Shown here: piece after piece, positions 1 through 64,000 of the stretch
Layout: each line of letters begins with the position of its first letter
Position numbering within the stretch: position 1 is the stretch's first letter
NCBI RefSeq assembly: GCF_000012945.1
Contig: NC_007511.1
Coordinates: forward strand, 1,364,001 to 1,428,000
Length of the DNA stretch: 64,000 nt
DNA from: Burkholderia lata
Lineage (GTDB): Bacteria; Pseudomonadota; Gammaproteobacteria; Burkholderiales; Burkholderiaceae
Reading direction: 5' to 3'
Notes under the pieces: generated by a model
What the model saw: only the letters and a program-made list of their open reading frames with translations
Databases searched by the model: none
What the model was told of the DNA's origin: nothing
Program-made: the position numbers and the translations under genes

Positions 1-2
1 GA

Positions 3-704
3 TCGGACGTGCTCACGTTGCCGCTGGCGGAGCTTGCCGCCGCATGGGTGGCGCGCGACACGGCATTGCGGGACGCAATGGCTGCGAACACGAAGCGCGC
101 GCATCTGCCGCTGAAGGCCTGTCTCGCGAGCACGCCGCTGCGCGAGCAGGCGGCCGCGCTGGCGAGCGCGTTGCGCGCGGCGTTGCCCGAGGCGATCTTC
201 GCACTCGTGCTGCCGTCTCCACGCGACTGGGCGGCTCGGGCGCTTGCTTCGGCTGGCGGTTCGCCGCACGGCGAGGTCGACGAGGATGCCGCCGATGCGG
301 CGGCGTCGAGCATCGCGGATTTCCTGCGGGCGTTCGCGACGGCGGGCGTCGATGCGGTACTGCTGCACGAGTCGCGTACCTGGGAGGCCGACGAAACCGC
401 GCTGTGGCTCGAACTGTATCAACCCGTCGCGAACGTCGCGACGCATTACGGCTGGGACTGGGGCATGCAATGGCCGGCGGCCGTGACGCTGGCCGACGGC
501 CAGGGCCCGGATTTCACGATCGCGCCGACGCGATGCGGGCCCGGCACGGCCGGTATCGTCGTGCCGGACGCGTTCTGGCAAGACGGTGCGCTGCCGGCAC
601 CGGAACCCAAGTCGTTCGACGTGGCCGAGATTCCCGCTGCGGCACATCCGGAGACCGTTCTCGAACGGCTCGCGCTCTTACATGAAAGGCGATTGACATG
701 GTGA
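3..704 (+). CDS. C-terminal part of an unrecognised protein (5' end outside window)
   Basis: The frame is open from the window edge, so this is probably the 3' end of a longer gene; a GTG at 9 is the first possible start inside the window. The 230 or so visible residues contain a segment AGVDAVLLHES and a W-rich stretch (HYGWDWGMQWP) but no signature I can name. The first segment faintly recalls TIM-barrel URO-D/MetE-like proteins, which is a weak impression only. Its last codons overlap the acetoacetyl-CoA synthetase start (698), so the two are co-transcribed and likely translationally coupled, which suggests a role linked to acyl or ketone-body metabolism. Confidence 0.6.
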   Translation, partial: SDVLTLPLAELAAAWVARDTALRDAMAANTKRAHLPLKACLASTPLREQAAALASALRAALPEAIFALVLPSPRDWAARALASAGGSPHGEVDEDAADAAASSIADFLRAFATAGVDAVLLHESRTWEADETALWLELYQPVANVATHYGWDWGMQWPAAVTLADGQGPDFTIAPTRCGPGTAGIVVPDAFWQDGALPAPEPKSFDVAEIPAAAHPETVLERLALLHERRLTW

Positions 705-2695
705 ACGAAGGCGAACTGCTGTGGACGCCCGGCGAGACGTCCGTGCGCGGCTCCCATCTTGCCCGCTATCTCGACTGGCTCGCGACCGATCGCGATCTGG
801 CATTCGCGGACTACGACGCGCTATGGCGCTGGTCGGTGCGCGAGCCCGATGCGTTCTGGGCGTCGATCTGGCAATGGTACGGCGTGCAGTACGACGGCTC
901 GGCGCGACGCGTGACGGACGGCGCGCCGATGCCGCATACGCGCTGGTTTCCGGATGCGCGCGTGAACTACGCGGAGCATGTGCTGCAGAACGCTGCGCAT
1001 GCGGGTGCGGCGCCGGCCTTTCATTACGCTTCCGAAACGCGACCGCTGCAGACGATGTCGCTTGCCGAGCTTGCGAGCCAGGTGCGGCGCGTCGCGACGC
1101 GCCTGCGCGACCTCGGTGTGGTGCCGGGCGATCGTGTTGTCGCGTATCTGCCGAACGTGCCCGAGTGCGCGGTCGCGATGCTCGCGACGACCGCCATCGG
1201 CGCGATATGGTCGTCGGCTGCGATCGACTTCGGCGTGCGCACGGTCGTCGACCGCTTCCAGCAGATCGCGCCGAAGGTGCTGATCGCCGCTGACGGCTAC
1301 CACTTCGGCGGCAAGGTATTCGATCGCCGGCGCGAGGTCGCCGAAATCGCGCGGGCGCTGCCGTCGCTGCAGACGCTCGTCTGGCTGCCGAACGTGGCGG
1401 ATGCGATGCCGGCCGATGCGACGTCGCTGCCGTGCGCGGTGCACGCATGGGATGCGTTGCTCGCCGGCCCCGACGTGCCGGCCGATACGTTCCGCTTCGA
1501 GCGGGTCGGCGCCGATCATCCGCTGTGGATCGTGTTCTCGTCGGGCACCACGGGCTTGCCGAAGGCGATCGTGCATGGTCATGCGGGCATCCTGGCCGAG
1601 CACCTGAAGTTGATGCATCTGCATGTGGACCTGCACCCGGGCGACGTGATGTTCTTCTACAGCACGACCGGCTGGATGATGTGGAATCTGCTGGTCGCCT
1701 CGCTGCTGACCGGCGCATCCGCCGTGCTCTACGACGGCAGCCCGATGCACGGCGGCCCCGAGTGTCTGTGGCGGCTCGCGGCCGACGCCGGCGCGACCTG
1801 CTTCGGCGGCAGTCCGACCTTCGTGCAGATGATGGAAAAGTCGGGTATCGAGCCCGGGCGGCAGTTCGACCTGTCGGCGCTCAGGAGCGTGCTGCTCTCC
1901 GGTGCGCCGAGCACGCCCGAGACGTTCGCATGGTTCTACCGCAACGTGAAGCAGGACTTGTGGGTCACGTCGCAATCGGGCGGCACCGAGCTGTGCAGCG
2001 GGCTGGTGGGCGCGGTGCCATCGCTGCCGGTCCACGCGGGAGAGATCCAGGCGCGCATGCTCGGCATGGCGGTCGACGTGTGGAACGACGACGGGCAGCC
2101 GGTCGTCGACGAAGTGGGCGAGCTCGTCGTCACGCAGCCGGCCCCGTCGATGCCGATCTTCTTCTGGAACGACGACGGCGGCGCGCGCTATCGCGAGTCG
2201 TACTTCGAAACCTTCCCCGGCGTATGGCGGCACGGCGACTTCATGCGAATCACGCGCGACGGCGGCTGCTACATCTACGGGCGCGCCGATTCGACGCTGA
2301 ATCGATACGGTGTGCGAATCGGCTCGGCGGAGATCTATCGCGTCGTCGAGGAGATCGACGAGGTGGCCGACAGCCTGGTCGTGTGCTGCGAGTTGCCGGG
2401 CGGCGGTTTCTTCATGCCGCTGTTCGTGCGGCTGCGCAATGGCGAAACGCTCGATGACACGCTGCGTGCGCGCATCGCCGAGCGGCTGCGCACGCTATGC
2501 AGCCCACGCCACGTGCCGGACACGATGGTCGCGATGGAGCAGATACCGTACACGCTGACGGGCAAGAAAATGGAGGTGCCGGTGCGCAAGATCCTGATGG
2601 GGCGTCCGGTCGAGCAGGCGGCGAGCCGCGACGCGATGGCCAATCCGGCCGCGCTCGATGCCTACGTCGCGTTTGCCGCCGAGGTGCCGAGATGA
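698..2695 (+). CDS. aacS: Acetoacetyl-CoA synthetase (acetoacetate-CoA ligase)
   Basis: ANL-superfamily ligase that activates acetoacetate with ATP and CoA in the cytoplasm. The length (665 residues) is normal for the family. The N-terminal part carries the WFPDARVNYAEHVL segment shared with acetyl/acetoacetyl-CoA synthetases. The P-loop-like AMP motif SSGTTGLPKAIVHG lies near residue 280, QSGGTE near 425, YGRAD near 527, and the C-terminal catalytic-lysine motif LTGKKMEVP near 618. It starts inside the previous gene and its TGA overlaps the ATG of the next small ORF (ATGA at 2692-2695), so three frames form one transcript. The MalT-like regulator downstream may control it; that is inference. 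Confidence 0.93.
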   Translation: MVNEGELLWTPGETSVRGSHLARYLDWLATDRDLAFADYDALWRWSVREPDAFWASIWQWYGVQYDGSARRVTDGAPMPHTRWFPDARVNYAEHVLQNAAHAGAAPAFHYASETRPLQTMSLAELASQVRRVATRLRDLGVVPGDRVVAYLPNVPECAVAMLATTAIGAIWSSAAIDFGVRTVVDRFQQIAPKVLIAADGYHFGGKVFDRRREVAEIARALPSLQTLVWLPNVADAMPADATSLPCAVHAWDALLAGPDVPADTFRFERVGADHPLWIVFSSGTTGLPKAIVHGHAGILAEHLKLMHLHVDLHPGDVMFFYSTTGWMMWNLLVASLLTGASAVLYDGSPMHGGPECLWRLAADAGATCFGGSPTFVQMMEKSGIEPGRQFDLSALRSVLLSGAPSTPETFAWFYRNVKQDLWVTSQSGGTELCSGLVGAVPSLPVHAGEIQARMLGMAVDVWNDDGQPVVDEVGELVVTQPAPSMPIFFWNDDGGARYRESYFETFPGVWRHGDFMRITRDGGCYIYGRADSTLNRYGVRIGSAEIYRVVEEIDEVADSLVVCCELPGGGFFMPLFVRLRNGETLDDTLRARIAERLRTLCSPRHVPDTMVAMEQIPYTLTGKKMEVPVRKILMGRPVEQAASRDAMANPAALDAYVAFAAEVPR

Positions 2696-2889
2696 ACGCG
2701 ACTGCCTCGCGTCCCGAAGCGGCCGCGGCGGCCGGCGACGACGACCCCGCAGCGCACGAACCGGCGGCGTGCCTGCGGCCTTACTGCTGCAATCCGTTCG
2801 CGGCGTTCTCCGCGTTTTCCCGGGTGGGCGGGTGGACGCCGCCGCTGCCGGATGCCGGTGCGGTACCCGAAGGCGATGCCACGGCTTGA
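2692..2889 (+). CDS. Small ORF of unknown function coupled to acetoacetyl-CoA synthetase
   Basis: A 65-codon frame whose ATG overlaps the synthetase stop as ATGA, the classical arrangement for translational coupling. The predicted peptide has an alanine/aspartate-rich N-terminus, then a compact core with three cysteines (CLRPYCCNPF) and two aromatic FSAF-type repeats, and an acidic tail. No family is recognised. The CxxxxCC spacing could bind a metal, but this is speculation. It could also be a chance open frame in GC-rich DNA; only the overlap and the non-random aromatic/cysteine core argue for it. Confidence 0.45.
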   Translation: MNATASRPEAAAAAGDDDPAAHEPAACLRPYCCNPFAAFSAFSRVGGWTPPLPDAGAVPEGDATA

Positions 2890-2937
2890 AGCTGCCGCGT
2901 GAATGCGGCAGGATGAGCGACCCGACCCCTCACCCGG

Positions 2938-5607
2938 ATGATCGTGACCGTTTCCCGAAATGCGATCCAGCGCAGCGTGCGTCATGACGGCGTGGACCTG
3001 CGCGAGCACAAGTTTTCACCACCCGCCGCACGACGCGGCGCGATCGTGCGACACGCGTTGCTCGAACGCGTGACGCGGCTCGGCGTGCCGCACGTCGTGA
3101 TCCTGCACGCGCCGCTCGGCAGCGGCAAATCCACGCTGCTTCGGCAGATCATGGAGATCGGCACCGCGAAGCGCTGGACGATCGGGTGGCTGACGCTCGA
3201 CGAGAACGACAACGATCCGCGCCGCTTCGAAACGTACTTCATCGCGCTGGTCACGCAGATGGTGGCGGACGCGGGCGGCCCCGCGCCCGAGCAGTCGCCG
3301 GCGACAACCGACAACATGATCGACTGGGTGCTCGATCGATTCGGGCAGATTCCCGGCCCGATCGGCTTGTGCATCGACGATCTCCAGTGGATTCGCGATC
3401 CCGCGATCCTGCGGTTCCTGCGCGACCTGTTGCGCGCGCTGCCGGGCCGCTGCCGAATCTATATCGGGTCGCGCAATTTGCCGGACATCGGCGTGAGCAC
3501 GCTGCTGGTCGCCGAGGAGGCGCTGGTGCTGCGGATGGAGGACCTGCGTTTCTCGCCGGCGGAGTCGGTCGAGTTCATGACTGCGTCGGACGACGAGGCG
3601 CTCGACGCGGAGATCGCGTCGTTCGTGCAGGCGCGCACCGAAGGCTGGCCGGCCGGGTTGCAGCTGTTCAAGCTTGCGCTTGCGCGCGGCAATCCGTGGC
3701 ACACGGTCGACGAGATGCGCGATTGCGGGCCGCTTGAGCTGGTGCGTTACCTGTCGGAAAACACGCTGTCGCTGCAGCCGCCGGACGCGCAGGTGTTCCT
3801 GCTGAAAACATCGTTGCTGCGGCGCCTGAACGGATCGCTGTGCGCGGAGGTGACCGGCGCGCATCACGCAGACGCGGTGCTGCAGCGACTGGAGCAGGAC
3901 GGCCTGTTTCTCGAGGCGCTCGACGGCAATCCTGGCTGGTACAGGTATCACAGCCTGTTTGCGCGTTTCCTGTCCGAGCGTCTCGGCCAGGACGATCCCG
4001 ATGGCGTGCTCGACGTGCACCGGCGCGCGGCGCACTGGTACGTGCGGCATGGCGTGCCCGAGGAAGCGATGTATCACGCGGTCGAGGCGCGCGAGTACGC
4101 GCTTGCGGTGCGCACGCTCGACGAATGGGCGTCGCGACTGATCGCGGGCGCGGAGCTCGCCACGGTGGCGTACTGGTTCGACCGGCTGCCGTTGAACGAG
4201 GTGCTCGGCAACCGGAGTCTCGCGATCAAGGTCGCGTGGGCGCTCGTGTTCCTGCGTCGCGGGAGCCCGACGCATCCGCTTCTCTCGTATCTCGACGAGA
4301 CGCGCGCTCGCGAACAGGATGGCGCCACGCACAATCCGGACGTCGTGCTGGCGATGGCGACGATGTTCAACAACGACCTGCGCGGCGCCGCGCGTCTCGC
4401 GAACATCCCGGTGCTGCATCAGCCGGCGCGCGACATCTTCGAGGCGTTCGAACTGGGCGCGGCTGCGAACCTGCTGACGTTCAGCGCGATGGCGACGTGG
4501 CACGAGGAAGACATCCACCACATGCTCGTGCTGGCGAACAGCCACAACGATCATGCGCAGGCCGCGTTCAGCCAGGGCTACACGCTCGCGCTGCGCTGCA
4601 TCCTGCAGGTCACCAGCGGGCAGCCGAGGCTCGCGACCGAAGCGCCGCGCGCGACGTCGGGCACCCGGCCGTGGCCCTACGTGAATCGCGGCATGGCGGC
4701 GGTGGCGCTTGCGGCATCGCGGATCTGGGCGTGCTATGAAGCCGATGCGCTCGACATCGGGGAGCGGCTCGCGACCCAGTTCGAGGACGAGATCGCGCTG
4801 GCGGCGGTGCCGGAATTCATCGCGCTGTCGATGGTCTCGATCGCGCGCATCCACGCGGCCCGCGGGCGGATGATCCAGGCACGCGACACGCTCGACACGC
4901 TCGAGCGCCTGAGCTTTCAGAGCCAGTGGTCGGGAGTGCGCGAGATGATCGCGTGGGAGCGGCTTTACTTTGCCGGGCGCAGCGGCGATGCGGCGCGGGT
5001 CGATGCGCTGCTGCAGCACGTGACGGACGACGCGTCGCCGTCGGACCCCGTGTGGATTCCGATCACCGAGATGCTGAGCGGGCGGCTGCTGGGACGGATC
5101 CGGCTCGCGTTGTTCCGGCAGCAACTCGACCGGGCCGGCGAGTTGCTGAAAGCCGCGCTGGCGATCACGCCGGCCCGGCCGCTGCTGTCGGTCAAGTTGC
5201 ACGTGCTGCAGGCACTGGTGCAGCATCGGCAGGGGCATACGCGGCTCGCGCTGCGAACGCTGCAGGGCGTACGCGAAACGGCGAGCGCCGGCGGCTGCCG
5301 ACGCGCGCTGCTCGACGAAGGCGCGGAACTGGTCGCGTTGCTCGACCAGGCGCCCGACGCGGAGATGCCGCATACGGCGCAGGCATCGGAACAACGTTCC
5401 CCTACGGCGGCGTGGTACGGCGCCTTGTCGCAGCGCGAACAGGAAATCCTGCGGCTGCTGTGCAGCGGCGCATCGAATCGCGAGATTTCGGAGAAGCTGT
5501 TCCTTTCCGAAAACACCGTGAAGTTTCATCTGAAGAACGTGTACCTGAAGCTGGACGTCAAGAATCGCGCGCAGGCGATTCTCAAGGCGCAACTCGACTT
5601 GCGGTGA
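2938..5607 (+). CDS. MalT-like LuxR-family ATP-dependent transcriptional regulator
   Basis: An 889-residue STAND-type activator built like MalT: an N-terminal P-loop NTPase (Walker A APLGSGKST near residues 58-66; Walker B LCIDDLQW near 145), a long helical repeat middle for inducer sensing, and a C-terminal LuxR helix-turn-helix from about residue 830 (LSQREQEILRLLCSG, then SENTVKFHLKNVY). These regulators need ATP and a small-molecule inducer and act as cytoplasmic activators. It lies 48 bp after the acetoacetyl-CoA synthetase cluster in the same orientation. No clear Shine-Dalgarno precedes the ATG, and a GTG at 2977 is an alternative start. A strong hairpin follows the stop. Confidence 0.9.
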   Translation: MIVTVSRNAIQRSVRHDGVDLREHKFSPPAARRGAIVRHALLERVTRLGVPHVVILHAPLGSGKSTLLRQIMEIGTAKRWTIGWLTLDENDNDPRRFETYFIALVTQMVADAGGPAPEQSPATTDNMIDWVLDRFGQIPGPIGLCIDDLQWIRDPAILRFLRDLLRALPGRCRIYIGSRNLPDIGVSTLLVAEEALVLRMEDLRFSPAESVEFMTASDDEALDAEIASFVQARTEGWPAGLQLFKLALARGNPWHTVDEMRDCGPLELVRYLSENTLSLQPPDAQVFLLKTSLLRRLNGSLCAEVTGAHHADAVLQRLEQDGLFLEALDGNPGWYRYHSLFARFLSERLGQDDPDGVLDVHRRAAHWYVRHGVPEEAMYHAVEAREYALAVRTLDEWASRLIAGAELATVAYWFDRLPLNEVLGNRSLAIKVAWALVFLRRGSPTHPLLSYLDETRAREQDGATHNPDVVLAMATMFNNDLRGAARLANIPVLHQPARDIFEAFELGAAANLLTFSAMATWHEEDIHHMLVLANSHNDHAQAAFSQGYTLALRCILQVTSGQPRLATEAPRATSGTRPWPYVNRGMAAVALAASRIWACYEADALDIGERLATQFEDEIALAAVPEFIALSMVSIARIHAARGRMIQARDTLDTLERLSFQSQWSGVREMIAWERLYFAGRSGDAARVDALLQHVTDDASPSDPVWIPITEMLSGRLLGRIRLALFRQQLDRAGELLKAALAITPARPLLSVKLHVLQALVQHRQGHTRLALRTLQGVRETASAGGCRRALLDEGAELVALLDQAPDAEMPHTAQASEQRSPTAAWYGALSQREQEILRLLCSGASNREISEKLFLSENTVKFHLKNVYLKLDVKNRAQAILKAQLDLR

Positions 5608-5615
5608 CGCAATGC

Positions 5616-5654
5616 GAAGAGGCCGGCCACGCGGGTTGCGTGGCCGGCCTCTTC
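5616..5654. terminator. Strong hairpin terminator after the LuxR gene
   Basis: A perfect 17-bp inverted repeat (5616-5632 with 5638-5654; arm GAAGAGGCCGGCCACGC) with a 5-nt loop starts 8 bases after the LuxR stop. There is no T tract, as is common in GC-rich Burkholderia terminators. Confidence 0.75.
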
Positions 5655-5773
5655 GGTACGTCAGCTCGGGCTATCGCGGCACGGGAGCGTGCGGCGGAAA
5701 ATGCCGGCCACCGTGTCACGTCCGGGCAGGGCCGACCACCGGCATGTTGCGCCGGCCGGCAGCCCGCCTCGCG

Positions 5774-6706
5774 TTACGCCCCCAGATGCTTCTTGAAGAA
5801 CGGCACCAGTTGCTCCAGCGCCTGGCCGGTCGGCGCGGGCTGGTCGTACAGGTCATAGTGGGTGGCGCCGGGCACGATCTGCAGCGTCTTCTCGCTCGAA
5901 CGCGCGCGGTTGTACAGGTCGAAGCCGTCGCGGTACGAACCGAACGCGCCCGGCTCGCCGCCACCGATGACGATATGCAGCGGCTGCGTCAGCAGGTGCT
6001 CGGCCAGATGGAACGCATCCCAGCCGACTGCCGGCGCGAGGCTCGAGAAACGCAGCTTGTTGGGCGAACCCGGCTGCTGGCCGCGCGGCGTCGTGTAGTA
6101 CTCGACCGCCTCGACGATGTCCACGTTGGTCAGGCCGGCCTGCTCGAGCGCCGCCTTGGAGGTCGGGATGTAGGTGGTCAGCAGCGGTTCGGCGCCGCGT
6201 GCTTCCGCCGTACGCTGGCTGGCGATCGCGTCCAGTGCCTTCAGCGCCGAATCCGGCGTCAGGTCGCCTTCACGCATGATGCGGCCGTAGTTGGCTGCGA
6301 CCACCGTGCCCACCGCCTTGAAACGGCGCTCGGTCATCGCTGCATTGACCGCATAACCGCCGCCGCCGCACACGCCCAGCACGCCGATGCGCTTCTCGTC
6401 CACGAAGGGGAGCGTGACCAGGTAGTCCACCGCGCAGCGGAAGTCTTCCACGCGCAGCGTCGGATCTTCGCTGAAGCGTGGCTCGCCGCCGCTCGCGCCC
6501 TGGGTCGATGCGTCGAAGGCCAGCGTGATGAAACCCTGCTCGGCGAGCTGTTCGCCATAGATGCGGCCCGAGGTCTGCTCCTTGCAGCTGCTGATCGGGT
6601 GCGCGCAGACGATGGCCGGGTAGGTCTTCGTTTCGTCGAAGTCCTTCGGGAAGCGAAGGTCGGCGGCCACGTCCCACGTGCGGTTCTTGAAGGTCACGGA
6701 TTTCAT
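5774..6706 (-). CDS. Alpha/beta hydrolase, dienelactone-hydrolase/YcjY-like, Cys nucleophile
   Basis: A 310-residue alpha/beta hydrolase. The nucleophile elbow reads GVCGGG with Cys113 where most esterases carry Ser, as in dienelactone hydrolases. A C-terminal GATHYDLYD segment supplies the likely histidine. The chosen ATG has an AGGA Shine-Dalgarno 7-8 bases upstream; longer readings upstream are Arg-rich and implausible. It is transcribed divergently from the LysR gene at 6911, the usual arrangement for a LysR-controlled enzyme. The substrate is unknown; lactone or ester hydrolysis would fit the neighbouring Baeyer-Villiger cluster. Confidence 0.85.
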   Translation of the reverse strand: MKSVTFKNRTWDVAADLRFPKDFDETKTYPAIVCAHPISSCKEQTSGRIYGEQLAEQGFITLAFDASTQGASGGEPRFSEDPTLRVEDFRCAVDYLVTLPFVDEKRIGVLGVCGGGGYAVNAAMTERRFKAVGTVVAANYGRIMREGDLTPDSALKALDAIASQRTAEARGAEPLLTTYIPTSKAALEQAGLTNVDIVEAVEYYTTPRGQQPGSPNKLRFSSLAPAVGWDAFHLAEHLLTQPLHIVIGGGEPGAFGSYRDGFDLYNRARSSEKTLQIVPGATHYDLYDQPAPTGQALEQLVPFFKKHLGA

Positions 6707-6910
6707 GGTGAGGTCCTGTCGTGTGCGCGTGGCCGGTCGGGCCCTGCGCGATGAGTGGATCGGGACACGTTTCCCGGGGAGCGAGCCGAACGCCGGCATG
6801 CTGCCTGGGAGGACGTACCGTTGGTGCTCGCGGTGAGTAACACTTTAGACCTTGACAGGCTCGGTGATAATCCAGAAAAATTTTGATGCAGTTATTAGTG
6901 GAGCTTCTGA

Positions 6911-7804
6911 ATGAACGGCAACAACCTCAAGGACCTGACGGCATTCCTGCTGGTCGCCGAAGAAGGCAGCTTCACGCGCGCGGCCGCGCGCCTGGGCATC
7001 TCGCAGTCGGCGCTCAGCCAGGTCATCCGCGCGCTCGAGACGCGGCTGGGCCTGCAGCTGTTCGCGCGCACCACGCGCAGCGTTTCGCTGACCGCCGCGG
7101 GCAGCCGGTTGCTGGAGCTGATCGGCCCGGCGATGGGCGAGATCGACTCGGGCCTCGACGAAATTACCCACCTGCGCGACAAGCCCGCCGGGACGATCCG
7201 CCTCAATGCCGACGAATATGCGGTGCAGCATGTCCTGCAGCCGGCCGTGACGCGGCTTTTGCCCGCGTACCCCGACATCCGCGTCGAACTCAATATCGAT
7301 TACGGGCTGACCGACATCGTCAGCGGCCGCTACGACGCGGGCGTGCGGCGCGGCGGGCTCGTGGCCAAGGACATGATCGCCGTGCAGATCAGCCCGCCGC
7401 ATCCGATGTCGGTCGTCGGGGCGCCGGCGTATTTCGCCAGCCGGCCGGCGCCGAAACTCCCACGCGACCTGACCGACCACCTCTGCATCAACCTTCGCCT
7501 GCCGACGCACGGCGAGTATTTCCCGTGGGTGTTCGCGAAAGCGGGCAAGGAGCAGCGCGTGAAGGTCGACGGCCAACTGGTCGGCAACAGCATCGGGTCG
7601 GCGCGCGATGCCGCGCTGAGCGGGCTCGGCCTGGCCCACCTGCCGCATGCGTACGTCGCCGAGCAACTGGCGTCGGGGCAACTGGTCGAAGCGCTGTCGG
7701 GCTGGCGCAAGACCTACGAGCCGTACTACCTCTACTACCCGAGCCGCCGTCATGCGTCCCCCGCGTTTTCGCTGGTGGTCGACGCGCTGCGCTACCGCGG
7801 ATAG
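6911..7804 (+). CDS. LysR-family transcriptional regulator
   Basis: A 297-residue LysR-type regulator. The N-terminal winged helix covers about residues 5-65 (FTRAAARLGISQSALSQVIR), followed by the linker helix and a periplasmic-binding-like effector domain. It faces the Cys-type hydrolase at 5774-6706 across 204 bp, so it most likely controls that gene. The start at 6911 gives the family-typical short N-terminus before the helix-turn-helix; AGTGGAG lies just upstream. Confidence 0.93.
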   Translation: MNGNNLKDLTAFLLVAEEGSFTRAAARLGISQSALSQVIRALETRLGLQLFARTTRSVSLTAAGSRLLELIGPAMGEIDSGLDEITHLRDKPAGTIRLNADEYAVQHVLQPAVTRLLPAYPDIRVELNIDYGLTDIVSGRYDAGVRRGGLVAKDMIAVQISPPHPMSVVGAPAYFASRPAPKLPRDLTDHLCINLRLPTHGEYFPWVFAKAGKEQRVKVDGQLVGNSIGSARDAALSGLGLAHLPHAYVAEQLASGQLVEALSGWRKTYEPYYLYYPSRRHASPAFSLVVDALRYRG

Positions 7805-8268
7805 CGTCCATCGCCGTGCCGGCGGCGCGGGCGGGCCGTGCGCCGGTCATCGAGTGGCCGGCGCGGCTCGATCGCGATGCGGCACGGTTTGTCGGCGCGA
7901 TGTCAGGGTGCGTGCCGATACTGTAGCGGCGCGTCCGGAGCCGGCGCATCGTCTCTTGCTGGAACGTTCCGCGTGCCGGAAGCGAACCGGTCGCGATAGC
8001 CGATTCCGTTGTACGGAAACCGCCGCGCTCCGGAATTGACCGCTCGACGGCATGGCCGCACGCTGCACGTGAACTGATGACGCGCCGCCGATCGTGCCGA
8101 TTCCCATCGGCATGCCGGGCGGACGCACGCAGCGAAACCATCGCCCATACGGAGACAAGTGATGCCCCGTTCCCCTCGCGCACGGCCGAATCGTCGTGTC
8201 GACCTCCATGTGCATGCCGACGATCGCGCCGGATTGCATCGAGACGCTTCCCGATCCGCCGACGAGTA
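7805..8268. other. 464-bp intergenic region with two palindromes
   Basis: No convincing gene is seen. It holds a 10-bp palindrome GGAACGTTCC (7961-7970) and TTCCGT-TGT-ACGGAA (8004-8018). Both lie upstream of the hydrolase/dehydrogenase pair at 8269-10175 and resemble IclR-type operators in shape. The remainder is ordinary GC-rich leader. Confidence 0.45.
8004..8018. promoter_or_regulatory. Palindromic operator candidate TTCCGT-N3-ACGGAA
   Basis: Perfect 6-bp arms around TGT, 250 bp upstream of the hydrolase start at 8269. Two IclR genes lie about 2-4 kb downstream; IclR-family proteins bind short palindromes of this kind. The shared core TGTACGG recurs at 14707-14713 in front of the Baeyer-Villiger gene. 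Confidence 0.35.
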
Positions 8269-9198
8269 ATGCCGATGCCGCTCGATCCGCAAATTGCCGC
8301 GATCCTGAAGACCCTCGAAGCCGCACCGCCGATGGAGAGCCTGTCCGTCGACGCGCTCAGGAACAGCCTCGCGTACCCGCCGCTGGAGCGGCGCACCGTC
8401 GTCGGCGAGGTCGTCGATTTCGACATGCCGCTCGAAGGGCGCGTGCTCGCGGCGCGCCTGTACCGGCCGAAGCTTGCGCAAAGCGACGGCGTCACCGTGT
8501 TCTTTCATGGCGGCGGCTTCGTGATCGGCAATCTCGACACGCACGATCACGTGTGTCGCGATCTCTGCGCGGAAAGTGGTGCCGCCGTGATTGCCGTCGA
8601 TTATCGGCTGGCGCCGGAACACCCGTTTCCTGCCGCTGTCGACGATTGCTTCGATGCCGTGCGTTGGATCGCGGAACACGCCGACACGCTGTCGTTCGAC
8701 CCGTCGCGCATCGTCGTGGCCGGCGACAGCGCGGGCGGCAACCTGGCCGCCGTGACCGCGCTGAAGATTCGCGACGAGGGTGGCCCGACGTTGCGCGCGC
8801 AGGTGCTCGTGTATCCGGTGACCGACTATCACACGCCGCCGACCCGTTCGTACATCGAGAACCAGTCCGGCTATTCGCTCACGCGCGCGGCGATGATCCG
8901 GTTCTGGAACGACTATGTCGCGAACGAACGGGAGGCGCTGCATCCGCATGCGTGCCCGCTGCGCGCGAAATCGCTGGCGGGCCTGCCGCGCGCGCTGGTG
9001 ATCACGGCCGGATTCGACCCGCTGCGCGACGAAGGCGAAGCCTATGCCAATCGCCTGTTCGACGCCGGCGTGCCGGTCACGTTCCGGCGCCACGACGACA
9101 TGATTCACGGCTTCTTCCGGATGGGGCCGGCCTGTGCGGCCGCTCAGGAAGGGTTGCTGCGCGCGGCGGCGTGGATCCGCGACGTGATGGCGCGCTGA
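8269..9198 (+). CDS. Alpha/beta hydrolase, hormone-sensitive-lipase (HSL) family esterase
   Basis: A 309-residue cytoplasmic esterase of the bacterial HSL (family IV) type. The oxyanion motif HGGG is at residues 80-83 and the nucleophile motif GDSAGG contains Ser154. The acidic residue lies in ITAGFDPLRDEG and the histidine in MIHGFF. The length is typical for the family. The ATG at 8269 was chosen over earlier in-frame starts because those add about 64 Arg/Cys-rich residues foreign to the family. The next gene, a dehydrogenase, begins 65 bp downstream on the same strand. A second HSL paralogue lies at 12034-12972. Probable role: ester or lactone hydrolysis in the island. Confidence 0.9.
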   Translation: MPMPLDPQIAAILKTLEAAPPMESLSVDALRNSLAYPPLERRTVVGEVVDFDMPLEGRVLAARLYRPKLAQSDGVTVFFHGGGFVIGNLDTHDHVCRDLCAESGAAVIAVDYRLAPEHPFPAAVDDCFDAVRWIAEHADTLSFDPSRIVVAGDSAGGNLAAVTALKIRDEGGPTLRAQVLVYPVTDYHTPPTRSYIENQSGYSLTRAAMIRFWNDYVANEREALHPHACPLRAKSLAGLPRALVITAGFDPLRDEGEAYANRLFDAGVPVTFRRHDDMIHGFFRMGPACAAAQEGLLRAAAWIRDVMAR

Positions 9199-9263
9199 CG
9201 AACGATAAAGCGTCGTGGCGCGGTCGCGTCATGACTTGATGGACAAACGGATTCGGAGTGCGA

Positions 9264-10175
9264 ATGGAAACAGAACAATCTATCGGCTTTCTGGGCCTCG
9301 GTCAGATGGGCGGCCCGATGGCCGAGCGCTTGCTCGGGCACGCGTTCCGCCTGCATGTGTACGATCCGTCGCCGGCGGCGCTCGCGCCGTTCATCGAAGG
9401 CGGCGCCGTCGTCCACGATTCGCCGCGCGCGGTCGCCGATGCGGCCGGCATCGTGTTCGCGTGCCTGCCGAACCGGGACGTGTCGCTGGCGGTCGGTCTG
9501 GGGCCGGACGGCGTCGTGCACGGATCGGCGATCCGCACCTACGTGGAGATGTCGACGATCGGTCAGGACCTGATCGAGCGGATCGGCGACGCGCTCGCGC
9601 AGAAGGGAATCGGCATCGTCGATGCGCCGATTTCCGGCGGTGCGCCGGCCGCACGTGCCGGTACGCTCGCGATGCTCGCGGCCGGCGCACCGGCGCTCGT
9701 CGAGCAGGTGTCGCCGCTGCTGTCGCTGATCGGCAAGGACGTGTTCGTGATGGGCGAGCGCGCCGGCATGGCGCAGGTCATGAAGATCGTGAACAACATC
9801 ATCATGGCGACCAATCTCGTCGTGTGCTCGGAAGGGCTTGCGATGGGCGCGAAGGCCGGTCTCGATCCCGACATGATGATGCGGTTGCTCGACGCCGGAA
9901 CGGCGCAGAGCTTCGCGTGTTCGAAGATGCTGAGCCGGGCCGTGGCGGGGCGATTCGACTACGGCGCGGCGGTCGCGATCATCGACAAGGACATGTCGCT
10001 CGGATTCGACGCGGCGCGCTTGCTGGACATCGCGGCGCCGACGATCGAGCGGGCGCGCGACGTCTGGCACGCGGCCTATGAAGCAGGGCGAGGCAAGGAC
10101 GATTTCACGTCGATCCTGACGTTCGTCGCGGAGCAGGGCGGCACGCAGGTGCGCAGCGGGCGCATGCCCGGATGA
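9264..10175 (+). CDS. 3-Hydroxyisobutyrate-dehydrogenase-family NAD(P) oxidoreductase
   Basis: A 303-residue beta-hydroxyacid dehydrogenase. The family signature FLGLGQMGGPMA opens the Rossmann domain at residues 7-20. The segment GMAQVMKIVNNIIM contains the expected catalytic lysine, and the C-terminal all-helical domain is complete. An ATG at 9264 with GGAG 5 bases upstream is preferred to the GTG at 9258. These enzymes oxidise 3-hydroxy acids or reduce the corresponding semialdehydes. It is paired with the HSL esterase, so it could oxidise a hydroxy acid released by hydrolysis (inference). Confidence 0.88.
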   Translation: METEQSIGFLGLGQMGGPMAERLLGHAFRLHVYDPSPAALAPFIEGGAVVHDSPRAVADAAGIVFACLPNRDVSLAVGLGPDGVVHGSAIRTYVEMSTIGQDLIERIGDALAQKGIGIVDAPISGGAPAARAGTLAMLAAGAPALVEQVSPLLSLIGKDVFVMGERAGMAQVMKIVNNIIMATNLVVCSEGLAMGAKAGLDPDMMMRLLDAGTAQSFACSKMLSRAVAGRFDYGAAVAIIDKDMSLGFDAARLLDIAAPTIERARDVWHAAYEAGRGKDDFTSILTFVAEQGGTQVRSGRMPG

Positions 10176-10211
10176 CGCGCGACGAACCGCACCGGTGCGC
10201 CGCGTGTGCGA

Positions 10212-11024
10212 TCACGGTTCGTAGCGAACGTCGCGCAGCACGTGTTCGAGATCGCGCGCGGCCTGCTTGAGCGCCGGCACGATGCGTTGCCTGATGGTGT
10301 CGATGTCGGCATGGGCCTTGATCGCGCCGCAACTCAGCGACATCGGCGTGGCCGTATCGCCGACGCGGACCGGCAATGCGATGCCGTACGCATTGCGCTG
10401 GAATTCGCCGTACGACAGGCACACGCCGTTCTCGCGCAGATCCTCGAACGCGTGGTCGATGCCGGCGCGCATTGCATCGCGCTGCGCGCCGGCGGCTTCC
10501 AGCAGCCGCGCGACATATTCCTGCCTCTGAGGGTCGGGCAACCCCCACAGCCACGCGCGCCCGATCGCCGTGAGGCCCATCGGCAGCAACGAGCCGACGC
10601 CGAGCCGCAGCGTCGCGATGCCCGAACTTGTGCGATGCGCGATGTACAGCATGTCGAGGCCATCGGCCGTGGCGAGTGCGACGGACACGTCGAGCCGGTC
10701 GGCGAGTTGCTGCATCAGCGGCTGCGCGAGCCGCGTGACGGGATTGGTTTCGAGGTACGCATGCCCGATGCCGAAGACGCCGGTCGCCAGCTCGAAGCGG
10801 GTGCCGCCCGCGACGCGGCGGATATACCCGAGCTGAATCAGCGTCGACGTGAGGCGGGACACCGCGGACCGGGACATCCCGGTGCGCTGCGCCAGTTCGC
10901 CGTTGGTCAGCGGCGCGCGTTCGGCATGAAACGCGCGCAGCAGCTGAAGGCCGCGGTCGAGCGTGAGCGTGACCTGCGCGGGCTCGGGCGTCGCGGTTTC
11001 GGCATGATTCGACGGATTCGTCAT
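10212..11024 (-). CDS. IclR-family transcriptional regulator
   Basis: A 270-residue IclR-type regulator. The N-terminal winged helix covers about residues 17-80 (LTNGELAQRTGMSRSAVSRL), followed by an effector-binding GAF-like domain ending YGEFQRNAYGIALPV. It is convergent with the dehydrogenase gene and lies directly downstream of a second IclR gene on the same strand with 15 bp between them, so the two may be co-transcribed. Confidence 0.92.
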   Translation of the reverse strand: MTNPSNHAETATPEPAQVTLTLDRGLQLLRAFHAERAPLTNGELAQRTGMSRSAVSRLTSTLIQLGYIRRVAGGTRFELATGVFGIGHAYLETNPVTRLAQPLMQQLADRLDVSVALATADGLDMLYIAHRTSSGIATLRLGVGSLLPMGLTAIGRAWLWGLPDPQRQEYVARLLEAAGAQRDAMRAGIDHAFEDLRENGVCLSYGEFQRNAYGIALPVRVGDTATPMSLSCGAIKAHADIDTIRQRIVPALKQAARDLEHVLRDVRYEP

Positions 11025-11039
11025 CGTGCTCCCGCGCCC

Positions 11040-11909
11040 TCAACCCTGGCGCGGCACGCGATTGCGCAGCGTCTGCGCAATCGCGACGAGCCGCGGCCCG
11101 AGTTCCCGTTCGATCCGCGCCTGGGCGAGGCGCGCGGTGCGGCCGACACAGCCGAGCACCAGCGGCGGGCGATCGGGCAGCACCAGCGGTGCCGCGACGC
11201 ACGCGAGTTCCTCTTCCCATTCGCCGTGCAGCATGCCGAAGCCGAGTTCGCGCACCTGCGCGATTTTCTCGTGCATCCGGCGCCCGATGGTCGGCCAGTT
11301 GTCGTCGGGCCGCCGCTCGAGTTCGCTCAGCAGATAGCTGCGCTCCGACTCCGGCAGCACGGCCAGCAGCGACCAGCCCATCAGCGAATACGCGATATGC
11401 ATGCGCATGCCGGGCTGCAACTGCAGGTTGAGCACGACGCGGCTGCCGATCTGGACGTCGAGGATCAGGATGTCGGACCGGTCGCGCGTGCCGAGCAGCA
11501 CACAGGTATCGGTCGCCTCGGCGAACTTGCGCATCTCGATGCCGGCGACCCGCTGCAGGTCGGGATCGGAAACGGCCGCGTAGCCGAGCGCCAGCGAAGC
11601 GGCGGCCAGCGAATACTTCCGGCTCGCCTTGTCGTGATGCAGGTAGCCGAGCGCGACGAGCGAGCGCAGCAGCCGCAGCACGGTCGGCGCCGGAATGCCG
11701 GTGGCGTGAGCGATTTCCAGGTTGCCGAGCCACGCATGTTCCGGGCCGAACACCGACAGGATCGACAGCCCGCGCGCGAGGGGCGTCACCATTGTGCTGC
11801 TCGGCGCGCGTTCGCCGCGCGGCGGCTTCGGCCACGCGGTGTCGACGCCGTGCGGGCCGTTGTCGGACCTCGCATCGACGTGCGTCGGCATGGATCTGCC
11901 GGGTTGCAT
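11040..11909 (-). CDS. IclR-family transcriptional regulator
   Basis: A 289-residue IclR regulator with a roughly 35-residue N-terminal extension before the winged helix (LGNLEIAHATGIPAPTVLRLLRSL). The effector domain contains AYSLMGWSLLAVLPE and ends near RNRVPRQG. The ATG at 11909 has GGAGA upstream; a longer frame to 12116 is low-complexity. It precedes the other IclR gene and follows the HSL esterase gene (12034-12972), all on the minus strand. Two IclR genes in tandem suggest nested control by different intermediates of one pathway (inference). Confidence 0.88.
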   Translation of the reverse strand: MQPGRSMPTHVDARSDNGPHGVDTAWPKPPRGERAPSSTMVTPLARGLSILSVFGPEHAWLGNLEIAHATGIPAPTVLRLLRSLVALGYLHHDKASRKYSLAAASLALGYAAVSDPDLQRVAGIEMRKFAEATDTCVLLGTRDRSDILILDVQIGSRVVLNLQLQPGMRMHIAYSLMGWSLLAVLPESERSYLLSELERRPDDNWPTIGRRMHEKIAQVRELGFGMLHGEWEEELACVAAPLVLPDRPPLVLGCVGRTARLAQARIERELGPRLVAIAQTLRNRVPRQG

Positions 11910-12033
11910 GAGTGTCTCCGTCGGTTCGTTCGATCGCGGGCCGCGTGCGGGCCCGTGGCGCGTTGCTGGTCGAATCGTACTACCATCGCGCCGATCGTGA
12001 CGCTGGGGCGAGCCCGGAGGCGGGCCCGGTGCG

Positions 12034-12972
12034 TCAGCGCGACGATCGCGCGACGAGGTCGCGGAGTCGCTCGCACACGAATTCCAGGCCGTCGCGGCTG
12101 CCGGGCAGCACGCCAATCATCATCAGAAAGCCGTGCATCTGCCCCAGTGCGCGACGGTGATGAACCGGCACGCCGGCCTGTTCGAGACGCTGCGCATACG
12201 CCTCTCCTTCGTCGCGCAACACGTCGTGCTCGGCGGTCACGACGATTGCTTCCGGCAGGCCGGACAGGTCGGCTTCCCGCAGCGGCGACGCGAGGCTCGA
12301 ATGCCGGGCGGCATCGCTTGGCGCGTAGTGATTCCAGTACCCCATCATCGCGTCGCGCGTGGTCAGTAGCTGGTTCTCGGCGGCGACGTACGAAGGCCGG
12401 TCGAACACGCAATCGGTCACGGGATAGACGAGCAGCTGGCCGGCGAACGACATCGATCCTTCACGGCGGGTGAGCAGCGTCACCGCGATCGCGAGGTTGG
12501 CGCCCGCACTGTCTCCTCCGACGAATACCGGCAGTTCGGCGCCGAGCAGCGCGACCCGTTGCGAAGCGAGCCATTGCGCGGCCTGCCAGGCGTCGTGTAC
12601 CGGCCCGGGGAATGGATGCTCCGGCGCCTTCCGGTATTCGACGAGCGCCACCGCGACGCCCGCGCCGGCGGCGATTTCCCGGCACAGCGGCGTGAACGCG
12701 TCGATTCCGCCGACGACCCAGCCGCCGCCGTGGAAGTAGACGAGCAACGCCTGAGGGCGCCCGTCAGGCACGAACAGTCGCGCGCGGAGCGTGCCGCCGT
12801 CGACCGGGATGTCGAGCGCAATGGTGGAGCGCACGTCGGCGCCGGGGGACAGGATCGTGCTGATGCGGGCAAACGCCGTGCGCGCCTCGTCCGGCGACAT
12901 CAGGTGACGCGGCTTCGATGGTGTCGCGGCCAGCTTGTCCATGAACGCCCGGGTGGCGGCGTCGAGACTCAT
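12034..12972 (-). CDS. Alpha/beta hydrolase, HSL-family esterase (second copy)
   Basis: A 312-residue HSL-family esterase. It carries YFHGGGWVVGG (oxyanion hole), VGGDSAGANLA (nucleophile Ser), VTAEHDVLRDEG (acid) and GQMHGFLMM (His). It shares its architecture with the 8269-9198 hydrolase but is clearly diverged. It is in line with the SDR and SnoaL-like genes upstream (13138-14559), so the three plausibly form one minus-strand unit divergent from the Baeyer-Villiger monooxygenase. A role in opening the lactone or ester made by that enzyme is the natural guess. Confidence 0.9.
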   Translation of the reverse strand: MSLDAATRAFMDKLAATPSKPRHLMSPDEARTAFARISTILSPGADVRSTIALDIPVDGGTLRARLFVPDGRPQALLVYFHGGGWVVGGIDAFTPLCREIAAGAGVAVALVEYRKAPEHPFPGPVHDAWQAAQWLASQRVALLGAELPVFVGGDSAGANLAIAVTLLTRREGSMSFAGQLLVYPVTDCVFDRPSYVAAENQLLTTRDAMMGYWNHYAPSDAARHSSLASPLREADLSGLPEAIVVTAEHDVLRDEGEAYAQRLEQAGVPVHHRRALGQMHGFLMMIGVLPGSRDGLEFVCERLRDLVARSSR

Positions 12973-13137
12973 GATGGCGACCTCCGGGCGGCCAGGCGAA
13001 GCGGGACGCCGTGCGAGGCGGTCGAGCGGTCCATGGGGTGTCTCCGTGATGGGGGATGTCAGGTGGGCGGTTTCGCCGGTGTGCGTCGCGCCGCGTCGTG
13101 CCGCGCCGCGCCGACTGCGCGACGCGGGTGATCCGGC

Positions 13138-13929
13138 CTACTGCGGCGGCTGCAGTGCGCCGAGCACGGCATCCACGCCGCCGAACAGGTTCCAGCCGAA
13201 CGTGGCGGTGGCGCCGGCATCGACGACGAGGTTGGTGCCGGTGATCGCGGAGGCCGCGTCGGACAACAGGAACGCGATCGGTCCGGCCAGTTCGCCGGGC
13301 GTGATGACGCGGCCGAGCGCGGTCTGGCGCGCCATCACGGCGGGATCGCGTTCGCCGCGTGCGTAGCTGGCCTCGATCACGGGCGTGCGGACGGGCCCCG
13401 GCGACACGGCATTCACGCGCACACCTTGCCGGCCGAGATAGACGGCGAGCGAGCCCGCGAGATTGATCATCGCGGCCTTCGACGGGCCGTAGGCGAGATG
13501 GGGCGTCGAAACCATCCCGGCGAGCGACGACAGCATCACGATGCTGCCGCGTCCGCGCGACGCCATGCGCAGCCCGACCGCACGGCAGACCGCGTAGGCG
13601 CCGCGTGCGTTGATGTCCATGATGTGGTCCCAGACCGGAATGTCGGCCTGTAGCGGGCCCTGCGCGGGCGGGATCACGCCGGCCGCGAACACGAGCGCGT
13701 CGATGTCGCCGCATTCGCGTTCGACGGTGTCGATGCATGGCTCGATGCTGTCGACCTCGCCGACGTCGAGCCCGTACGCGCGGCCGCCCGTTTCGGCCGC
13801 CACGCGTTTGGCGGCCGGTGCGTCGCGGTCGACCACGATCGGGTTCCACGTCGCCGAGAGTGCTGTACAGCAGGCCGCGCCGATGCCGCCGGCGCCGCCC
13901 ACCACGAGTACGTTTCTGCGCAATTCCAT
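13138..13929 (-). CDS. SDR-family oxidoreductase
   Basis: A 263-residue short-chain dehydrogenase. The cofactor motif is VVGGAGGIG, with G in place of the usual T of TGxxxGxG. The adenine motif LDVGEVDS, FAAG (replacing NNAG), a catalytic Ser in MLSSLAG, YGPSK, and PGPVRTP are all present. The Asp near residue 35 (VVDRD) suggests NAD preference. It is placed between the HSL esterase and the SnoaL-like gene. It probably oxidises a secondary alcohol to the ketone consumed by the Baeyer-Villiger enzyme (inference). Confidence 0.9.
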   Translation of the reverse strand: MELRRNVLVVGGAGGIGAACCTALSATWNPIVVDRDAPAAKRVAAETGGRAYGLDVGEVDSIEPCIDTVERECGDIDALVFAAGVIPPAQGPLQADIPVWDHIMDINARGAYAVCRAVGLRMASRGRGSIVMLSSLAGMVSTPHLAYGPSKAAMINLAGSLAVYLGRQGVRVNAVSPGPVRTPVIEASYARGERDPAVMARQTALGRVITPGELAGPIAFLLSDAASAITGTNLVVDAGATATFGWNLFGGVDAVLGALQPPQ

Positions 13930-13986
13930 GTCTGTCTCCTTTGATGTTGTATTTGCCGCGGCCCGGCTGCCGCGCGCTGCAGCGTG

Positions 13987-14559
13987 TCAGCCCAGGCCGG
14001 CTGCCGCGCGTACGGCGAACACCGGATCGTCCGGGCCGCGGCGGCCGAGCGTCCAGGCCGGGTTAAGCACGTTGTCGGCCGGATCGACGAGTTGCGACTG
14101 GATGGCGTCGAAGACGGTGCGCCGCCGTGCGATCCGCCATTCGCCGTCGCGCTTCTCGAAGCGGTCGACGTAGCGGCCGAAAACCTCGACCCGGCTGTTG
14201 TGCGTGCTGCCGGCGTGCTTCGCGTCGAGCATCGAGCGGTGTCCGCTGGCTTGCGGCGCGATTTCCAGCCGCGCGAAGAAATACGTCTCGACCGCGGCGA
14301 CGCGGTCGGACGCGAGTTCCACGAGGCAGTTGCCGAGAAAGTGCGTGGAGGTCAGCAGGCCGGGCGCATCGTGCCGCTCGCGCACCCACGCGATGAACGC
14401 GTCGCGCGTGCCCTTGAAATCCGCGTGGTCATCTTCGCCGTCCTCGAAGAAGGCGGCGCGCACGAGTGCCCAGTCGCGACGGTCGACGCCGCGTGCGTAA
14501 CGCAGCATCACGTCGCGGATCAGGTCCTTGTCGATCAGTCGTTGGATGGCGTCGGACAC
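13987..14559 (-). CDS. SnoaL/NTF2-fold protein
   Basis: A 190-residue protein starting LIDKDLIRDVMLRYARGVDRRDW, the N-terminal pattern of SnoaL-4/NTF2-like proteins that accompany steroid, terpenoid and ring-hydroxylating catabolic clusters. Members include ketosteroid isomerase-like and dehydratase-like enzymes and dioxygenase beta-subunit relatives. GEWRIARRRTVFD near the C-terminus is typical of the fold's last strands. The exact activity cannot be read from sequence. It is the first gene of the minus-strand unit, divergent from the Baeyer-Villiger gene. Confidence 0.8.
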   Translation of the reverse strand: MSDAIQRLIDKDLIRDVMLRYARGVDRRDWALVRAAFFEDGEDDHADFKGTRDAFIAWVRERHDAPGLLTSTHFLGNCLVELASDRVAAVETYFFARLEIAPQASGHRSMLDAKHAGSTHNSRVEVFGRYVDRFEKRDGEWRIARRRTVFDAIQSQLVDPADNVLNPAWTLGRRGPDDPVFAVRAAAGLG

Positions 14560-14637
14560 GGCATGAGTCTCCTTGTGTTTGATGGCATCAACGATGAAGA
14601 GCCGGTCCGTATCGCGTCAACGCGCACCGCGCGCGTT

Positions 14638-14715
14638 TGCCGTACTTTGAAATTTCACCGGGTTTGCCGCAGCGCACGGCCGGCGGCCGGCGCCGGCCGA
14701 TTTCAATGTACGGTA
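14638..14715. promoter_or_regulatory. Divergent operator region with long imperfect inverted repeat
   Basis: The segment TGCCGTACTTTGAAAT (14638-14653) and the reverse complement of 14700-14715 agree at 14 of 16 positions. Between them is the palindrome TGAAATTTCA (14648-14657, overlapping the first arm). The region sits between the divergent SnoaL-like and Baeyer-Villiger genes and is a likely binding region for one of the nearby IclR, AraC or TetR regulators. Confidence 0.5.
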
Positions 14716-14804
14716 AGGCCGCACCGGCGCCGTTGATGCAAGCCGGCCCGCGGTCTTTCAATGGGCTCCTGCGAAACGCAATCATTTCAAAGGAGACACC
14801 CAAC

Positions 14805-16463
14805 ATGAACCAACCTCTCGACGTGCTGGATGCCGTCGTCGTCGGTGCCGGCTTCGGCGGCCTGTATGCGATCAAGCGGCTCACCGACGCGGGTTTCCGG
14901 ATCCAGGCATTCGAATCGGGCGACGGCGTCGGCGGCACCTGGTACTGGAATCGCTACCCGGGTGCGCGAGTGGATCTCGAATGCTGGGACTACTCGTACT
15001 CGTTTTCCCCGGAACTGCAGGACGAATGGGACTGGCCGGAGCGCTATCCGACGTCCTCGGAACTGATGCGCTACCTGAATCACGTCGCCGACCGCTTCGA
15101 CCTGCGCCGGCACGTGCGCTTCAATACGCGGGTCGAATCCGCGGTGTTCGACGAGCAGCGGAATATCTGGCGTGTGACGACGTCGGACGGCAAGGTCACG
15201 CATGCACGCTTCTTCGTGCCCGCCACGGGTGTGCTGTCGGTGCCGAAGCCGCCTGAAATCCCGGGGATCGACACGTTCGTCGGCGAAAGCCATCACACGG
15301 GCCGCTGGCCGCATCACGAAGTCGACTTCAGCAACAAGCGCGTCGGCGTGATCGGCACGGGTTCGTCGGGCATCCAGGTGATCCAGGCGCTCGCCGGCAA
15401 GTGCAAGCACCTGACAGTGTTCCAGCGCACGGCCGTGTACGTGGTGCCGGCGAAGAATCATCCGCTCACACCGGAGATGCGGGCCCGCGTGCGGGCGACG
15501 TATCCGGAGCGTCGCGCGGTGAGCCGTCTCACGCGCTTTGGCATCGCGGTGCCGTTCCCGGTGGAATCGGCGCTCGACGCAACCCCGGAAGAGCGCCAGA
15601 AGAAATACGAGAACGCGTGGGAAAACAGCCAGCTGCTCGGTTTTCGCATGTGCTACGGCGACATCCTGTCGAACGAGGCCGCGAACGATACGGTGGCCGA
15701 GTTCATTCGCGGCAAGATCCGCGAGACGGTGAAGGACCCGGCGGTGGCGGAGAAACTGATGCCGCGCGGCTTCCCGTTCGGCACGAAACGCCCGTGCCTC
15801 GGCGACACGTACTACAGCGTGTACAACCGCGACGACGTGACGCTGGTCGACCTGAAGCAGACGCCGATCGATCGCGTGGTGCCCGAAGGGATCGTGACGA
15901 GCGAAGGGCTGCACGAACTCGACGTGCTGATCTATGCCACCGGCTACGACGCGCTGACGGGCGCACTCACGCACATCGACGTGCGCGGCGTGAACGGCCG
16001 CCCGCTGACCGAAAAATGGGCGAGCGGCGCGAAGACCTACCTCGGCCTGATGACGAGCGGCTTCCCGAACCTGTTCACCGTGACGGGGCCGGGCAGCCCG
16101 GGGCCGCTCGCGAACATGTCGATGAGCATCGAGCAGCACATCGACTGGATCGCGCGCTGCATGACCGACCTGCGCGACGCGGGCGTCGACCGGATCGACG
16201 CCGGCCAGCAGGCGGAAGAGGACTGGATGCAGCACGTGCAGGACGTCGTTGCGAAGACGCTCTACCTGAAGGCGAACTCCTGGTACGTCGGCGCGAACGT
16301 GCCGGGCAAGCCGCAGGTGTTCCTGCCGTATCTGGGCGGACACGGCAACTACCGCAAGAAGTGCGACGACGTCGCGGCAGCCGGCTATGCGGGCTTCGTG
16401 CTGACGGGAGCCGGCGATCGCGAAACCGAATCGCAGAACGAAACGATTGGAGATGCTGCATGA
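14805..16463 (+). CDS. Baeyer-Villiger monooxygenase (type I, FAD/NADPH)
   Basis: A 552-residue flavin monooxygenase that inserts oxygen next to a ketone to give an ester or lactone. The FAD Rossmann motif GAGFGG is near residue 14. The type I fingerprint FxGxxxHxxxW(P/D) is exact (FVGESHHTGRWP, near residue 157), and the NADPH Rossmann motif GTGSSG is near 185. The length is that of cyclohexanone or cyclododecanone-type enzymes. The start was chosen for its AAGGAGA Shine-Dalgarno 9 bases upstream. The stop overlaps the ATG of the next SDR (ATGA at 16460-16463). Confidence 0.95.
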   Translation: MNQPLDVLDAVVVGAGFGGLYAIKRLTDAGFRIQAFESGDGVGGTWYWNRYPGARVDLECWDYSYSFSPELQDEWDWPERYPTSSELMRYLNHVADRFDLRRHVRFNTRVESAVFDEQRNIWRVTTSDGKVTHARFFVPATGVLSVPKPPEIPGIDTFVGESHHTGRWPHHEVDFSNKRVGVIGTGSSGIQVIQALAGKCKHLTVFQRTAVYVVPAKNHPLTPEMRARVRATYPERRAVSRLTRFGIAVPFPVESALDATPEERQKKYENAWENSQLLGFRMCYGDILSNEAANDTVAEFIRGKIRETVKDPAVAEKLMPRGFPFGTKRPCLGDTYYSVYNRDDVTLVDLKQTPIDRVVPEGIVTSEGLHELDVLIYATGYDALTGALTHIDVRGVNGRPLTEKWASGAKTYLGLMTSGFPNLFTVTGPGSPGPLANMSMSIEQHIDWIARCMTDLRDAGVDRIDAGQQAEEDWMQHVQDVVAKTLYLKANSWYVGANVPGKPQVFLPYLGGHGNYRKKCDDVAAAGYAGFVLTGAGDRETESQNETIGDAA

Positions 16464-17230
16464 GCAACATCAACGGACGCGTGGCCGGCAAGGTCGCGTT
16501 CATCACGGGCGCAGGGGCGGGGATCGGCCGTGCGGCGGCCGAGCTGTTCGCCAGCGAGGGGGCGACGGTCGTCGTGGCCGAATTCGACCCGCAGAGCGGG
16601 CAGGCGACGGTCGACGCGATTCGCGCGGCGGGTGGCACCGCGACGTTCGTGCGAACCGACGTCACGAGCGAGGACAGCGTGCGCGACGCGATCGCGACGG
16701 CGCTCGAATTCGCCGGGCGGATCGACGTGCTGTACAACAACGCGGGCGGCTCGACGTCGGTCGACGCGCAGGTGACGGATTGTCCGGCCGACGAGTTCTG
16801 GCGGGCGATCAAGCTCGACCTGTTCGGCACGTGGATCACGTGCAAGTACGGGATCGCGGCAATGCTGAAGACCGGCGGCGGCTCGGTCATCAACAGCAGC
16901 TCGGTGTTCGCGCTGGTCGGCACGCGCGGCAAGGATGCGTACACGGCCGCGAAGGGCGGCATCTCGGCGATCACGCGCTCGATGGCCGTCGAGTACGCGC
17001 CGCATCGCATTCGCGTGAACGCGGTGGCGCCGGCCGTGACGGTCACGGCGCGCGTGGCCGGGCTGCTCAAGTCGCAGCCCGACGTGATCAACAAGACCGG
17101 CGAGCGCCAGTTGCTGGGCTTGATCGACCCGAAGGAGGTGGCGCTGACGGCGCTGTACCTGGCCACCGACGAATCGCGCACGACCACGGGGCAGATCTTC
17201 CCGATCGACGGCGGATTCTCGATCTCGTGA
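16460..17230 (+). CDS. SDR-family oxidoreductase coupled to the Baeyer-Villiger enzyme
   Basis: A 256-residue short-chain dehydrogenase with a complete motif set: TGAGAGIG, NNAG, Ser in INSSSVF, YTAAKGG, and a C-terminal IDGGFSIS. Its ATG overlaps the monooxygenase stop by 4 bases, so equimolar expression with that enzyme is likely. The usual task in such pairs is oxidation of the alcohol precursor to the ketone, or oxidation of the hydroxy acid released from the lactone. It is distinct from the SDR at 13138-13929. Confidence 0.93.
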   Translation: MSNINGRVAGKVAFITGAGAGIGRAAAELFASEGATVVVAEFDPQSGQATVDAIRAAGGTATFVRTDVTSEDSVRDAIATALEFAGRIDVLYNNAGGSTSVDAQVTDCPADEFWRAIKLDLFGTWITCKYGIAAMLKTGGGSVINSSSVFALVGTRGKDAYTAAKGGISAITRSMAVEYAPHRIRVNAVAPAVTVTARVAGLLKSQPDVINKTGERQLLGLIDPKEVALTALYLATDESRTTTGQIFPIDGGFSIS

Positions 17231-17345
17231 TGAGGAAGAGCGCCCCGAGGGCGCTCGACCGCACCGCAGGAAGGGGCACGGAAATCGCCGCATTCGCGAG
17301 CCGGAACGCGGGCGATGCCCGTGGCGCCGGTGCGGGACCGGTGGC

Positions 17346-18548
17346 TCAGCGCCCGTGCCCGTCCGCGCCCGACACGCGGAGCGCCTGCAACCCCGTCGCG
17401 GCCTCGAACCCGGCAATGCCGCTGCGCGCGTTCGCGTCGGCTGCGAGACGCCTTTCCCGCTCGCTGGCATGCACGCGATCCCATGCGAGCACCTTGGGCG
17501 TCATCAACCGGTGCCAGAGCGGCGGAATCATCGCGACGACGATGGTCGTCAGATAGCCGCCGATCATCATCGGCGCATCGCGAAACGGTTCGAGTGCGTG
17601 ATACGGCACTTCGCCCTGCGCATGATGATGCGAATGGCGCGTCAGGTTGAACATCGACCACGAGCTGATGCGCCGGTTCGTATTCCACGAATGACGCGGC
17701 TGGACCGGCGTCGCCGGATCGCGAACGATGCCGTAGTGCTCCATGTAGTTGACGATTTCAAGCAGCGCCTTGCCCCACAGCGCGCAGAGCGTGAAATACG
17801 CGGCCGTCCGCCAGCCGCCGGCGCTCCATGCGCAAGCGATCAGCAGCACGCTCATCAGGTGGCCGCGAATGACCGCGTTGAACGGCGTGAGCAGCCCGTG
17901 CCCGGCGCGCTTCAGGCGCTTGCCCTCGATTTTCCACGCGCTGACGTTGCCTTTGACCGTCGAAGCGAGCACGTGAAAATAGACGTTGCGGCCGCGCGGT
18001 GCAGTGGCGGGATCTTCCGTCGTGGACACGTAGCGGTGATGCCCGTACACGTGCTCGATCGAGAAAATCGTGTCGAAGCTGAACGCCAGCAGCCAGCGGC
18101 CGATGAACATCGACACCGGGTCCCACGTGCGATGCGTCAGCTCGTGCGCGGGAATGGTGCCGATCATGCCGATCATCAGCCCGGTCAACAGCATGCCGGA
18201 CACGTGATGGCCCCAGCCGGCCGCCGCGCGCGCCGCCAGCGCATCGTATCCGGTCGCGCGTTCGATCAACATGCCGAAGCCGAGCGGGTCGGACGCGCTG
18301 ACGGACCAGACCGACGCGAAGACGATCAACGCCAGCAGCGGCAGGGCCATCCACAGCTGGAACGTCAGGATGCCGGGATGGCGCAGGGTCGGTGTCGACG
18401 TATCGTCGCCGCAGATCGCGTCGCCGACGATGTAGAACGCGACGAGCGCGACGAAACAGGCGGTGATCCACGGGCCGCCCGCGACGAACGCGACGATCGA
18501 CGCGATGCCGATGACGTGGAACAGAAAATATTTCAGGTAATGGAACAT
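17346..18548 (-). CDS. AlkB/XylM-family membrane-bound di-iron hydroxylase
   Basis: A 400-residue integral membrane monooxygenase. The AlkB-type histidine boxes are all visible: HELTH (135-139), EHVYGHH (165-171), NYMEHYG (267-273) and RHSHHH (304-309). Hydrophobic segments lie at roughly 5-42, 60-82, 118-133 and 230-262. It hydroxylates alkyl or methyl groups using electrons from a redox partner. The next gene upstream is a XylA-like reductase and no rubredoxin is present, so the pair works like xylene or p-cymene monooxygenase rather than classical AlkB. It is convergent with the SDR at 17230. The start has a GGAGGAGA-rich leader. Confidence 0.92.
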   Translation of the reverse strand: MFHYLKYFLFHVIGIASIVAFVAGGPWITACFVALVAFYIVGDAICGDDTSTPTLRHPGILTFQLWMALPLLALIVFASVWSVSASDPLGFGMLIERATGYDALAARAAAGWGHHVSGMLLTGLMIGMIGTIPAHELTHRTWDPVSMFIGRWLLAFSFDTIFSIEHVYGHHRYVSTTEDPATAPRGRNVYFHVLASTVKGNVSAWKIEGKRLKRAGHGLLTPFNAVIRGHLMSVLLIACAWSAGGWRTAAYFTLCALWGKALLEIVNYMEHYGIVRDPATPVQPRHSWNTNRRISSWSMFNLTRHSHHHAQGEVPYHALEPFRDAPMMIGGYLTTIVVAMIPPLWHRLMTPKVLAWDRVHASERERRLAADANARSGIAGFEAATGLQALRVSGADGHGR

Positions 18549-18583
18549 CTCGGTGTCTCCTCCTCCATGCCGATCCTGGAAAG

Positions 18584-19615
18584 TCAGGCGATTGCCTGCG
18601 TGTCGTGCTGCGTGGTGAAGCGGTCCGCGTGAATCCGCGAGCGGGAGAGGCCGCGCGCGACCAGGACGTCGGTCGCCGCGTCGATCATGCGGGGCGGCCC
18701 GCACAGGTACGCGTGCGTCTGCGCCGGCAGGTCGGCCGCGATGGCGTCGGTCACCATCCCGCGCGAGCCGCGCCACGATGAATCGGCCGGCTCGTCGGAC
18801 AGGATCGGTTGAAAATCGAAGCGGCCCGGCCAGCGGGCGGCAAGGTCGTGAATCGTGTCGAGTGCATACAGGTCGTGCTGCGCGCGTGCGCCGAACAGCA
18901 GCGTGACCGCACGCGTCGTGCGTGCCGCGACGCCGTCTTCGAGCATCGCGAGAATCGGCGCGAGCCCGCTGCCGCCTGCGATCAGGATCAGCGGGGCGTC
19001 GGCAGGGCGCATCCAGAAGTCGCCGAGCGGGCCTTCGACGCTCACGGTCCGGCCGACGAGATCGTGCGCATGGACGTGGCCCGAGAACACGCCTCCGGGC
19101 ACCTTGCGGACGAGGAAATTCACTTGCGCATTCGGCCGCACGCTGGTCGCGAACGAGTAATGCCGCGCCTCGCCGGGCAGCGACGCGATCGACAGCTGCG
19201 CGTACTGGCCGGCCTTGTACGGCAGCGATTCGTCGAGTTGGACGCGCAGCCGGACGATGTCGTGGGTCATCCGGTCCTGGCCGATCACGCGGCCGTCGAT
19301 CTTCCGTCGCGCGGCCTGCCGGCTCGTGTCGACGGCGATCGTCACGTCCGACTGCGGGATGCTCTGGCACGCGAGGATGAAACCCTGGTCGAGATCGTCG
19401 TCGGACAGGATGTAGCCGGTCTGCGTCAGCTCCTTCACGCGCCCGTCGACGAGCTTGCACTTGCAGGTCGCGCAGCCACCGACACGGCAGCTGTGCGGGA
19501 AGTCGATGCCGTGGCGCAGCGCTGCCTGCAACAGCGTTTCCGCCGGCTCGACCGTGATGGCGCGATCGTTGATGACGGCCTTCACAGTCTTGGTTTTTGT
19601 CAGGAATCGGAACAT
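18584..19615 (-). CDS. XylA-like 2Fe-2S ferredoxin/NADH reductase of the hydroxylase
   Basis: A 343-residue fusion of a plant-type ferredoxin domain and a ferredoxin-NAD reductase. The 2Fe-2S ligands are Cys43, Cys48, Cys51 and Cys83. The flavin motif RHYS is at 151-154, an NAD-binding GGSGLAP segment near 235, and YLCGPPRMI near the C-terminus. It passes electrons from NADH to the membrane hydroxylase encoded 35 bp downstream on the same strand. The size matches XylA. The ATG at 19615 has GGGGAG upstream. It is divergent from the AraC regulator. Confidence 0.93.
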   Translation of the reverse strand: MFRFLTKTKTVKAVINDRAITVEPAETLLQAALRHGIDFPHSCRVGGCATCKCKLVDGRVKELTQTGYILSDDDLDQGFILACQSIPQSDVTIAVDTSRQAARRKIDGRVIGQDRMTHDIVRLRVQLDESLPYKAGQYAQLSIASLPGEARHYSFATSVRPNAQVNFLVRKVPGGVFSGHVHAHDLVGRTVSVEGPLGDFWMRPADAPLILIAGGSGLAPILAMLEDGVAARTTRAVTLLFGARAQHDLYALDTIHDLAARWPGRFDFQPILSDEPADSSWRGSRGMVTDAIAADLPAQTHAYLCGPPRMIDAATDVLVARGLSRSRIHADRFTTQHDTQAIA

Positions 19616-19690
19616 GTTCTCCCCATGCGGCCATCGCGATTGATGTGGCTTCATCGTAGGGAGCCGGCCGGCGTTACGGGAGTGCGCGAA

Positions 19691-19726
19691 TTGACATCGA
19701 TGGCGCATTTATTGTCAATTGATGTC
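19691..19726. promoter_or_regulatory. Symmetric control region between the reductase and araC-type genes
   Basis: Two overlapping inverted repeats occur: TTGACA (19691-19696) with TGTCAA (19713-19718), and GACATC (19693-19698) with GATGTC (19721-19726). Each strand therefore shows a TTGACA -35-like box. This 135-bp divergent region is the likely AraC-regulator binding and promoter region for both directions. Confidence 0.45.
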
Positions 19727-19750
19727 CGTCGCTCACCCGGGAAACCCGAC

Positions 19751-20758
19751 ATGTCCGAGACGGACTTTTTTCTTCAACCGCAGTACGCGATCCAGATCGC
19801 CGATCAACTGGTCCGCATGGGCGGGCGTCCGCCCGACTGGTTTGTGCAATTGCAGCATCCGGGGCCGAACGGCGAGCTGACGATCGGGGAATTTTCGTTC
19901 GACGCGTTCAAGCGGCTGGTCGGCGATGCGCTCGACGCAACCGGCGAGCCGGCATTCGGGCTGCTGGTCGGTGAACGCCTGCGCGTCGGCAGTCACGGGG
20001 TACTGGGCTACGCGGTGGCCAACAGCGTGACGGCGCGGCAGGCGCTGGAACTGATCGAGCGGTTCGTGCAGGTGCGCACGTCGCTCATTTCCGCGAAGCT
20101 CGAGATCGTGGGCGAACATGCGCGGCTCGCGTTCGTCGAACGTCATCCGCTGGGCGACATCCGGCAGCCGGTGATGGAAGCGATCGTGCTGACGATCAAG
20201 AATCTGCTCGACTACATCACGCGCGGCACGAGCCGTACATCGTATGTGGCGTTCCCGTTCGACGTGCCCGGCTATGCGGTGCTGGCGGGCGAACTGTTCG
20301 GTTGCGAGGTGCGTTACGGCGTCGACTGGGCGGGCATGGCGTTTCCGGTGGCGGAACTCGACCGGCCGCTCGGCACCAGCAACCCGCACGCGTTGACGGA
20401 GGCGGTGCGCATCTGCCAGGACGAACTCGCGAACCAGAACCGGCAGCAGGCTTTTTCATCCAGGATCCGCCGGCTGATGTTCGAGAAGGTCGGCGATTTC
20501 CCGACGCAGCGCACGACCGCGCAATTGCTGAACGTCACGCCGCGCACGATGCATCGGCGACTGGCCGACGAAGGCACGTCGTACCGCGAGATACTGGAAA
20601 GCGTGCGCCACAAGCTGGCGATCGAGAGCGTGAAGACGGGCAAGCTCAGCCTGCAGGAAATTGCGTTTCTGCTCGGCTACGACAGCCTCGGCAATTTCCG
20701 GCGCGCGTTCAGGCGCTGGGAGGGCATGTCGCCGTCGGAATATCGTCAGTCGATGTAG
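19751..20758 (+). CDS. AraC-family transcriptional regulator (OruR/ArgR-type N-terminus)
   Basis: A 335-residue regulator with an N-terminal arabinose-binding-like domain (PF12625 type, about residues 20-210) and a C-terminal double helix-turn-helix (TTAQLLNVTPRTMHRRLADEG, then LSLQEIAFLLGYDSLGNFRRAFRRW, ending SPSEYRQSM). It is divergent from the hydroxylase/reductase genes, so it is most likely their activator. The ATG at 19751 fits the family N-terminus; an upstream in-frame ATG at 19697 would run through the operator-like repeats. Confidence 0.92.
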   Translation: MSETDFFLQPQYAIQIADQLVRMGGRPPDWFVQLQHPGPNGELTIGEFSFDAFKRLVGDALDATGEPAFGLLVGERLRVGSHGVLGYAVANSVTARQALELIERFVQVRTSLISAKLEIVGEHARLAFVERHPLGDIRQPVMEAIVLTIKNLLDYITRGTSRTSYVAFPFDVPGYAVLAGELFGCEVRYGVDWAGMAFPVAELDRPLGTSNPHALTEAVRICQDELANQNRQQAFSSRIRRLMFEKVGDFPTQRTTAQLLNVTPRTMHRRLADEGTSYREILESVRHKLAIESVKTGKLSLQEIAFLLGYDSLGNFRRAFRRWEGMSPSEYRQSM

Positions 20759-20892
20759 CGGCTGCTTTGGTGCGAAGGCCGGGGCGCCATGTCCTGCGCG
20801 ATCTCCGCGACCTGCCGGCGCAGCCACCCGTACGCCGGGTCGTCGTGCGTGCGTTCGTGCCAGATCATCGTCAAGGCGACAGGGCCGAGTCG
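20746..20892 (-). pseudogene. C-terminal relic of a LysR-type regulator
   Basis: Read on the minus strand, this stretch encodes VALTMIWHERTHDDPAYGW and then a LRRQVAEIAQDM helix before a stop at 20746. This is the characteristic C-terminus of LysR proteins (LxWHERTHxDPAxxWLR). The frame begins abruptly just after the TetR stop and has no start or DNA-binding domain, so it is a truncated remnant of about 48 codons. The rest of the gene appears to have been replaced when the TetR gene arrived. It overlaps the last codons of the AraC gene. Confidence 0.7.
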
Positions 20893-20896
20893 ACGG

Positions 20897-21523
20897 TCAG
20901 CGCACCGGCGCGGCCGAGGCCAGCAGGCTGCGCAGGAACACCATGATCATGTGCCCGATCGGTACTTCGGACAGGATCGACTGCTGCAGCGACAGGCCCT
21001 GCGAGAGCCCCATGAACGAAATGGCCAGGACGGCCGGCGGTTCGGGCGGCACCTTCTTCAGCCGCGCGAAAATCTGTTCGATGCAATAGGCAAGGCCATC
21101 GCGGTGGGCATCCAGCAACGCCTGCGACGCGACGGCAAAAGCGGGGTTGCGCCGCCCCTGAAGCTTGAACTCGACGCCCAGCACCGACCACTCGGGCTCG
21201 GCATCGACGGTCCGCGACCAGGCCTCCAGCGCATTCAGAATGTCCTCCCCGGACGCGGACGAATCGCTCAGCACCCGGGCGATGTCGGCCACTTGCGTCT
21301 GTGAACGCTCCCGCATCAGTTCGACGAACAGCGCCTCCTTGCTCGCGAAGTTCGAATAGAACGCCCCCTGCGTATAGCCGGCTTCGGCCGCGATATCCCT
21401 GAGCGACGTGCCGCCGAACCCGCGGTCGACGAACAGCCGCTTCGCCGCGGCAAGCAAATGGGCGCGGGTCTGCAATTGGCTTTCTTCGCGGGTCAGCCGC
21501 GGGGGAAGGGGGGCCATGTTCAT
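20897..21523 (-). CDS. TetR-family transcriptional regulator
   Basis: A 208-residue TetR-type repressor. The N-terminal helix-turn-helix is complete (LLAAAKRLFVDRGFGGTSLRDIAAEAGYTQGAFYSNFASKEALF, cited in two parts: residues about 24-45 and 46-68), followed by an all-helical ligand domain. ATG codons at 21523 and 21517 are both possible; neither has a strong Shine-Dalgarno. Two palindromes lie directly upstream (21534-21601) and probably form its autoregulatory operator. It abuts the LysR relic. Its target may be itself or the neighbouring hydroxylase operon. Confidence 0.9.
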   Translation of the reverse strand: MNMAPLPPRLTREESQLQTRAHLLAAAKRLFVDRGFGGTSLRDIAAEAGYTQGAFYSNFASKEALFVELMRERSQTQVADIARVLSDSSASGEDILNALEAWSRTVDAEPEWSVLGVEFKLQGRRNPAFAVASQALLDAHRDGLAYCIEQIFARLKKVPPEPPAVLAISFMGLSQGLSLQQSILSEVPIGHMIMVFLRSLLASAAPVR

Positions 21524-21533
21524 GGCAGGCAGG

Positions 21534-21547
21534 ATATCAGTTGATAT
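21534..21547. promoter_or_regulatory. TetR operator candidate ATATCA-GT-TGATAT
   Basis: Perfect palindrome 10 bases upstream of the TetR start codon, well placed for autorepression. Its half site recurs in the larger palindrome at 21572-21601. Confidence 0.5.
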
Positions 21548-21571
21548 TTAAGATAGATACCATTACGATCC

Positions 21572-21601
21572 CATTTCAAATATCACTCGATATTTGAAAT
21601 G
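21572..21601. promoter_or_regulatory. Large palindrome upstream of tetR
   Basis: A perfect 13-bp inverted repeat CATTTCAAATATC (21572-21584) with 21589-21601 around ACTC. The inner ATATC-ACTC-GATAT resembles the 21534 site. The DNA is AT-rich compared with its surroundings, so it is probably a second TetR binding site covering the promoter. Confidence 0.5.
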
Positions 21602-21856
21602 CAGGGCGCGATTGTGTCGCCGAACGTTCGCAACGGGGATCCCCGGGCGGACGATCGGGTCGACGCGGGGGCGCGCACTGTGTGCCGGTGCGTGGCGGCG
21701 TGTCGTTGCCCTCGTGTCGCGTGCTTCGATGCGCCGACGCGAGCCGCTAGCCGATCCAGTGAATACCGTCGTCACCGGGCGTCGTGAAACAGTCAGTTAG
21801 TCATGCGAATCATGCCGGTTCGCATGCGGATGCGGATGCGGGGCAGGATGCAGAAG

Positions 21857-22192
21857 ATGAGCGCGAGCAAGACCTATGCACAGCTCGTAGTCGAGCTGGC
21901 CGAACTGGACGAGGAAATCGAGCGCGCACGCGCGCGCGAACGCGTCGATGCGATCGCGGCGGTTCACTCGCTGATGGATACCTACGCGATCAAGCATCGC
22001 GACCTGGTCGGCCGCAACGGCAGCCGGGGTTCGTACATCGTGAAAGTGCTGCCGGCGCGCTATCGCGATCCGGCGAGCGGGAAGGAGTGGAGCGGGCGCG
22101 GCAATGCGCCGCTCTGGATCAGGGGCAAGGATCGTCGACAGTTCGTCGTCGTCAAGCCGCCGTCCGCCGGCAAGAAAACCCGGACGCGCTGA
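21857..22192 (+). CDS. H-NS-like nucleoid-associated protein
   Basis: A 111-residue protein with an N-terminal coiled-coil-like segment (TYAQLVVELAELDEEIERAR) and the conserved C-terminal DNA-binding core of proteobacterial H-NS proteins (YRDPASGKEWSGRGNAPLWI), followed by a Lys/Arg-rich tail. Members bind AT-rich DNA in the minor groove and silence horizontally acquired genes. ATG codons at 21857 and 21848 both fit; a run of Met-Arg codons from 21803 is unlikely to be translated. The isolated copy beside a catabolic island may be an island-borne silencer (inference). Confidence 0.85.
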   Translation: MSASKTYAQLVVELAELDEEIERARARERVDAIAAVHSLMDTYAIKHRDLVGRNGSRGSYIVKVLPARYRDPASGKEWSGRGNAPLWIRGKDRRQFVVVKPPSAGKKTRTR

Positions 22193-22206
22193 CCGCGAGC
22201 GCCGGG

Positions 22207-22869
22207 CTACGGCGACAGCGGCTTCGCCGGTCCCTGGCCGGGCGGCGTGAGCACCACGAGCAGCGTCGCGCCTTCGGGCGACGGCGCCACGTACGCATGC
22301 GGCCGATGCGACGAGAAGAGTGCGCTCTCACCGGCGCGCAACCGCGTCGGCTCGCCGTGTTCGAAGTGCAGCTCGAGTTCGCCCGACAGCACGTAGCAGA
22401 ACTCGTCGCCCTCGTGGCCGGCGAGCCCGCCGGCTTCGTCCACCGTGCGCGCGTCGACCTGCATGCGCAGCGTGATCATCCCGGCCGAACTGTCGCGATG
22501 CAGCAGCGCGTATTCGTACGGGATGTTCGCGATGCGTGTCGTGACGATGTCTTCCGCATGGCACACGCTCAGCGAGTTGCGATGGCGCGGCTGGTTGGTC
22601 AGCACGTCGCGCCAGTCGAAGCCCATGCCTTCGATGATCCGGTGCAGCACGCCGAAGGTCGGCGACATCTTGTTCGTCTCGATGCGCGAGAACGTCGCCG
22701 CGGGCACGCCCGTGAGCTGGCTGGCCTCGTTCAGCGTGAGGTCGCGCGACTGGCGCAGCGCGCGCAGCCGCTGTCCGATCTGGTCGGCAGGCACCTGAAG
22801 AGGCTCGCGGCGCCGCGGCTTGAGCGGCAGCGCCGAAAGAATCGACGTGACGCGGGTTTTCTTGCTCAT
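22207..22869 (-). CDS. XRE-cupin transcriptional regulator
   Basis: A 220-residue regulator with an N-terminal XRE helix-turn-helix (IGQRLRALRQSRDLTLNEAS, then GVPAATFSRIETNK, about residues 30-85) and a C-terminal cupin sensor (HEGDEFCYVLSGELELHFE, HAYVAP, about residues 140-210). Such proteins respond to small metabolites and often regulate the divergent catabolic gene, here the alpha/beta hydrolase at 23193. Three matching operator-like sites lie between the two genes, and GAGGAG sits just upstream of the start. Confidence 0.92.
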   Translation of the reverse strand: MSKKTRVTSILSALPLKPRRREPLQVPADQIGQRLRALRQSRDLTLNEASQLTGVPAATFSRIETNKMSPTFGVLHRIIEGMGFDWRDVLTNQPRHRNSLSVCHAEDIVTTRIANIPYEYALLHRDSSAGMITLRMQVDARTVDEAGGLAGHEGDEFCYVLSGELELHFEHGEPTRLRAGESALFSSHRPHAYVAPSPEGATLLVVLTPPGQGPAKPLSP

Positions 22870-22893
22870 GATCGTCCGCCGAGGAGAATGTTT

Positions 22894-22907
22894 TTACCGA
22901 TACGTAA
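22894..22907. promoter_or_regulatory. Operator site A, TTAC-CGATAC-GTAA
   Basis: A 14-bp site 25 bp upstream of the XRE-cupin start. Its reverse complement is identical to site C at 23162-23175, and it shares TTAC-N6-GTAA with site B. Placement suits autoregulation. Confidence 0.6.
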
Positions 22908-23045
22908 TGAAAATATACCGCATCGGTGCGAAGCCGGGCGACGGATTGCATGACGCTTGTCGTCGACGGATATCGAGGCGTACACTTCCCGGGCGTCGAC
23001 ACGACGAAGGCGGGGCATCCACGGAGCCTCGTTTTTTTGGTCCTT

Positions 23046-23067
23046 GAATTTACGGATATGTAAATTC
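23046..23067. promoter_or_regulatory. Operator site B, GAATTTAC-N6-GTAAATTC
   Basis: A perfect 8-bp-arm palindrome around GGATAT, containing the TTAC-N6-GTAA core, midway between the XRE-cupin and hydrolase genes. It is the most symmetric of the three sites. Confidence 0.6.
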
Positions 23068-23161
23068 AGGGGCGACGCATCTCGTCCCGGCCGTCAGCAC
23101 GCGGTGCCCCACAGACGAACGATGAGTGCAACGGATGCAGCGTGCTTCCACGGCCAGAAAT

Positions 23162-23175
23162 TTACGTATCGGTAA
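23162..23175. promoter_or_regulatory. Operator site C, TTAC-GTATCG-GTAA
   Basis: An exact reverse complement of site A, ending 4 bases before the GGAGAG ribosome-binding site of the hydrolase. A bound regulator here would block transcription or initiation. The surrounding AAATTTAC/GTAATTTC extends the symmetry. Confidence 0.6.
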
Positions 23176-23192
23176 TTTCGGAGAGAATGACC

Positions 23193-24404
23193 ATGAGTCT
23201 GCAAGACGATCGGATGAACGGCGCGTATCGCGCGGAAGGCTGGGTGCAATGGCCCGGCGAGCCGGAGTTGAGTTTCCAGTTCGCGCGCACGCTCGGCGGC
23301 GCGCAGGAAGGCGCGAGCCTGATCAGCGAGTGCTTTCGCGCGGCGTCGCGGATGACGCCCGGCGATACCGAGAGCTGGTACCGCGAATGGCAGGTGCTCG
23401 CGAAAGTCAGCGAGCAGCGTGCGCTCGACGCGCATGAGCGCGGCTTCCTGCGCACCGCGAGCAGCAACTGGCTGCGCGCGGCCAACTACTACCGGTCGTC
23501 CGAGTTCTATCTTGCGCATGACGACGCGCGCCGGTGCGACAGCTTCGACAGCGTCGAACGCTGCTCGCATCGTTATCTTGAAGGGTTGACGCCGGCCGGC
23601 GAGGTCGTGCGCATCCCGTACGAGGGCGGCGCGCACCTCGACGCGTATTTCATCCCGTGTGCGGGCGGCGACGTTCGGTCGCCGGCGGTGATCGCGTTCG
23701 GCGGGCTCGACGAGTACAAGGACGAGCTGCTCCACGAGATGCCCAAGCACGCGCTCACGCGCGGCATGTCGCTGCTGCTGGTCGACCTGCCGGGGCAGGG
23801 CGGGACGCTGCGCCGGCAGGGGATCGTCAACCGCCCGGATACCGAAGTGCCGGTCGGCGCGTGCGTCGACTACCTGCTCACGCGCGGCGACGTCGATCAC
23901 GGCCGGATCGCGCTGTATGGCGCAAGCGTCGGCGGCGTCTACGCGGCGCGCGCGGCGTCGTTCGAAAAGCGCATCGTCGCGGTGGTCTCGGATTCGGTGA
24001 TGTTCGACATGGCGTCGCTATTCGCGAGCTGGCTCGATACGCCGGAACGGCTCATCTGGCGCCACCTGAAATGGGTGTTCGGCTGCGCGACGCCGCAGGA
24101 AGTCGTCGACAAGGCGCGGGATTTCCGCCTCCAGGGCGTGATCGACCGGATTCCGGTGCCGTACCTGGTGCTGCAGGGCACGGAAGACTGGCTCGGGCTG
24201 AAGACGGCAACCGATACCTACGACTACGCGAAGGCGCATGGCGTCGACGCGACGCTCAGGCTGTTCGATCCGGACGAAACGGGCGCCGCGCACTGCCAGG
24301 TCGACAATCCGACGCTCGGTCAGGAATTCATCTGCGACTGGCTGGCGGCGCGGCTGGGCATCGACCAGCGCGCGGTGAGGCAGCGCAGGCCTGCATTGGC
24401 GTAA
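23193..24404 (+). CDS. Alpha/beta hydrolase of the FrsA/dihydropseudooxynicotine-hydrolase type
   Basis: A 403-residue hydrolase with a long helical N-terminal half and a C-terminal alpha/beta-hydrolase domain. The nucleophile elbow is GASVGG, the acid region LQGTEDW, and the histidine is in GAAHCQV. This layout matches the group that includes 2,6-dihydropseudooxynicotine hydrolase and other C-C bond hydrolases. The ATG at 23193 has GGAGAG 7 bases upstream, better spaced than the ATG at 23187. It is controlled, by position, by the divergent XRE-cupin protein. The substrate is unknown. Confidence 0.85.
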   Translation: MSLQDDRMNGAYRAEGWVQWPGEPELSFQFARTLGGAQEGASLISECFRAASRMTPGDTESWYREWQVLAKVSEQRALDAHERGFLRTASSNWLRAANYYRSSEFYLAHDDARRCDSFDSVERCSHRYLEGLTPAGEVVRIPYEGGAHLDAYFIPCAGGDVRSPAVIAFGGLDEYKDELLHEMPKHALTRGMSLLLVDLPGQGGTLRRQGIVNRPDTEVPVGACVDYLLTRGDVDHGRIALYGASVGGVYAARAASFEKRIVAVVSDSVMFDMASLFASWLDTPERLIWRHLKWVFGCATPQEVVDKARDFRLQGVIDRIPVPYLVLQGTEDWLGLKTATDTYDYAKAHGVDATLRLFDPDETGAAHCQVDNPTLGQEFICDWLAARLGIDQRAVRQRRPALA

Positions 24405-24486
24405 GTGGGTGCGGGCGCGCGCACCGATCTCCGGGAGACATCGTTCGCCGTCTTGGCGCAGGTGACGTCTCCCGTGCCGTGCGCGC

Positions 24487-25245
24487 TTATCCGCGACCGA
24501 CGAACGGCATGGCCGTCGCCATGATCGTCATGTTCAGGATGTTCGTGTCCAGCGGCAGGTTCGCCATCTGGACGATCGCGTTCGCGACATGCGTGACGTC
24601 CATGCGCGCTTCGGGCGCGAGGCTGCCGTCGGCTTGCGGGACGCCTTGCGTCATCCGGTCCGTGAGCGACGTCGCTGCGTTGCCGATGTCGATCTGGCTG
24701 CACGCGATGTTGTACCGGCGGCCGTCGAGCGCCAGCGACTTGGTGATCCCGGTCACCGCATGCTTGGTGGCCGTGTACGCGATCGTATCGGGGCGCGGCG
24801 CGTGCGCCGAGATCGAGCCGTTGTTGATGATCCGGCCGCCTTGCGGCGTTTGCGCCTTCATCAGGCGCCATGCGGCTCGCGCACACAGGAAGACGCCGGT
24901 CAGGTTCGTCGCGACGACGCTGTTCCACACGTCGAAGTCGTATTCGTCGAGTGAAACCGGCGGCGCGTTGCGGCCGGCATTGTTGAACAGCACGTCGAGC
25001 CGGCCGAACTGCTGCGCGATCTGGGCGAACGCATGGTCGACCGATGCTTCGTCGGTGACGTCCGCAGGAAACACGTGCGCGTCGCCGCCGGCGGTGCGGA
25101 TCGCGTCCTGCGTGTCGCGCAACGATTCCTCGGTGCGTCCGAGCAGTGCGACGGTGAATCCCGCCTGGGCGAGCGCGACGGCCGCCGCGCGACCGATGCC
25201 GGAGCCGGCGCCCGTGACGGCTGCGAATTTCTTCGAGACAGACAT
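24487..25245 (-). CDS. SDR-family oxidoreductase
   Basis: A 252-residue short-chain dehydrogenase: TGAGSGIG at residues 11-18, NNAG, Ser in [14 protein letters not shown], then an unusual C-terminus that lacks the common DGG ending ([16 protein letters not shown]). This ending is known in a subgroup of SDRs, so it is not a truncation. It is convergent with the hydrolase; a short GGGAGAC/GTCTCCC repeat between them (about 24433-24470) may help termination. Confidence 0.9.
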
Positions 25246-25378
25246 GGCTTGATTTCCTGCTGGTTGAAAGAGGGGCGAGGTGGCCGATGACCGCGATCAT
25301 CGCCACATTCGGCAATGTAGTCGAAACGCGCGGCGCACATGGTCGAGCGACATCGTAAAGCCGGCACGATGGCCGCGG

Positions 25379-26323
25379 CTATTTTTTCCGGCCAGGGACG
25401 GCCTTCCGCGCCCGCGTGCCCGTCTCCGCAAACAGATCGACCACCACGTCGCGCAGCCACTTGTTCCCCTCGTCCTGGTTGACCCGCGTATGCCAGAGCA
25501 TGTGAATCGGCGCGCCCGGCACCGTGACGGGCAACGCGCGCCAGCCCAGCGAGAACGGTGCGGCGAGCTGCTGCGCGAGATGCTCGGGCACCGTCGCGAT
25601 CAGGTCGGTGCGCTGCAGGATGTAGCCGACGCTCATGAAATGCGGCACCGTGAGCCGCACCTGGCGTGCCACGCGGCGGCGCTTCAGCCATTCGTCCACC
25701 TGCCCGTGACCGGTGCCGGCCGACACCACGACCAGATGCTCGGCATCGCGCCACGCGTCGACCGTCAGCGGCGCGTCCTCGAGCGGATGCCCGCGCCGGA
25801 ACAGGCACACATAGCGCTGATCGAACAGCCGGCGCTGATAGAAGCCGCCCTTGAGCTGCGGCAGCAGGCCGATCGCGAGATCGACGCGGCCGTCGGCCAT
25901 TTCGTCGCTGAGGTTGACGCTCGTGTCGCGCACGGTATTGAGTGCGATGCCCGGCGCCGCTTGCGACAGGTGCTCGAGCAGCGCGGGCAGGAACACGACT
26001 TCGCCGATATCGGTCATGCCGATCGTCAGCGTGCGCGTGGCACGCAGCGGATCGAAGCCGGTCTCGGGGTTGAGCGCGGCGTGCAATGTCGCGAGCGCGT
26101 GCGACACGGGTTCCGCGAGGCGCAGCGCGAACGGCGTCGGCACCACGCCACCCGGCCCGCGCACGAACAGCGGATCGCCGAGCCGGCGGCGCAGCTTTGC
26201 GAGCGCATTGCTCACGCCCGGCTGGCTCATGTTCATCTGCTCGGCGACGCTCGACACGCGCCGTTCCTGCATCAGCCGCTGGAAAAGCAGCAGCAGGTTG
26301 AGGTCGATATCGCTCAGTTCCAT
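25379..26323 (-). CDS. LysR-family transcriptional regulator (NodD/PcpR-type)
   Basis: A 314-residue LysR regulator starting MELSDIDLNLLLLFQRLM, the N-terminus typical of the NodD/LinR/PcpR subgroup that governs aromatic catabolism. The helix-turn-helix SSVAEQMNMSQPGVSNALAKLRR covers about residues 22-45 (cited here as positions), followed by the effector domain. It is divergent from the FAD monooxygenase at 26490 across 166 bp, so it very likely regulates that gene. Longer upstream frames lack homology-like features. Confidence 0.92.
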   Translation of the reverse strand: MELSDIDLNLLLLFQRLMQERRVSSVAEQMNMSQPGVSNALAKLRRRLGDPLFVRGPGGVVPTPFALRLAEPVSHALATLHAALNPETGFDPLRATRTLTIGMTDIGEVVFLPALLEHLSQAAPGIALNTVRDTSVNLSDEMADGRVDLAIGLLPQLKGGFYQRRLFDQRYVCLFRRGHPLEDAPLTVDAWRDAEHLVVVSAGTGHGQVDEWLKRRRVARQVRLTVPHFMSVGYILQRTDLIATVPEHLAQQLAAPFSLGWRALPVTVPGAPIHMLWHTRVNQDEGNKWLRDVVVDLFAETGTRARKAVPGRKK

Positions 26324-26367
26324 GGGGGTGGCCTCGCCGGGTTCATTGCATCCAGTGATGAAGCAGA

Positions 26368-26389
26368 TTCCCGTCATTTTATTGCGGGA
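26368..26389. promoter_or_regulatory. LysR-type binding site candidate TCCCG-N12-CGGGA
   Basis: An inverted repeat in the divergent region between the LysR gene and the FAD monooxygenase, with an AT-rich centre (TTTTATTG). The dyad with T and A ends separated by about one helical turn is the form expected for a LysR recognition site. Confidence 0.4.
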
Positions 26390-26489
26390 TGAAAGTCCGC
26401 TCCCGAGAATACCGATACGGCCCATGCAATCGACATGACCGCTGCGCATGCCGCAGACCCCACATCGGAATATCGGAGACACCTTCATC

Positions 26490-27704
26490 ATGCAGACGAA
26501 CCTGAAGATTGCGATCGTCGGCGCCGGAATCGGCGGCCTGACGCTCGCGCTCGCGTTGCGCGAGCACGGCATCGACGCGCAGCTCTACGAACAGACGGAG
26601 GTGTTGCGTGAAGTCGGCGCGGCCGTCGCGCTGTCGGCCAATGCGACGCGCTTCTACGAGCGCATGGGATTGCGGGCGGCCTTCGATGCGGTGTGCGCGG
26701 ATATCCCCGGGCTCGTCTATCGCGACGGCCGCAGCGGCGCGGTGATCGGCCATCATCGCGGCGATCCCGACTATCGCCGGCAATTCGGCGGCGCGTACTG
26801 GGGCGTGCATCGCGCGGATCTGCAGGCCTTGCTGTCGAAGGCGGTCGGCCTTGACTCCATCCATCTCGGCCATCGGCTGACCGATCTCGCGCAGCATCCC
26901 GATCGCGTCACGCTGTCGTTCGACAACGGTGTGCGCGTCGATGCCGATCTCGTGATCGGCGCGGACGGCGCGCGCTCGATCACGCGGCGCTGGATGCTCG
27001 GCTACGACGACGTGCTGTATTCGGGGTGTTCAGGGTTTCGCGGCGTGGTGCCGGCCGCACGGCTGAGCCTGTTGCCCGATCCCGAAACGCTGCAGTACTG
27101 GATCGGGCCGCACGGGCACCTGCTGCACTATCCGATCGGCGACAACGGCGACCAGAATTTCCTGCTGGTCGAGCGTCATCCGTCACCGTGGCCGTCGCGC
27201 GACTGGGTGATGCCGTCGGAAGAAGGCGAGCAACTGCGCGTGTTCAGGGACTGGCATCCGGCGGTGGTGCAGATGATCACCGCCGTGCCGATCAGCCAGC
27301 GCTGGGGGTTGTTCCACCGGCCGCCGCTCGGCCGCTGGAGCCGCGGGCGCGTGACGCTGATCGGCGACGCCGCGCATGCGCTGGTGCCGCACCACGGGCA
27401 GGGTGCGAACCAGTCGATCGAGGATGCGGTGGTGCTGGCTGCGCAGCTGACGCAGGCCGGGCCGGGCAACTGGCGCGAGGCGCAGGAAGCGTATGAGCGA
27501 CTGCGTCGCGGCCGTACGCGCAAGGTGCAGTACGCGTCGATCTCCGTGGCCGACGTGCTGCACCTGCCCGACGGGCCGGCCGCGCAGGCGCGCAATGCGC
27601 GTCTGGCCGAGCGCGACAGCGTGCTGCATCACCTGGACTGGATTCACGATTTCGACGCGCTGGCCGGGGAGCCGAGCGAGCGGCAGGGCGGCACGTGGCT
27701 TTGA
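26490..27704 (+). CDS. FAD-dependent aromatic hydroxylase (salicylate / 3-hydroxybenzoate 6-hydroxylase type)
   Basis: A 404-residue class A flavoprotein monooxygenase. The N-terminal dinucleotide fold is IAIVGAGIGGLTLALAL, with the DG motif in VIGADGARS near residue 160 and the GD motif in LIGDAAHALVPHHGQGANQ near 295. It uses NAD(P)H and O2 to hydroxylate a phenolic acid in the cytoplasm. The divergent PcpR/NodD-type LysR gene fits an inducible aromatic-degradation enzyme. A 12-bp-stem terminator follows. The exact substrate cannot be assigned. Confidence 0.88.
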   Translation: MQTNLKIAIVGAGIGGLTLALALREHGIDAQLYEQTEVLREVGAAVALSANATRFYERMGLRAAFDAVCADIPGLVYRDGRSGAVIGHHRGDPDYRRQFGGAYWGVHRADLQALLSKAVGLDSIHLGHRLTDLAQHPDRVTLSFDNGVRVDADLVIGADGARSITRRWMLGYDDVLYSGCSGFRGVVPAARLSLLPDPETLQYWIGPHGHLLHYPIGDNGDQNFLLVERHPSPWPSRDWVMPSEEGEQLRVFRDWHPAVVQMITAVPISQRWGLFHRPPLGRWSRGRVTLIGDAAHALVPHHGQGANQSIEDAVVLAAQLTQAGPGNWREAQEAYERLRRGRTRKVQYASISVADVLHLPDGPAAQARNARLAERDSVLHHLDWIHDFDALAGEPSERQGGTWL

Positions 27705-27721
27705 GCCCGCCGTCTCGAGCT

Positions 27722-27756
27722 CGCCATCCCGGCGCGGCAGGCGTGCCGGGATGGCG
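27722..27756 (+). terminator. Hairpin terminator after the FAD monooxygenase
   Basis: A perfect 12-bp stem CGCCATCCCGGC (27722-27733) with 27745-27756 and an 11-nt loop, 17 bases after the stop codon. No T run follows. Confidence 0.65.
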
Positions 27757-27814
27757 GGCGCAGGGCACGAGACTGATCGAGAGATGACGGCTCGCCGGTC
27801 ACCGGCCAGCCTGA

Positions 27815-27847
27815 CAAACAAAACGGGCGGGGCCGTGCCAGCCCGCC
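27815..27847 (-). terminator. Terminator of the secreted esterase gene
   Basis: On the minus strand a GGCGGG/CCCGCC stem (27842-27847 with 27826-27831) begins right after the esterase stop and is followed by a T-rich run (TTTTGTTTGT), a classical intrinsic terminator. Confidence 0.65.
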
Positions 27848-27848
27848 G

Positions 27849-28784
27849 TCACTTCACGCATTCGAGCGCGTACTTCAACCCCTGCCCGAGCAGCCCGCGC
27901 CATACGTCCCACGTATGCCCGCCGTCGACGATGCGCAGCTCGGCCGGGTTCTGCGCGCGGCGCAGGTGCGTGTACAGCACGCTCGATTCGGCCTGGATGG
28001 TCAGGTCGTCGTCGCCGGCCGCGATGAACATCGGGATTCGCCAACTGCGCGCGAAATAGCCGCGCATCAGCGCCGGGTAGTTGAGCTCGTGCCACACGCG
28101 CGGATCGAACTGCCGGTCGCCGAACACGCCGACGTAGCGCGCGGCGGAATTGAGCGGCGGCTCGTTCGCGTAGATCGCGGGGCTCAGCAGCATCGCGCCG
28201 CAGAACAGCCCGGGTTCGAGCAGCGAGAAGCGCAGCGCGCCGAAGCCGCCCATCGACACGCCGCCGATCGCACGGCCCGCGCGCTGGTTCGACACCGCGA
28301 AGTGCGCTTCGACTTCGGGCAGCAGGTCGTTGAGGAACGCGCTCTGCATCTTCTCCTTGCGGTCGACGTACCAGTCGGTGCCACCCTGCGGCATCACGAT
28401 CACGACCGGCGGAATCTCGTGGCGCTCGATCAGCGTATCGGCAGTGGCCTGCAGCCGGCCCTGCGTGACCCAGTCGTTCGCGTTGCCGGCGTTGCCGTGC
28501 AGCAGGTACATCACCGGGTAGCGCGCGCCTTCCGGGTTGTAGCCGGGCGGCAGGTACACCGTGTACGACCAGTCGCGCTTCAGCGATGCCGACCGGAACG
28601 TGCGCAGCACGACGCTGCTGCCCGGGTTGAGCGCGGGCTCCTGCGCGGCCGACGGCGTCGTCGCGGTCTGGACGGCGGGCGGCGGCGGCGCGGGCGGTGC
28701 CGCCGGTGCGGGCGGCGTGGCGCGGGCCGTGGCGATGGAGCCGGCGATCAGGGCGAGGGCGAACGGAAGGGCGAGTCGGCGCAT
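27849..28784 (-). CDS. Secreted esterase, PF00756 (esterase D / feruloyl-esterase-like) family
   Basis: A 311-residue protein with a Sec signal peptide (MRRLALPFALALIAGSIATA, cleavage near ARA) and then a Pro/Ala-rich linker of about 25 residues. The alpha/beta-hydrolase domain has the nucleophile motif GGVSMGGFGA and a C-terminal GGHTWDVWR bearing the catalytic histidine. Relatives hydrolyse acyl esters (feruloyl, mycolyl or siderophore esters). It is probably periplasmic or outer-surface. It lies 61 bp after the OpgC-like gene and may be read with it. Confidence 0.85.
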   Translation of the reverse strand: MRRLALPFALALIAGSIATARATPPAPAAPPAPPPPAVQTATTPSAAQEPALNPGSSVVLRTFRSASLKRDWSYTVYLPPGYNPEGARYPVMYLLHGNAGNANDWVTQGRLQATADTLIERHEIPPVVIVMPQGGTDWYVDRKEKMQSAFLNDLLPEVEAHFAVSNQRAGRAIGGVSMGGFGALRFSLLEPGLFCGAMLLSPAIYANEPPLNSAARYVGVFGDRQFDPRVWHELNYPALMRGYFARSWRIPMFIAAGDDDLTIQAESSVLYTHLRRAQNPAELRIVDGGHTWDVWRGLLGQGLKYALECVK

Positions 28785-28845
28785 GTCGAATCGTTTCAGG
28801 AGGAGCGCCGGCTATCGTAGCAGCGGCGCATGACGGCGCGGCGCG

Positions 28846-29943
28846 TCATCGCCGCGAACGGAACGTCAGCCGCGCGACGAGCGGCCCGTAGAGTTTGGCG
28901 ACGAGATACAGCAGGCCCATCGCGACGACGTCGGCGGTCAGGCCGAGCTTCACGTCGAGATAGCCTTCGGTCGCCTGGTAGAGCACCGAATCGACCGCGA
29001 GCGAGATGGCGGTACCCGCGACGAAGCACAGCAGCCCCTGCCGGCCGATCGTGCCGATCCACGGCATCGCGTGCGCAACCTTCTTCATCCAGCCGAGGTG
29101 GACGAGCTTGGCCGCGAGCCACGCGATCGCGAGGAAGTTCGCGAGCCGCAGCGCGCCGAGGTTCTGCTTGATCGACGGATCGGTCGGGAACGGCTCGATG
29201 CGCAGCCGGTAGTACGCGCCGGCCGCGACGATCGCGAGCGCCGCGGCCGTCAGCAGCCAGCCCTGCGGCTTCGGCGCGAGCGTCTGGTAGACGGGCTGGC
29301 AGCGCGCGATCACGCCGAGCACGAACAGGAACTGCCAAGCGAACGGATTGAAGTCCCAAGGCGCGCCTTCGACGGTCGGCAAAAAGCGCGCGACGTGCGG
29401 CGCCGCGAACCACAGCGACCCGCTGAACGCGAGCAGCAGCCACGGCTGCGTGCGTGCGAGCGGCAGCGTGAGCGGGACGAGCAGCGCGAAGAACGCGTAC
29501 ATCGGCAGCACCGACGCGAGGTACGGCTGGCGGCGGAACAGCAGGATGTCGCGCAGCGCGGCGAGCGGCTTGTGGAGCAGGCCGTCGAGATCGTTGGTCG
29601 GCATGTTCGGGCCGTCGATCGCGAACGCGTTCAGCGCGGCCGTGATCAGCAGCATCAGGCCGGCCGTCACGAGGAACGCGCGGTAGATCTCGAACGCGCG
29701 CCGGATGAAGCGCTGGCGCGCCGCGGCCTCGTCGTGCCGCTCGGCGAGCGAGTTGTACGCGATGGCGGTGGCGAAGCCGCCGAGGAACACGAAGACCTCG
29801 GCCGCGTCGCACAGCGCGTACGCGTGCAGCGTCACGCGCGACAGGATGCTGCCGCCGATGTGGTCGACGACGATGACGAGCAGCACGAGGCCGCGGAAGA
29901 AATCGAGCTCGGCGTAGCGGCCGGCCCGGGCCGGTGCGGTCAT
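28846..29943 (-). CDS. opgC: OpgC-family membrane protein (glucan succinyl/acyl transferase-like)
   Basis: A 365-residue polytopic inner-membrane protein of the OpgC_C (acyltransferase 3-related) family, which modifies periplasmic glucans with succinyl groups. It opens with the family pattern YAELDFFRGLVLLVIVVDHIGG and carries the FVFLGGFA segment. About ten hydrophobic helices are visible over the whole length. The ATG at 29943 has GGAGG 7 bases upstream; the longer frame to 29994 is Pro/Arg-rich. No opgGH genes lie nearby, so its partner system must be elsewhere. Confidence 0.85.
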   Translation of the reverse strand: MTAPARAGRYAELDFFRGLVLLVIVVDHIGGSILSRVTLHAYALCDAAEVFVFLGGFATAIAYNSLAERHDEAAARQRFIRRAFEIYRAFLVTAGLMLLITAALNAFAIDGPNMPTNDLDGLLHKPLAALRDILLFRRQPYLASVLPMYAFFALLVPLTLPLARTQPWLLLAFSGSLWFAAPHVARFLPTVEGAPWDFNPFAWQFLFVLGVIARCQPVYQTLAPKPQGWLLTAAALAIVAAGAYYRLRIEPFPTDPSIKQNLGALRLANFLAIAWLAAKLVHLGWMKKVAHAMPWIGTIGRQGLLCFVAGTAISLAVDSVLYQATEGYLDVKLGLTADVVAMGLLYLVAKLYGPLVARLTFRSRR

Positions 29944-30325
29944 CGGACCGCCTCCCGGCGCGGGTGGCGGGCGCGGCCGGCATGCGCCGCGCATGAATCG
30001 GGGTGAAGCATGACTTCGTGAAGAAATGACGAACGGATGCGCATTGTGCCACCGATGTGGCGCACACCGGGTTTACGCGGATGGTCGTCCGTCCTGCCGC
30101 TGCCGATAAGCCGGGTCAGGCAGTCTGCGCAACGAGGCAGTTGGACGAGCGCAACGGTTTGCGCAGGGTTCACTTACCCCGATGGACGGACGGTTTGCGA
30201 CGTGACACCATTTTGACCTCACGCGGCCGCACACCGCGTCGTCCGCCCTGCGGGCCACACATACAACAGACCAAACATTCGCCGGGCGCTCGACCATGCC
30301 CGGCCCCCGGCTCCGGAGATCCGTC
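29944..30325. promoter_or_regulatory. Divergent control region of opgC-like and porin genes
   Basis: 382 bp without a gene. It contains an 8-bp inverted repeat CTGCGCAA (30125-30132) with TTGCGCAG (30159-30166), and the porin leader with GGAG about 10 bases before its ATG. No clear consensus promoter was identified. Confidence 0.4.
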
Positions 30326-31480
30326 ATGAAGAAGCACGTCATTTTTACCGCCGCGCTGGCCGCTTTCGCCGCGCCGGTCTTCGCCCAGAACAGCGTGACG
30401 CTGTACGGTGTGATCGACGAAGGCTTCAATTACACGAACAACGTGAACGTCAACGGGGTCGGAAAATCGAATTACCAGCTCGCGAGCGGCTATGCGCAGG
30501 GCAGCCGCTGGGGCCTGAAGGGCAGCGAGGATCTCGGCGGCGGGCTGAAGGCGATCTTCACGCTGGAAAACGGTTTTGACGTGAACAACGGCCGGCTCGG
30601 CCAGGGCGGCCGCATGTTCGGCCGCCAGGCGTTCGTCGGGCTGAGCGCGCCGCGCTTCGGCACGCTGACCTTCGGCCGTCAATACGACTCGGTCGTCGAC
30701 TATCTCGCGCCGCTCACCGCCAACGGCAACTGGGGCGGCACGCTGTTCTCGCACCCGTTCGACAACGACAACACGGACAACTCGTTCCGCGTCAACAACA
30801 CGGTCAAGTATGCGAGCGCCGACTGGAACGGCCTGACGTTCGGCGGCACGTACAGCTTCAGCAACAGCACCGGCTTCTCGAACAACCGTCAGTACAGCCT
30901 CGGCGCGCAGTACTCGCTGGCCGGGCTGCAGGTTGCGGCTGCGTACCTGCAGGCGAACAACCCGGGTGTCGGCAGCGCGGGCGCGATCTCGGCGGATGAC
31001 GCGAACTTCGTCGCCGACCGCCTGCGGATCTTCGGCGGCGGCATCAACTACACGTTCGGCCCGGCCACGGTCGGCTTCGTCTACACGAAGACGGACGTGA
31101 AGAACCCGGTGTCGACCGTTTACCTGCCGGCTTCGACGTTCGCCGGCCTCGGGCTGACCGCGACGAAGTTCCAGAACTTCGAAATCAACGGCAAGTACCA
31201 GCTCACGCCCGATTTCTATCTCGGCGCGCAGTACGTGTACACGGACGGCAAATACGATGCCGCGGCCGGCTCGTTCAAGCCGAAATACCACACGGTTGGC
31301 CTGATGGCCGACTACAGCCTGTCGAAGCGCACCGACGTGTACCTGCAGGGCGCATGGCAGAAGGTGGCAGGCGACAAGACCGGCACGGCGGCCGACGGCG
31401 GCTACGTGGTCGGCACGGACGGCCCGTCGGCGTCGTCGAACCAGTTCGCGGTGCGTGCCGCGATTCGCCACAAGTTCTAA
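30326..31480 (+). CDS. Outer-membrane porin, Gram-negative (OmpC/Burkholderia) type
   Basis: A 384-residue trimeric beta-barrel porin. The signal peptide MKKHVIFTAALAAFAAPVFA is followed by QNSVTLYGVIDEGFNYTNN, the standard mature start of Burkholderia porins. The L3 region has RQAFVGLSAPRFGTLTFGRQYD and the chain ends in the C-terminal phenylalanine (AIRHKF) needed by the BAM complex. It forms a diffusion pore for small hydrophilic solutes. The ATG at 30326 gives a clean signal peptide. Confidence 0.96.
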   Translation: MKKHVIFTAALAAFAAPVFAQNSVTLYGVIDEGFNYTNNVNVNGVGKSNYQLASGYAQGSRWGLKGSEDLGGGLKAIFTLENGFDVNNGRLGQGGRMFGRQAFVGLSAPRFGTLTFGRQYDSVVDYLAPLTANGNWGGTLFSHPFDNDNTDNSFRVNNTVKYASADWNGLTFGGTYSFSNSTGFSNNRQYSLGAQYSLAGLQVAAAYLQANNPGVGSAGAISADDANFVADRLRIFGGGINYTFGPATVGFVYTKTDVKNPVSTVYLPASTFAGLGLTATKFQNFEINGKYQLTPDFYLGAQYVYTDGKYDAAAGSFKPKYHTVGLMADYSLSKRTDVYLQGAWQKVAGDKTGTAADGGYVVGTDGPSASSNQFAVRAAIRHKF

Positions 31481-31525
31481 GGTGCTGAGCGGGCGGTGCC
31501 GGGGCGAGTGCGCCGGCGCCTGCCG

Positions 31526-32437
31526 TCAATCCGCGCGGGGCGTGGCGCCGAGCGTTTCCGCGAGCCAGTCGACGAAGATCCGCACGCGCGGCGCGAGATG
31601 CCGGCCGGTCGGAAACACCACCGACACGGGCAGCGGCTCGGCATTCCACTCCGGCAGCACCTCGACCAGCGAGCCGTCGGCGAGCAGCGGCCCGAGCCCT
31701 TCGCGCGGTGCCTGGATCAGCCCGAGGCCCGCAAGACAGCACGCGAGATACGCCTGCGAGCTGTTGACCGACACGACGCTGCGCATCTTGACCGCGTGCA
31801 GCTGGCCCGAATCCATATCCGCATATTCCCAGTCCAGCTCGCGGCCCGTGCGGCTCGAGAAATAGCCGACCGCGACGTGGTCCGGCAGCTCGTCCGGCGA
31901 GCGGGGCGTGCCGTGCCGTTCGAGATACGCGGGCGCCGCGCAGTTGATCTGCGCCAGTTCGCCGATGCGCCGCGCGACCAGCGACGTATCGGACATCGCG
32001 CCGACCCGCACCGCGCAGTCGATGCCGTCGGCGACGAGGTCGACGAAGCGGTCGGTCGTGCCGATCACGACGCGCAGGTCGGGGTAGCGCGCGTGGAAAC
32101 CCGGTAGCGCCGGAATCACCTGGTTCAGCGCGAAGCGCTCGGGCAGGTCGACGCGGATCGCGCCGCGCGGCGTCGTGCCGGCGTCCTCGAACAGCGTTTC
32201 CGCATCGTCCAGATCGGCCAGCAACCGCATGCACCGCTCGTAATAGGTCGCGCCTTCGGCCGTCAGCGCGACGCGCCGCGTCGTGCGCTGCAGCAGGCGG
32301 ACCTTCAGGTGCTTTTCCAGATACTGGACGGCGTTGCTGACCGTCGGGCGCGGCAGTTGCAGTTGCTCGGCCGCTTTCGTGAAGCTGCCGAGATGGGCGA
32401 CGCGCGCGAAGATGCGCATTGCTTGCAGATGATCCAT
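31526..32437 (-). CDS. LysR-family transcriptional regulator
   Basis: A 303-residue LysR regulator (CrgA/PecT-like subgroup) starting MDHLQAMRIFARVAHLGSFT, with the helix-turn-helix at residues 18-40 and the typical RTTRRVALTAEG. It ends convergently with the porin and is divergent from the aldo/keto reductase at 32577 (139-bp gap), which is its likely target. This subgroup usually regulates nearby oxidoreductases in response to electrophilic or quinone compounds. Confidence 0.93.
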   Translation of the reverse strand: MDHLQAMRIFARVAHLGSFTKAAEQLQLPRPTVSNAVQYLEKHLKVRLLQRTTRRVALTAEGATYYERCMRLLADLDDAETLFEDAGTTPRGAIRVDLPERFALNQVIPALPGFHARYPDLRVVIGTTDRFVDLVADGIDCAVRVGAMSDTSLVARRIGELAQINCAAPAYLERHGTPRSPDELPDHVAVGYFSSRTGRELDWEYADMDSGQLHAVKMRSVVSVNSSQAYLACCLAGLGLIQAPREGLGPLLADGSLVEVLPEWNAEPLPVSVVFPTGRHLAPRVRIFVDWLAETLGATPRAD

Positions 32438-32576
32438 GCGGGGCGGGTGCGTGGGTGGGGGGAGCAGGCTCCATTGTTAATCAGCGTCGAATGGTTTGGT
32501 TGAGTGTTTCGCGTTTATCGCGTGTCGCGATGCGTCCAGAATCCGGCCTGTTCATTCATCACTCAAGGAAACGGAC

Positions 32577-33593
32577 ATGGAAACGCGTGAACTGGGCCGG
32601 ACGGGCCCGCGGGTGTCGGCCATCGCGCTCGGCTGCATGGGGATGTCGGACTTCTACGGGCCGGCCGACCGCGACGAAAGCATCGCGACGCTGCACACGG
32701 CACTCGACCACGGCATCACGATGCTCGACACCGGCGATTTCTACGGGATGGGCGACAACGAGATGCTGATCCGCGATGCGCTGCGCGGCCGGGCGCGCGA
32801 CCAGGTGCTGATCAGCGTGAAATTCGGTGCGCTGCGCGATCCGTCCGGCGGGTTTGCCGGCTACGACGCGCGGCCGGTGGCGATCCGCAACTTCGTCGCG
32901 TACTCGCTGAAACGGCTCGGCACCGACTACATCGACATCTACCGGCCGGCGCGCGTCGATCCGGCGGTGCCGATCGAGGAGACGATCGGTGCGATCGCCG
33001 ATCTCGTGAAGGCCGGGTACGTACGCCACATCGGCCTGTCGGAGGCCGGCGTCGACACGATCCGCCGCGCGGCGGCCGTCGCGCCGATTTCCGACCTGCA
33101 GATCGAATATTCGCTGCTGTCGCGCGGCATCGAGGCCGGGATCCTGCCTGCGTGCCGCGAACTCGGGATTGGCGTGACGGCCTACGGCGTGCTGTCGCGC
33201 GGGCTGCTGGGCGGACGCTGGAGCGCGGCGCGGGAAGGTGAGCGCGATTTTCGCGGGGCGAGCCCGCGTTTCCAGGGCGAGAACCTCGCGCACAACCTCG
33301 CGCTCGTCGACGCGCTGCGTGCCATCGCCGACGAGAAGGGCAGCAATCCGGCGCAGGTCGCGATCGCGTGGGCGTTGTCGCGCGGCGGCGATATCGTGCC
33401 GCTGATCGGCGCGCGCAAGCGCACGCAGCTTCAGGACGCGCTGCAAGCGGCGGAGATGCAACTAACGGTCAATGACATCGCTCGCATCGAAGCGGCGGTT
33501 CCCGCCGGGGCGGCTGCCGGTGAGCGTTATCCGGCCGCACAGATGGCGCACCTCGATAGCGAGCAGGGACAGGGGGTATCTCACGGGGACTGA
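32577..33593 (+). CDS. Aldo/keto reductase with substituted catalytic histidine
   Basis: A 338-residue AKR-fold protein with Asp51, Tyr56 and Lys82 of the catalytic tetrad in place (DTGDFYG, SVKFG). At the fourth position, where most relatives have YQHRVD, the sequence reads YRPARVD, so the histidine is Ala125. The barrel then continues normally ([19 protein letters not shown], and GARKRTQ for NADPH phosphate binding). The ATG has AAGGA 7 bases upstream. It is divergent from a LysR gene. Loss of His may alter proton relay or pH range rather than abolish activity. Confidence 0.9.
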
Positions 33594-33746
33594 TCGGGTT
33601 GGATCGGTTTTTGTGTCGGAGCAGGCCCTGTATTCGGCTCGAATCCGGGGCCCGGGGCGGGGTTCGGTAACCCGGATGGCAGTGCGTGGCCGGCGCCGCC
33701 CGGGTTGACACCGGCGGCGCGTGTTTCGCCGGCTCAGACGCGACGG

Positions 33747-33956
33747 CACATCGGCACATTGGCACACCCGGCGCATCGGCACATCGGCACATTGGCACAT
33801 TGGCACACCCGGCACACCCGGCACACCCGGCACACCGGGCACACCGGGCACACCGGGCACACCGGGCACACCGGGCACACCGGGCACACCGGGCACACCG
33901 GGCACACCGGGCACACCGGGCACACCGGGCACACCGGGCACACCGGGCACACCGAC
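33747..33956. repeat. Tandem repeat array: imperfect 8-9-mers then 16 nonamers
   Basis: The array begins with imperfect CACATCGG/CACATTGG/CACACCCGG units (33747-33803). It continues as three CACACCCGG copies (33804-33830) and thirteen exact CACACCGGG copies (33831-33947), then a partial copy. The unit length of 9 keeps frames open on both strands, producing paper ORFs (His-Thr-Gly, Pro-Gly-Thr, Pro-Gly-Val). The plus-strand frame encoding (HTG)n runs uninterrupted into the TauE gene. The near-identity of the copies indicates recent slippage, so copy number should vary between strains. Confidence 0.95.
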
Positions 33957-34082
33957 ACCCCGACACAATCACGCCGCCGCCCCGTCCGGCAAGCCCTAGC
34001 CAGCCTCAGGCAAAGCCAGATGGCGGGCGGCGCGATCGAGGTTCACCATCGGCGCCGTACTCAACCGGACGGAACGCCTTTC

Positions 34083-34823
34083 ATGCACATTCATACGCTG
34101 ACGATCATCGCGGTGGTTTTCCTGCTGGCCGGCACGGTCAAGGGGATGATCGGGCTCGGGCTGCCGACGATCGCGATGGGGCTGCTGACGCTCGCGATGC
34201 CGCCGTCGGCCGCCGCGAGCCTGCTGCTCGTGCCGTCGTTCATCACCAACGTGTGGCAGTTGTGGCTCGGTCCGTCGTTCGGGCCGTTGCTGCGCCGGCT
34301 GTGGCCGCTGCTCGCCGGCCTGACGATCGGCACGCTGACGGGCGGGCTGCCCGCGCTCGCGGCCGGCAGCACCTGGACGCATGCGGCGCTCGGCGTGGTG
34401 CTGATCCTCTACGGGCTGTGGGGGCTGGCCGCCGCACGTCTGCCCGCACCGGGTCGCCATGAAAAATGGCTGTCGGCCGTGGTCGGCTACCTGACGGGTG
34501 TCGTGACGGCCGCGACCGGCGTGTTCGTCGTGCCGGCCGTCCCGTACCTGCAGGCGCTGCGGCTGTCGAAGGATGACCTGATCCAGGCGCTCGGGCTGTC
34601 GTTCACCGCATCGACGATCGTGCTCGGCCTGCAGTTGCGCGTGACGGGCGCGCTGGAGACGGTCGATCTCGGCGTGTCGGCGCTCGCGCTCGTGCCGGCG
34701 CTGGCAGGCATGGCCGGCGGCCAATATGCGCGGCGCGTGATGAGCGAGAAGGCCTTCAAGCGCTGCTTCTTCGTCGGGCTGATCGCGCTCGGCGCGTATA
34801 TGGCGGTTTCGGGTTGGCTGTAA
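34083..34823 (+). CDS. TauE/SafE-family sulfite/anion exporter
   Basis: A 246-residue membrane protein of the TauE/SafE (TSUP) family, exporting sulfite, sulfoacetate or related organic anions. Eight hydrophobic helices are visible. The first repeat contains TVKGMIGLGLPTIAMGLLT and the second half GYLTGVVTAATGVFVVPAVPYLQ, the two inverted-repeat motifs of the family. The ATG at 34083 with GGACGGA upstream starts directly at the first helix. The same frame is open upstream through the tandem repeat, so an N-terminally extended (HTG)n form is possible but unlikely. Confidence 0.88.
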   Translation: MHIHTLTIIAVVFLLAGTVKGMIGLGLPTIAMGLLTLAMPPSAAASLLLVPSFITNVWQLWLGPSFGPLLRRLWPLLAGLTIGTLTGGLPALAAGSTWTHAALGVVLILYGLWGLAAARLPAPGRHEKWLSAVVGYLTGVVTAATGVFVVPAVPYLQALRLSKDDLIQALGLSFTASTIVLGLQLRVTGALETVDLGVSALALVPALAGMAGGQYARRVMSEKAFKRCFFVGLIALGAYMAVSGWL

Positions 34824-34863
34824 GCGGGCCTCGCCGACGAGTTCGATGCCCGCTGTCCGTGAT

Positions 34864-34903
34864 GCTCCCGACGCCGGTTTCGACAACAACCGGCCTCGGG
34901 AGC
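34864..34903. terminator. Bidirectional hairpin between convergent genes
   Basis: A 16-bp stem with a single C/C mismatch (34864-34879 with 34888-34903; arms GCTCCCGA and GCCGGTT) and an 8-nt loop, between the TauE gene and the convergent lipoprotein gene. Confidence 0.8.
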
Positions 34904-34928
34904 GTTCACTAGGCGAGGGTCACACCGC

Positions 34929-37097
34929 TCAGGCCGGGTCGGCGTACTTCAGCGTCCACCCGAACGTGCGGGTCGCGCCCGTGCCGAGTGCAAACGGCTT
35001 CGTCGTACACGCGAAGTTCGAATGCAGCTGGCCGATTGGCGTCGTCGACAGCGGATTCGTCGTGCCGTTCGCCGTGTCGAAAGCCGACAGCGCGCAGGTG
35101 TCGAACCCGGACGCCGCGTAGCCGGTTGCGGCACTGTTCGCGTACGTGACCGACACGCCGTCGCCGTTCGCCTGCGTCGACGCGTAATCCGCGAACGACG
35201 TGAAGTCCGTTTCGACCGACAGGTTGCCGGTGAGCGTGCCCGTGCTCAGCGTGTCGCTGCGCGCGACCGAGCCGTGCGCGAACGTCAGCACCGTATGCAC
35301 CTGCAGGTCGAGATCGGTCGTGTACGCCGCGTTCTTCGACGCGAGCCGGAACTTCGCGGTATCGAACGACACGATCACCTGCCCGTTGCTTTGCTGGACG
35401 TTCAGGTTCTTGTAGTACGTGACGGGAATGTAGGTTTTCCCGTTGTACGACACCTGCGGCACCAGCAACGCGTAGCCGAGATCGGTCGTGCCGTAGATCA
35501 GCTTGTCGGAGAACGGCACCGGGTAGTACGGCGTGTACGAGTTGTAGTCGGGCGCCTGGCTGAGGTTCAGGTTGATCACGCGCCGGCCGTCGCGCACGGT
35601 GACGAGCGCCGCGCTGTACGGATGCGCGGTGTCGCCCGGCTGGTTGTACCAGGTGAGCGTGTAGTGCGGCAGCGCATCGAGCCACGCGTTGTAGTCCGCA
35701 TCGGCCATCGGCGCCTTGCCGCCGAAGCCGAGCTTGTTCCACCACGCGTTCACGTACAGGTATTGGTGCAGCAGGCTGAAGTTCTCGCCCATCACGCGCG
35801 GCTTGCCGCGATACGCGTCCGTGCCGCGGCCCTTGACCCACATGTTCACCGACGGCGTCGGCAGCGACGGGTCGTACCAGTAGGTGTCGAACCGGTGCGC
35901 GGCCTGGTAGATGAATGCATACGCAACCTGCTTCTCCTGGTCGGTCAGCACGCCGGCATTGGCCGCGGCCGTCAGCACTTCCATGAACGCCGAATCGCCG
36001 TACGGGCCGATCGAGCGGCCGTAGTTGAAGCCCTGGCCGTTCGCGTTCAGCTGCGGCAGGATCAGGTCGACCGACTTGCGCAGATAGCCCTTCAGCTCGG
36101 GCGTGAGGTTCGCCTCGTTGCCCATCTCGAACGTGCGCTCGGTCACTTCGCCGATCAGCAGCGTGCTGTAGCGGTCGAAGCGCGCCTGGTCGTAGTAGGT
36201 CGTGTGCGTGTTCGACGCCTCGTCCGAGAACCCGCCCGACGAGTCGTTGCGGATGTGGTTCGTGAGCGTGTACAGCAGCGCGTCGCGCGCGCCCATCGTC
36301 GCGACCGACGCATCGGTCTTCGACGCAAACGACGGGCTGCTCCAGCCGAGCTTCTGGCGCAGCCCGGCAATTCCGTAGGACACCGCATAGTAGTTCTGCG
36401 CGGTGTTGAGCGACGCGATATCGATCGGCGTGCCGGCCGCGGGGCACGTATTGGTCTTGCCGCTCGCATCGGGGCCGAACATGTCGCAGAAGGTGAGCCG
36501 CTGCTGCAGTGTCGTGAGCATCGCGTCGCTGAAGACTTCGTTGAGCATCCCGTGCGCCTTCAGGTTGTTCAGCGCGACGAGGTAGTAGTACTCGCCCCAC
36601 GACGTATTCGCATACGTGTAGTTGCTGCCCGACTGCGCCATCATCGCGGTCGTGATCGTCTGGTACGTCGCGAGGTAGCTCGCGTATTGCGGATCGTTCT
36701 TCGACTTCATGTCGATCAGGATGTACGACAGGCCGAGCGCGAGCTTGCCCGGCAGGAATTTGTCGCCGGTGTTCGTGTCGAGCACGTGGACCGGCGTGCC
36801 GTCGCCGAGGTCCATCACGACCTGCGTGAAGTCGGGCGATTTCCGGATCAGGTCGAACAGCGCGCGCATCTGGCCCATCATCGTGACCGGGATGTTCGCG
36901 CCGGCCGGCACGCTGGTGTCGGGCGCGCCGTAGACGAGCGCCTGCAGCGAGTTCGACGCGAGCGACGGTGTCGTGGACGGGGGCGGCGAGGTCGACGGCG
37001 GCGTGTCGGTCACGTCGTTGCCGCCGCAGGCGCTGACGAACAGGACGGAAAGGGCGCTGAGCGCGGCGCCGAGCGCGAATCTGCTGCGCGGATGCAT
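34929..37097 (-). CDS. Large secreted lipoprotein of unknown function
   Basis: A 722-residue protein with a lipoprotein signal peptide (LSALSVLFVSACGG; lipobox SAC with the Cys near residue 23) and a Pro/Ser/Thr-rich tether, then a long globular region. A helical, toroid-like half contains GEYYYLVALNNLK and NYGRSIGPYGDSAF; the second pattern recalls the GRS segment of DUF2264-type proteins. The C-terminal part (about residues 480-720) is beta-rich and ends GWTLKYADPA. The helix-plus-beta layout resembles polysaccharide lyases and glycosidases, but I cannot place it in a family. It is preceded by a LacI-type palindrome, suggesting sugar-responsive control. Confidence 0.75.
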   Translation of the reverse strand: MHPRSRFALGAALSALSVLFVSACGGNDVTDTPPSTSPPPSTTPSLASNSLQALVYGAPDTSVPAGANIPVTMMGQMRALFDLIRKSPDFTQVVMDLGDGTPVHVLDTNTGDKFLPGKLALGLSYILIDMKSKNDPQYASYLATYQTITTAMMAQSGSNYTYANTSWGEYYYLVALNNLKAHGMLNEVFSDAMLTTLQQRLTFCDMFGPDASGKTNTCPAAGTPIDIASLNTAQNYYAVSYGIAGLRQKLGWSSPSFASKTDASVATMGARDALLYTLTNHIRNDSSGGFSDEASNTHTTYYDQARFDRYSTLLIGEVTERTFEMGNEANLTPELKGYLRKSVDLILPQLNANGQGFNYGRSIGPYGDSAFMEVLTAAANAGVLTDQEKQVAYAFIYQAAHRFDTYWYDPSLPTPSVNMWVKGRGTDAYRGKPRVMGENFSLLHQYLYVNAWWNKLGFGGKAPMADADYNAWLDALPHYTLTWYNQPGDTAHPYSAALVTVRDGRRVINLNLSQAPDYNSYTPYYPVPFSDKLIYGTTDLGYALLVPQVSYNGKTYIPVTYYKNLNVQQSNGQVIVSFDTAKFRLASKNAAYTTDLDLQVHTVLTFAHGSVARSDTLSTGTLTGNLSVETDFTSFADYASTQANGDGVSVTYANSAATGYAASGFDTCALSAFDTANGTTNPLSTTPIGQLHSNFACTTKPFALGTGATRTFGWTLKYADPA

Positions 37098-37275
37098 TGT
37101 GTCTCCAGTTTTGAATAGTGATGAAGGACGGGCGGGTGTGGCCGTTGCCGCGCTCGATGCCCGTACCTGGCCGCCGTCCTGCAACCCTGATCCCTGAAGA
37201 CGGACGGCCTGAATCACAACTCGAGCGGGCAAACGTTCTCCCTGCACGGGCCGTGACCAGCGTCGCGCGGATGCA

Positions 37276-37293
37276 TTGGAAAACGTTTTCCAA
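37276..37293. promoter_or_regulatory. LacI-family operator, perfect 18-bp palindrome
   Basis: TTGGAAAACGTTTTCCAA, centred on CG, is the classic form of a LacI/GalR-family site. It lies 179 bp upstream of the lipoprotein start. A related degenerate site (GAGAAAACGTTATCC) occurs at 37507-37521. Confidence 0.75.
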
Positions 37294-37506
37294 ATTTAGG
37301 CAGCGATCGGCGTGATGTCAATGAACTTTCACGCCGGACGGGGCGGGAGAAACCCGGATAGTGGAACGGAGGGAGCGGTGCGCGAGATTGGGATTTCGCG
37401 GAAATTACCGGGATTTTTTACGGATGAGATGAGGAAAAGCGTGGGATGTCGATGTGGAAGCGGCGAGCAGAAGGGCTAGCCGGCGATGCGCGTTCGCCGG
37501 ATATTG

Positions 37507-37521
37507 AGAGAAAACGTTATC
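37507..37521. promoter_or_regulatory. Second, degenerate LacI-type site
   Basis: GAGAAAACGTTATCC keeps the central AAAACGTT of the upstream palindrome and lies 230 bp from it, a distance suitable for repression by DNA looping. It sits downstream of the kinase-like gene's stop codon (37630, read on the minus strand), inside the 336-bp gap that otherwise holds only AT-richer DNA with no gene seen. Confidence 0.4.
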
Positions 37522-37629
37522 CATAAGGATCGATGTGAATTCGACGGACATCGGTGCGTTGGCGCATCGGCCAGTAGGGCCGCGACGGCGTACCAGTTCC
37601 CGATCCGCGCCGCTGCGAACAGCGATGTC

Positions 37630-38376
37630 CTAGAGGGCTTGCCCATGACGGTCGTCCCGGTCGGTCGCGCGCGGCAGCTTCAGCGCGTCGAGTATCCTGC
37701 ATTCGACGGCCGGCCAGTCGCGGTCGCCGTTTTCGATCGACAGCTTGTCGAGCGGCAACTGATCGAACAGTGCGTCGGTCAGTCGACGGTAGTCGCGGTA
37801 CAGCGCGATCAGCCCGTCGAGACCGGTGAACCCGCGCCGCACGCAGTACGGCGCGGCCAGTTTCCAGCGAGTTTGATAGGCGACCCAATCGTCGCCGCGC
37901 TCGGCGCTGACAGTGCGAATGGCTGCGTCGATGTCGCGCTGCCATAAGTAGATGACGAGCGGCGCGAGTGGCGCGATCGTGCGGGCGAGATCGCACACGT
38001 ACGTTTCGATCAGTGCCGGGTCGCCTTCCATCAGGAGCAGGTGGGTCAGGTCGCCGTGAAAGAGTTGCCCGTCCAGCACGGTTATCGTGTTGCCGCGCCG
38101 CACGTCGGCGACGAACGTTGCCCATCGCGCGAGCGCGCGCCCGGCAAGATGCGCGGCCGTCGCATCGCGCCACGGCTCGAACCAGTGTTCGAGTTCGTCG
38201 GTGGCCCGCACGGGATGAGGGTCCGTTCGCTCGTGAATCGCCACGGCGTCGTGTCCGGCTGCCGTCAGGTGCTTCGCGATGACGCGCATCGCGGTCGACT
38301 TGCCGGAACCCATGATGCCCTCGACGATCACCAGCCGGTGAGCAGGAAGAAGGGAGGAGTTGCGGGTGGCGGGCAT
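37630..38376 (-). CDS. P-loop NTPase, nucleoside/thymidylate-kinase-like
   Basis: A 248-residue protein with a clear Walker A motif IVEGIMGSGKST near residues 16-27 and an internal LDGQLFHGDLTHLLL segment. The helical remainder resembles deoxynucleoside- or thymidylate-kinase-fold proteins, including small-molecule phosphotransferases. A substrate cannot be inferred. The ATG at 38376 places the P-loop at the usual distance from the N-terminus. Neighbouring genes are functionally unrelated, so it may be a lone cargo gene. Confidence 0.7.
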   Translation of the reverse strand: MPATRNSSLLPAHRLVIVEGIMGSGKSTAMRVIAKHLTAAGHDAVAIHERTDPHPVRATDELEHWFEPWRDATAAHLAGRALARWATFVADVRRGNTITVLDGQLFHGDLTHLLLMEGDPALIETYVCDLARTIAPLAPLVIYLWQRDIDAAIRTVSAERGDDWVAYQTRWKLAAPYCVRRGFTGLDGLIALYRDYRRLTDALFDQLPLDKLSIENGDRDWPAVECRILDALKLPRATDRDDRHGQAL

Positions 38377-38556
38377 CGTGTCGGAGCAGGTGGATGCATG
38401 GAAACCTGTACGAGGCTTAATTTCGCAAACAAGACGCGAACTACGCTGCTCCATCCGGCGAGTATTCTGGACGGTGGTGCGTACCTGCTGATGCACCCGG
38501 TGTGCATGAGGCGGTCGGGTTTTCCGTAAGATCCCGGTTGCATCAGTCCTGGTTCA

Positions 38557-39093
38557 TCAGGTACCTGCCGAATGGTCGAAGATGAGGCATGTGGTGCTTG
38601 CATGCGCATACAGCTTGCCGTCCGGCCCGACAATGCGCCCCTCAGCCGTGGCCACTTGCCGCCCGACATGAATCACTTTGCCTTCCGCTCGCACGATTGG
38701 TACTTGATCATTCAGGGCGCGCACCATGTTTACCTTGAGCTCCAGCGTGGTGTAGCCCTTGCCAGCGGGCAGCATCGTGTGCACTGCGCAGCCTACTGCA
38801 GAGTCGAGCAACGTGGCAAACCAGCCGCCATGCACGGTTCCGAGCGGGTTGTAGTGGCGGCGCTGCGGTCGCCCCTGGAAGATTGCCGTGCCAGGCTCCA
38901 TGTGGATTGGCAGGAAATCCAGCGGTTCGCCGATCGGCGGCGGTGGCAGTTCTCCTGCGAAGATTGCCTCGAACATCTCCATCCCCGAGCGGGCAAAGAC
39001 TTGCCCCTTGGGGTCTGCATCTGGCGCAATCAGGTGTGCGCGTACTCTCGCTTCGTCTGCATCCCACCGAGCCACAGTCTCATTTGCATCCAC
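38557..39093 (-). CDS. PaaI-type hotdog thioesterase
   Basis: A 178-residue hotdog-fold protein. GTVHGGWFATLLDSAVGCA is the PaaI/4HBT active-site helix, followed by the VNMVRAL strand and ATAEGRIV. It hydrolyses short or aromatic acyl-CoA thioesters. A GTG at 39093 has GGGAGG 5 bases upstream; a GTG at 39099 is too close to that site. It is divergent from the MarR gene and shares its operator region, so it is likely repressed by that MarR protein. Confidence 0.85.
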   Translation of the reverse strand: MDANETVARWDADEARVRAHLIAPDADPKGQVFARSGMEMFEAIFAGELPPPPIGEPLDFLPIHMEPGTAIFQGRPQRRHYNPLGTVHGGWFATLLDSAVGCAVHTMLPAGKGYTTLELKVNMVRALNDQVPIVRAEGKVIHVGRQVATAEGRIVGPDGKLYAHASTTCLIFDHSAGT

Positions 39094-39133
39094 AGACACC
39101 TCCCTTCTCCAAAGATCATAAAGTAGACAACAC

Positions 39134-39169
39134 TTGTAGATACAAAACTTGTAGGTACAATATTCTGCA
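39134..39169 (+). promoter_or_regulatory. MarR promoter with two operators; leaderless start predicted
   Basis: Two inverted repeats TTGTAGATACAA (39134-39145) and TTGTAGGTACAA (39149-39160) are phased 15 bp apart. They contain a -35-like TTGTAG (39134-39139), a 17-bp spacer and a -10-like TACAAT (39157-39162). The expected transcription start falls at or next to the ATG at 39169, and no Shine-Dalgarno is present, so the marR mRNA is probably leaderless. The MarR protein would cover its own promoter. Confidence 0.6.
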
Positions 39170-39624
39170 TGAAGAATATCACCAAGCCAACGGGATGCAC
39201 CAACCTGAAGTTACGCCAGCTCACTCGGGTAGTGACTCGCCACTACGATCACTATGTCACCGAGACGGGGCTCAAGAGCACTCAGTACGCGTTGCTCACG
39301 TACGTGGTCAAGGTTGGCCCCGTTCAGCCAGGCGATCTGGCTCGACACATGAAGATGGACGCGTCGACGTTGACGCGTAACCTGCAGCCGTTGACCGCGC
39401 AGGGCTACCTGGAGCTTCGCGCGGGTAAGGACGCGCGTAGCCGCTTGGTCGACGCAACCGCGGAAGGTCGTGCCAAACAGGCCGAAGCTCAGCGCGCCTG
39501 GAAAGCAGCGCAGGTAGCACTCAATAAACGGTTGGGTGACGAACGCGTTGCCGCGTTGCACGACCTGCTCGACGGGTGCATTGCATGTCTCGATGAAACA
39601 CCTTCTGGGGATATCTCGCGCTGA
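39169..39624 (+). CDS. MarR-family transcriptional regulator
   Basis: A 151-residue MarR-type winged-helix repressor: LTYVVKVGPVQPGDLARHM, then DASTLTRNLQPLTAQGYL as recognition helix, and the wing KDARSRLVDATAEGR. It is divergent from the thioesterase and 176 bp upstream of the Old Yellow Enzyme gene, both plausible targets. Base composition here is slightly lower in GC than in neighbouring genes, a hint of separate acquisition together with the thioesterase and the OYE gene. Confidence 0.92.
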   Translation: MKNITKPTGCTNLKLRQLTRVVTRHYDHYVTETGLKSTQYALLTYVVKVGPVQPGDLARHMKMDASTLTRNLQPLTAQGYLELRAGKDARSRLVDATAEGRAKQAEAQRAWKAAQVALNKRLGDERVAALHDLLDGCIACLDETPSGDISR

Positions 39625-39800
39625 CCTTGTGCGAGCAGACTCGTCTGCGCCATTGGATCAGTCCGGCACCGCATCGTTCTTGCCGTACAAGGTCGAGAAC
39701 TTGCCAAGAAGGCTCGAGGAGGTGTTTTCGGATAGTTTCCGTGAACTGACGGAGCACGTGATCATTCCGTGACAGGTTTAACTTCAAACAGGATTTCGAT

Positions 39801-40916
39801 ATGACCCAAGCACTGTTCTCGCCGTTACGCCTTGGCCCATTCGCACTCGCCCATCGCGTGGTGATGGCTCCGCTCACACGCATGCGCGCTGCCGAACCCG
39901 GCAACACCCCGCATGCACTGAACGTGGAGTACTACCGTCAGCGTGCCACGTACGGCGGGCTGATCATCACCGAAGGCTCGCAAATTTCACCAACAGGTCA
40001 GGGGATGCCCGCGACACCGGGTATCCACAGTCCGGAACAGGTCGAAGGGTGGAAGGCGGTTACGCAAGCGGTGCATGCCAAAGGTGGCCTGGTATTCATG
40101 CAGCTCTGGCACGTAGGTCGCATCTCACATTCGTCGCTATTGAATGGCGAGCAACCGGTTGCTCCCTCTGCGATCGCGGCGCCGGGCAATGCATTTACTT
40201 CCACGTTCGAGAGGGTACCGTTTGAGATCCCGAGGGCACTGGGCACAAAGGAAATTGCTTCGCTGGTCGACGACTATGCGCAGGCAGCGCGCAACGCGCT
40301 TGAGGCCGGATTCGACGGCGTGGAGATTCATGGCGCCAACGGCTACCTGCTTGAACAGTTTTTGCAAAGCCGGAGCAATCACCGTACAGATGAATACGGT
40401 GGCTCGATCGAAAACCGGTGCCGCATCGTGCTTGAGGTGGCCGAGGCCGTGTCGGCTGTATACGGGCCAGACCGCGTCGGTATTCGCCTGTCTCCTTTTG
40501 GCGTAGCCAATGGCAGTGGAGAAGACGCGCCACTGCCGCTGTATTCCCATCTCATCGAACGTCTGGCGCGCCTGGACCTCGCGTATCTGCATCTGATCGA
40601 ACCTCGGGCGAGTGGCGCGGGCCAGGCCGATGTCGACCACCAGAACGTACCATTCGCTTCAGAGTTGTTCCGTCCGCACTGGCCTAATGTATTGATCGCG
40701 GCCGGAAACTACACGCCTGCCACCGCGGGGGCAGTGATCGGAGCGGGGCGCGCGGATGCCGTCGCGTTTGGGCGTTTGTTCATCGCCAATCCCGATCTGC
40801 CCGAACGCGTACGCCTGGGCGCCAGTCTCAATGCCTACAACCGGCCAACTTTTTACGGGGGTGGCGCAGCCGGCTACACCGACTATCCGGCCTTGGGTGA
40901 GACTGCCGGTGCCTGA
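39801..40916 (+). CDS. nemA: Old Yellow Enzyme family ene-reductase
   Basis: A 371-residue FMN-dependent alkene reductase of the NemA/OYE type. The TIM-barrel start SPLRLGPFALAHRVVMAPLTRMR, the substrate-binding HGANGYLLEQFLQ with the conserved His/Asn pair, and TDEYGGSIENR are all present. FMN phosphate contacts lie in AFGRLFIANPDLPER. It reduces activated C=C bonds or nitro compounds with NAD(P)H. CAGGAT precedes the ATG. It is downstream of marR on the same strand, which fits MarR-controlled electrophile defence (as in NemR-NemA). A terminator follows at 40920-40945. Confidence 0.93.
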   Translation: MTQALFSPLRLGPFALAHRVVMAPLTRMRAAEPGNTPHALNVEYYRQRATYGGLIITEGSQISPTGQGMPATPGIHSPEQVEGWKAVTQAVHAKGGLVFMQLWHVGRISHSSLLNGEQPVAPSAIAAPGNAFTSTFERVPFEIPRALGTKEIASLVDDYAQAARNALEAGFDGVEIHGANGYLLEQFLQSRSNHRTDEYGGSIENRCRIVLEVAEAVSAVYGPDRVGIRLSPFGVANGSGEDAPLPLYSHLIERLARLDLAYLHLIEPRASGAGQADVDHQNVPFASELFRPHWPNVLIAAGNYTPATAGAVIGAGRADAVAFGRLFIANPDLPERVRLGASLNAYNRPTFYGGGAAGYTDYPALGETAGA

Positions 40917-40919
40917 AAC

Positions 40920-40945
40920 GCCAAGGCTCACGTGCCCTTGGCTTT
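40920..40945 (+). terminator. Intrinsic terminator after the ene-reductase
   Basis: GCCAAGG (40920-40926) pairs with CCTTGGC (40936-40942), followed by TTTAA, just after the stop codon. Confidence 0.7.
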
Positions 40946-41125
40946 AACGTCGCGGTCCCCGTTACAGCACACGACGGCGGGGACCGTGCGGCCTCACGGC
41001 CATAACCGACGACGACCTCGGCCTATTAATTCAGCTCGCCGGAAAATGCTGCGCAAATACCCGCGCACAAAGAACATTCCTCTTGAATCCCGGTCGCTTC
41101 GACTGATGACGAAACGAGCGGGAAG

Positions 41126-42022
41126 TTAGCGCGCCGCCGCTTCCTCCGACAAGAACGCAACGAACTCCCGCGTGTACTTCGGCAGCGCATCGAACGACCG
41201 CGCGCACAGCTTCAGCCTGCGGTGGCTCCACGCGTCGGACAGCTCGACGAGCCGCACGTCCATTGTCTGCATTGCGCGCTCGGCCGCATGGCGCGACACG
41301 ATGCCGATACCCACGCCGCTCGCGATCACGCGGCAGATCGCATCGAAACTCTTCAGTTGCACGCGATAGCGGATCCGCTTGCCGAGCGCGCGCGCCTGGT
41401 CGGCGAGATGCACCTGCAGTGCGCTGCCGTCGGTGAGGCCGATGAAGTCGGCATCGGCGATCGAGTCGAACGCGACCGTGCCGTGCGACGCGAGCGGATG
41501 CCCGGCCGGCACGACGACGATCAGCCAGTCCTCGCGGAACGGCTTCTGTTCGAGCCCACCGAGCCCGACCGAATCGGCGACGATGCCGACCTCGGCCGTC
41601 TTGTTGCGGATCGCATGCACGATCTCCTGGCTCGAACGCTCCTCGACGCTGATCGACAGCTTCGGATGAAGCGGCAGGTAGTCGGCCAGCGCGTCGGGCA
41701 GGTATTCGCTGAGCGACGCCGTGTTGCACAGCAGCCGGATATGCCCGCGCAGCCCCTGGCCGTATTGCTGCAGCTCGCCGCGCATGTGGTCGATCTGCTG
41801 CAGCACGGTGCGCGCGTGGTGTTCGAGCGCGCGGCCCGCATCGGTTGCCTGCGCGCCCGACTTGGTCCGGTGCAGCAGCGGCACGCCGAGCTCGTCCTCC
41901 ATGCCGCGGATGCGCTCGCTCGCGGCCTGCAGCGTGATGTGGGTCCGCTCGGCGCCGCTCGTGATCGTGCCGGCCTCGCAGATGTTCAGGAAGAGCCGCA
42001 GGTCGGTCAGGTCGAAGCGCAT
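41126..42022 (-). CDS. LysR-family transcriptional regulator
   Basis: A 298-residue LysR regulator starting MRFDLTDLRLFLNICEAGTI, with the helix-turn-helix about residues 16-40 (ERTHITLQAASERIRGMED). The effector domain contains IASGVGIGIVSRHAA. An ATG at 42022 was chosen; the longer frame has a Pro/Arg-rich leader. It is divergent from the small membrane ORF and the LysM/M23 gene; a regulatory link is not evident. Confidence 0.92.
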   Translation of the reverse strand: MRFDLTDLRLFLNICEAGTITSGAERTHITLQAASERIRGMEDELGVPLLHRTKSGAQATDAGRALEHHARTVLQQIDHMRGELQQYGQGLRGHIRLLCNTASLSEYLPDALADYLPLHPKLSISVEERSSQEIVHAIRNKTAEVGIVADSVGLGGLEQKPFREDWLIVVVPAGHPLASHGTVAFDSIADADFIGLTDGSALQVHLADQARALGKRIRYRVQLKSFDAICRVIASGVGIGIVSRHAAERAMQTMDVRLVELSDAWSHRRLKLCARSFDALPKYTREFVAFLSEEAAAR

Positions 42023-42174
42023 GATGGGGGGCGATCGTATTGGAATGGCCGATAAGTTAGCAGGGAATGGCCGCCGAGGTCTCAGGCGCAGCTTGAGGCC
42101 CGATTCGCCGGTTCCGCATTTTCGGGGCGCGATCGATGGCGGATCATGGCCGCACATCAACCGGGGAGCCAGTC

Positions 42175-42285
42175 ATGCAGATCGATTCGTCGTGGGGCGT
42201 GTCGTTCAAGATCGCGTTGCACGTGCTGTTCCTGTGCATCGGCATCGCGTGGGCCTGTTCCGAACTCGCCGCGTGGTTGCGTTGA
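42175..42285 (+). CDS. Small single-pass membrane protein (36 aa)
   Basis: A 36-codon ORF with a good Shine-Dalgarno (GGGGAG) 6-8 bases upstream. The predicted peptide has a short polar N-terminus (MQIDSSWGVSF), one hydrophobic helix of about 18 residues (IALHVLFLCIGIAWACS) and a C-terminal ELAAWLR, a clear one-helix membrane protein. It is not similar to any family I recognise and is easily missed by length cut-offs. It is divergent from the LysR gene at 41126-42022. Confidence 0.6.
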   Translation: MQIDSSWGVSFKIALHVLFLCIGIAWACSELAAWLR

Positions 42286-42554
42286 ACGTTGCGGCGGGCG
42301 CGCGCCGTCGTGGGCGGCGGGCGCCGCTTTGCACCTATTGAAACAAATTCGTCATAGTGTCTTGAGACGAAAATTCTTCCGCTTTCCTGCAAAAAGACCA
42401 TCAAGTTTTTCTGAATCGGACCGTATTACCGGTAGCGAATGCCGGCCGGCATCCGGTTCGTGATCGTTTGTCATCATTGTTTGCATCCGGTTACACGTCG
42501 GCCGTTCCGTTTTTGAGATGCTTGAAAGATTGTCAAACCGGAGTCGGATCGTCC

Positions 42555-43415
42555 ATGAAAACGCGCGAGATTCACCGCAACGCGGCGTGGCTGCCAGGCT
42601 TGGCAGCCGTGCTCGTCATGGCCGGTTGTGCAAGCACGCAGTCCGTCCCGCCGAGCGACACGCAGGCGGGACCGTCATTGTCGCCGAGTCAGCCCACTGC
42701 TGCGCCGTCAGCCGCCACCCCGCCGCCGGCGCCGATTCTCGTCGCGCAGAAGTACGTCGTGAAGCGTGGCGACACGCTGACGGGCATCGCGTCCGCGAAC
42801 GGTTGCAGCATTGCCGACCTGCGCACCTGGAACAAGCTGGGTGCGAACGGCAGGCTGCGCATGGGGCAGGTGCTGCGCATCGTCAAGCAGCAACCGTTGC
42901 CGCCACCGGGCGCGGCCGGCACGCAGATGGCCGCATCGCCGGCGTCGAGCAATGACGCAGGGAGCAACGCGGCAACCGCGCAGACCACCGCGTCGAACGC
43001 GAGCGACCGACAGGTCGTCAAGGAAACGAAGCGGCATGCCGGCGGTGTCGCGCTCAAGTGGCCCGCGAGCGGCAAGATCGTCGACGGGTTCCGGCCGGGG
43101 CAGAACCGCGGCATCCAGATCGCCGGCCGGCCGGGCGACCCGGTCCGCGCCGCGGCCGACGGCCGCGTGATGTACGCGGGCACCGGCCTGAACGATTACG
43201 GCAGCCTGATCATCGTCCAGCACAACGCGGATTTCCTGACTGCCTATGCGCACAATCGCAAGCTGCTCGTGAAGACGGGCGACATCGTGCGCCAGGGCGA
43301 CGAGATCGCCGAGATGGGCGACCTCGACAACTCGCGTGTCGCGCTGCTGTTCGAAGTGCGGCGCGACGGCAAGCCGGTCAATCCGATGCCGTATCTGCCT
43401 TCGTCGCAAGGGTGA
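42555..43415 (+). CDS. LysM/M23 lipoprotein (NlpD/EnvC-like, degenerate peptidase)
   Basis: A 286-residue outer-membrane lipoprotein with signal peptide and lipobox VMAGC (Cys near residue 25) and a Ser/Pro-rich linker. A LysM repeat follows (YVVKRGDTLTGIASANGCS, about residues 65-110), then a C-terminal M23/LytM domain from about 180. The zinc-site motifs HxGxD and HxH are altered (RGIQIAG and LFEVR), so it is probably not a peptidase but an amidase activator, as NlpD and EnvC are. The ATG at 42555 is set by the signal peptide. Confidence 0.88.
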   Translation: MKTREIHRNAAWLPGLAAVLVMAGCASTQSVPPSDTQAGPSLSPSQPTAAPSAATPPPAPILVAQKYVVKRGDTLTGIASANGCSIADLRTWNKLGANGRLRMGQVLRIVKQQPLPPPGAAGTQMAASPASSNDAGSNAATAQTTASNASDRQVVKETKRHAGGVALKWPASGKIVDGFRPGQNRGIQIAGRPGDPVRAAADGRVMYAGTGLNDYGSLIIVQHNADFLTAYAHNRKLLVKTGDIVRQGDEIAEMGDLDNSRVALLFEVRRDGKPVNPMPYLPSSQG

Positions 43416-43625
43416 AGCAGGGCCGTTTCGCTGGAACGTGGCGGCGGTCGCTGCTACGCTAGGGTCTGTTCATGCGAGTCCCGCGCTTCGCGGGGCCGAC
43501 GGTCGTCTTTCGGGGATGCGCGGCGTATGCCGTCGCGAGCCGGCCGCCGGCGTGAACGGGCGCGCTTCTTCAGGGCGCGCCCGCGTTGCTTCGTGCCACC
43601 GATTCCGACAGAACACACCACATTC

Positions 43626-44525
43626 ATGGAACACTCTCCGACACGCCGCTCGCTGTTGCTTGCCGCCGTTGCCGCGCCGTTCGTCGCCGCGTGCACGTCC
43701 GCGCCGGTCGCCGACCAAGGGCGCGCCCATACTGCCCAGGCTGAATTGACTGCGCTCGAGAAGGCCTCGAATGGCCGGCTCGGCGTTGCCGCGCTCGATA
43801 CGTCGAACGGCGTGCGCATCGCACACCATGCACGCGAGCGCTTCCCGCTGTGCGGCACGTATGCGGTCGTCGCGGCTGCCGCGATGCTCGCGCGCGGCTC
43901 GCTCGACGCGTCGCTGCTGCCGCGCCGCATCCTGTACCGCCGCTATGAAATCGTGTCGGGCTCGCCGATCACGGAAAGCCACGTCGACACGGGCATGACG
44001 ATCGAGCAGCTGTGCGTCGCGATGCTGCAGTCCGGCGACAAGGGCGCCGGCAACCTGCTGATGGGCGTGCTCGGCGGCCCGCAGGCCGTCACGTCGTTCG
44101 CGCGAGCGAGCGGCGCCACGTCGTTCCGCCTCGATCACTGGGAACCCGAACTGAACAACGCGGCGCCGGGCGACGAACGCGATACCTCGACACCGGTCGA
44201 GATGGTCGACACGCTGCAGCGGCTGCTGCTCGGCAACACGCTGCAGGAGCCGCAGCGCGCGCAACTGACGGAATGGATGGTCGGCGGCGCGCGCGGCGCG
44301 ACCGGCATCGCGGCGGGTGTGCCGTCCGGCTGGCGCATCGCGGACAAGGCCGGCACGGGCGGTTACGGCACGACGACCGACATCGCGGTGCTGTGGCCGC
44401 CGTCGCGTGCACCGATCGTGCTGGCGGTGTCGTTCACGCAGCCGCAGGCCGGTGCGGCGGCCCGCGCGGATGTCGTCGCGTCGGCGGCGCGCATCGTGGC
44501 GGGCGCGCTTACCGCGACGGCCTGA
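43626..44525 (+). CDS. Class A beta-lactamase homologue with degenerate active site
   Basis: A 299-residue Pen-type class A fold. A twin-arginine-like lipoprotein signal is present (TRRSLLLAA, VAAC lipobox at Cys23). The family backbone is intact: WEPELN with Glu173 (Ambler 166) and Asn177 (170), and GTGGYGTTTD at the C-terminal strand. The catalytic motif that should read STFK reads GTYA (residues 77-80), removing Ser70 and Lys73. SDN is SGD (136-138) and KTG is KAG (241-243). It therefore cannot form the acyl-enzyme. The next gene encodes a GcvA/AmpR-type LysR protein on the same strand. Binding or sensing of beta-lactams or muropeptides is possible; a decayed enzyme is the alternative. Confidence 0.88.
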   Translation: MEHSPTRRSLLLAAVAAPFVAACTSAPVADQGRAHTAQAELTALEKASNGRLGVAALDTSNGVRIAHHARERFPLCGTYAVVAAAAMLARGSLDASLLPRRILYRRYEIVSGSPITESHVDTGMTIEQLCVAMLQSGDKGAGNLLMGVLGGPQAVTSFARASGATSFRLDHWEPELNNAAPGDERDTSTPVEMVDTLQRLLLGNTLQEPQRAQLTEWMVGGARGATGIAAGVPSGWRIADKAGTGGYGTTTDIAVLWPPSRAPIVLAVSFTQPQAGAAARADVVASAARIVAGALTATA

Positions 44526-44631
44526 GCGTTCCGCGCCTCGCGCAAAGCCGTCGTTTGGCTTATCGTGTCGGACAGCGCGCGCCGGGGTCGGCGCGCGGTC
44601 CTTCCGCGCCGTTTTTCCGATTGCCTTTTTC

Positions 44632-45504
44632 ATGCGCCGACTTCCGCCCCTGCACGCGCTGCAGATCTTCTCGACGGTGGCTCGCCACCGCAGCTTCACG
44701 CGCGCGGCCGAGCAGCTGTGCATCACGCAGGGCGCGGTAAGCCGGCAGATCCAGACGCTCGAGGCGCATTACGGCTTCCCGCTGTTCAAGCGGCATGCGA
44801 AGGGCCTCACGCTGACGGCGGAGGGCGAGCAGTTGCTGCCGGTCGTCAACGAGAGCTTCGCGCGGATCGAAGATATTTCGATGAGGCTCACGCGGCAGCG
44901 CACCGATCTCGCGCTGAAGGTGCCGACCTGCGTGATGCGCTGGATGCTGCCGCGCATCATGCGGTTCCAGGGCGAGCATCCCGATCTCCATGTGCAGATC
45001 ACGACCGCGTGGCAGCACGTCGTCGATTTCTCGACCGAGCCGTTCGATGCGGCGGTCGTCTACGGCACGTCGCCGGGCGCCGGCGTGTTCGCGCTGCCGC
45101 TGTTCGACGAGCGGCTGACGCCCGTCTGCGCGCCCGAGTTGCGGCAGACGTCGCCGCTCGACTCGGTGGGCGATCTCGCGCGTCATACGTTGCTGCATCC
45201 GACCCGCGACCATCGCGACTGGCGCGCGTGGCTCGATCACGCAGGCGAGCGCAGCGTCGATCCCGCGCGCGGGCCGACGTTCGACACGCTCGATCTCGCG
45301 ACGAATGCGGCGATGCAGGGCTTCGGCGTCGCGATCGGCGATGTGACGCTCGTCGACGACGACGTCAGTGCGCGCCGGCTCGAGCGCCCGTTCGACATCG
45401 TGCTCGAGACGGGCGCGCGCTATTTCTTCGTCTACCCCGAGAACATCGGCAACCAGCAGAAGATCCGCGCATTCAGCGACTGGATCGCGCGCCATCGCGA
45501 TTGA
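44632..45504 (+). CDS. LysR-family regulator, GcvA/AmpR-like
   Basis: A 290-residue LysR regulator starting MRRLPPLHALQIFSTVARH, with RSFTRAAEQLCITQGAVSRQIQ as helix-turn-helix (about residues 19-40) and PLFKRHAKGLTLT. This N-terminus is that of the GcvA/AmpR/PenR subgroup. AmpR and PenR normally regulate a divergent beta-lactamase gene, whereas here the beta-lactamase homologue lies upstream on the same strand (107-bp gap), so the classical shared promoter is absent. Confidence 0.9.
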   Translation: MRRLPPLHALQIFSTVARHRSFTRAAEQLCITQGAVSRQIQTLEAHYGFPLFKRHAKGLTLTAEGEQLLPVVNESFARIEDISMRLTRQRTDLALKVPTCVMRWMLPRIMRFQGEHPDLHVQITTAWQHVVDFSTEPFDAAVVYGTSPGAGVFALPLFDERLTPVCAPELRQTSPLDSVGDLARHTLLHPTRDHRDWRAWLDHAGERSVDPARGPTFDTLDLATNAAMQGFGVAIGDVTLVDDDVSARRLERPFDIVLETGARYFFVYPENIGNQQKIRAFSDWIARHRD

Positions 45505-45571
45505 CCGCCAATCACGCCCGCCCGCAGAACCGGCGCGCGGAATCCGCTGGATACCGCGCCGGTGGACGGCT

Positions 45572-45907
45572 TTACTGGTACGTGACGACGGCGATCATCG
45601 GCGCCTGATCGTTGCCCGGACGGTTCGGTAAAACGATTGCGCGCGAGGCCTGAGTAAAGGTCGTGGTCTTGATGGCCTGCTGGCTCGCTGCATCGACGAA
45701 CGCGATCTGGCCGGTGGCCGGGCGCGGGCAGTCGGGGCGGACGTGCCCACGGGCGAGATCGGCCGTATCGAGCGCGAACGAGCAGGGCGGCTCGACGATC
45801 ATGCCGGAGAAGTGGATGATGCCGGACGCGCCGGCGGCAAAGGACGAGGAAGTGGCCAGAAGCGCGGCAGCCAGGACGAACGAGGCGGCGATAGGGCGAT
45901 GCTTCAT
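45572..45907 (-). CDS. Small exported protein resembling a type 1 pilin N-terminus
   Basis: A 111-residue protein with a signal peptide (MKHRPIAASFVLAAALLATSS, cleavage near SFA). The mature start is GIIHFSGMIVEPPCSF, which matches the first strand and cysteine of type 1 fimbrial subunits (GTVxFxGxIVxxPCS). A second cysteine (DCPRP) could form the pilin disulfide. It is shorter than a full pilin (about 150-180 residues), and no chaperone or usher gene is nearby. It is convergent with the AmpR-like gene. Confidence 0.65.
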   Translation of the reverse strand: MKHRPIAASFVLAAALLATSSSFAAGASGIIHFSGMIVEPPCSFALDTADLARGHVRPDCPRPATGQIAFVDAASQQAIKTTTFTQASRAIVLPNRPGNDQAPMIAVVTYQ

Positions 45908-46237
45908 GACAGGCTCCAGAGAGGAAGCGCGTCGCAGCGGGGCCGCTCGGGTGGCAGTCCGTCAACGCTGCGTTGCTATATGCGTAAACGGCAAAACGAT
46001 CGAACCTCTTGAATGAAAAAATCGAAATAATGGCAATCAGCAAACGATTGCGCATTGCTTAAATCAATCTAGACCGAATCTGCGCAACCGCAAGTCAGGG
46101 AAATGCCGGGTGGCATAAGATCGAAAGACGAACGGTCGTCATGACCGTTGTGTGGGCAACGGCCTTGCGCCGCCCGGAAAGCAAAACGGCCGCTCGAGAC
46201 GAGCGGCCGTTTTGCGTTGGCGCCGAAGGTGCGCCGT
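45908..46237. other. Gene-free stretch with terminator
   Basis: 330 bp upstream of the pilin-like gene. It holds AT-richer DNA around 46000-46070, probably the promoter region of that gene, and the hairpin at 46181-46215. No ORF of substance was seen. Confidence 0.5.
46181..46215. terminator. Bidirectional intrinsic terminator
   Basis: A perfect 16-bp stem (GCAAAACGGCCGCTCG, 46181-46196, with 46200-46215) and a 3-nt loop. The arms carry A4 and T4 runs, so it terminates in either direction. It lies 22 bases beyond the stop of the GlsB-type gene. Confidence 0.9.
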
Positions 46238-46492
46238 TCAGTTCGTGCGCTTGCGTACCGCGCCGACGATCACGAGCAGCACGATCGCGCCGATGATCGA
46301 CGCGATCCAGCCCGCGCCCTGGCCCGGGGCGTACCAGCCGGCGGCGCGGCCGACGTAGCCGGCGACCAACGAGCCGACGATGCCGAGCACGGTGGTCATC
46401 AGGATGCCCATCTTGTCGTCGCCGGGCTTGAGCGCGCGGGCGAGGAGGCCGACGATGAGCCCGACGACCAGGGTTTCGATGAATTGCAGCAT
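46238..46492 (-). CDS. GlsB/YeaQ/YmgE (transglycosylase-associated) membrane protein
   Basis: An 84-residue inner-membrane protein with three hydrophobic helices and the conserved pattern ETLVVGLIVGLLARALKPG, GIVGSLVAGYVGR and ASIIGAIVLLVIV. The family is stress-inducible and of unclear function. The ATG at 46492 has GGAGG 7 bases upstream. Confidence 0.9.
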   Translation of the reverse strand: MLQFIETLVVGLIVGLLARALKPGDDKMGILMTTVLGIVGSLVAGYVGRAAGWYAPGQGAGWIASIIGAIVLLVIVGAVRKRTN

Positions 46493-46620
46493 GAACGCCT
46501 CCCTATTGCGGTTGAGCTGTTGACCAAACGAAGTTGACCCGTGCGGCGCACAAGGGTTCCATGCGCGGCCGCGCGGCGCGTGGCGTGCCGAGTATCGCAC
46601 GCTGCCGCGGCGTGCAAATG

Positions 46621-47397
46621 TCAGGCCGCCGGCGCGCCCGCCACCGGGTCGAGACGACGGTAGCCTTCGGTCGCGTTCAGCAGCGTGCGCGTGTAGTCGC
46701 GTGCCACCTGCCCGGCGCGCACGTCCTCGATCCGCAGCAGCTCGACGATCTCGCCATGCTGCATCACCGCGACGCGCTGGCACAGGAAGCCGATCACCGC
46801 GAGGTTGTGGCTGACGAGGATCATCGTCAGGTTGCGTTCGCGATGCAGGCGGCGCAGCAGGTTCAGGATCTCCGCCTGCACCGACACGTCGAGCGCGGAC
46901 GTCGGCTCGTCGAGCAGCAGCACGCGCGGCTCGACGATCAGCGCGCGCGCGATCGCGACGCGCTGCCGCTGGCCGCCCGACAACTGGTGCGGATAGCGAA
47001 ACCGGAACGCGGGGCCGAGGCCGACCTCGGACAGCGCGCGGGCGATGCGCGCATCGGTGTCGCCCATGCCGTGGATCGACAGCGGTTCGCGCAACGTCTG
47101 GTCGACCGTGAAGCGCGGATGCAGCGACGCGTACGGATCCTGGAACACCATCTGCACGTGACGGCGGAACGCGCGATCGGGCGTGCCGCCCACCGGCTGG
47201 CCGTCGATCGACAGGTTGCCGGATGCGAGCGGCACGAGCCCCGTCAGCGCGCGCAGCAGCGTCGACTTGCCGGAACCCGATTCGCCGACGAGCCCGAACA
47301 CCTCGCCGTCGCGCACCGCGAAGCTCGCGTCGCGCACGGCGTCGACGTGACCCGTGCGGGTCGGGAAACGGATCGATGCGTGATCGACGTCGATCAT
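46621..47397 (-). CDS. ddpF: Peptide ABC transporter ATP-binding protein DdpF
   Basis: A 258-residue ATPase with Walker A GESGSGKST, Q-loop VFQDPYASLHP, ABC signature LSGGQRQR, Walker B LLLDEPTSALD and switch His (VSHN). It is the OppF/DppF-type half of the importer and the last gene of the ddp operon. Its ATG overlaps the DdpD stop by 4 bases (47394-47397). It lacks much of the C-terminal oligopeptide extension seen in OppF. Confidence 0.93.
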   Translation of the reverse strand: MIDVDHASIRFPTRTGHVDAVRDASFAVRDGEVFGLVGESGSGKSTLLRALTGLVPLASGNLSIDGQPVGGTPDRAFRRHVQMVFQDPYASLHPRFTVDQTLREPLSIHGMGDTDARIARALSEVGLGPAFRFRYPHQLSGGQRQRVAIARALIVEPRVLLLDEPTSALDVSVQAEILNLLRRLHRERNLTMILVSHNLAVIGFLCQRVAVMQHGEIVELLRIEDVRAGQVARDYTRTLLNATEGYRRLDPVAGAPAA

Positions 47398-48308
47398 CGT
47401 GCGGCCTCCTGTCGATCGGCGGGCGTGCCGGCGTGCGACGCGGGCTCGAGCCACGCCGGATCGCGGCGCAGCACGGGCAGTTCGTCCGGCGGGTTCGCGA
47501 GCGGCGGATTCGCCGCGAGCAGCCCGCGCGTATAGGGATGGGAAGCGTCGCGCAGGTCGCGCGCGGCGCAGGTTTCGACCACGCGGCCCGCGTACATCAC
47601 CGCGACGCGATCGCAGAACGACATCACGAGCGGCAAATCGTGGCTGATGAACATCAGGCCCGTGCCGTGCCGCGCGATCATCGCGTCGAGCACCGCGAGC
47701 ACCTGCATCGATACGGCGACGTCGAGTGCGGAGGTCGGCTCGTCGGCGATCAGCAGGCGCGGGCCGGTCGACACCATCATCGCGATCATCACGCGCTGGC
47801 CCATGCCGCCCGACAACTCGTGCGGATACGCATCGGCGACGCGCGCCGGGTCGCGGATCTGCACGGCCGCGAGCGCGTCGACGATCCGTTCGCGCAGCGC
47901 GCGGCCGCGCAGGCCCGGCTCGTGCAGCCGGAACGCTTCGCCCATCTGCTTCGCGACGGTCATGACCGGGTTCAGCGAATATTTCGGGTCCTGCAGGATC
48001 ATGCCCATCTGGCTGCCGCACAGCCGCCGGCGTTCGCCCGGCGACATCGCGAGCAGGTCGTGGCCGGCGAAGCGCATCGTGCGTGCCGACCAGCGCGCGG
48101 CGTCGGGCAGCAGGCCGAGCAGCGCGCGGCCGGTCAGCGATTTGCCCGAGCCCGATTCGCCGACGATGCCGAGCCGTTCGCCGGGGGCAAGCGTCAGCGA
48201 CAGGTCGCGCACCGCATCGGTGACGGTGCCGTCGTGGCCGCGAAAGCCGATCTTCAGGCCGTCGATCTCGCAGAGCGGCGCGGGCGAGGGGGCGGGAATC
48301 ATCGGCAT
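47394..48308 (-). CDS. ddpD: Peptide ABC transporter ATP-binding protein DdpD
   Basis: A 304-residue ATPase of the OppD/DppD type: Walker A GESGSGKS, Q-loop ILQDPKYSLNPVMTV, signature LSGGMGQR, Walker B LLIADEPTSALD, H-loop ISHDL, and the C-terminal HPYTRGLLAANPP motif of this family. The ATG at 48308 has GGAG 5 bases upstream and begins 2 bases after the DdpC stop; an ATG at 48320 would overlap DdpC without a ribosome-binding site. Confidence 0.93.
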   Translation of the reverse strand: MPMIPAPSPAPLCEIDGLKIGFRGHDGTVTDAVRDLSLTLAPGERLGIVGESGSGKSLTGRALLGLLPDAARWSARTMRFAGHDLLAMSPGERRRLCGSQMGMILQDPKYSLNPVMTVAKQMGEAFRLHEPGLRGRALRERIVDALAAVQIRDPARVADAYPHELSGGMGQRVMIAMMVSTGPRLLIADEPTSALDVAVSMQVLAVLDAMIARHGTGLMFISHDLPLVMSFCDRVAVMYAGRVVETCAARDLRDASHPYTRGLLAANPPLANPPDELPVLRRDPAWLEPASHAGTPADRQEAAR

Positions 48309-48309
48309 G

Positions 48310-49224
48310 TCACGCTCCATGGCGGGGATCGAAGACGTCGCGCAGCCCGTCGCCGAGCAGGTTGAACGCGAGGCTCACGAGCAGGATCGCGCAGCCGGGC
48401 AGCGTGGCGACCCACCACGCGTCGAGCAGCACGTTGCGGCCCGACGCGACCATGAAGCCCCACTCGGGGCTCGGCGGCTGCGCGCCGAGGCCGAGGAAGC
48501 CGAGGCCCGCGACGGTCAGGATGATGCCGGCCATGTCGAGCGTCGCGCGCACGATCACCGACGACATGCACATCGGCATGATGTAGCGCAACAGGATGCG
48601 CGGACCCGACGCGCCCTGCAGCCGCGCGGCGTGAATGTAGTCGGCCTGCGCGATGCGGATCGTCTCCGCGCGCGCGAGCCGCGCATACGCGGGCCACGCG
48701 GTGATCGAGATCGCGACGACCGCGTTGATCACGCCGGGCCCGAGCGCGGCGGCGAACGCGAGTGCGAGCACGATCTTCGGGAACGCAAGTGCGATGTCGG
48801 TGATGCGCATCAGCACGCTGTCGACGAAGCCGCCGCAATAACCGGCCGTCGTGCCGATCAGGAGGCCGATCGGCACGACGATCACGACGACGAGGATGGC
48901 GATGCCGAGCGTGAGGCGCGATCCGGCGATCAGCCGCGAAAGGATGTCGCGGCCGAGCTGGTCGGTGCCGAGCCAGTGCGACGCCGAGCCGGGCGGCAGC
49001 AGCCGGTCGGACAGCACCTGGCGCAGCGGATCGTGCGGCATGATCAGCGGGCCGATGATCGCGACCACGATCAGTGCGACGAGAATCGCGAGCCCGAACA
49101 GGTTGAGCGGATTCGTGGCGAAACGACGCCAGCGTCGGTACGCGAGGCCGAGTGCGGCCTGCGAGCGCGACGCGGGAGCGTCGGACAGCAGCCACGCGCG
49201 CAGTGTGAGGCGCTCGGCGTTCAT
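48310..49224 (-). CDS. ddpC: Peptide ABC transporter permease DdpC
   Basis: A 304-residue inner-membrane permease of the DppC/OppC family. The N-terminal cytoplasmic OppC_N region (RRFATNPLNLFGLAILVAL) precedes the first helix. HWLGTDQLGRDILSRLIAGSR follows, with the EAA-loop region IRIAQADYIHAARLQGASG that contacts the ATPase. It pairs with DdpB to form the pore. Confidence 0.93.
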   Translation of the reverse strand: MNAERLTLRAWLLSDAPASRSQAALGLAYRRWRRFATNPLNLFGLAILVALIVVAIIGPLIMPHDPLRQVLSDRLLPPGSASHWLGTDQLGRDILSRLIAGSRLTLGIAILVVVIVVPIGLLIGTTAGYCGGFVDSVLMRITDIALAFPKIVLALAFAAALGPGVINAVVAISITAWPAYARLARAETIRIAQADYIHAARLQGASGPRILLRYIMPMCMSSVIVRATLDMAGIILTVAGLGFLGLGAQPPSPEWGFMVASGRNVLLDAWWVATLPGCAILLVSLAFNLLGDGLRDVFDPRHGA

Positions 49225-49290
49225 GGTTGGACGACCTTCGGCATGGGCGATGAAAGAAGCAGGGGGGATGCGGTCATGTCGTGGCGGCCC

Positions 49291-50361
49291 TCAGCGCGCA
49301 CGCGGATCGAACACACGGTACAGCGCGTCGGTCAGCAGGTTGACGGTGATGAACATCGCGCCGATCACGAGCGTCGCGCCGAGCACCGCGTTCATGTCGG
49401 CGTTCAGCAGCGCGCCGGTCAGGTACGAGCCGAGCCCCGGCCACGCGAACACGATCTCGGTCAGCACCGAGCCTTCGAGCAGGTTGCTGTACGTGAGCGC
49501 GATCACGGTGAGCAGCGGCACCATGATGTTGCCGAACGCATGCCGCCAGATCACGCGTCGTTCCGACAACCCCTTCGCGCGCGCGGTGACGATGTATTCC
49601 TGGCTCAACTGGTCGAGCATGAACGAGCGCGTCATCCGGCTCAGGTACGCGACGGAGTAGTAGCCGAGGATCGCGGCCGGCAGCGCAATGTGCGATACCG
49701 CGTTGCGAAACACGTCCCACTCGCCCGCGAGCGCTGCGTCGATCAGCAGGCTGCCCGTGCGCGTGTCGACCATCCCGTCGTATACGGGATCGAGCCGGCC
49801 GGGCCCGCCGACCCAGTGCAGCCGCGCGTAGAACAGCAGCAGCCCCATCAGCCCGAGCCAGAACACCGGCACGGAATTGCCGACCAGCCCGACGAAGCGT
49901 GCAATGTGGTCGATCGGCCGGTTGTGCTTCACGGCGGCCGCGACGCCGAGCGGCACGCCGATCGCGATGCCGATCAGCGTCGCGATCGTCGCCAGTTCGA
50001 GCGTGGCCGGGAACACGCGCTTGATGTCGTCGAGCACGGGGTTCGCGGTCAGCAGCGACATGCCGAGATTGCCGTGCAGCACGTCGCGCGCATAGATCAG
50101 GAATTGCGTGACGAGCGGCTTGTCGAGACCGAGCGCGATGCGTTCGGCCGCGTACGCCTCGGCCGATGCGCGATCGCCGAGGATCGCGAGCACGGGATCG
50201 ATCGGCACCTTGCGGCCGATCACGAACGTCAGCGCGAGCAGCCCCGCGAACGTGACGGCGAGCGTGAGTGCCCAGCGCAGCACGCGCAGTGCCCAGCGTA
50301 CGGCCGGGCGCCGCGCGGGCAGCGTGCGCAGTGCTTCGAGGGAGGAGGCGGGAGTCGACAT
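49291..50361 (-). CDS. ddpB: Peptide ABC transporter permease DdpB
   Basis: A 356-residue DppB/OppB-type permease with about six helices. The first (ALRVLRWALTLAVTFAGLLA) is followed by a periplasmic loop, then the family motif NLLEGSVLTEIVFAWPGLG and the EAA loop YIVTARAKGLSERRVIWRH. The N-terminal 20 residues are polar and slightly longer than usual. A 66-bp gap separates it from ddpC. Confidence 0.93.
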   Translation of the reverse strand: MSTPASSLEALRTLPARRPAVRWALRVLRWALTLAVTFAGLLALTFVIGRKVPIDPVLAILGDRASAEAYAAERIALGLDKPLVTQFLIYARDVLHGNLGMSLLTANPVLDDIKRVFPATLELATIATLIGIAIGVPLGVAAAVKHNRPIDHIARFVGLVGNSVPVFWLGLMGLLLFYARLHWVGGPGRLDPVYDGMVDTRTGSLLIDAALAGEWDVFRNAVSHIALPAAILGYYSVAYLSRMTRSFMLDQLSQEYIVTARAKGLSERRVIWRHAFGNIMVPLLTVIALTYSNLLEGSVLTEIVFAWPGLGSYLTGALLNADMNAVLGATLVIGAMFITVNLLTDALYRVFDPRAR

Positions 50362-50371
50362 GCGGCGAATC

Positions 50372-51973
50372 TTATTGCTTCTTCAGGTTGCGGTACGACA
50401 CGAGATCGTTGATCGGCCCGACTTCGAGCCCGCTCACGCCGGGCCGCGTCGCGACCTGCGCGACTTTCTCGAACATGATCACGAACGGCGAGCGCGCAAG
50501 CATTTCCTTCTGCATCGCCTGGTACCGCTGCGCGCGTTTTGCGGCGGTCGGTTCGGCGAGCGCGGTGTCGGTTTCCTTCGTCAGTTGCGGGATGTCCCAG
50601 CTGTTGCGCCAGGCCAGCATTTTATAGCTCGACTTGTCGGAATTGTCCGGATTCCACGCAAAACCCTGCGCGTTGCTGTGCGGATCGATGTAGTCGGCCG
50701 ACCATTCGCCGATGTAGATGTCGTGCTGGCGCGCGCGGTATTTCGCGAGCGTCTGCTTGTTGTCGCCGGGGATCAGCTGCACCTTGATGCCGGCCTGCGC
50801 GAAGTTCGCCTGCACGGCCTGCGCGATTTCGGTGTACGGATAGTCGTTGCGCACGTCCATCGTCACCGTAAAGCCGTTCGGCACGCCGGCCTTCGCGAGC
50901 AGCGCCTTCGCCTTCGCGACGTCCAGCTTGTACGGGTTCGTGTTCAGCGTGCCGAGGAAGCCTTCGGGCAGGAAGGTCTGGTGCACCTTGTAGGTCGTCT
51001 TCACCACGTTGCCCTGGATGCCCGCATAGTCGACCAGCCACTTCAGCGCTTCCTGCACGTCGGGTTTCGCGAGCGTCGGGTTCTTCGTGTTCAGGCCGAG
51101 ATACAGCAGCGTCGCCTGCGGCGAGGCCGACACCTTCGCCTTGCCGGATTTCACGACCGACGCCAGATCGTCGGGGCTCAGGTCGCGCGCCGCGTCAACG
51201 TCGCCGTTTTCCAGCAGCAGGCGCTGGCTTGCAGCTTCGGGCACGTGGCGCAGCACGATGCGCTTCATCGCGAGCGGCAGCCGGTAGCCGTCGAAGCGCT
51301 GCAGCACGAGGCTGTCGCCCGCCGTCCATTTCACGAGCTTGTAGCCGCCGGAGCCGGCCTCGTTGGTCTTCAGCCATGCGTTGCCGAAGTCGTTGCCCTG
51401 CTGGTGCGACAGCAGCAGCTTCTTGTCGACCACCGATGCGGGCCACGAGCCGAGCACGTTCAGCACGAAGGTCGGGGCGTACTTCTGGTCGGTCGTGACC
51501 GATACCGTCAGGTCGTCGAGCTTCTTCACGTTGGCGACGACGTTCGCCTTCGAGAGCCCGATGCCGGTCAGCACGGCCGCCGGGCCCTTGTCGAGCAGCA
51601 CCGCGCGCTGGATCGACCAGGCGACGTCATCGGCCGTCAGCGGGTTGCCCGAGTGGAACTTGAGGCCGGGGCGCAGCTTGAACGTATAGGTCAGCCCGTC
51701 GGGGCTCACCGTCCACGACTGCGCGACGTCGCCGTTGAATTTCGACGGATCGCGCAGGTCGACGCGCACGAGCCGATCGTACGTATTTGCGACGTATTCC
51801 TCCGGCACCAGCTCGTAGATCTCGCCCGGGTCCAGCGTCGTGAATTCGTCGAGCAGCGTGGCCATCACGAACATGTCCTTCGGCGTTTCCGCGCGCGCGG
51901 CGGAAAGCGGAACGGCGGCGAGAACGGACGCGGCGGCCAGCGCCGCGACGAGCCTGGATGTCAGCAATTTCAT
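50372..51973 (-). CDS. ddpA: Periplasmic D-Ala-D-Ala dipeptide-binding protein DdpA
   Basis: A 533-residue SBP_bac_5 (family 5) solute receptor. The signal peptide MKLLTSRLVAALAAASVLAA ends near ARAE. The mature chain shows LVRVDLRDPSKFNGDVAQSW and LRPGLKFHSGNPLTADDVAW, the family signature. It captures the dipeptide and delivers it to DdpBC. The position directly after ddpX matches the E. coli operon. A close paralogue lies at 56899-58488. Confidence 0.93.
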   Translation of the reverse strand: MKLLTSRLVAALAAASVLAAVPLSAARAETPKDMFVMATLLDEFTTLDPGEIYELVPEEYVANTYDRLVRVDLRDPSKFNGDVAQSWTVSPDGLTYTFKLRPGLKFHSGNPLTADDVAWSIQRAVLLDKGPAAVLTGIGLSKANVVANVKKLDDLTVSVTTDQKYAPTFVLNVLGSWPASVVDKKLLLSHQQGNDFGNAWLKTNEAGSGGYKLVKWTAGDSLVLQRFDGYRLPLAMKRIVLRHVPEAASQRLLLENGDVDAARDLSPDDLASVVKSGKAKVSASPQATLLYLGLNTKNPTLAKPDVQEALKWLVDYAGIQGNVVKTTYKVHQTFLPEGFLGTLNTNPYKLDVAKAKALLAKAGVPNGFTVTMDVRNDYPYTEIAQAVQANFAQAGIKVQLIPGDNKQTLAKYRARQHDIYIGEWSADYIDPHSNAQGFAWNPDNSDKSSYKMLAWRNSWDIPQLTKETDTALAEPTAAKRAQRYQAMQKEMLARSPFVIMFEKVAQVATRPGVSGLEVGPINDLVSYRNLKKQ

Positions 51974-52043
51974 GTGCGCTCCATGTGTCGTTGAAGTCGT
52001 TGAGGGCGTCGAACGTGAACGGTGAAGGGAATGCATGTGGCCA

Positions 52044-52625
52044 TCACATCAGGTGCCACGGGCCGCTGTCGGCATTGTCGATCTGCGGCAGCGCGCGCGA
52101 GCCCGGCAATTCGTAGTGCCACCACTCGCTGTCGATGTGCGCGAAGCCGGCCGCGTGCATCACGCCGAGCAGCAGCAGGCGATTGCGCTGCACGGCTTCG
52201 GGCAGCCCCGCGTGGAAGTGGCCGGAGGCGGCGACCATCTCGTCGAAGCCGGTGCCCATGTCGAGCGGCTCGCCGTCCGCGCCGACGAGCGTCAGGTCGA
52301 GCGCGGTGCCGCGGCTGTGATTCGAGCCGCGGCCGAGGTCGGCGATGAAATTCGGATCGGGCAGGAAATCCCACAGCACCTGCTGCGCCTGCGGCGGCCG
52401 GTACGCGTCGTAGATGCGCAGCGTGAAGCCGGCCTGCGCGGCGATGTCGACCGCGCGGCGCAGCGCGGCTTCGGCCGGCTCCAGCAGCAGGCAGTGCGCG
52501 CGGCGATAGATCGGCTTGCCGGTCAGGTTGCGGTCGGTCGCGTAGACGAGATCGATGTCGACGCGATGCGTGGCGGGCGTGATTTCAACGAGGCGGTGAG
52601 CGGTCATCGGCGGTTCGGAGGTCAC
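52044..52625 (-). CDS. ddpX: D-alanyl-D-alanine dipeptidase (VanX/DdpX)
   Basis: A 193-residue zinc dipeptidase of peptidase family M15D. The metal ligands are visible in SNHSRGTALDL (His and Asp) and SEWWHYEL (Glu and His); LRIYDAYRPPQAQ carries the conserved Arg. It cleaves D-Ala-D-Ala to free D-alanine. The length equals that of E. coli DdpX. It is the first enzyme gene of the operon, 6 bp after the rpiR-type regulator stop. An ATG at 52607 is an alternative start. Confidence 0.95.
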   Translation of the reverse strand: MTSEPPMTAHRLVEITPATHRVDIDLVYATDRNLTGKPIYRRAHCLLLEPAEAALRRAVDIAAQAGFTLRIYDAYRPPQAQQVLWDFLPDPNFIADLGRGSNHSRGTALDLTLVGADGEPLDMGTGFDEMVAASGHFHAGLPEAVQRNRLLLLGVMHAAGFAHIDSEWWHYELPGSRALPQIDNADSGPWHLM

Positions 52626-52631
52626 TCGCTT

Positions 52632-53531
52632 TCAGGATTCGAATTGATCGAACGTGTGCTGCAGTTCGCGGTTGCGCGCGACGCGCCGGTCGATCGCGGG
52701 GCCAAGACGGTCAACCACGGCCGTGATCAGCAGGTTGAACAGGCAGGTGAGCGGCGCGAGCGAATCCCAGAACTGGCCGACGTCGGTCTTCACCTGCAAC
52801 AGGTCGGCCGGCCAGTCGCGCGCCCACGGGCACGACAGATCCGTGACCAGCGCGAACGGCTGTCCGCGCTCGGCGGCCGCCTGGCAATAGCGGCGCGCGC
52901 TGCGCGAATAGGCGCGCGTATCGGTGACGATGCAGTACGGCCGCTCGAATTCGGAGTTCAGCGAATCGACGTACGAGCCCGACTGGCCGTCCGAATAGAA
53001 GACGCGCGGGCGCAGGTATTCGAGGTAGCTGCTGAATGCGTTGCTGATCCCGCGCGTCGACTGGATGCCGAGGATGAACACGGCGTCTGCATGCGCGATC
53101 CGGTCGGCCACCTGCGCGAACACCGGGCCTTCTGCGAGCCGGTACACGTGGCGGATCGCATCGAGCTCGCGCTCGAGCGACGTCGCGAGCGGGCCTTCAC
53201 TGCCGTTGCTGCCGTTGCTGCCGTTGCCGTCGGGTTCGGCCGGTTGCGTGCCGGCGACGCGACGGTATTCGTCGAGCCGGTCGGTGATCATCCACGGGCG
53301 GTCGCCGCCGCCGCGCAGCTCGCGCTTCAGGTCGTCGAGGTTGCGATAGCCGACGCTGCGCAGAAAGCGCCCGACCGAGATGCCGCTGGTGCCGGCCTGC
53401 TGCGCGATCTGGTCGGCCGTCTCGAGCCCGAGCCGGTCGAGGTTCGCGAGCATGTAGCTCGCGATGCGCTTGGCGGTCGGCGTCAGCTCGGCATAGCGGG
53501 ATTCGACGGTATGAGCGAACGCACAGGTCAT
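52632..53531 (-). CDS. MurR/RpiR-family regulator of the ddp operon
   Basis: A 299-residue regulator with an RpiR helix-turn-helix (about residues 1-75; ETADQIAQQAGTSGISVGRFLRSVG) and a C-terminal SIS sugar-phosphate-isomerase-like sensor domain (about 120-280). Between them is a low-complexity linker with three GSN units encoded by a 9-bp tandem repeat (53201-53227). It is the first gene of the ddp operon and probably senses a cell-wall amino sugar or muropeptide-derived compound. An inverted repeat directly upstream may be its operator. Confidence 0.9.
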   Translation of the reverse strand: MTCAFAHTVESRYAELTPTAKRIASYMLANLDRLGLETADQIAQQAGTSGISVGRFLRSVGYRNLDDLKRELRGGGDRPWMITDRLDEYRRVAGTQPAEPDGNGSNGSNGSEGPLATSLERELDAIRHVYRLAEGPVFAQVADRIAHADAVFILGIQSTRGISNAFSSYLEYLRPRVFYSDGQSGSYVDSLNSEFERPYCIVTDTRAYSRSARRYCQAAAERGQPFALVTDLSCPWARDWPADLLQVKTDVGQFWDSLAPLTCLFNLLITAVVDRLGPAIDRRVARNRELQHTFDQFES

Positions 53532-54094
53532 CGGCTGTTAGATCGTTGTCGTCTGATGATCGAATGTCATCCATCTAACAAAGCCAAAATCATTCGCGCC
53601 AGCGGATAAAAACTATGGTGTGAGGATAGGTGATAGGGTCGAAAGCGGGCTGGGTGGTACGGGCAGGGGCGTGAGCAGGGCGGGCAAATTATTCCTGTCA
53701 GGCATATTTTGCGTTTATGCCTGACAGGAATATTTGGCCAGCAGCGGGTGCTTCGCTTGCCGCAGGAAGCCCTCGACATTTCGGCAAATGTCGGTTTCCG
53801 CTCCATTCGATCAGTTATCCAAATCGAATGGATAGCATGACGACCGCGCACGGTTCCACTTCCACCTTCACTTGACGAGACCGATTCGCCTGCGCCCTGC
53901 GCCCCGAAGCGCCTGAATAATTACAAAATTAAAGCGAATCAGATTAACTCATTAATTCAGGTTAATAATTCATTTAAGTTTTCATAAAAATTGGATTTAA
54001 CTTGCGTCACGGGATGTTCGATTTTCGATAATCCGAAAAACGGCATGTGTTCCGTAATGGGAATTCACTCAATCGCTGGAATGAAGAGGAAACC
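53532..54094. promoter_or_regulatory. 563-bp divergent control region of ddp and oxalate modules
   Basis: No gene is seen. Structures from left to right: TGTTAGAT-N29-ATCTAACA (53536-53580) directly before the rpiR start; a 16-bp-arm inverted repeat (53690-53732); CCATTCGA (53803-53810) with TCGAATGG (53824-53831); and an AT-rich stretch (about 53911-54060) likely holding the promoter of the oxalate decarboxylase. Confidence 0.5.
53690..53732. promoter_or_regulatory. Perfect 16-bp inverted repeat
   Basis: TATTCCTGTCAGGCAT (53690-53705) is exactly complementary to 53717-53732, with an 11-nt T-rich loop. It is about 160 bp upstream of the rpiR start and 360 bp upstream of the bicupin. It may be a terminator separating the divergent transcripts or a dimeric regulator site. 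Confidence 0.55.
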
Positions 54095-55351
54095 ATGACG
54101 AATCTTTCTCGACGCAAGATGCTGGCGGGAACGGCTGGCGCCATTGCCGCCGCGGGTATCGCGGTATCGGCCAAGGCTGCCTCGTTCGGTAATCCGGACC
54201 GCCCGCCGGAAGGCGCGGTGAATGCGCTCAACCGTCAGAGCCTGACCGACCCGGGGCCTAAAAACCCGGCAATCGCCAATCAATTCCCGTCCTTTCAGGA
54301 TCCGCCGGCCACCGATATCAATGGCATGCCGTTATTCTGGGCCTCGTTCAATAATGCGCACAAGCGCATTCAAAATGGCGGATGGGCGCGTGAAGTCACG
54401 CAGGACGATTTTGCGATTTCCGAAACCATTTCCGGCGTCAACATGCGCCTCACGCGCGGCGGCATTCGCGAGATGCACTGGCACCAGCAGGCCGAGTGGG
54501 CCATCATGCTCGACGGCCGCTGCCGGATCACGGTGCTCGACGAACTGGGGCGGCCCTCGGTGCAGGACGTGAAAACCGGCGATCTCTGGTATTTCCCGCC
54601 CGGCCTGCCGCATTCGCTGCAGGGCCTCGGCACCGACGGCGCCGAATTCCTGCTGGCGTTCGATAACGGCCGCGCGTCCGAATTCAACACGCTGCTGCTG
54701 ACCGACTGGATCGCGCACACGCCGCCCGACGTGCTCGCGCTCAACTTCGGCGTGCCGGCCGACGCGTTCAAGAACATTCCGCTCGACAACCTGTGGATCT
54801 TCCAGGGCGACGAGCCGGGCCCGCTCGCGCAAGCGCAGCGCGCGTCGGCGTCGTCGGCCGGGGCGCCGCCGCATCCGTTCATCTTTTCGCTCGGCGACAT
54901 GAAGCCGGTCAGGAAGACCCGTGGCGGCGAAGTGCGCATCGCGGACAGCACGAACTTCAACGTGTCGACCACGGTCGCGGCGGCGCTCGTCACCGTGCAT
55001 CCGGGCGGCATGCGCGAACTGCACTGGCACCCGAACGCGGACGAATGGCAGTACTACCTGCAGGGCGACGCACGGATGACCGTGTTCGACACGGGGCCGA
55101 AAGCGCAGACGGCCGACTTCCGCACGGGCGACGTCGGCTACGTGAAGAAGAGCCTCGGGCACTACGTGCAGAACACCGGCAGCACTGACCTGGTGTTCCT
55201 CGAGATCTTCAAGACCGACCGCTATGCGGAAGTGTCGCTGTCCGACTGGCTCGCGCATACGCCGCCGCAGCTCGTCGAAGCACACCTGAACGTCGCGCCG
55301 GACGTGATCGCGCAGTTTCCGCGCAACCGTCCCGACGTCGTGCCGCTGTAA
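54095..55351 (+). CDS. oxdC: Tat-exported manganese bicupin oxalate decarboxylase
   Basis: A 418-residue bicupin that splits oxalate into formate and CO2. The twin-arginine signal SRRKMLAGTAG is at residues 5-15. Mn ligands of cupin 1 are His128, His130, Glu134 and His173; those of cupin 2 are His310, His312, Glu317 and His356. The lid loop reads SEFNT (195-199), retaining the Glu that in the Bacillus OxdC SENST lid separates decarboxylase from oxidase activity. AGAGGA precedes the ATG. An Nramp metal transporter gene follows 84 bp downstream. Confidence 0.92.
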   Translation: MTNLSRRKMLAGTAGAIAAAGIAVSAKAASFGNPDRPPEGAVNALNRQSLTDPGPKNPAIANQFPSFQDPPATDINGMPLFWASFNNAHKRIQNGGWAREVTQDDFAISETISGVNMRLTRGGIREMHWHQQAEWAIMLDGRCRITVLDELGRPSVQDVKTGDLWYFPPGLPHSLQGLGTDGAEFLLAFDNGRASEFNTLLLTDWIAHTPPDVLALNFGVPADAFKNIPLDNLWIFQGDEPGPLAQAQRASASSAGAPPHPFIFSLGDMKPVRKTRGGEVRIADSTNFNVSTTVAAALVTVHPGGMRELHWHPNADEWQYYLQGDARMTVFDTGPKAQTADFRTGDVGYVKKSLGHYVQNTGSTDLVFLEIFKTDRYAEVSLSDWLAHTPPQLVEAHLNVAPDVIAQFPRNRPDVVPL

Positions 55352-55435
55352 CGCCGCCGCCGTGGCCGGCAGGCGGCATGCCGGCCGCGGCGCCCGACCT
55401 TCAGGAAGCCTTTCTCATTCGAACGGAACCTCACC

Positions 55436-56743
55436 ATGATTCCCGTCACGAGCAAACCTGCCGGCGGCTTCGCGCTGCCGGGCCTGTCCACCGCGCACAC
55501 CGACGGTGCCGCGCGCGCCGCACTGGAAGGGCGCCGCACCGGCGTCGCCGCGCTGCTGCCGTTCGTCGGCCCGGCCGTGATCGCGTCGATCGGCTACATG
55601 GACCCCGGCAACTTCGCGACCAACATCCAGGCCGGTGCCGCGTACGGCTACCGGCTGCTGTGGGTCGTGCTGGCCGCGAACACGATCGCGATGCTGTTCC
55701 AGGCGATGTCGGCGAAGCTCGGCATCGTGACCGGCCGCAATCTCGCGGAGCTGTGCCGCGACCGCTTTCCCGCGCCGGTCGTATGGGGCATGTGGGTCGC
55801 GTCCGAAATCGCCGCGATGGCGACCGACCTCGCCGAATTCCTCGGTGGCGCGCTCGCCTTCGGGCTGTTGTGCCACCTGTCGCTGTTCACGGGGATGATC
55901 GCGACAGCGCTCGCGACCTGCGCGATCCTCGCGCTCGAAAAGCGCGGGTTCCGGCCGCTGGAGGCCGCGATCGCGGCGCTGGTCGGCGTGATCGGCGCGT
56001 GCTATCTCGGCGAACTGCTGATCGCGCCGCAGGACTGGCACGCGGCCGCGTTCCACCTGGTCGTCCCGCAGATTCCGGATCACACGGCGCTGACGATCGC
56101 GGTCGGGATCATTGGCGCGACGATCATGCCGCACACACTGTACCTGCATTCGGGGCTCACGCAGGATCGCACCGCGCCGCGCGACGACGCGGAGCGGCGG
56201 CGGCTCGTGCGTTTCTCGAACCGCGAGGTCGTCGTCGCGCTCGGGCTGGCCGGGTTCGTGAATCTCGCGATGGTGATGATGGCGTCGTCGGCGTTTCACG
56301 CGAGCGCGCCGGGCCTGACCGACATCGGCGACGCGTATCACACGCTGATCCCGGTGCTCGGGCCGGCGGCCGGCGCGCTGTTTCTCGTCGCGCTGCTGAC
56401 GTCGGGCGTGTCGAGTTCGGTGGTCGGCACGATGGCCGGGCAGGTCGTGATGCAGGGCTTCATCCACCGTCGCATGCCGGTCTGGGTGCGGCGCGCGGTG
56501 ACGATCGTGCCTGCGTTCGCGGTGGTTGCGTTCGGCTGCGACGTCACGCGTGCGATGGTCGCGAGCCAGGTCGTGCTGAGCTTCGTGCTGCCGCTGCCGA
56601 TGGTTGCGCTGCTGATGCTGTCGGCGCGCGCGGACGTGATGGGTGCCTACGCGATGCGGCTGCCGCTGCGGATCGTCGCCGGGGCGGCGACGGTCGTGAT
56701 CGTCGGGTTGAATGCGTACCTGGTGTGGGCGGCCTTCAATTGA
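55436..56743 (+). CDS. mntH: Nramp-family divalent metal (Mn2+) transporter
   Basis: A 435-residue, 11-helix proton-coupled metal importer. TM1 has the metal-site motif DPGN (GYMDPGNFATN) and TM6 the MPH motif (IMPHTLYLHSG), both required for manganese coordination. A 35-residue N-terminal cytoplasmic tail precedes TM1. Its position after a manganese-dependent oxalate decarboxylase suggests that it supplies the cofactor metal (inference). Confidence 0.9.
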   Translation: MIPVTSKPAGGFALPGLSTAHTDGAARAALEGRRTGVAALLPFVGPAVIASIGYMDPGNFATNIQAGAAYGYRLLWVVLAANTIAMLFQAMSAKLGIVTGRNLAELCRDRFPAPVVWGMWVASEIAAMATDLAEFLGGALAFGLLCHLSLFTGMIATALATCAILALEKRGFRPLEAAIAALVGVIGACYLGELLIAPQDWHAAAFHLVVPQIPDHTALTIAVGIIGATIMPHTLYLHSGLTQDRTAPRDDAERRRLVRFSNREVVVALGLAGFVNLAMVMMASSAFHASAPGLTDIGDAYHTLIPVLGPAAGALFLVALLTSGVSSSVVGTMAGQVVMQGFIHRRMPVWVRRAVTIVPAFAVVAFGCDVTRAMVASQVVLSFVLPLPMVALLMLSARADVMGAYAMRLPLRIVAGAATVVIVGLNAYLVWAAFN

Positions 56744-56859
56744 ATGGCAGCGGGCCGGCAGCTTACTGCTGCATGTCCGGCGCCTCGCGCAGCCGCCAGA
56801 TCGCGTTGCATTGCCGACCGCCGTACGGCACAGCGCCGGCGCGGCGGCCGCGGCGATGA

Positions 56860-56891
56860 CCCGCGCGCCGGCATGGCCGGCCGCGCGGGCA
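56860..56891. terminator. Hairpin between convergent Nramp and binding-protein genes
   Basis: CCCGCGCG-CCGGC pairs with GCCGGCCGCGCGGG with one bulge and a short loop, in the 155-bp gap between the two convergent genes. No other feature is seen there. Confidence 0.5.
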
Positions 56892-56898
56892 GCGCCCG

Positions 56899-58488
56899 TT
56901 ACTTCGCGAGCGTGCGGTATGACACGAGGTCGTTGATCGGCCCGATTTCCGGCCCGGTCACGCCGGGGCGCGTCGCGACCTGCACGACCTTCTCGAACAT
57001 GATGATGAACGGCGAGTTCGCGAGCACGGCCTTCTGCAGCGCTTCGTAGCGCTGCGCACGCTTCGCGGGCGACGGCTCGACGAGTGCGGCCTCGGTGTCC
57101 TTCGTCAGTTGCGGAATGTCCCAGCTGTTGCGCCACGCGAGCATCTTCGTCGGCGACTGGTCGGAGTTGTCCGGATTCCACGCAAAGCCGCGCGCATTGC
57201 TGTTCGGGTCCATGTAGTCGGGCGACCATTCGCCGATGAAGATGTCGTGCTGGCGCGCGCGATACTTGCCGATCGCCTGCTTCGCATCGCCCGGAATCAG
57301 TTTCACGCGGATGCCGCCCTGCGCGAAGTTCGCCTGCAGCGCCTGCGCGATCTCGAGGTACGGATAGTCGTTCGGCATGTCCATCGTCACGTCGAAGCCG
57401 TTCGGCAAGCCGGCCTTCGCGAGCAGCGCCTTCGCCTTCGCGACGTCCTGCTTGTACGGCCGAGCGTTCGACGTGCCGAGGAAGCCTTCGGGCAGGAAGG
57501 TTTCATGCACCTTGTAGGTCGTGCTGACGATGTTGCGCTGGATGCCGTCGTAGTCGACGAGCCATTTCATCGCCTGCTGCACCTCGGGTTTCGCGAGGTT
57601 CGGGTTCTTCGTGTTCAGGCTCAGGTAAAGCAGCGCGGACACCGGCCACGACGTGACCTTGATCTTGCCGGCCTTCGTCAGCGCGGCGAGGCTGTCGGGG
57701 CTCAGGTTGCGCGCGGCATCGGCGTCGCCGTTCTCCAGCAGCAGCCGCTGCGCGGATGCTTCGGGCACGTGGCGCAGCACGACGCGCTTCATCGGGTACG
57801 GCGTGCGGTATTTCTCGAAGCGCTGCAGCACGATGGTCTCGTTGGGCGTCCACTTCACGAGCTGGTACGGGCCCGAGCCCGCGTCGTTGGTGCGCAGCCA
57901 GCCGCTGCCGAAATCGTTGCCCTGCTGGTGCGACAGCAGCAGCTTCTTGTCGAAGACCGATGCCGGGCACGCGCTCAGCACGTTGAGCACGAAGCTCGGC
58001 GCGTATTTGCGATCGGTTTCGAGCACGACGGTCTGCGGATCGACCACGCGCACCTTCTGCATCACGTTCGCCTTCGTGAGGCCGAGATCGGCGAGCACGC
58101 CGGCCGGCCCCTTGTCGAGCAGGATGGTGCGCTGCAGCGACCACGCGACGTCGTCGGCGGTCACCGGGTTGCCGGAATGGAACGTGAGGCCGGGGCGCAG
58201 CTTGAACGTGTAGGTCACGCCGTCGGCGCCGACCGTCCACGATTGCGCGATCTGCCCGTCGAAGCGCGTCGGGTCCTTCAGGTCGACGCGCACCAGGCGT
58301 TCGTAGGTGTTCGCGACATACTCGGACGGCACCAGCTCGTAGATCCCGCTCGGGTCGAGGGTCGTGAATTCGCCGAGCTGCGTGGCGACGACGAAGATGC
58401 CGGGCGGCGTGGCCGCCTGCGCCGGCAATGCCGGAACAAGCGCGACGAGCGCGGCGCTGACGAACAGGCGGGACAGCAGGTGCTTCAT
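56899..58488 (-). CDS. Second DdpA-like peptide-binding protein
   Basis: A 529-residue family 5 solute-binding protein, closely similar to DdpA (50372-51973) along its whole length: shared LLLSHQQGNDFG, HETFLPEGFLGT and AWRNSWDIPQLTKDT segments. The signal peptide is MKHLLSRLFVSAALVALVPA. It has no permease or ATPase of its own, so it probably feeds the ddp permease with a different dipeptide. The ddp genes lie about 5 kb away with the oxalate module between, so the duplication was split by that insertion or arose by it. Confidence 0.92.
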   Translation of the reverse strand: MKHLLSRLFVSAALVALVPALPAQAATPPGIFVVATQLGEFTTLDPSGIYELVPSEYVANTYERLVRVDLKDPTRFDGQIAQSWTVGADGVTYTFKLRPGLTFHSGNPVTADDVAWSLQRTILLDKGPAGVLADLGLTKANVMQKVRVVDPQTVVLETDRKYAPSFVLNVLSACPASVFDKKLLLSHQQGNDFGSGWLRTNDAGSGPYQLVKWTPNETIVLQRFEKYRTPYPMKRVVLRHVPEASAQRLLLENGDADAARNLSPDSLAALTKAGKIKVTSWPVSALLYLSLNTKNPNLAKPEVQQAMKWLVDYDGIQRNIVSTTYKVHETFLPEGFLGTSNARPYKQDVAKAKALLAKAGLPNGFDVTMDMPNDYPYLEIAQALQANFAQGGIRVKLIPGDAKQAIGKYRARQHDIFIGEWSPDYMDPNSNARGFAWNPDNSDQSPTKMLAWRNSWDIPQLTKDTEAALVEPSPAKRAQRYEALQKAVLANSPFIIMFEKVVQVATRPGVTGPEIGPINDLVSYRTLAK

Positions 58489-58624
58489 GCGGGCTCCGTG
58501 GAAAGGGAATCGTGGGTGCGATTCTCTCATCGACGGCCACCCGGATGAAAATATTCGGCGTGCGCGCCGGCGGGTTGGCGCGCAGGAGCGAGCCGGGCGG
58601 ATGCCCGGCATCGGCAGGTTCGGA

Positions 58625-58960
58625 TCAGATCGCGCAGCGCGCGATCGCGAAGCGCATCGCTTCCTCGGCCGGCTCGTTGCCCGAGCCGCGCACGACCTTG
58701 ATGACGGAGCCGTTGCCCGACGGCGTCAGCGTGACGAAGTACGAGTTCGAGCCGACGGAGATATCGGTCACGCCGTTGTGCTGCGATTGCTCGGTGCCCG
58801 ACAGGCGGCTGTCGAGGCAGTTGGCGACCGCGTAGGCCGGACGTTGCGACGACACGTAGATCATCGGCGCCGAGCCGGACGAAGCGGCCGAGTCGGACGA
58901 GGGCGCGGAACCGCAGGCGGCGAGCAGGGCGGCGGGAAGGAGCAGCAGGAATCGTTTCAT
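58625..58960 (-). CDS. Small lipoprotein of unknown function
   Basis: A 111-residue protein with a lipoprotein signal LLLLPAALLAACGS (lipobox AAC at Cys16), a Ser/Ala-rich linker, then a small domain with two cysteines (NCLDSRL and ARCAI) that may pair. It resembles short Burkholderia envelope lipoproteins of unknown role. The start was chosen at the signal peptide; the 136-bp gap to the binding-protein gene holds nothing recognisable. Confidence 0.8.
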   Translation of the reverse strand: MKRFLLLLPAALLAACGSAPSSDSAASSGSAPMIYVSSQRPAYAVANCLDSRLSGTEQSQHNGVTDISVGSNSYFVTLTPSGNGSVIKVVRGSGNEPAEEAMRFAIARCAI

Positions 58961-59215
58961 GGTCGGTCGTCGTGTGTCTCGTATCGAGGCTGGGGCGCGG
59001 GGTAGGCGAAACGCGAAGCTTCGCGACGAAACCGCCCGGAATCGGGCCGTTTTTGACGGACGACGATGCAACAGGCGGCTGACGACGGAGTATACCCGCA
59101 GCGTTTGACGGCGTTGGGGCGTTGAAACGATTCGATACAACAAGCACCCGCTACCGCATCGCGGCAGCGGGCGTTTCAGGTGATGGCGAATGGGCACCTG
59201 CCGGTGTTGTCGATC

Positions 59216-59545
59216 TTATTGGCCGATCTGGTGGCTGACCGCATTTTCCTGCTGGTTCAGCACGTGCTTTTCGCTCTTCGTGATGTGGCTGTGATCCTGC
59301 CCAGCCATGTCCCGCTCTTCCTGGCGGATCTTGCGGTCGTCACGGTGCAGGCGCGCGGCCTGTGCGTGCGACATCTCGCCTTCCTTCACTTCGTGATGGA
59401 TCCGGCGATTCTGGTTTGCGAGGCGCTGGTTGACCTCTTCGCGGCGCGGATGTGCCTGTTGCCACGGCGTGTCGGCGAACGCGGTGCCGGTCAGCACCGA
59501 CATCAGGGTGGCGGCAATCGCGAGATGGCGGGTAAGGGCTCGCAT
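59216..59545 (-). CDS. Small exported His/Arg/Gln-rich protein
   Basis: A 109-residue protein with a Sec signal peptide (MRALTRHLAIAATLMSVLTG, cleavage near AFADTP). It is followed by a charged helical domain of repeated RxxVNQRLxxQNRRI and RLHRDDRKIRQEE type and a His-rich DHSHITKSEKHVL tail. It is common in Burkholderia, periplasmic and of unknown function. AGGAGA is 8 bases upstream of the ATG. Possible metal binding through histidines is speculative. Confidence 0.8.
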   Translation of the reverse strand: MRALTRHLAIAATLMSVLTGTAFADTPWQQAHPRREEVNQRLANQNRRIHHEVKEGEMSHAQAARLHRDDRKIRQEERDMAGQDHSHITKSEKHVLNQQENAVSHQIGQ

Positions 59546-59673
59546 GGTGTTTTCTCCTGTCGTTGCGCGTCCGGATCGTGGGCGCTTGTTCAAAAAACGC
59601 GGAGGGGGCACCGGCTGTTGACGTTTCCGCCTGTATCGATTGCAAGTCTTTATTACGTGGGCGCGTGGCGGTG

Positions 59674-59703
59674 CGGGCCCCGGCGTGCGCGGCGCGGGGC
59701 CCG
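59674..59703 (-). terminator. Hairpin after the DHA2 pump gene
   Basis: A 9-bp stem CGGGCCCCG (59674-59682) with 59695-59703 and a 12-nt loop, starting 17 bases after the pump stop on the minus strand; no T tract. Confidence 0.45.
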
Positions 59704-59720
59704 ATCGTCGCGCATGCGGA

Positions 59721-61280
59721 TCAATGCGCGCCGGCCGCCGCCGCATCGGCATCGCCGCCGCCCGAGCGCGACGGCTTCGTGATCCAGATCAGCGGAATGA
59801 TCGCGATGAAGATGATCGCGGACACGTAGAAGATGTCGTTCAGCCCCATCACGGCCGCCTGCGAATCGACCGACGCGTTGAAGAACGCGAGCGCCGAATC
59901 GGGGCCCAGATGCAGCAGCGAACGCGTCGTGTCGACGTGCTGCGCGAAGGTCGGGTTGGTGACGCTCGCCTGTTCGGTGAGCCGTGCGTGATGCAGGATC
60001 GTGCGGTCGTTCCACGCGTTGCTGATCAGCGACGTGCCCACCGCGCCGCAGAACGTGCGGCCGAAATTCGACAGGCCGGCCGCGGCCGGGATCTTTTCCG
60101 GCGGCAACCCGGACAGGATGATCGACGTCAGCGGCACGAAGAACATTGCCATCGGGATGCCCTGCAGCAGCGTCGGCAAAATGAGATCCCAGCGCGACAC
60201 GTCGGTGTAGAAGGTCGTGCGCATCATGAACACGACCGCGAAGCCGACGAACGCGAGCGTCGCGATGTAGCGCGGATCGGTGCGCGGCAGCAGGCGCCCC
60301 ATGACCGGCGTGAGCAGGATCGCGAACACGCCGAGCGGCGCGGTGGCGAGCCCGGAATCGACCGCACGGTAGCCGAGATAGCCCTGCATCCACTGCGGCA
60401 GCAGCACCAGTGTGCCGAAGAACATCCCGTACGCGACCGAGATCGCGATCGTGCCGCCCGCGAAATTGCGCTGCGTGAACAGGCGCAGGTCGACGATCGG
60501 GTTCGCCTCGTGGAACTCCCACACGAGGAAGAACGCGAAGCCGATCAGCGCGACGACGCCGAGCGCGACCACGACGGGCGAGTTGAACCAGTCGAGATCC
60601 TTGCCCTTGTCGAGCATGATCTGCAGCGAGGCGACCCACAGCACGAGCAGCAGCAGGCCGACCTTGTCGATCGGCATGCGTTTCGTGGCCGATTCGCGGT
60701 CGCGGAACACGATCCACGTGACGGCGGCCGCGAAGAAGCCGACCGGGATGTTGATGTAGAAGATCCACGACCAGTTGTAGTCGTACGTGATCCAGCCGCC
60801 GAGCGACGGCCCCGCGATCGGGCCGACGAGCGCGGTCATCGACCACAGCGCCAGCGCGCTCGACGATTTCTGCCGTGGCCACGCGCCGAGCAGCAGCGCT
60901 TGCGACAGCGGCGCGAGCGGCCCGGCGACCGCGCCCTGCAGGATCCGCGCGGCGAGCAGTGTCGGCAGGTTCGGCGCGATCCCGCACAGCCACGACGCGA
61001 ACACGAACAGCAGGATCGACGTGACGAACAGGCGTACCTGGCCGAAGCGCTGCGTGAGCCAGCCGGTCAACGGAATCGATACCGCGTTCGCCGCCGCGAA
61101 GATCGTGATCACCCACGTGCCTTCGTCGACCGACACGCCGAGGTCGCCCGAGATCGTCGGAATGGCGACGTTCGCGATCGACGAGTCGAGCACGTTCATG
61201 AACATCGCGAGCGACACCGCGATCGTGCCGATCGCGAGGCGGCCGCCCGATAGCGGCGCTGAAGAAGACGGAGAGGACAT
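59721..61280 (-). CDS. DHA2-family (EmrB/QacA) multidrug efflux MFS transporter
   Basis: A 519-residue, 14-helix major-facilitator exporter. It shows the family motif C region LDSSIANVAIPTISGDLG in TM1, TWVITIFAAANAVSIPLTG, and motif A-like GWLTQRFGQVR between TM2 and TM3. It expels hydrophobic drugs with proton antiport. No EmrA membrane-fusion or outer-membrane gene is adjacent in the window. The LysR gene upstream on the same strand may regulate it. The ATG at 61280 has CAGGAAA upstream. Confidence 0.92.
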   Translation of the reverse strand: MSSPSSSAPLSGGRLAIGTIAVSLAMFMNVLDSSIANVAIPTISGDLGVSVDEGTWVITIFAAANAVSIPLTGWLTQRFGQVRLFVTSILLFVFASWLCGIAPNLPTLLAARILQGAVAGPLAPLSQALLLGAWPRQKSSSALALWSMTALVGPIAGPSLGGWITYDYNWSWIFYINIPVGFFAAAVTWIVFRDRESATKRMPIDKVGLLLLVLWVASLQIMLDKGKDLDWFNSPVVVALGVVALIGFAFFLVWEFHEANPIVDLRLFTQRNFAGGTIAISVAYGMFFGTLVLLPQWMQGYLGYRAVDSGLATAPLGVFAILLTPVMGRLLPRTDPRYIATLAFVGFAVVFMMRTTFYTDVSRWDLILPTLLQGIPMAMFFVPLTSIILSGLPPEKIPAAAGLSNFGRTFCGAVGTSLISNAWNDRTILHHARLTEQASVTNPTFAQHVDTTRSLLHLGPDSALAFFNASVDSQAAVMGLNDIFYVSAIIFIAIIPLIWITKPSRSGGGDADAAAAGAH

Positions 61281-61698
61281 GGGTTTCCTGCGTAAGGGGC
61301 GTAAGGTGCGCAACGGTTGCGGCCCGTTGCTGCGGGCGCACGCCGTCGCACGCGACCGCGCACGCACGCGCGCGCGCGAAAGCGACGCAGGCGCGGCGCG
61401 GCTGCTGAACGGAAGGGGCGCGGCGCGCGCGACGCGGCCCGGTAGAGGGGGCCGACGCGTACGACGTGCTGCTCGATCGGATGCACGAAGCCGTGGCGGG
61501 CTTCGGGAGGCGGGATGCTGCCGGTCAGGAAGGCGGGACGCGCGTGACGCGCCTGCGGGCAGCGGTCAGGCGGCTGCCGTCGCGTGTGGAATGGTTTTGC
61601 ATCGCGACAGGCTAACGATGTGGCGAGCCGCCATCAACACGGGCCGGCTCATTAATCGATTTCGCTTGCTGCAATAATCGGCGTGCGAACCGTGCCGG
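61281..61698. other. Leader region between LysR and DHA2 genes
   Basis: 418 bp without a gene. A GCGAACCG (61685-61692) with CGGTTCGC (61707-61714) repeat spans the LysR stop and may be its terminator. An alternating CG/CA run lies near 61355-61375. The promoter of the pump is presumably here but no consensus box was picked. Confidence 0.4.
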
Positions 61699-62601
61699 TT
61701 AGGGTGCGGTTCGCCAATCGTCGAACACTTCCGCCAGGAATTCGACGAACGCGCGCACCTTGCTGTCGAGGGTCGCGCGCCGCGGATACAGCACGTGCAG
61801 TTCGACGTCGTCGGTCCGGTGCCAGTCGGGCAGCACGATTTCGAGCTCGTTCCGTTCGAGCCGGCGGGCCGTGTAGTGCGTCGAGACCAGCGCGATGCCG
61901 CCGCCGCTCGCGGCCTGGCGCAGCACCGTCACCGATTCGTTGGTGATCAGCACCGGCCGCACCGGCACGTCGGCCACTTCGCCGGCCGCATTGGTGAGCC
62001 GCAGCGTCAGCCCGGGCGCGTCGCGACCGACGAGCAGCAGGTCGTGCTGCGCGAGATCCTGCGGCGTGGTGGGCCGGCCGACGCGGTCGAGATAGGCGGG
62101 GCTCGCGGCCAGCTTCGCCTGCGACCAGCCGAGCGAGCGTGCGATGTAGCTGGAATCGGTCAGCACGCCCGCGCGCAGCGCCACGTCGAAGCCGTGCTCG
62201 ACGAGATCGAGCGGGTTGTTGTCGTAGATCAGCACGAGCTGGACTAGCGGGTAGCGCCGGCGAAACTCGGCGAGCGCCGGCTCCAGTTCGAACAGGCCGA
62301 TCGAGTAGGGCACCAGCACGCGCAGCATGCCCTCCGGCGCCGTGCGCAGGGCGCGGGCCTGGCGGTCCGCATCGAGCAGGATGTCCTCGGCGCGCAGGCA
62401 GCGCTCGTAGTAGTCGCGTCCGGCCTCGGTGACGGAGACGCGGCGCGTGGTGCGGTACAGCAGCTGGACGCCGAGATCGTCCTCGAGCTGCTTGACCTTG
62501 CGGCTCACGCGGCTGAGCGGCATGTCGAGGTGCGTGGCGGCGGCGGTGAAGTTGCCGCGCTCCACCACGCGCAGGAATATCCGGATGCTTTCGAAGTCCA
62601 T
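61699..62601 (-). CDS. LysR-family transcriptional regulator
   Basis: A 300-residue LysR regulator (CrgA-like) starting MDFESIRIFLRVVERGNFT, with the helix-turn-helix at about residues 18-40 (AATHLDMPLSRVSRKVKQLE), RTTRRVSVTEAG, and a full effector domain. It is encoded upstream of and in line with the DHA2 pump and divergent from the FUSC transporter gene (145-bp gap). Either is a plausible target; CrgA-type proteins commonly regulate a divergent or adjacent efflux gene. Confidence 0.93.
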   Translation of the reverse strand: MDFESIRIFLRVVERGNFTAAATHLDMPLSRVSRKVKQLEDDLGVQLLYRTTRRVSVTEAGRDYYERCLRAEDILLDADRQARALRTAPEGMLRVLVPYSIGLFELEPALAEFRRRYPLVQLVLIYDNNPLDLVEHGFDVALRAGVLTDSSYIARSLGWSQAKLAASPAYLDRVGRPTTPQDLAQHDLLLVGRDAPGLTLRLTNAAGEVADVPVRPVLITNESVTVLRQAASGGGIALVSTHYTARRLERNELEIVLPDWHRTDDVELHVLYPRRATLDSKVRAFVEFLAEVFDDWRTAP

Positions 62602-62746
62602 ACGGTGTGCTTCAGTGTTCGACCTGCGCGCATCTTACCTTCGCCAGCCGAATCGCTTCGTGCGGCGGCGATTATCCTGCCCGGTGCAATAACGCATCCT
62701 GTCTGAGCCTCTTAGTAGCGACGGCGCGCCCCCGTATGCTCGCCGC

Positions 62747-64000
62747 ATGAAATTCGCGTTACCCCCTCTGCCGCCGCTCGCGGCCGTGCGCACCGCGCTG
62801 CGCGATGCCCGGCCCACGCTGCCGCCCGGCGCCCTCGGCTTCGCATTGCGCAACACGGCGGCGTCGCTGCTCGCGCTCTACATCGCCTTCCGGATGAATC
62901 TCGACGACCCGAAATGGGCCGCGTCGACGGTGTGGATCGTTGCGCAGGGCAGCCGCGGGATGGGTTTGTCGAAGAGCCAGTACCGGATTCTCGGCACCGC
63001 GGTCGGCGCGGCCGTCGCGCTCGTGCTGACCGGGGCGTTCGCGCAGACGCCCGAGCTGTTCCTGCCGGCGCTCGCCGCGTGGATCGGCCTGTGCGCGGGC
63101 GTCGCGACCTTCCTGCGCAATTTCCGCGCGTATGCGGCGGTGCTCGCGGGCTATACGGCGGCGATCATCGCGATGGACGCCGTTTCCGCGCCGTTGCACG
63201 CATTCGACATCGCGACCGCGCGATTCCTGTACGTGGTGGTCGGCATCCTGTGCGGCGCGGCGTTCGAGACGGTGTTCGCGCCCGGTTCGCCGCTGGCCGA
63301 TGTCCGCACGCGGCTCGCGCGCTATCTCGACCGCGCGGTGGCCGTCGGTGCGGGCGCGCTGCGCCGCGAGTCGAACGGCGCGGCCGTGCACCGGCTGTTC
63401 GCGGATGCACTTGAACTCGACACGGCGGCCGAGTATGCGGCTGCCGGCGCACCGCCGGTGCGCAACGCGATCGGCCATCTGCGCGCGGCGGTGCTGGGCG
63501 TGCTGTCCGCGCAGGCCGCGGGGCAGGCGCTGCACGAACACGCGGCGCGCAGCGGCGGCACGCCGGACCCGCTGGTCGCCGATGCCGCACAGGTGCTCGA
63601 CGGCGTGGCCGCGTCGGGCGAAGCGGGGCCCGCGCTGACCGCATTGCGTGCGCGTGTGGACGACGCGGTGCGTGCCGAGGCCGCGGAGCCGGCCGGCTCG
63701 GACCCGTCGCGCCTGCTCACGCTCGACCGGCTGGCGGCACTGCTTGCCGGGTTCGACGCCGCCTATGCTGGCAAGGCGCAGCTGGACCGGCCGAATCCGC
63801 CGGCATCGCGCGTGCGCTATGCGTTCCACCACGATCCGGTACTCGCGTGGCACAACGGGATTCGCGCGTTCATCGCGGTGCTGGTCGCGTCGGCGCTCTG
63901 GATCGTCACCGCATGGCCGTCGGGCGCCGGGTTCGTCGCGATCACGGGCGTGGTCTGCGCGCTGTTCTCGACGCGCCCGAACTCGGTCGGCGCCACCGTC
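62747..64000 (+). CDS. FUSC-family (AaeB-like) aromatic acid/fusaric acid efflux protein, 5' part
   Basis: The first 418 codons of a membrane transporter continuing beyond the window. The N-terminal half shows helices (LRNTAASLLALYIAFRM, GTAVGAAVALVLTGAFA, FLYVVVGILCGAAFETVFA) and the FUSC motif LDDPKWAASTVWIVAQGSRG near residues 50-68. A hydrophilic loop follows, then a second membrane block (GIRAFIAVLVASALWIVTAW). The family exports aromatic carboxylic acids and usually needs a DUF1656 protein and a membrane-fusion partner, expected downstream. No good Shine-Dalgarno precedes the ATG. Confidence 0.88.
   Translation, partial: MKFALPPLPPLAAVRTALRDARPTLPPGALGFALRNTAASLLALYIAFRMNLDDPKWAASTVWIVAQGSRGMGLSKSQYRILGTAVGAAVALVLTGAFAQTPELFLPALAAWIGLCAGVATFLRNFRAYAAVLAGYTAAIIAMDAVSAPLHAFDIATARFLYVVVGILCGAAFETVFAPGSPLADVRTRLARYLDRAVAVGAGALRRESNGAAVHRLFADALELDTAAEYAAAGAPPVRNAIGHLRAAVLGVLSAQAAGQALHEHAARSGGTPDPLVADAAQVLDGVAASGEAGPALTALRARVDDAVRAEAAEPAGSDPSRLLTLDRLAALLAGFDAAYAGKAQLDRPNPPASRVRYAFHHDPVLAWHNGIRAFIAVLVASALWIVTAWPSGAGFVAITGVVCALFSTRPNSVGATV

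Follow-up and report, generated by a model that had tools for sequence, protein, structure and literature searches.

PenA*, a class A β-lactamase homologue without its catalytic residues, is kept under purifying selection beside nlpD1 in Burkholderia

The window, a 64,000-nucleotide stretch of Burkholderia lata DNA, contains an open reading frame for a 299-aa protein, with the lipoprotein gene nlpD1 directly upstream and a LysR-type gene directly downstream on the same strand (Table 1). The protein was assigned to the class A β-lactamases by Pfam (PF13354, 2.8e-31) and passed the general class A profile of NCBIfam (NF033103) with 286 bits against a cut-off of 200. The best NCBIfam profile was PEN-Bpc, where its 349 bits were far under the cut-off of 580. 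The closest solved structures, 5ihv_A and 5hx9_A, aligned without gaps at E 2.5e-147 or better and have the same GTYA and GDK. These close homologues support the prediction that the class A fold is kept. 5IHV, classed as an inactive β-lactamase in PMC12073871, shares LCGTYA, GDK and KAG with the window protein and differs in being the crystal structure of a related species' protein, that of B. ambifaria.

The gene is penA*, the orthologue of the motif-intact PenA found at the same nlpD1 locus in the B. pseudomallei group. PenA* has already been published: PMC7157819 describes it as the inactive homologue of B. pseudomallei-complex PenA, reports that SxxK, SDN and Y105 are missing and that EXXLN, the Tat motif and the lipobox are kept in five species, and credits a note on PenA* in B. 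multivorans to its reference 23, Becka et al. 2018. The window gene is another copy of the PenA* that PMC7157819 describes for the B. cepacia complex, which sits at the same locus with nlpD1 and also keeps K(T/R/A)G. It has nlpD1 directly upstream on the same strand, SxxK, SDN and Y105 lost with EXXLN kept, a Tat motif and a lipobox with a non-Asp residue at +2, and PenB in the same genome. Here we extend the description to 65 Burkholderia genomes and add the losses R220G and D240G to those in PMC7157819.

Table 1. Positions within the window of penA*, its neighbours and its sequence features; counts are for PenA* orthologues unless another group is named
Feature	Position	Strand	Remarks
LysR-like ORF upstream of nlpD1, conserved neighbour	41126..42160	-	named by look and after PMC6045580; start provisional
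nlpD1, LysM and LytM/M23 lipoprotein, upstream neighbour	42558..43415	+	Pfam PF01476, PF01551; best PDB match EnvC
Stem-loop, attenuator-like, in the nlpD1-penA* gap	43557..43583	+	12 pairs, formed in 91.8% of cells; both sides changed in 34 cells; 44 genomes
penA* (inactive PenA homologue), 299 aa	43626..44525	+	uninterrupted ORF; name after PMC7157819
Tat motif RRSLL to lipobox VAAC, Cys23 (predicted lipoprotein)	43644..43694	+	RRxhh and lipobox in 53/53
GTYA for STFK (S70G, K73A), residues 77-80	43854..43865	+	G70 51/53, A70 2/53; A73 52/53, T73 1/53
Y105G	43959..43961	+	G105 51/53
SGDK for YSDN (S130G, N132K), residues 136-139	44031..44042	+	G130 50/53; K132 50/53
WEPELN, kept omega loop (E166, N170), residues 172-177	44139..44156	+	E166 53/53; N170 52/53
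R220G, carboxylate-binding arginine lost	44304..44306	+	G220 53/53; R in 53/53 PenB and 9/9 motif-intact PenA
KAG for KTG (K234 kept, T235A), residues 241-243	44346..44354	+	K234 47/53; A235 38/53
Terminator-like hairpin with T run in the penA*-LysR gap (weak)	44593..44609	+	3 found vs 2.2 expected in the scanned region
GcvA-like LysR regulator, downstream neighbour	44632..45504	+	GcvA profile 273.7 bits, just under the cut-off of 288

By sequence family the protein belongs to class A and it has E166 and N170, while the enzyme motifs S70-x-x-K73, S130-D-N132 and K234-T-G are all broken. The Ambler numbers of these motifs agree with those used in PMC7157819. Among the 53 PenA* orthologues collected, S70, K73, S130 and R220 are absent from every one and E166 is present in every one. 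An earlier sequence-only reading of this DNA had noted GTYA at residues 77-80 and KAG for KTG, both of which the ORF translation confirmed. It had also held that the catalytic serine and lysines were lost, which is right for S70 and K73 and wrong for K234, a residue that is kept here and is missing in only 6/53 orthologues. Its reading of SDN as SGD was one residue out of register: S136-G137-D138-K139 aligns with Y-S-D-N, giving S130G, a kept D131 and N132K, with Lys or Arg at position 132 in 52/53 orthologues. The retained signal sequence, WEPELN loop and fold that it described are borne out by the export signals, by E166 and by the solved homologues, and the lipobox +2 residue is T, S or A in all 53 orthologues. 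The loss had been called scattered; it is instead a state shared by the whole clade (53/53), and so neither chance nor a sequencing error.

The loss also reaches further than the earlier reading had noted. PenA* has glycine at positions 105 (51/53), 220 (53/53) and 240 (51/53), where motif-intact enzymes mostly have Tyr, Arg and Asp; motif-intact, and hence "active", was judged from sequence. In all, PenA* differs from the motif-intact enzymes in a fixed or almost fixed manner at 16 sites, eight of which (S70G, K73A, Y105G, S130G, N132K, T167P, R220G and D240G) are on our pocket list of 54 sites. In the consensus, these eight differences and smaller ones at 104, 216 and 235 amount, going by residue volumes, to a net loss of about 400 cubic angstroms in side chains over 20 near-pocket positions, and K132 and R216 are added near the pocket. 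This loss of volume should open the cleft. R220 and S130 help to hold the substrate carboxylate. With acylation and carboxylate anchoring both removed, penicillin binding of the normal type would not be expected.

To follow PenA* through the genus, we surveyed 65 Burkholderia genomes, one per species, taking 62% identity or more as an orthologue. PenA* is carried by 53 of them, with the frame open in all 53 and lengths of 297 to 304 aa, and all 53 also have a motif-intact PenB. Nine other genomes (G014, G015, G017, G020, G027, G035, G038, G042 and G050) have a motif-intact STFK/SDN/KTG gene with an NlpD-type gene upstream; this is the PenA of the B. pseudomallei group (PEN-Bpc), and the gene of G035 passes the PEN-Bpc profile with 645 bits against 580. 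No PenB was found in these nine genomes among matches at E 1e-30 or better. In G024 and G052 the nlpD1 locus has no bla gene and a PenR-linked enzyme lies elsewhere. PenA* was not found in the draft genome G057 (82% complete), which has PenB, PenR and a fragment of nlpD1 at a contig edge. In a scan of named genomes, where loci are similarity matches only, 22 Burkholderia loci were found, including those of B. cepacia, B. cenocepacia, B. lata, B. metallica and B. dolosa.

A protein database search gave 485 matches. Among the best 120 of them listed, 27 clusters had 62% identity or more, and all 27 representatives were without S70, K73 and S130; the clusters comprise 975 member sequences by table sum, with motifs read from the representatives only. 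The other 93 matches listed, all more distant, have S70, K73 and S130. One of the representatives (P0029) is partial and another (P0022, one member) changes frame after about residue 225. STFK thus occurred in none of the 53 genomes and none of the 27 representatives, as the earlier reading of a lasting rather than a recent change implied, with the frame shift of P0022 as the point against.

The descent of PenA* was examined in a tree made by a quick method, with the active-site columns and the signal part masked, from 26 of the 53 PenA* rows, 18 of the 53 PenB rows, the nine motif-intact PenA rows and the PenR-linked genes of G024 and G052. The 26 PenA* rows formed one clade (SH-aLRT 99) beside the nine motif-intact PenA rows from the nlpD1 locus (91). 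PenA of the B. pseudomallei group is therefore a sister clade at the same locus, differing by active-site motifs that are intact in 9/9. The 18 PenB rows clustered together (98) apart from PenA*, and the genes of G024 and G052 fell outside the PenB clade. Independent losses of the catalytic residues are ruled out by the single PenA* clade, and the co-occurrence with PenB accordingly amounts to about one evolutionary event rather than 53. Outside the genus, S70 and K73 are kept in all 20 relatives fetched, two of which, both of one other genus, have an NlpD-type gene upstream, so the linkage of nlpD and bla is probably older than the residue loss. PenB (PEN-Bcc) is of the same superfamily and genome as PenA* and differs in its intact motifs, its divergent PenR, its locus and its clade. 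The PenB of this genome (C3:868434-869369) has 53% identity to PenA* over the match and scores 598 against a PEN-Bcc cut-off of 540. The two most divergent PenA* proteins (L053 and L054, of G040 and G016) come from genomes of 5.5-5.8 Mb, which have a PenB-type gene without a PenR match at E 1e-70.

Selection was estimated as dN/dS (NG86) over genome pairs with dS 0.1-0.8; such pairs are not independent, and we therefore give medians and ratios only. The median dN/dS was 0.227 for PenA*, 0.328 for PenB, 0.335 for nlpD1 and 0.107 for the downstream LysR gene. In 1307 matched genome pairs the median was 0.230 for PenA* compared to 0.330 for PenB, and PenA* exceeded PenB in 254. Over the mature core, the ratio of means was 0.280 compared to 0.310, or 0.261 compared to 0.309 without G016 and G040. 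PenA* is thus under purifying selection, of about the same strength as that on the PenB enzyme with which it shares its cells. A recent pseudogene is ruled out by the 53 open frames and the low dN/dS, and the single TGA flagged in the G040 match is that gene's own stop. These frames and the core dN/dS of about 0.26-0.28 agree with the earlier suggestion of a repurposed scaffold rather than random decay. The pattern of conservation within the protein is different from that of PenB. Invariant core sites number 91/256 in PenA* and 101/256 in PenB, and mean entropy is 0.447 compared to 0.230 at the 54 pocket sites and 0.415 compared to 0.484 at the other 202. The pocket dN/dS is 0.226 in PenA* and 0.189 in PenB, and that of the omega loop is 0.150 and 0.069. 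Constraint has moved, and the special conservation of the pocket is gone in PenA*; this argues against the former active site holding a demanding ligand.

The linkage to nlpD1 is general: nlpD1 lies upstream of penA* in all 52 genomes whose contig extends far enough, and 9/9 motif-intact PenA loci have an NlpD-type match upstream. For nlpD1 we chose the ATG at 42558 as the start; the ORF list has a TTG at 42468. Active LytM domains hold zinc through HxxxD and HxH. At the presumed places of these ligands, NlpD1 has RGIQIAG (51/52) and LLFEVR (50/52). In having a LytM domain without zinc ligands, NlpD1 agrees with amidase activators of the NlpD/EnvC type. Together with the dead PenA*, the degenerate LytM domain means that the operon seems to encode two pseudoenzymes. 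NlpD1 of B. pseudomallei is likewise degenerate at the zinc-ligand sites, and an nlpD1-penA operon with an attenuator has been shown in that species (PMC6045580); the nlpD1 arrangement is conserved in the B. cepacia complex according to PMC7157819.

The gap between nlpD1 and penA* holds a stem-loop that is kept by compensatory changes, in a position comparable to that of the B. pseudomallei penA attenuator. Neither any of 500 shuffles nor any of six slid versions gave as many as its 34 two-sided changes. Six pairs carry a two-sided change, a count equalled in 78/500 shuffles; for the remaining four measures this happened in 0 to 4. Because the 12 pairs were picked by eye in these very sequences, the test is biased in their favour, and it excludes nine divergent genomes whose upstream could not be aligned (G010, G016, G021, G040, G047, G048, G059, G062 and G063). 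This aligned test replaced an earlier scan for the strongest hairpin over 220 bases, which was noisy from competing GC-rich hairpins. The stem-loop could serve nlpD1 alone. No sigma-70-type promoter was found in a scan of 42200-44800. By our own loose rule, a terminator-like element follows penA* in 21/51 genomes, two genomes being unscored.

Functional data come from B. ubonensis (PMC7157819). Meropenem, imipenem and ceftazidime did not induce penA* there, and the MICs of all four drugs tested were unchanged in a penA* deletion mutant. Expressed in E. coli, the B. ubonensis protein allowed no growth on ampicillin and had no nitrocefin activity. The same paper states that the reason for bacterial retention of PenA* is not known.

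Taking these observations together, we favour an explanation that is probably right as a whole: PenA* would be a non-catalytic envelope lipoprotein in the context of NlpD1. Its catalytic residues were lost once, before the divergence of the 53 carrier genomes, all of which hold motif-intact PenB. PenA* lacks the nucleophile, general base and carboxylate clamp of the enzyme, while the omega loop, the export signals and, by the solved homologues, the fold are kept. As a lipoprotein of the envelope, most likely of the outer membrane, PenA* would then act without catalysis, by binding a piece of peptidoglycan or a periplasmic protein, and its role would be set in the cell-wall remodelling of NlpD1. 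The non-catalytic binding role is likely, though by no means certain. A purely muropeptide-binding role without acylation may also be considered. The link to NlpD1 and amidase control is more tentative, being possible rather than probable. The linkage probably predates the residue loss and may be chance: nlpD1 stands without bla in two genomes, and nlpD1 and penL, the penA orthologue, respond differently in B. thailandensis, where penL has its own promoter (PMC9426598). More speculative again, and on balance doubtful, is the idea that nlpD1 and penA* form a two-pseudoenzyme module whose products are both outer-membrane lipoproteins. The β-lactamase scaffold would have been turned a single time, as PenB took over resistance, into a regulator or ligand-binding component of cell-wall splitting that is under selection and non-catalytic.

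The earlier reading had also proposed that PenA* forms a β-lactam- or muropeptide-sensing pair with the adjacent LysR gene. That gene is present as described, GcvA-like and on the same strand, and it lies directly downstream in 53/53 PenA* genomes. Its family is near GcvA with a weaker similarity to PenR, which is what could recommend it as a partner. Acylation-type β-lactam sensors such as BlaR1 and MecR1 need Ser-x-x-Lys, and in PenA* the acylation residues and the carboxylate clamp are gone in 53/53. The LysR gene also does not fit a PenR/AmpR-type regulator with its lactamase: it lies downstream on the same strand, unlike the divergent PenR-PenB arrangement, and it scores 170.8 bits on the PenR profile NF041130 (cut-off 625), whereas the true PenR of this genome, divergent from PenB at another locus, scores 653.7. 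Across the genus, LysR also accompanies a motif-intact bla at 6/9 loci and stands without any bla at 2/2 (L240 and L241, of G024 and G052, about 118 bases after nlpD1 with no bla gene between); at the other 3/9 motif-intact PenA loci it was not found within the fetched ~4-5 kb on either side. A LysR gene present whether bla is dead, intact or absent is more what one would expect of a neighbour than of a partner. When the two LysR genes flanking the B. pseudomallei locus, one before nlpD1 and one after penA, were deleted, penA was expressed as before and susceptibility to PenA substrates did not change (PMC6045580). With the non-induction and unchanged MICs of B. ubonensis (PMC7157819), these results make a sensor working with the LysR gene highly improbable.

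The remaining alternatives bear on why the protein is kept. PenA* could have acquired a new catalysis, in which the E166/N170 water site with K132 and K234 acts on another substrate in an enlarged cleft. The near invariance of E166, N170 and K/R132 and the volume removed near the pocket suit this reading; the absence of a nucleophile at 70, the six orthologues without K234, and a pocket less conserved than that of PenB, with its higher omega-loop dN/dS, do not, and we regard it as unlikely. Slow decay under selection relaxed once PenB took over, with the frame open by inertia, would account for PenB in every PenA* genome, for the lost extra constraint on the pocket and for the frameshifted P0022. 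It is hard to reconcile with frames open down to 62% identity, export signals intact in 53/53, and a dN/dS that is far under 1 and not above that of PenB, and is very improbable. Hardly more credible than the sensor is that penA* is a structural or regulatory appendix of nlpD1, such as a transcript or an attenuator, kept for something other than its protein: the compensatory stem-loop between the genes speaks for it, and the selection on amino acids and the conserved export signals speak against it. The measured selection indicates that the protein itself is kept, not only its DNA.

Because the residues were lost a single time and a motif-intact sister clade occupies the same locus, PenA* is a clean natural example of an enzyme becoming a pseudoenzyme. 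It also matters for annotation. Since PenA* is automatically named a class A β-lactamase (it passes NF033103, and NCBI names follow), counts of resistance genes in the B. cepacia complex can be inflated.

More distant relatives were met in the same searches. The named-genome scan gave 30 loci in other genera at 38-42% identity, again as similarity matches only. A second match in G014 belongs to a third, distant class A-like family (L107-L111, 36-39% identity, five genomes) that keeps STFK and SDN and has R-P-G for K-T-G. Another relative (L131, of G065), whose 2.4 Mb genome belongs to the same bacterial family, keeps STFK and has YGDN and RTG for YSDN and KTG; these changes are perhaps another step towards inactivity.
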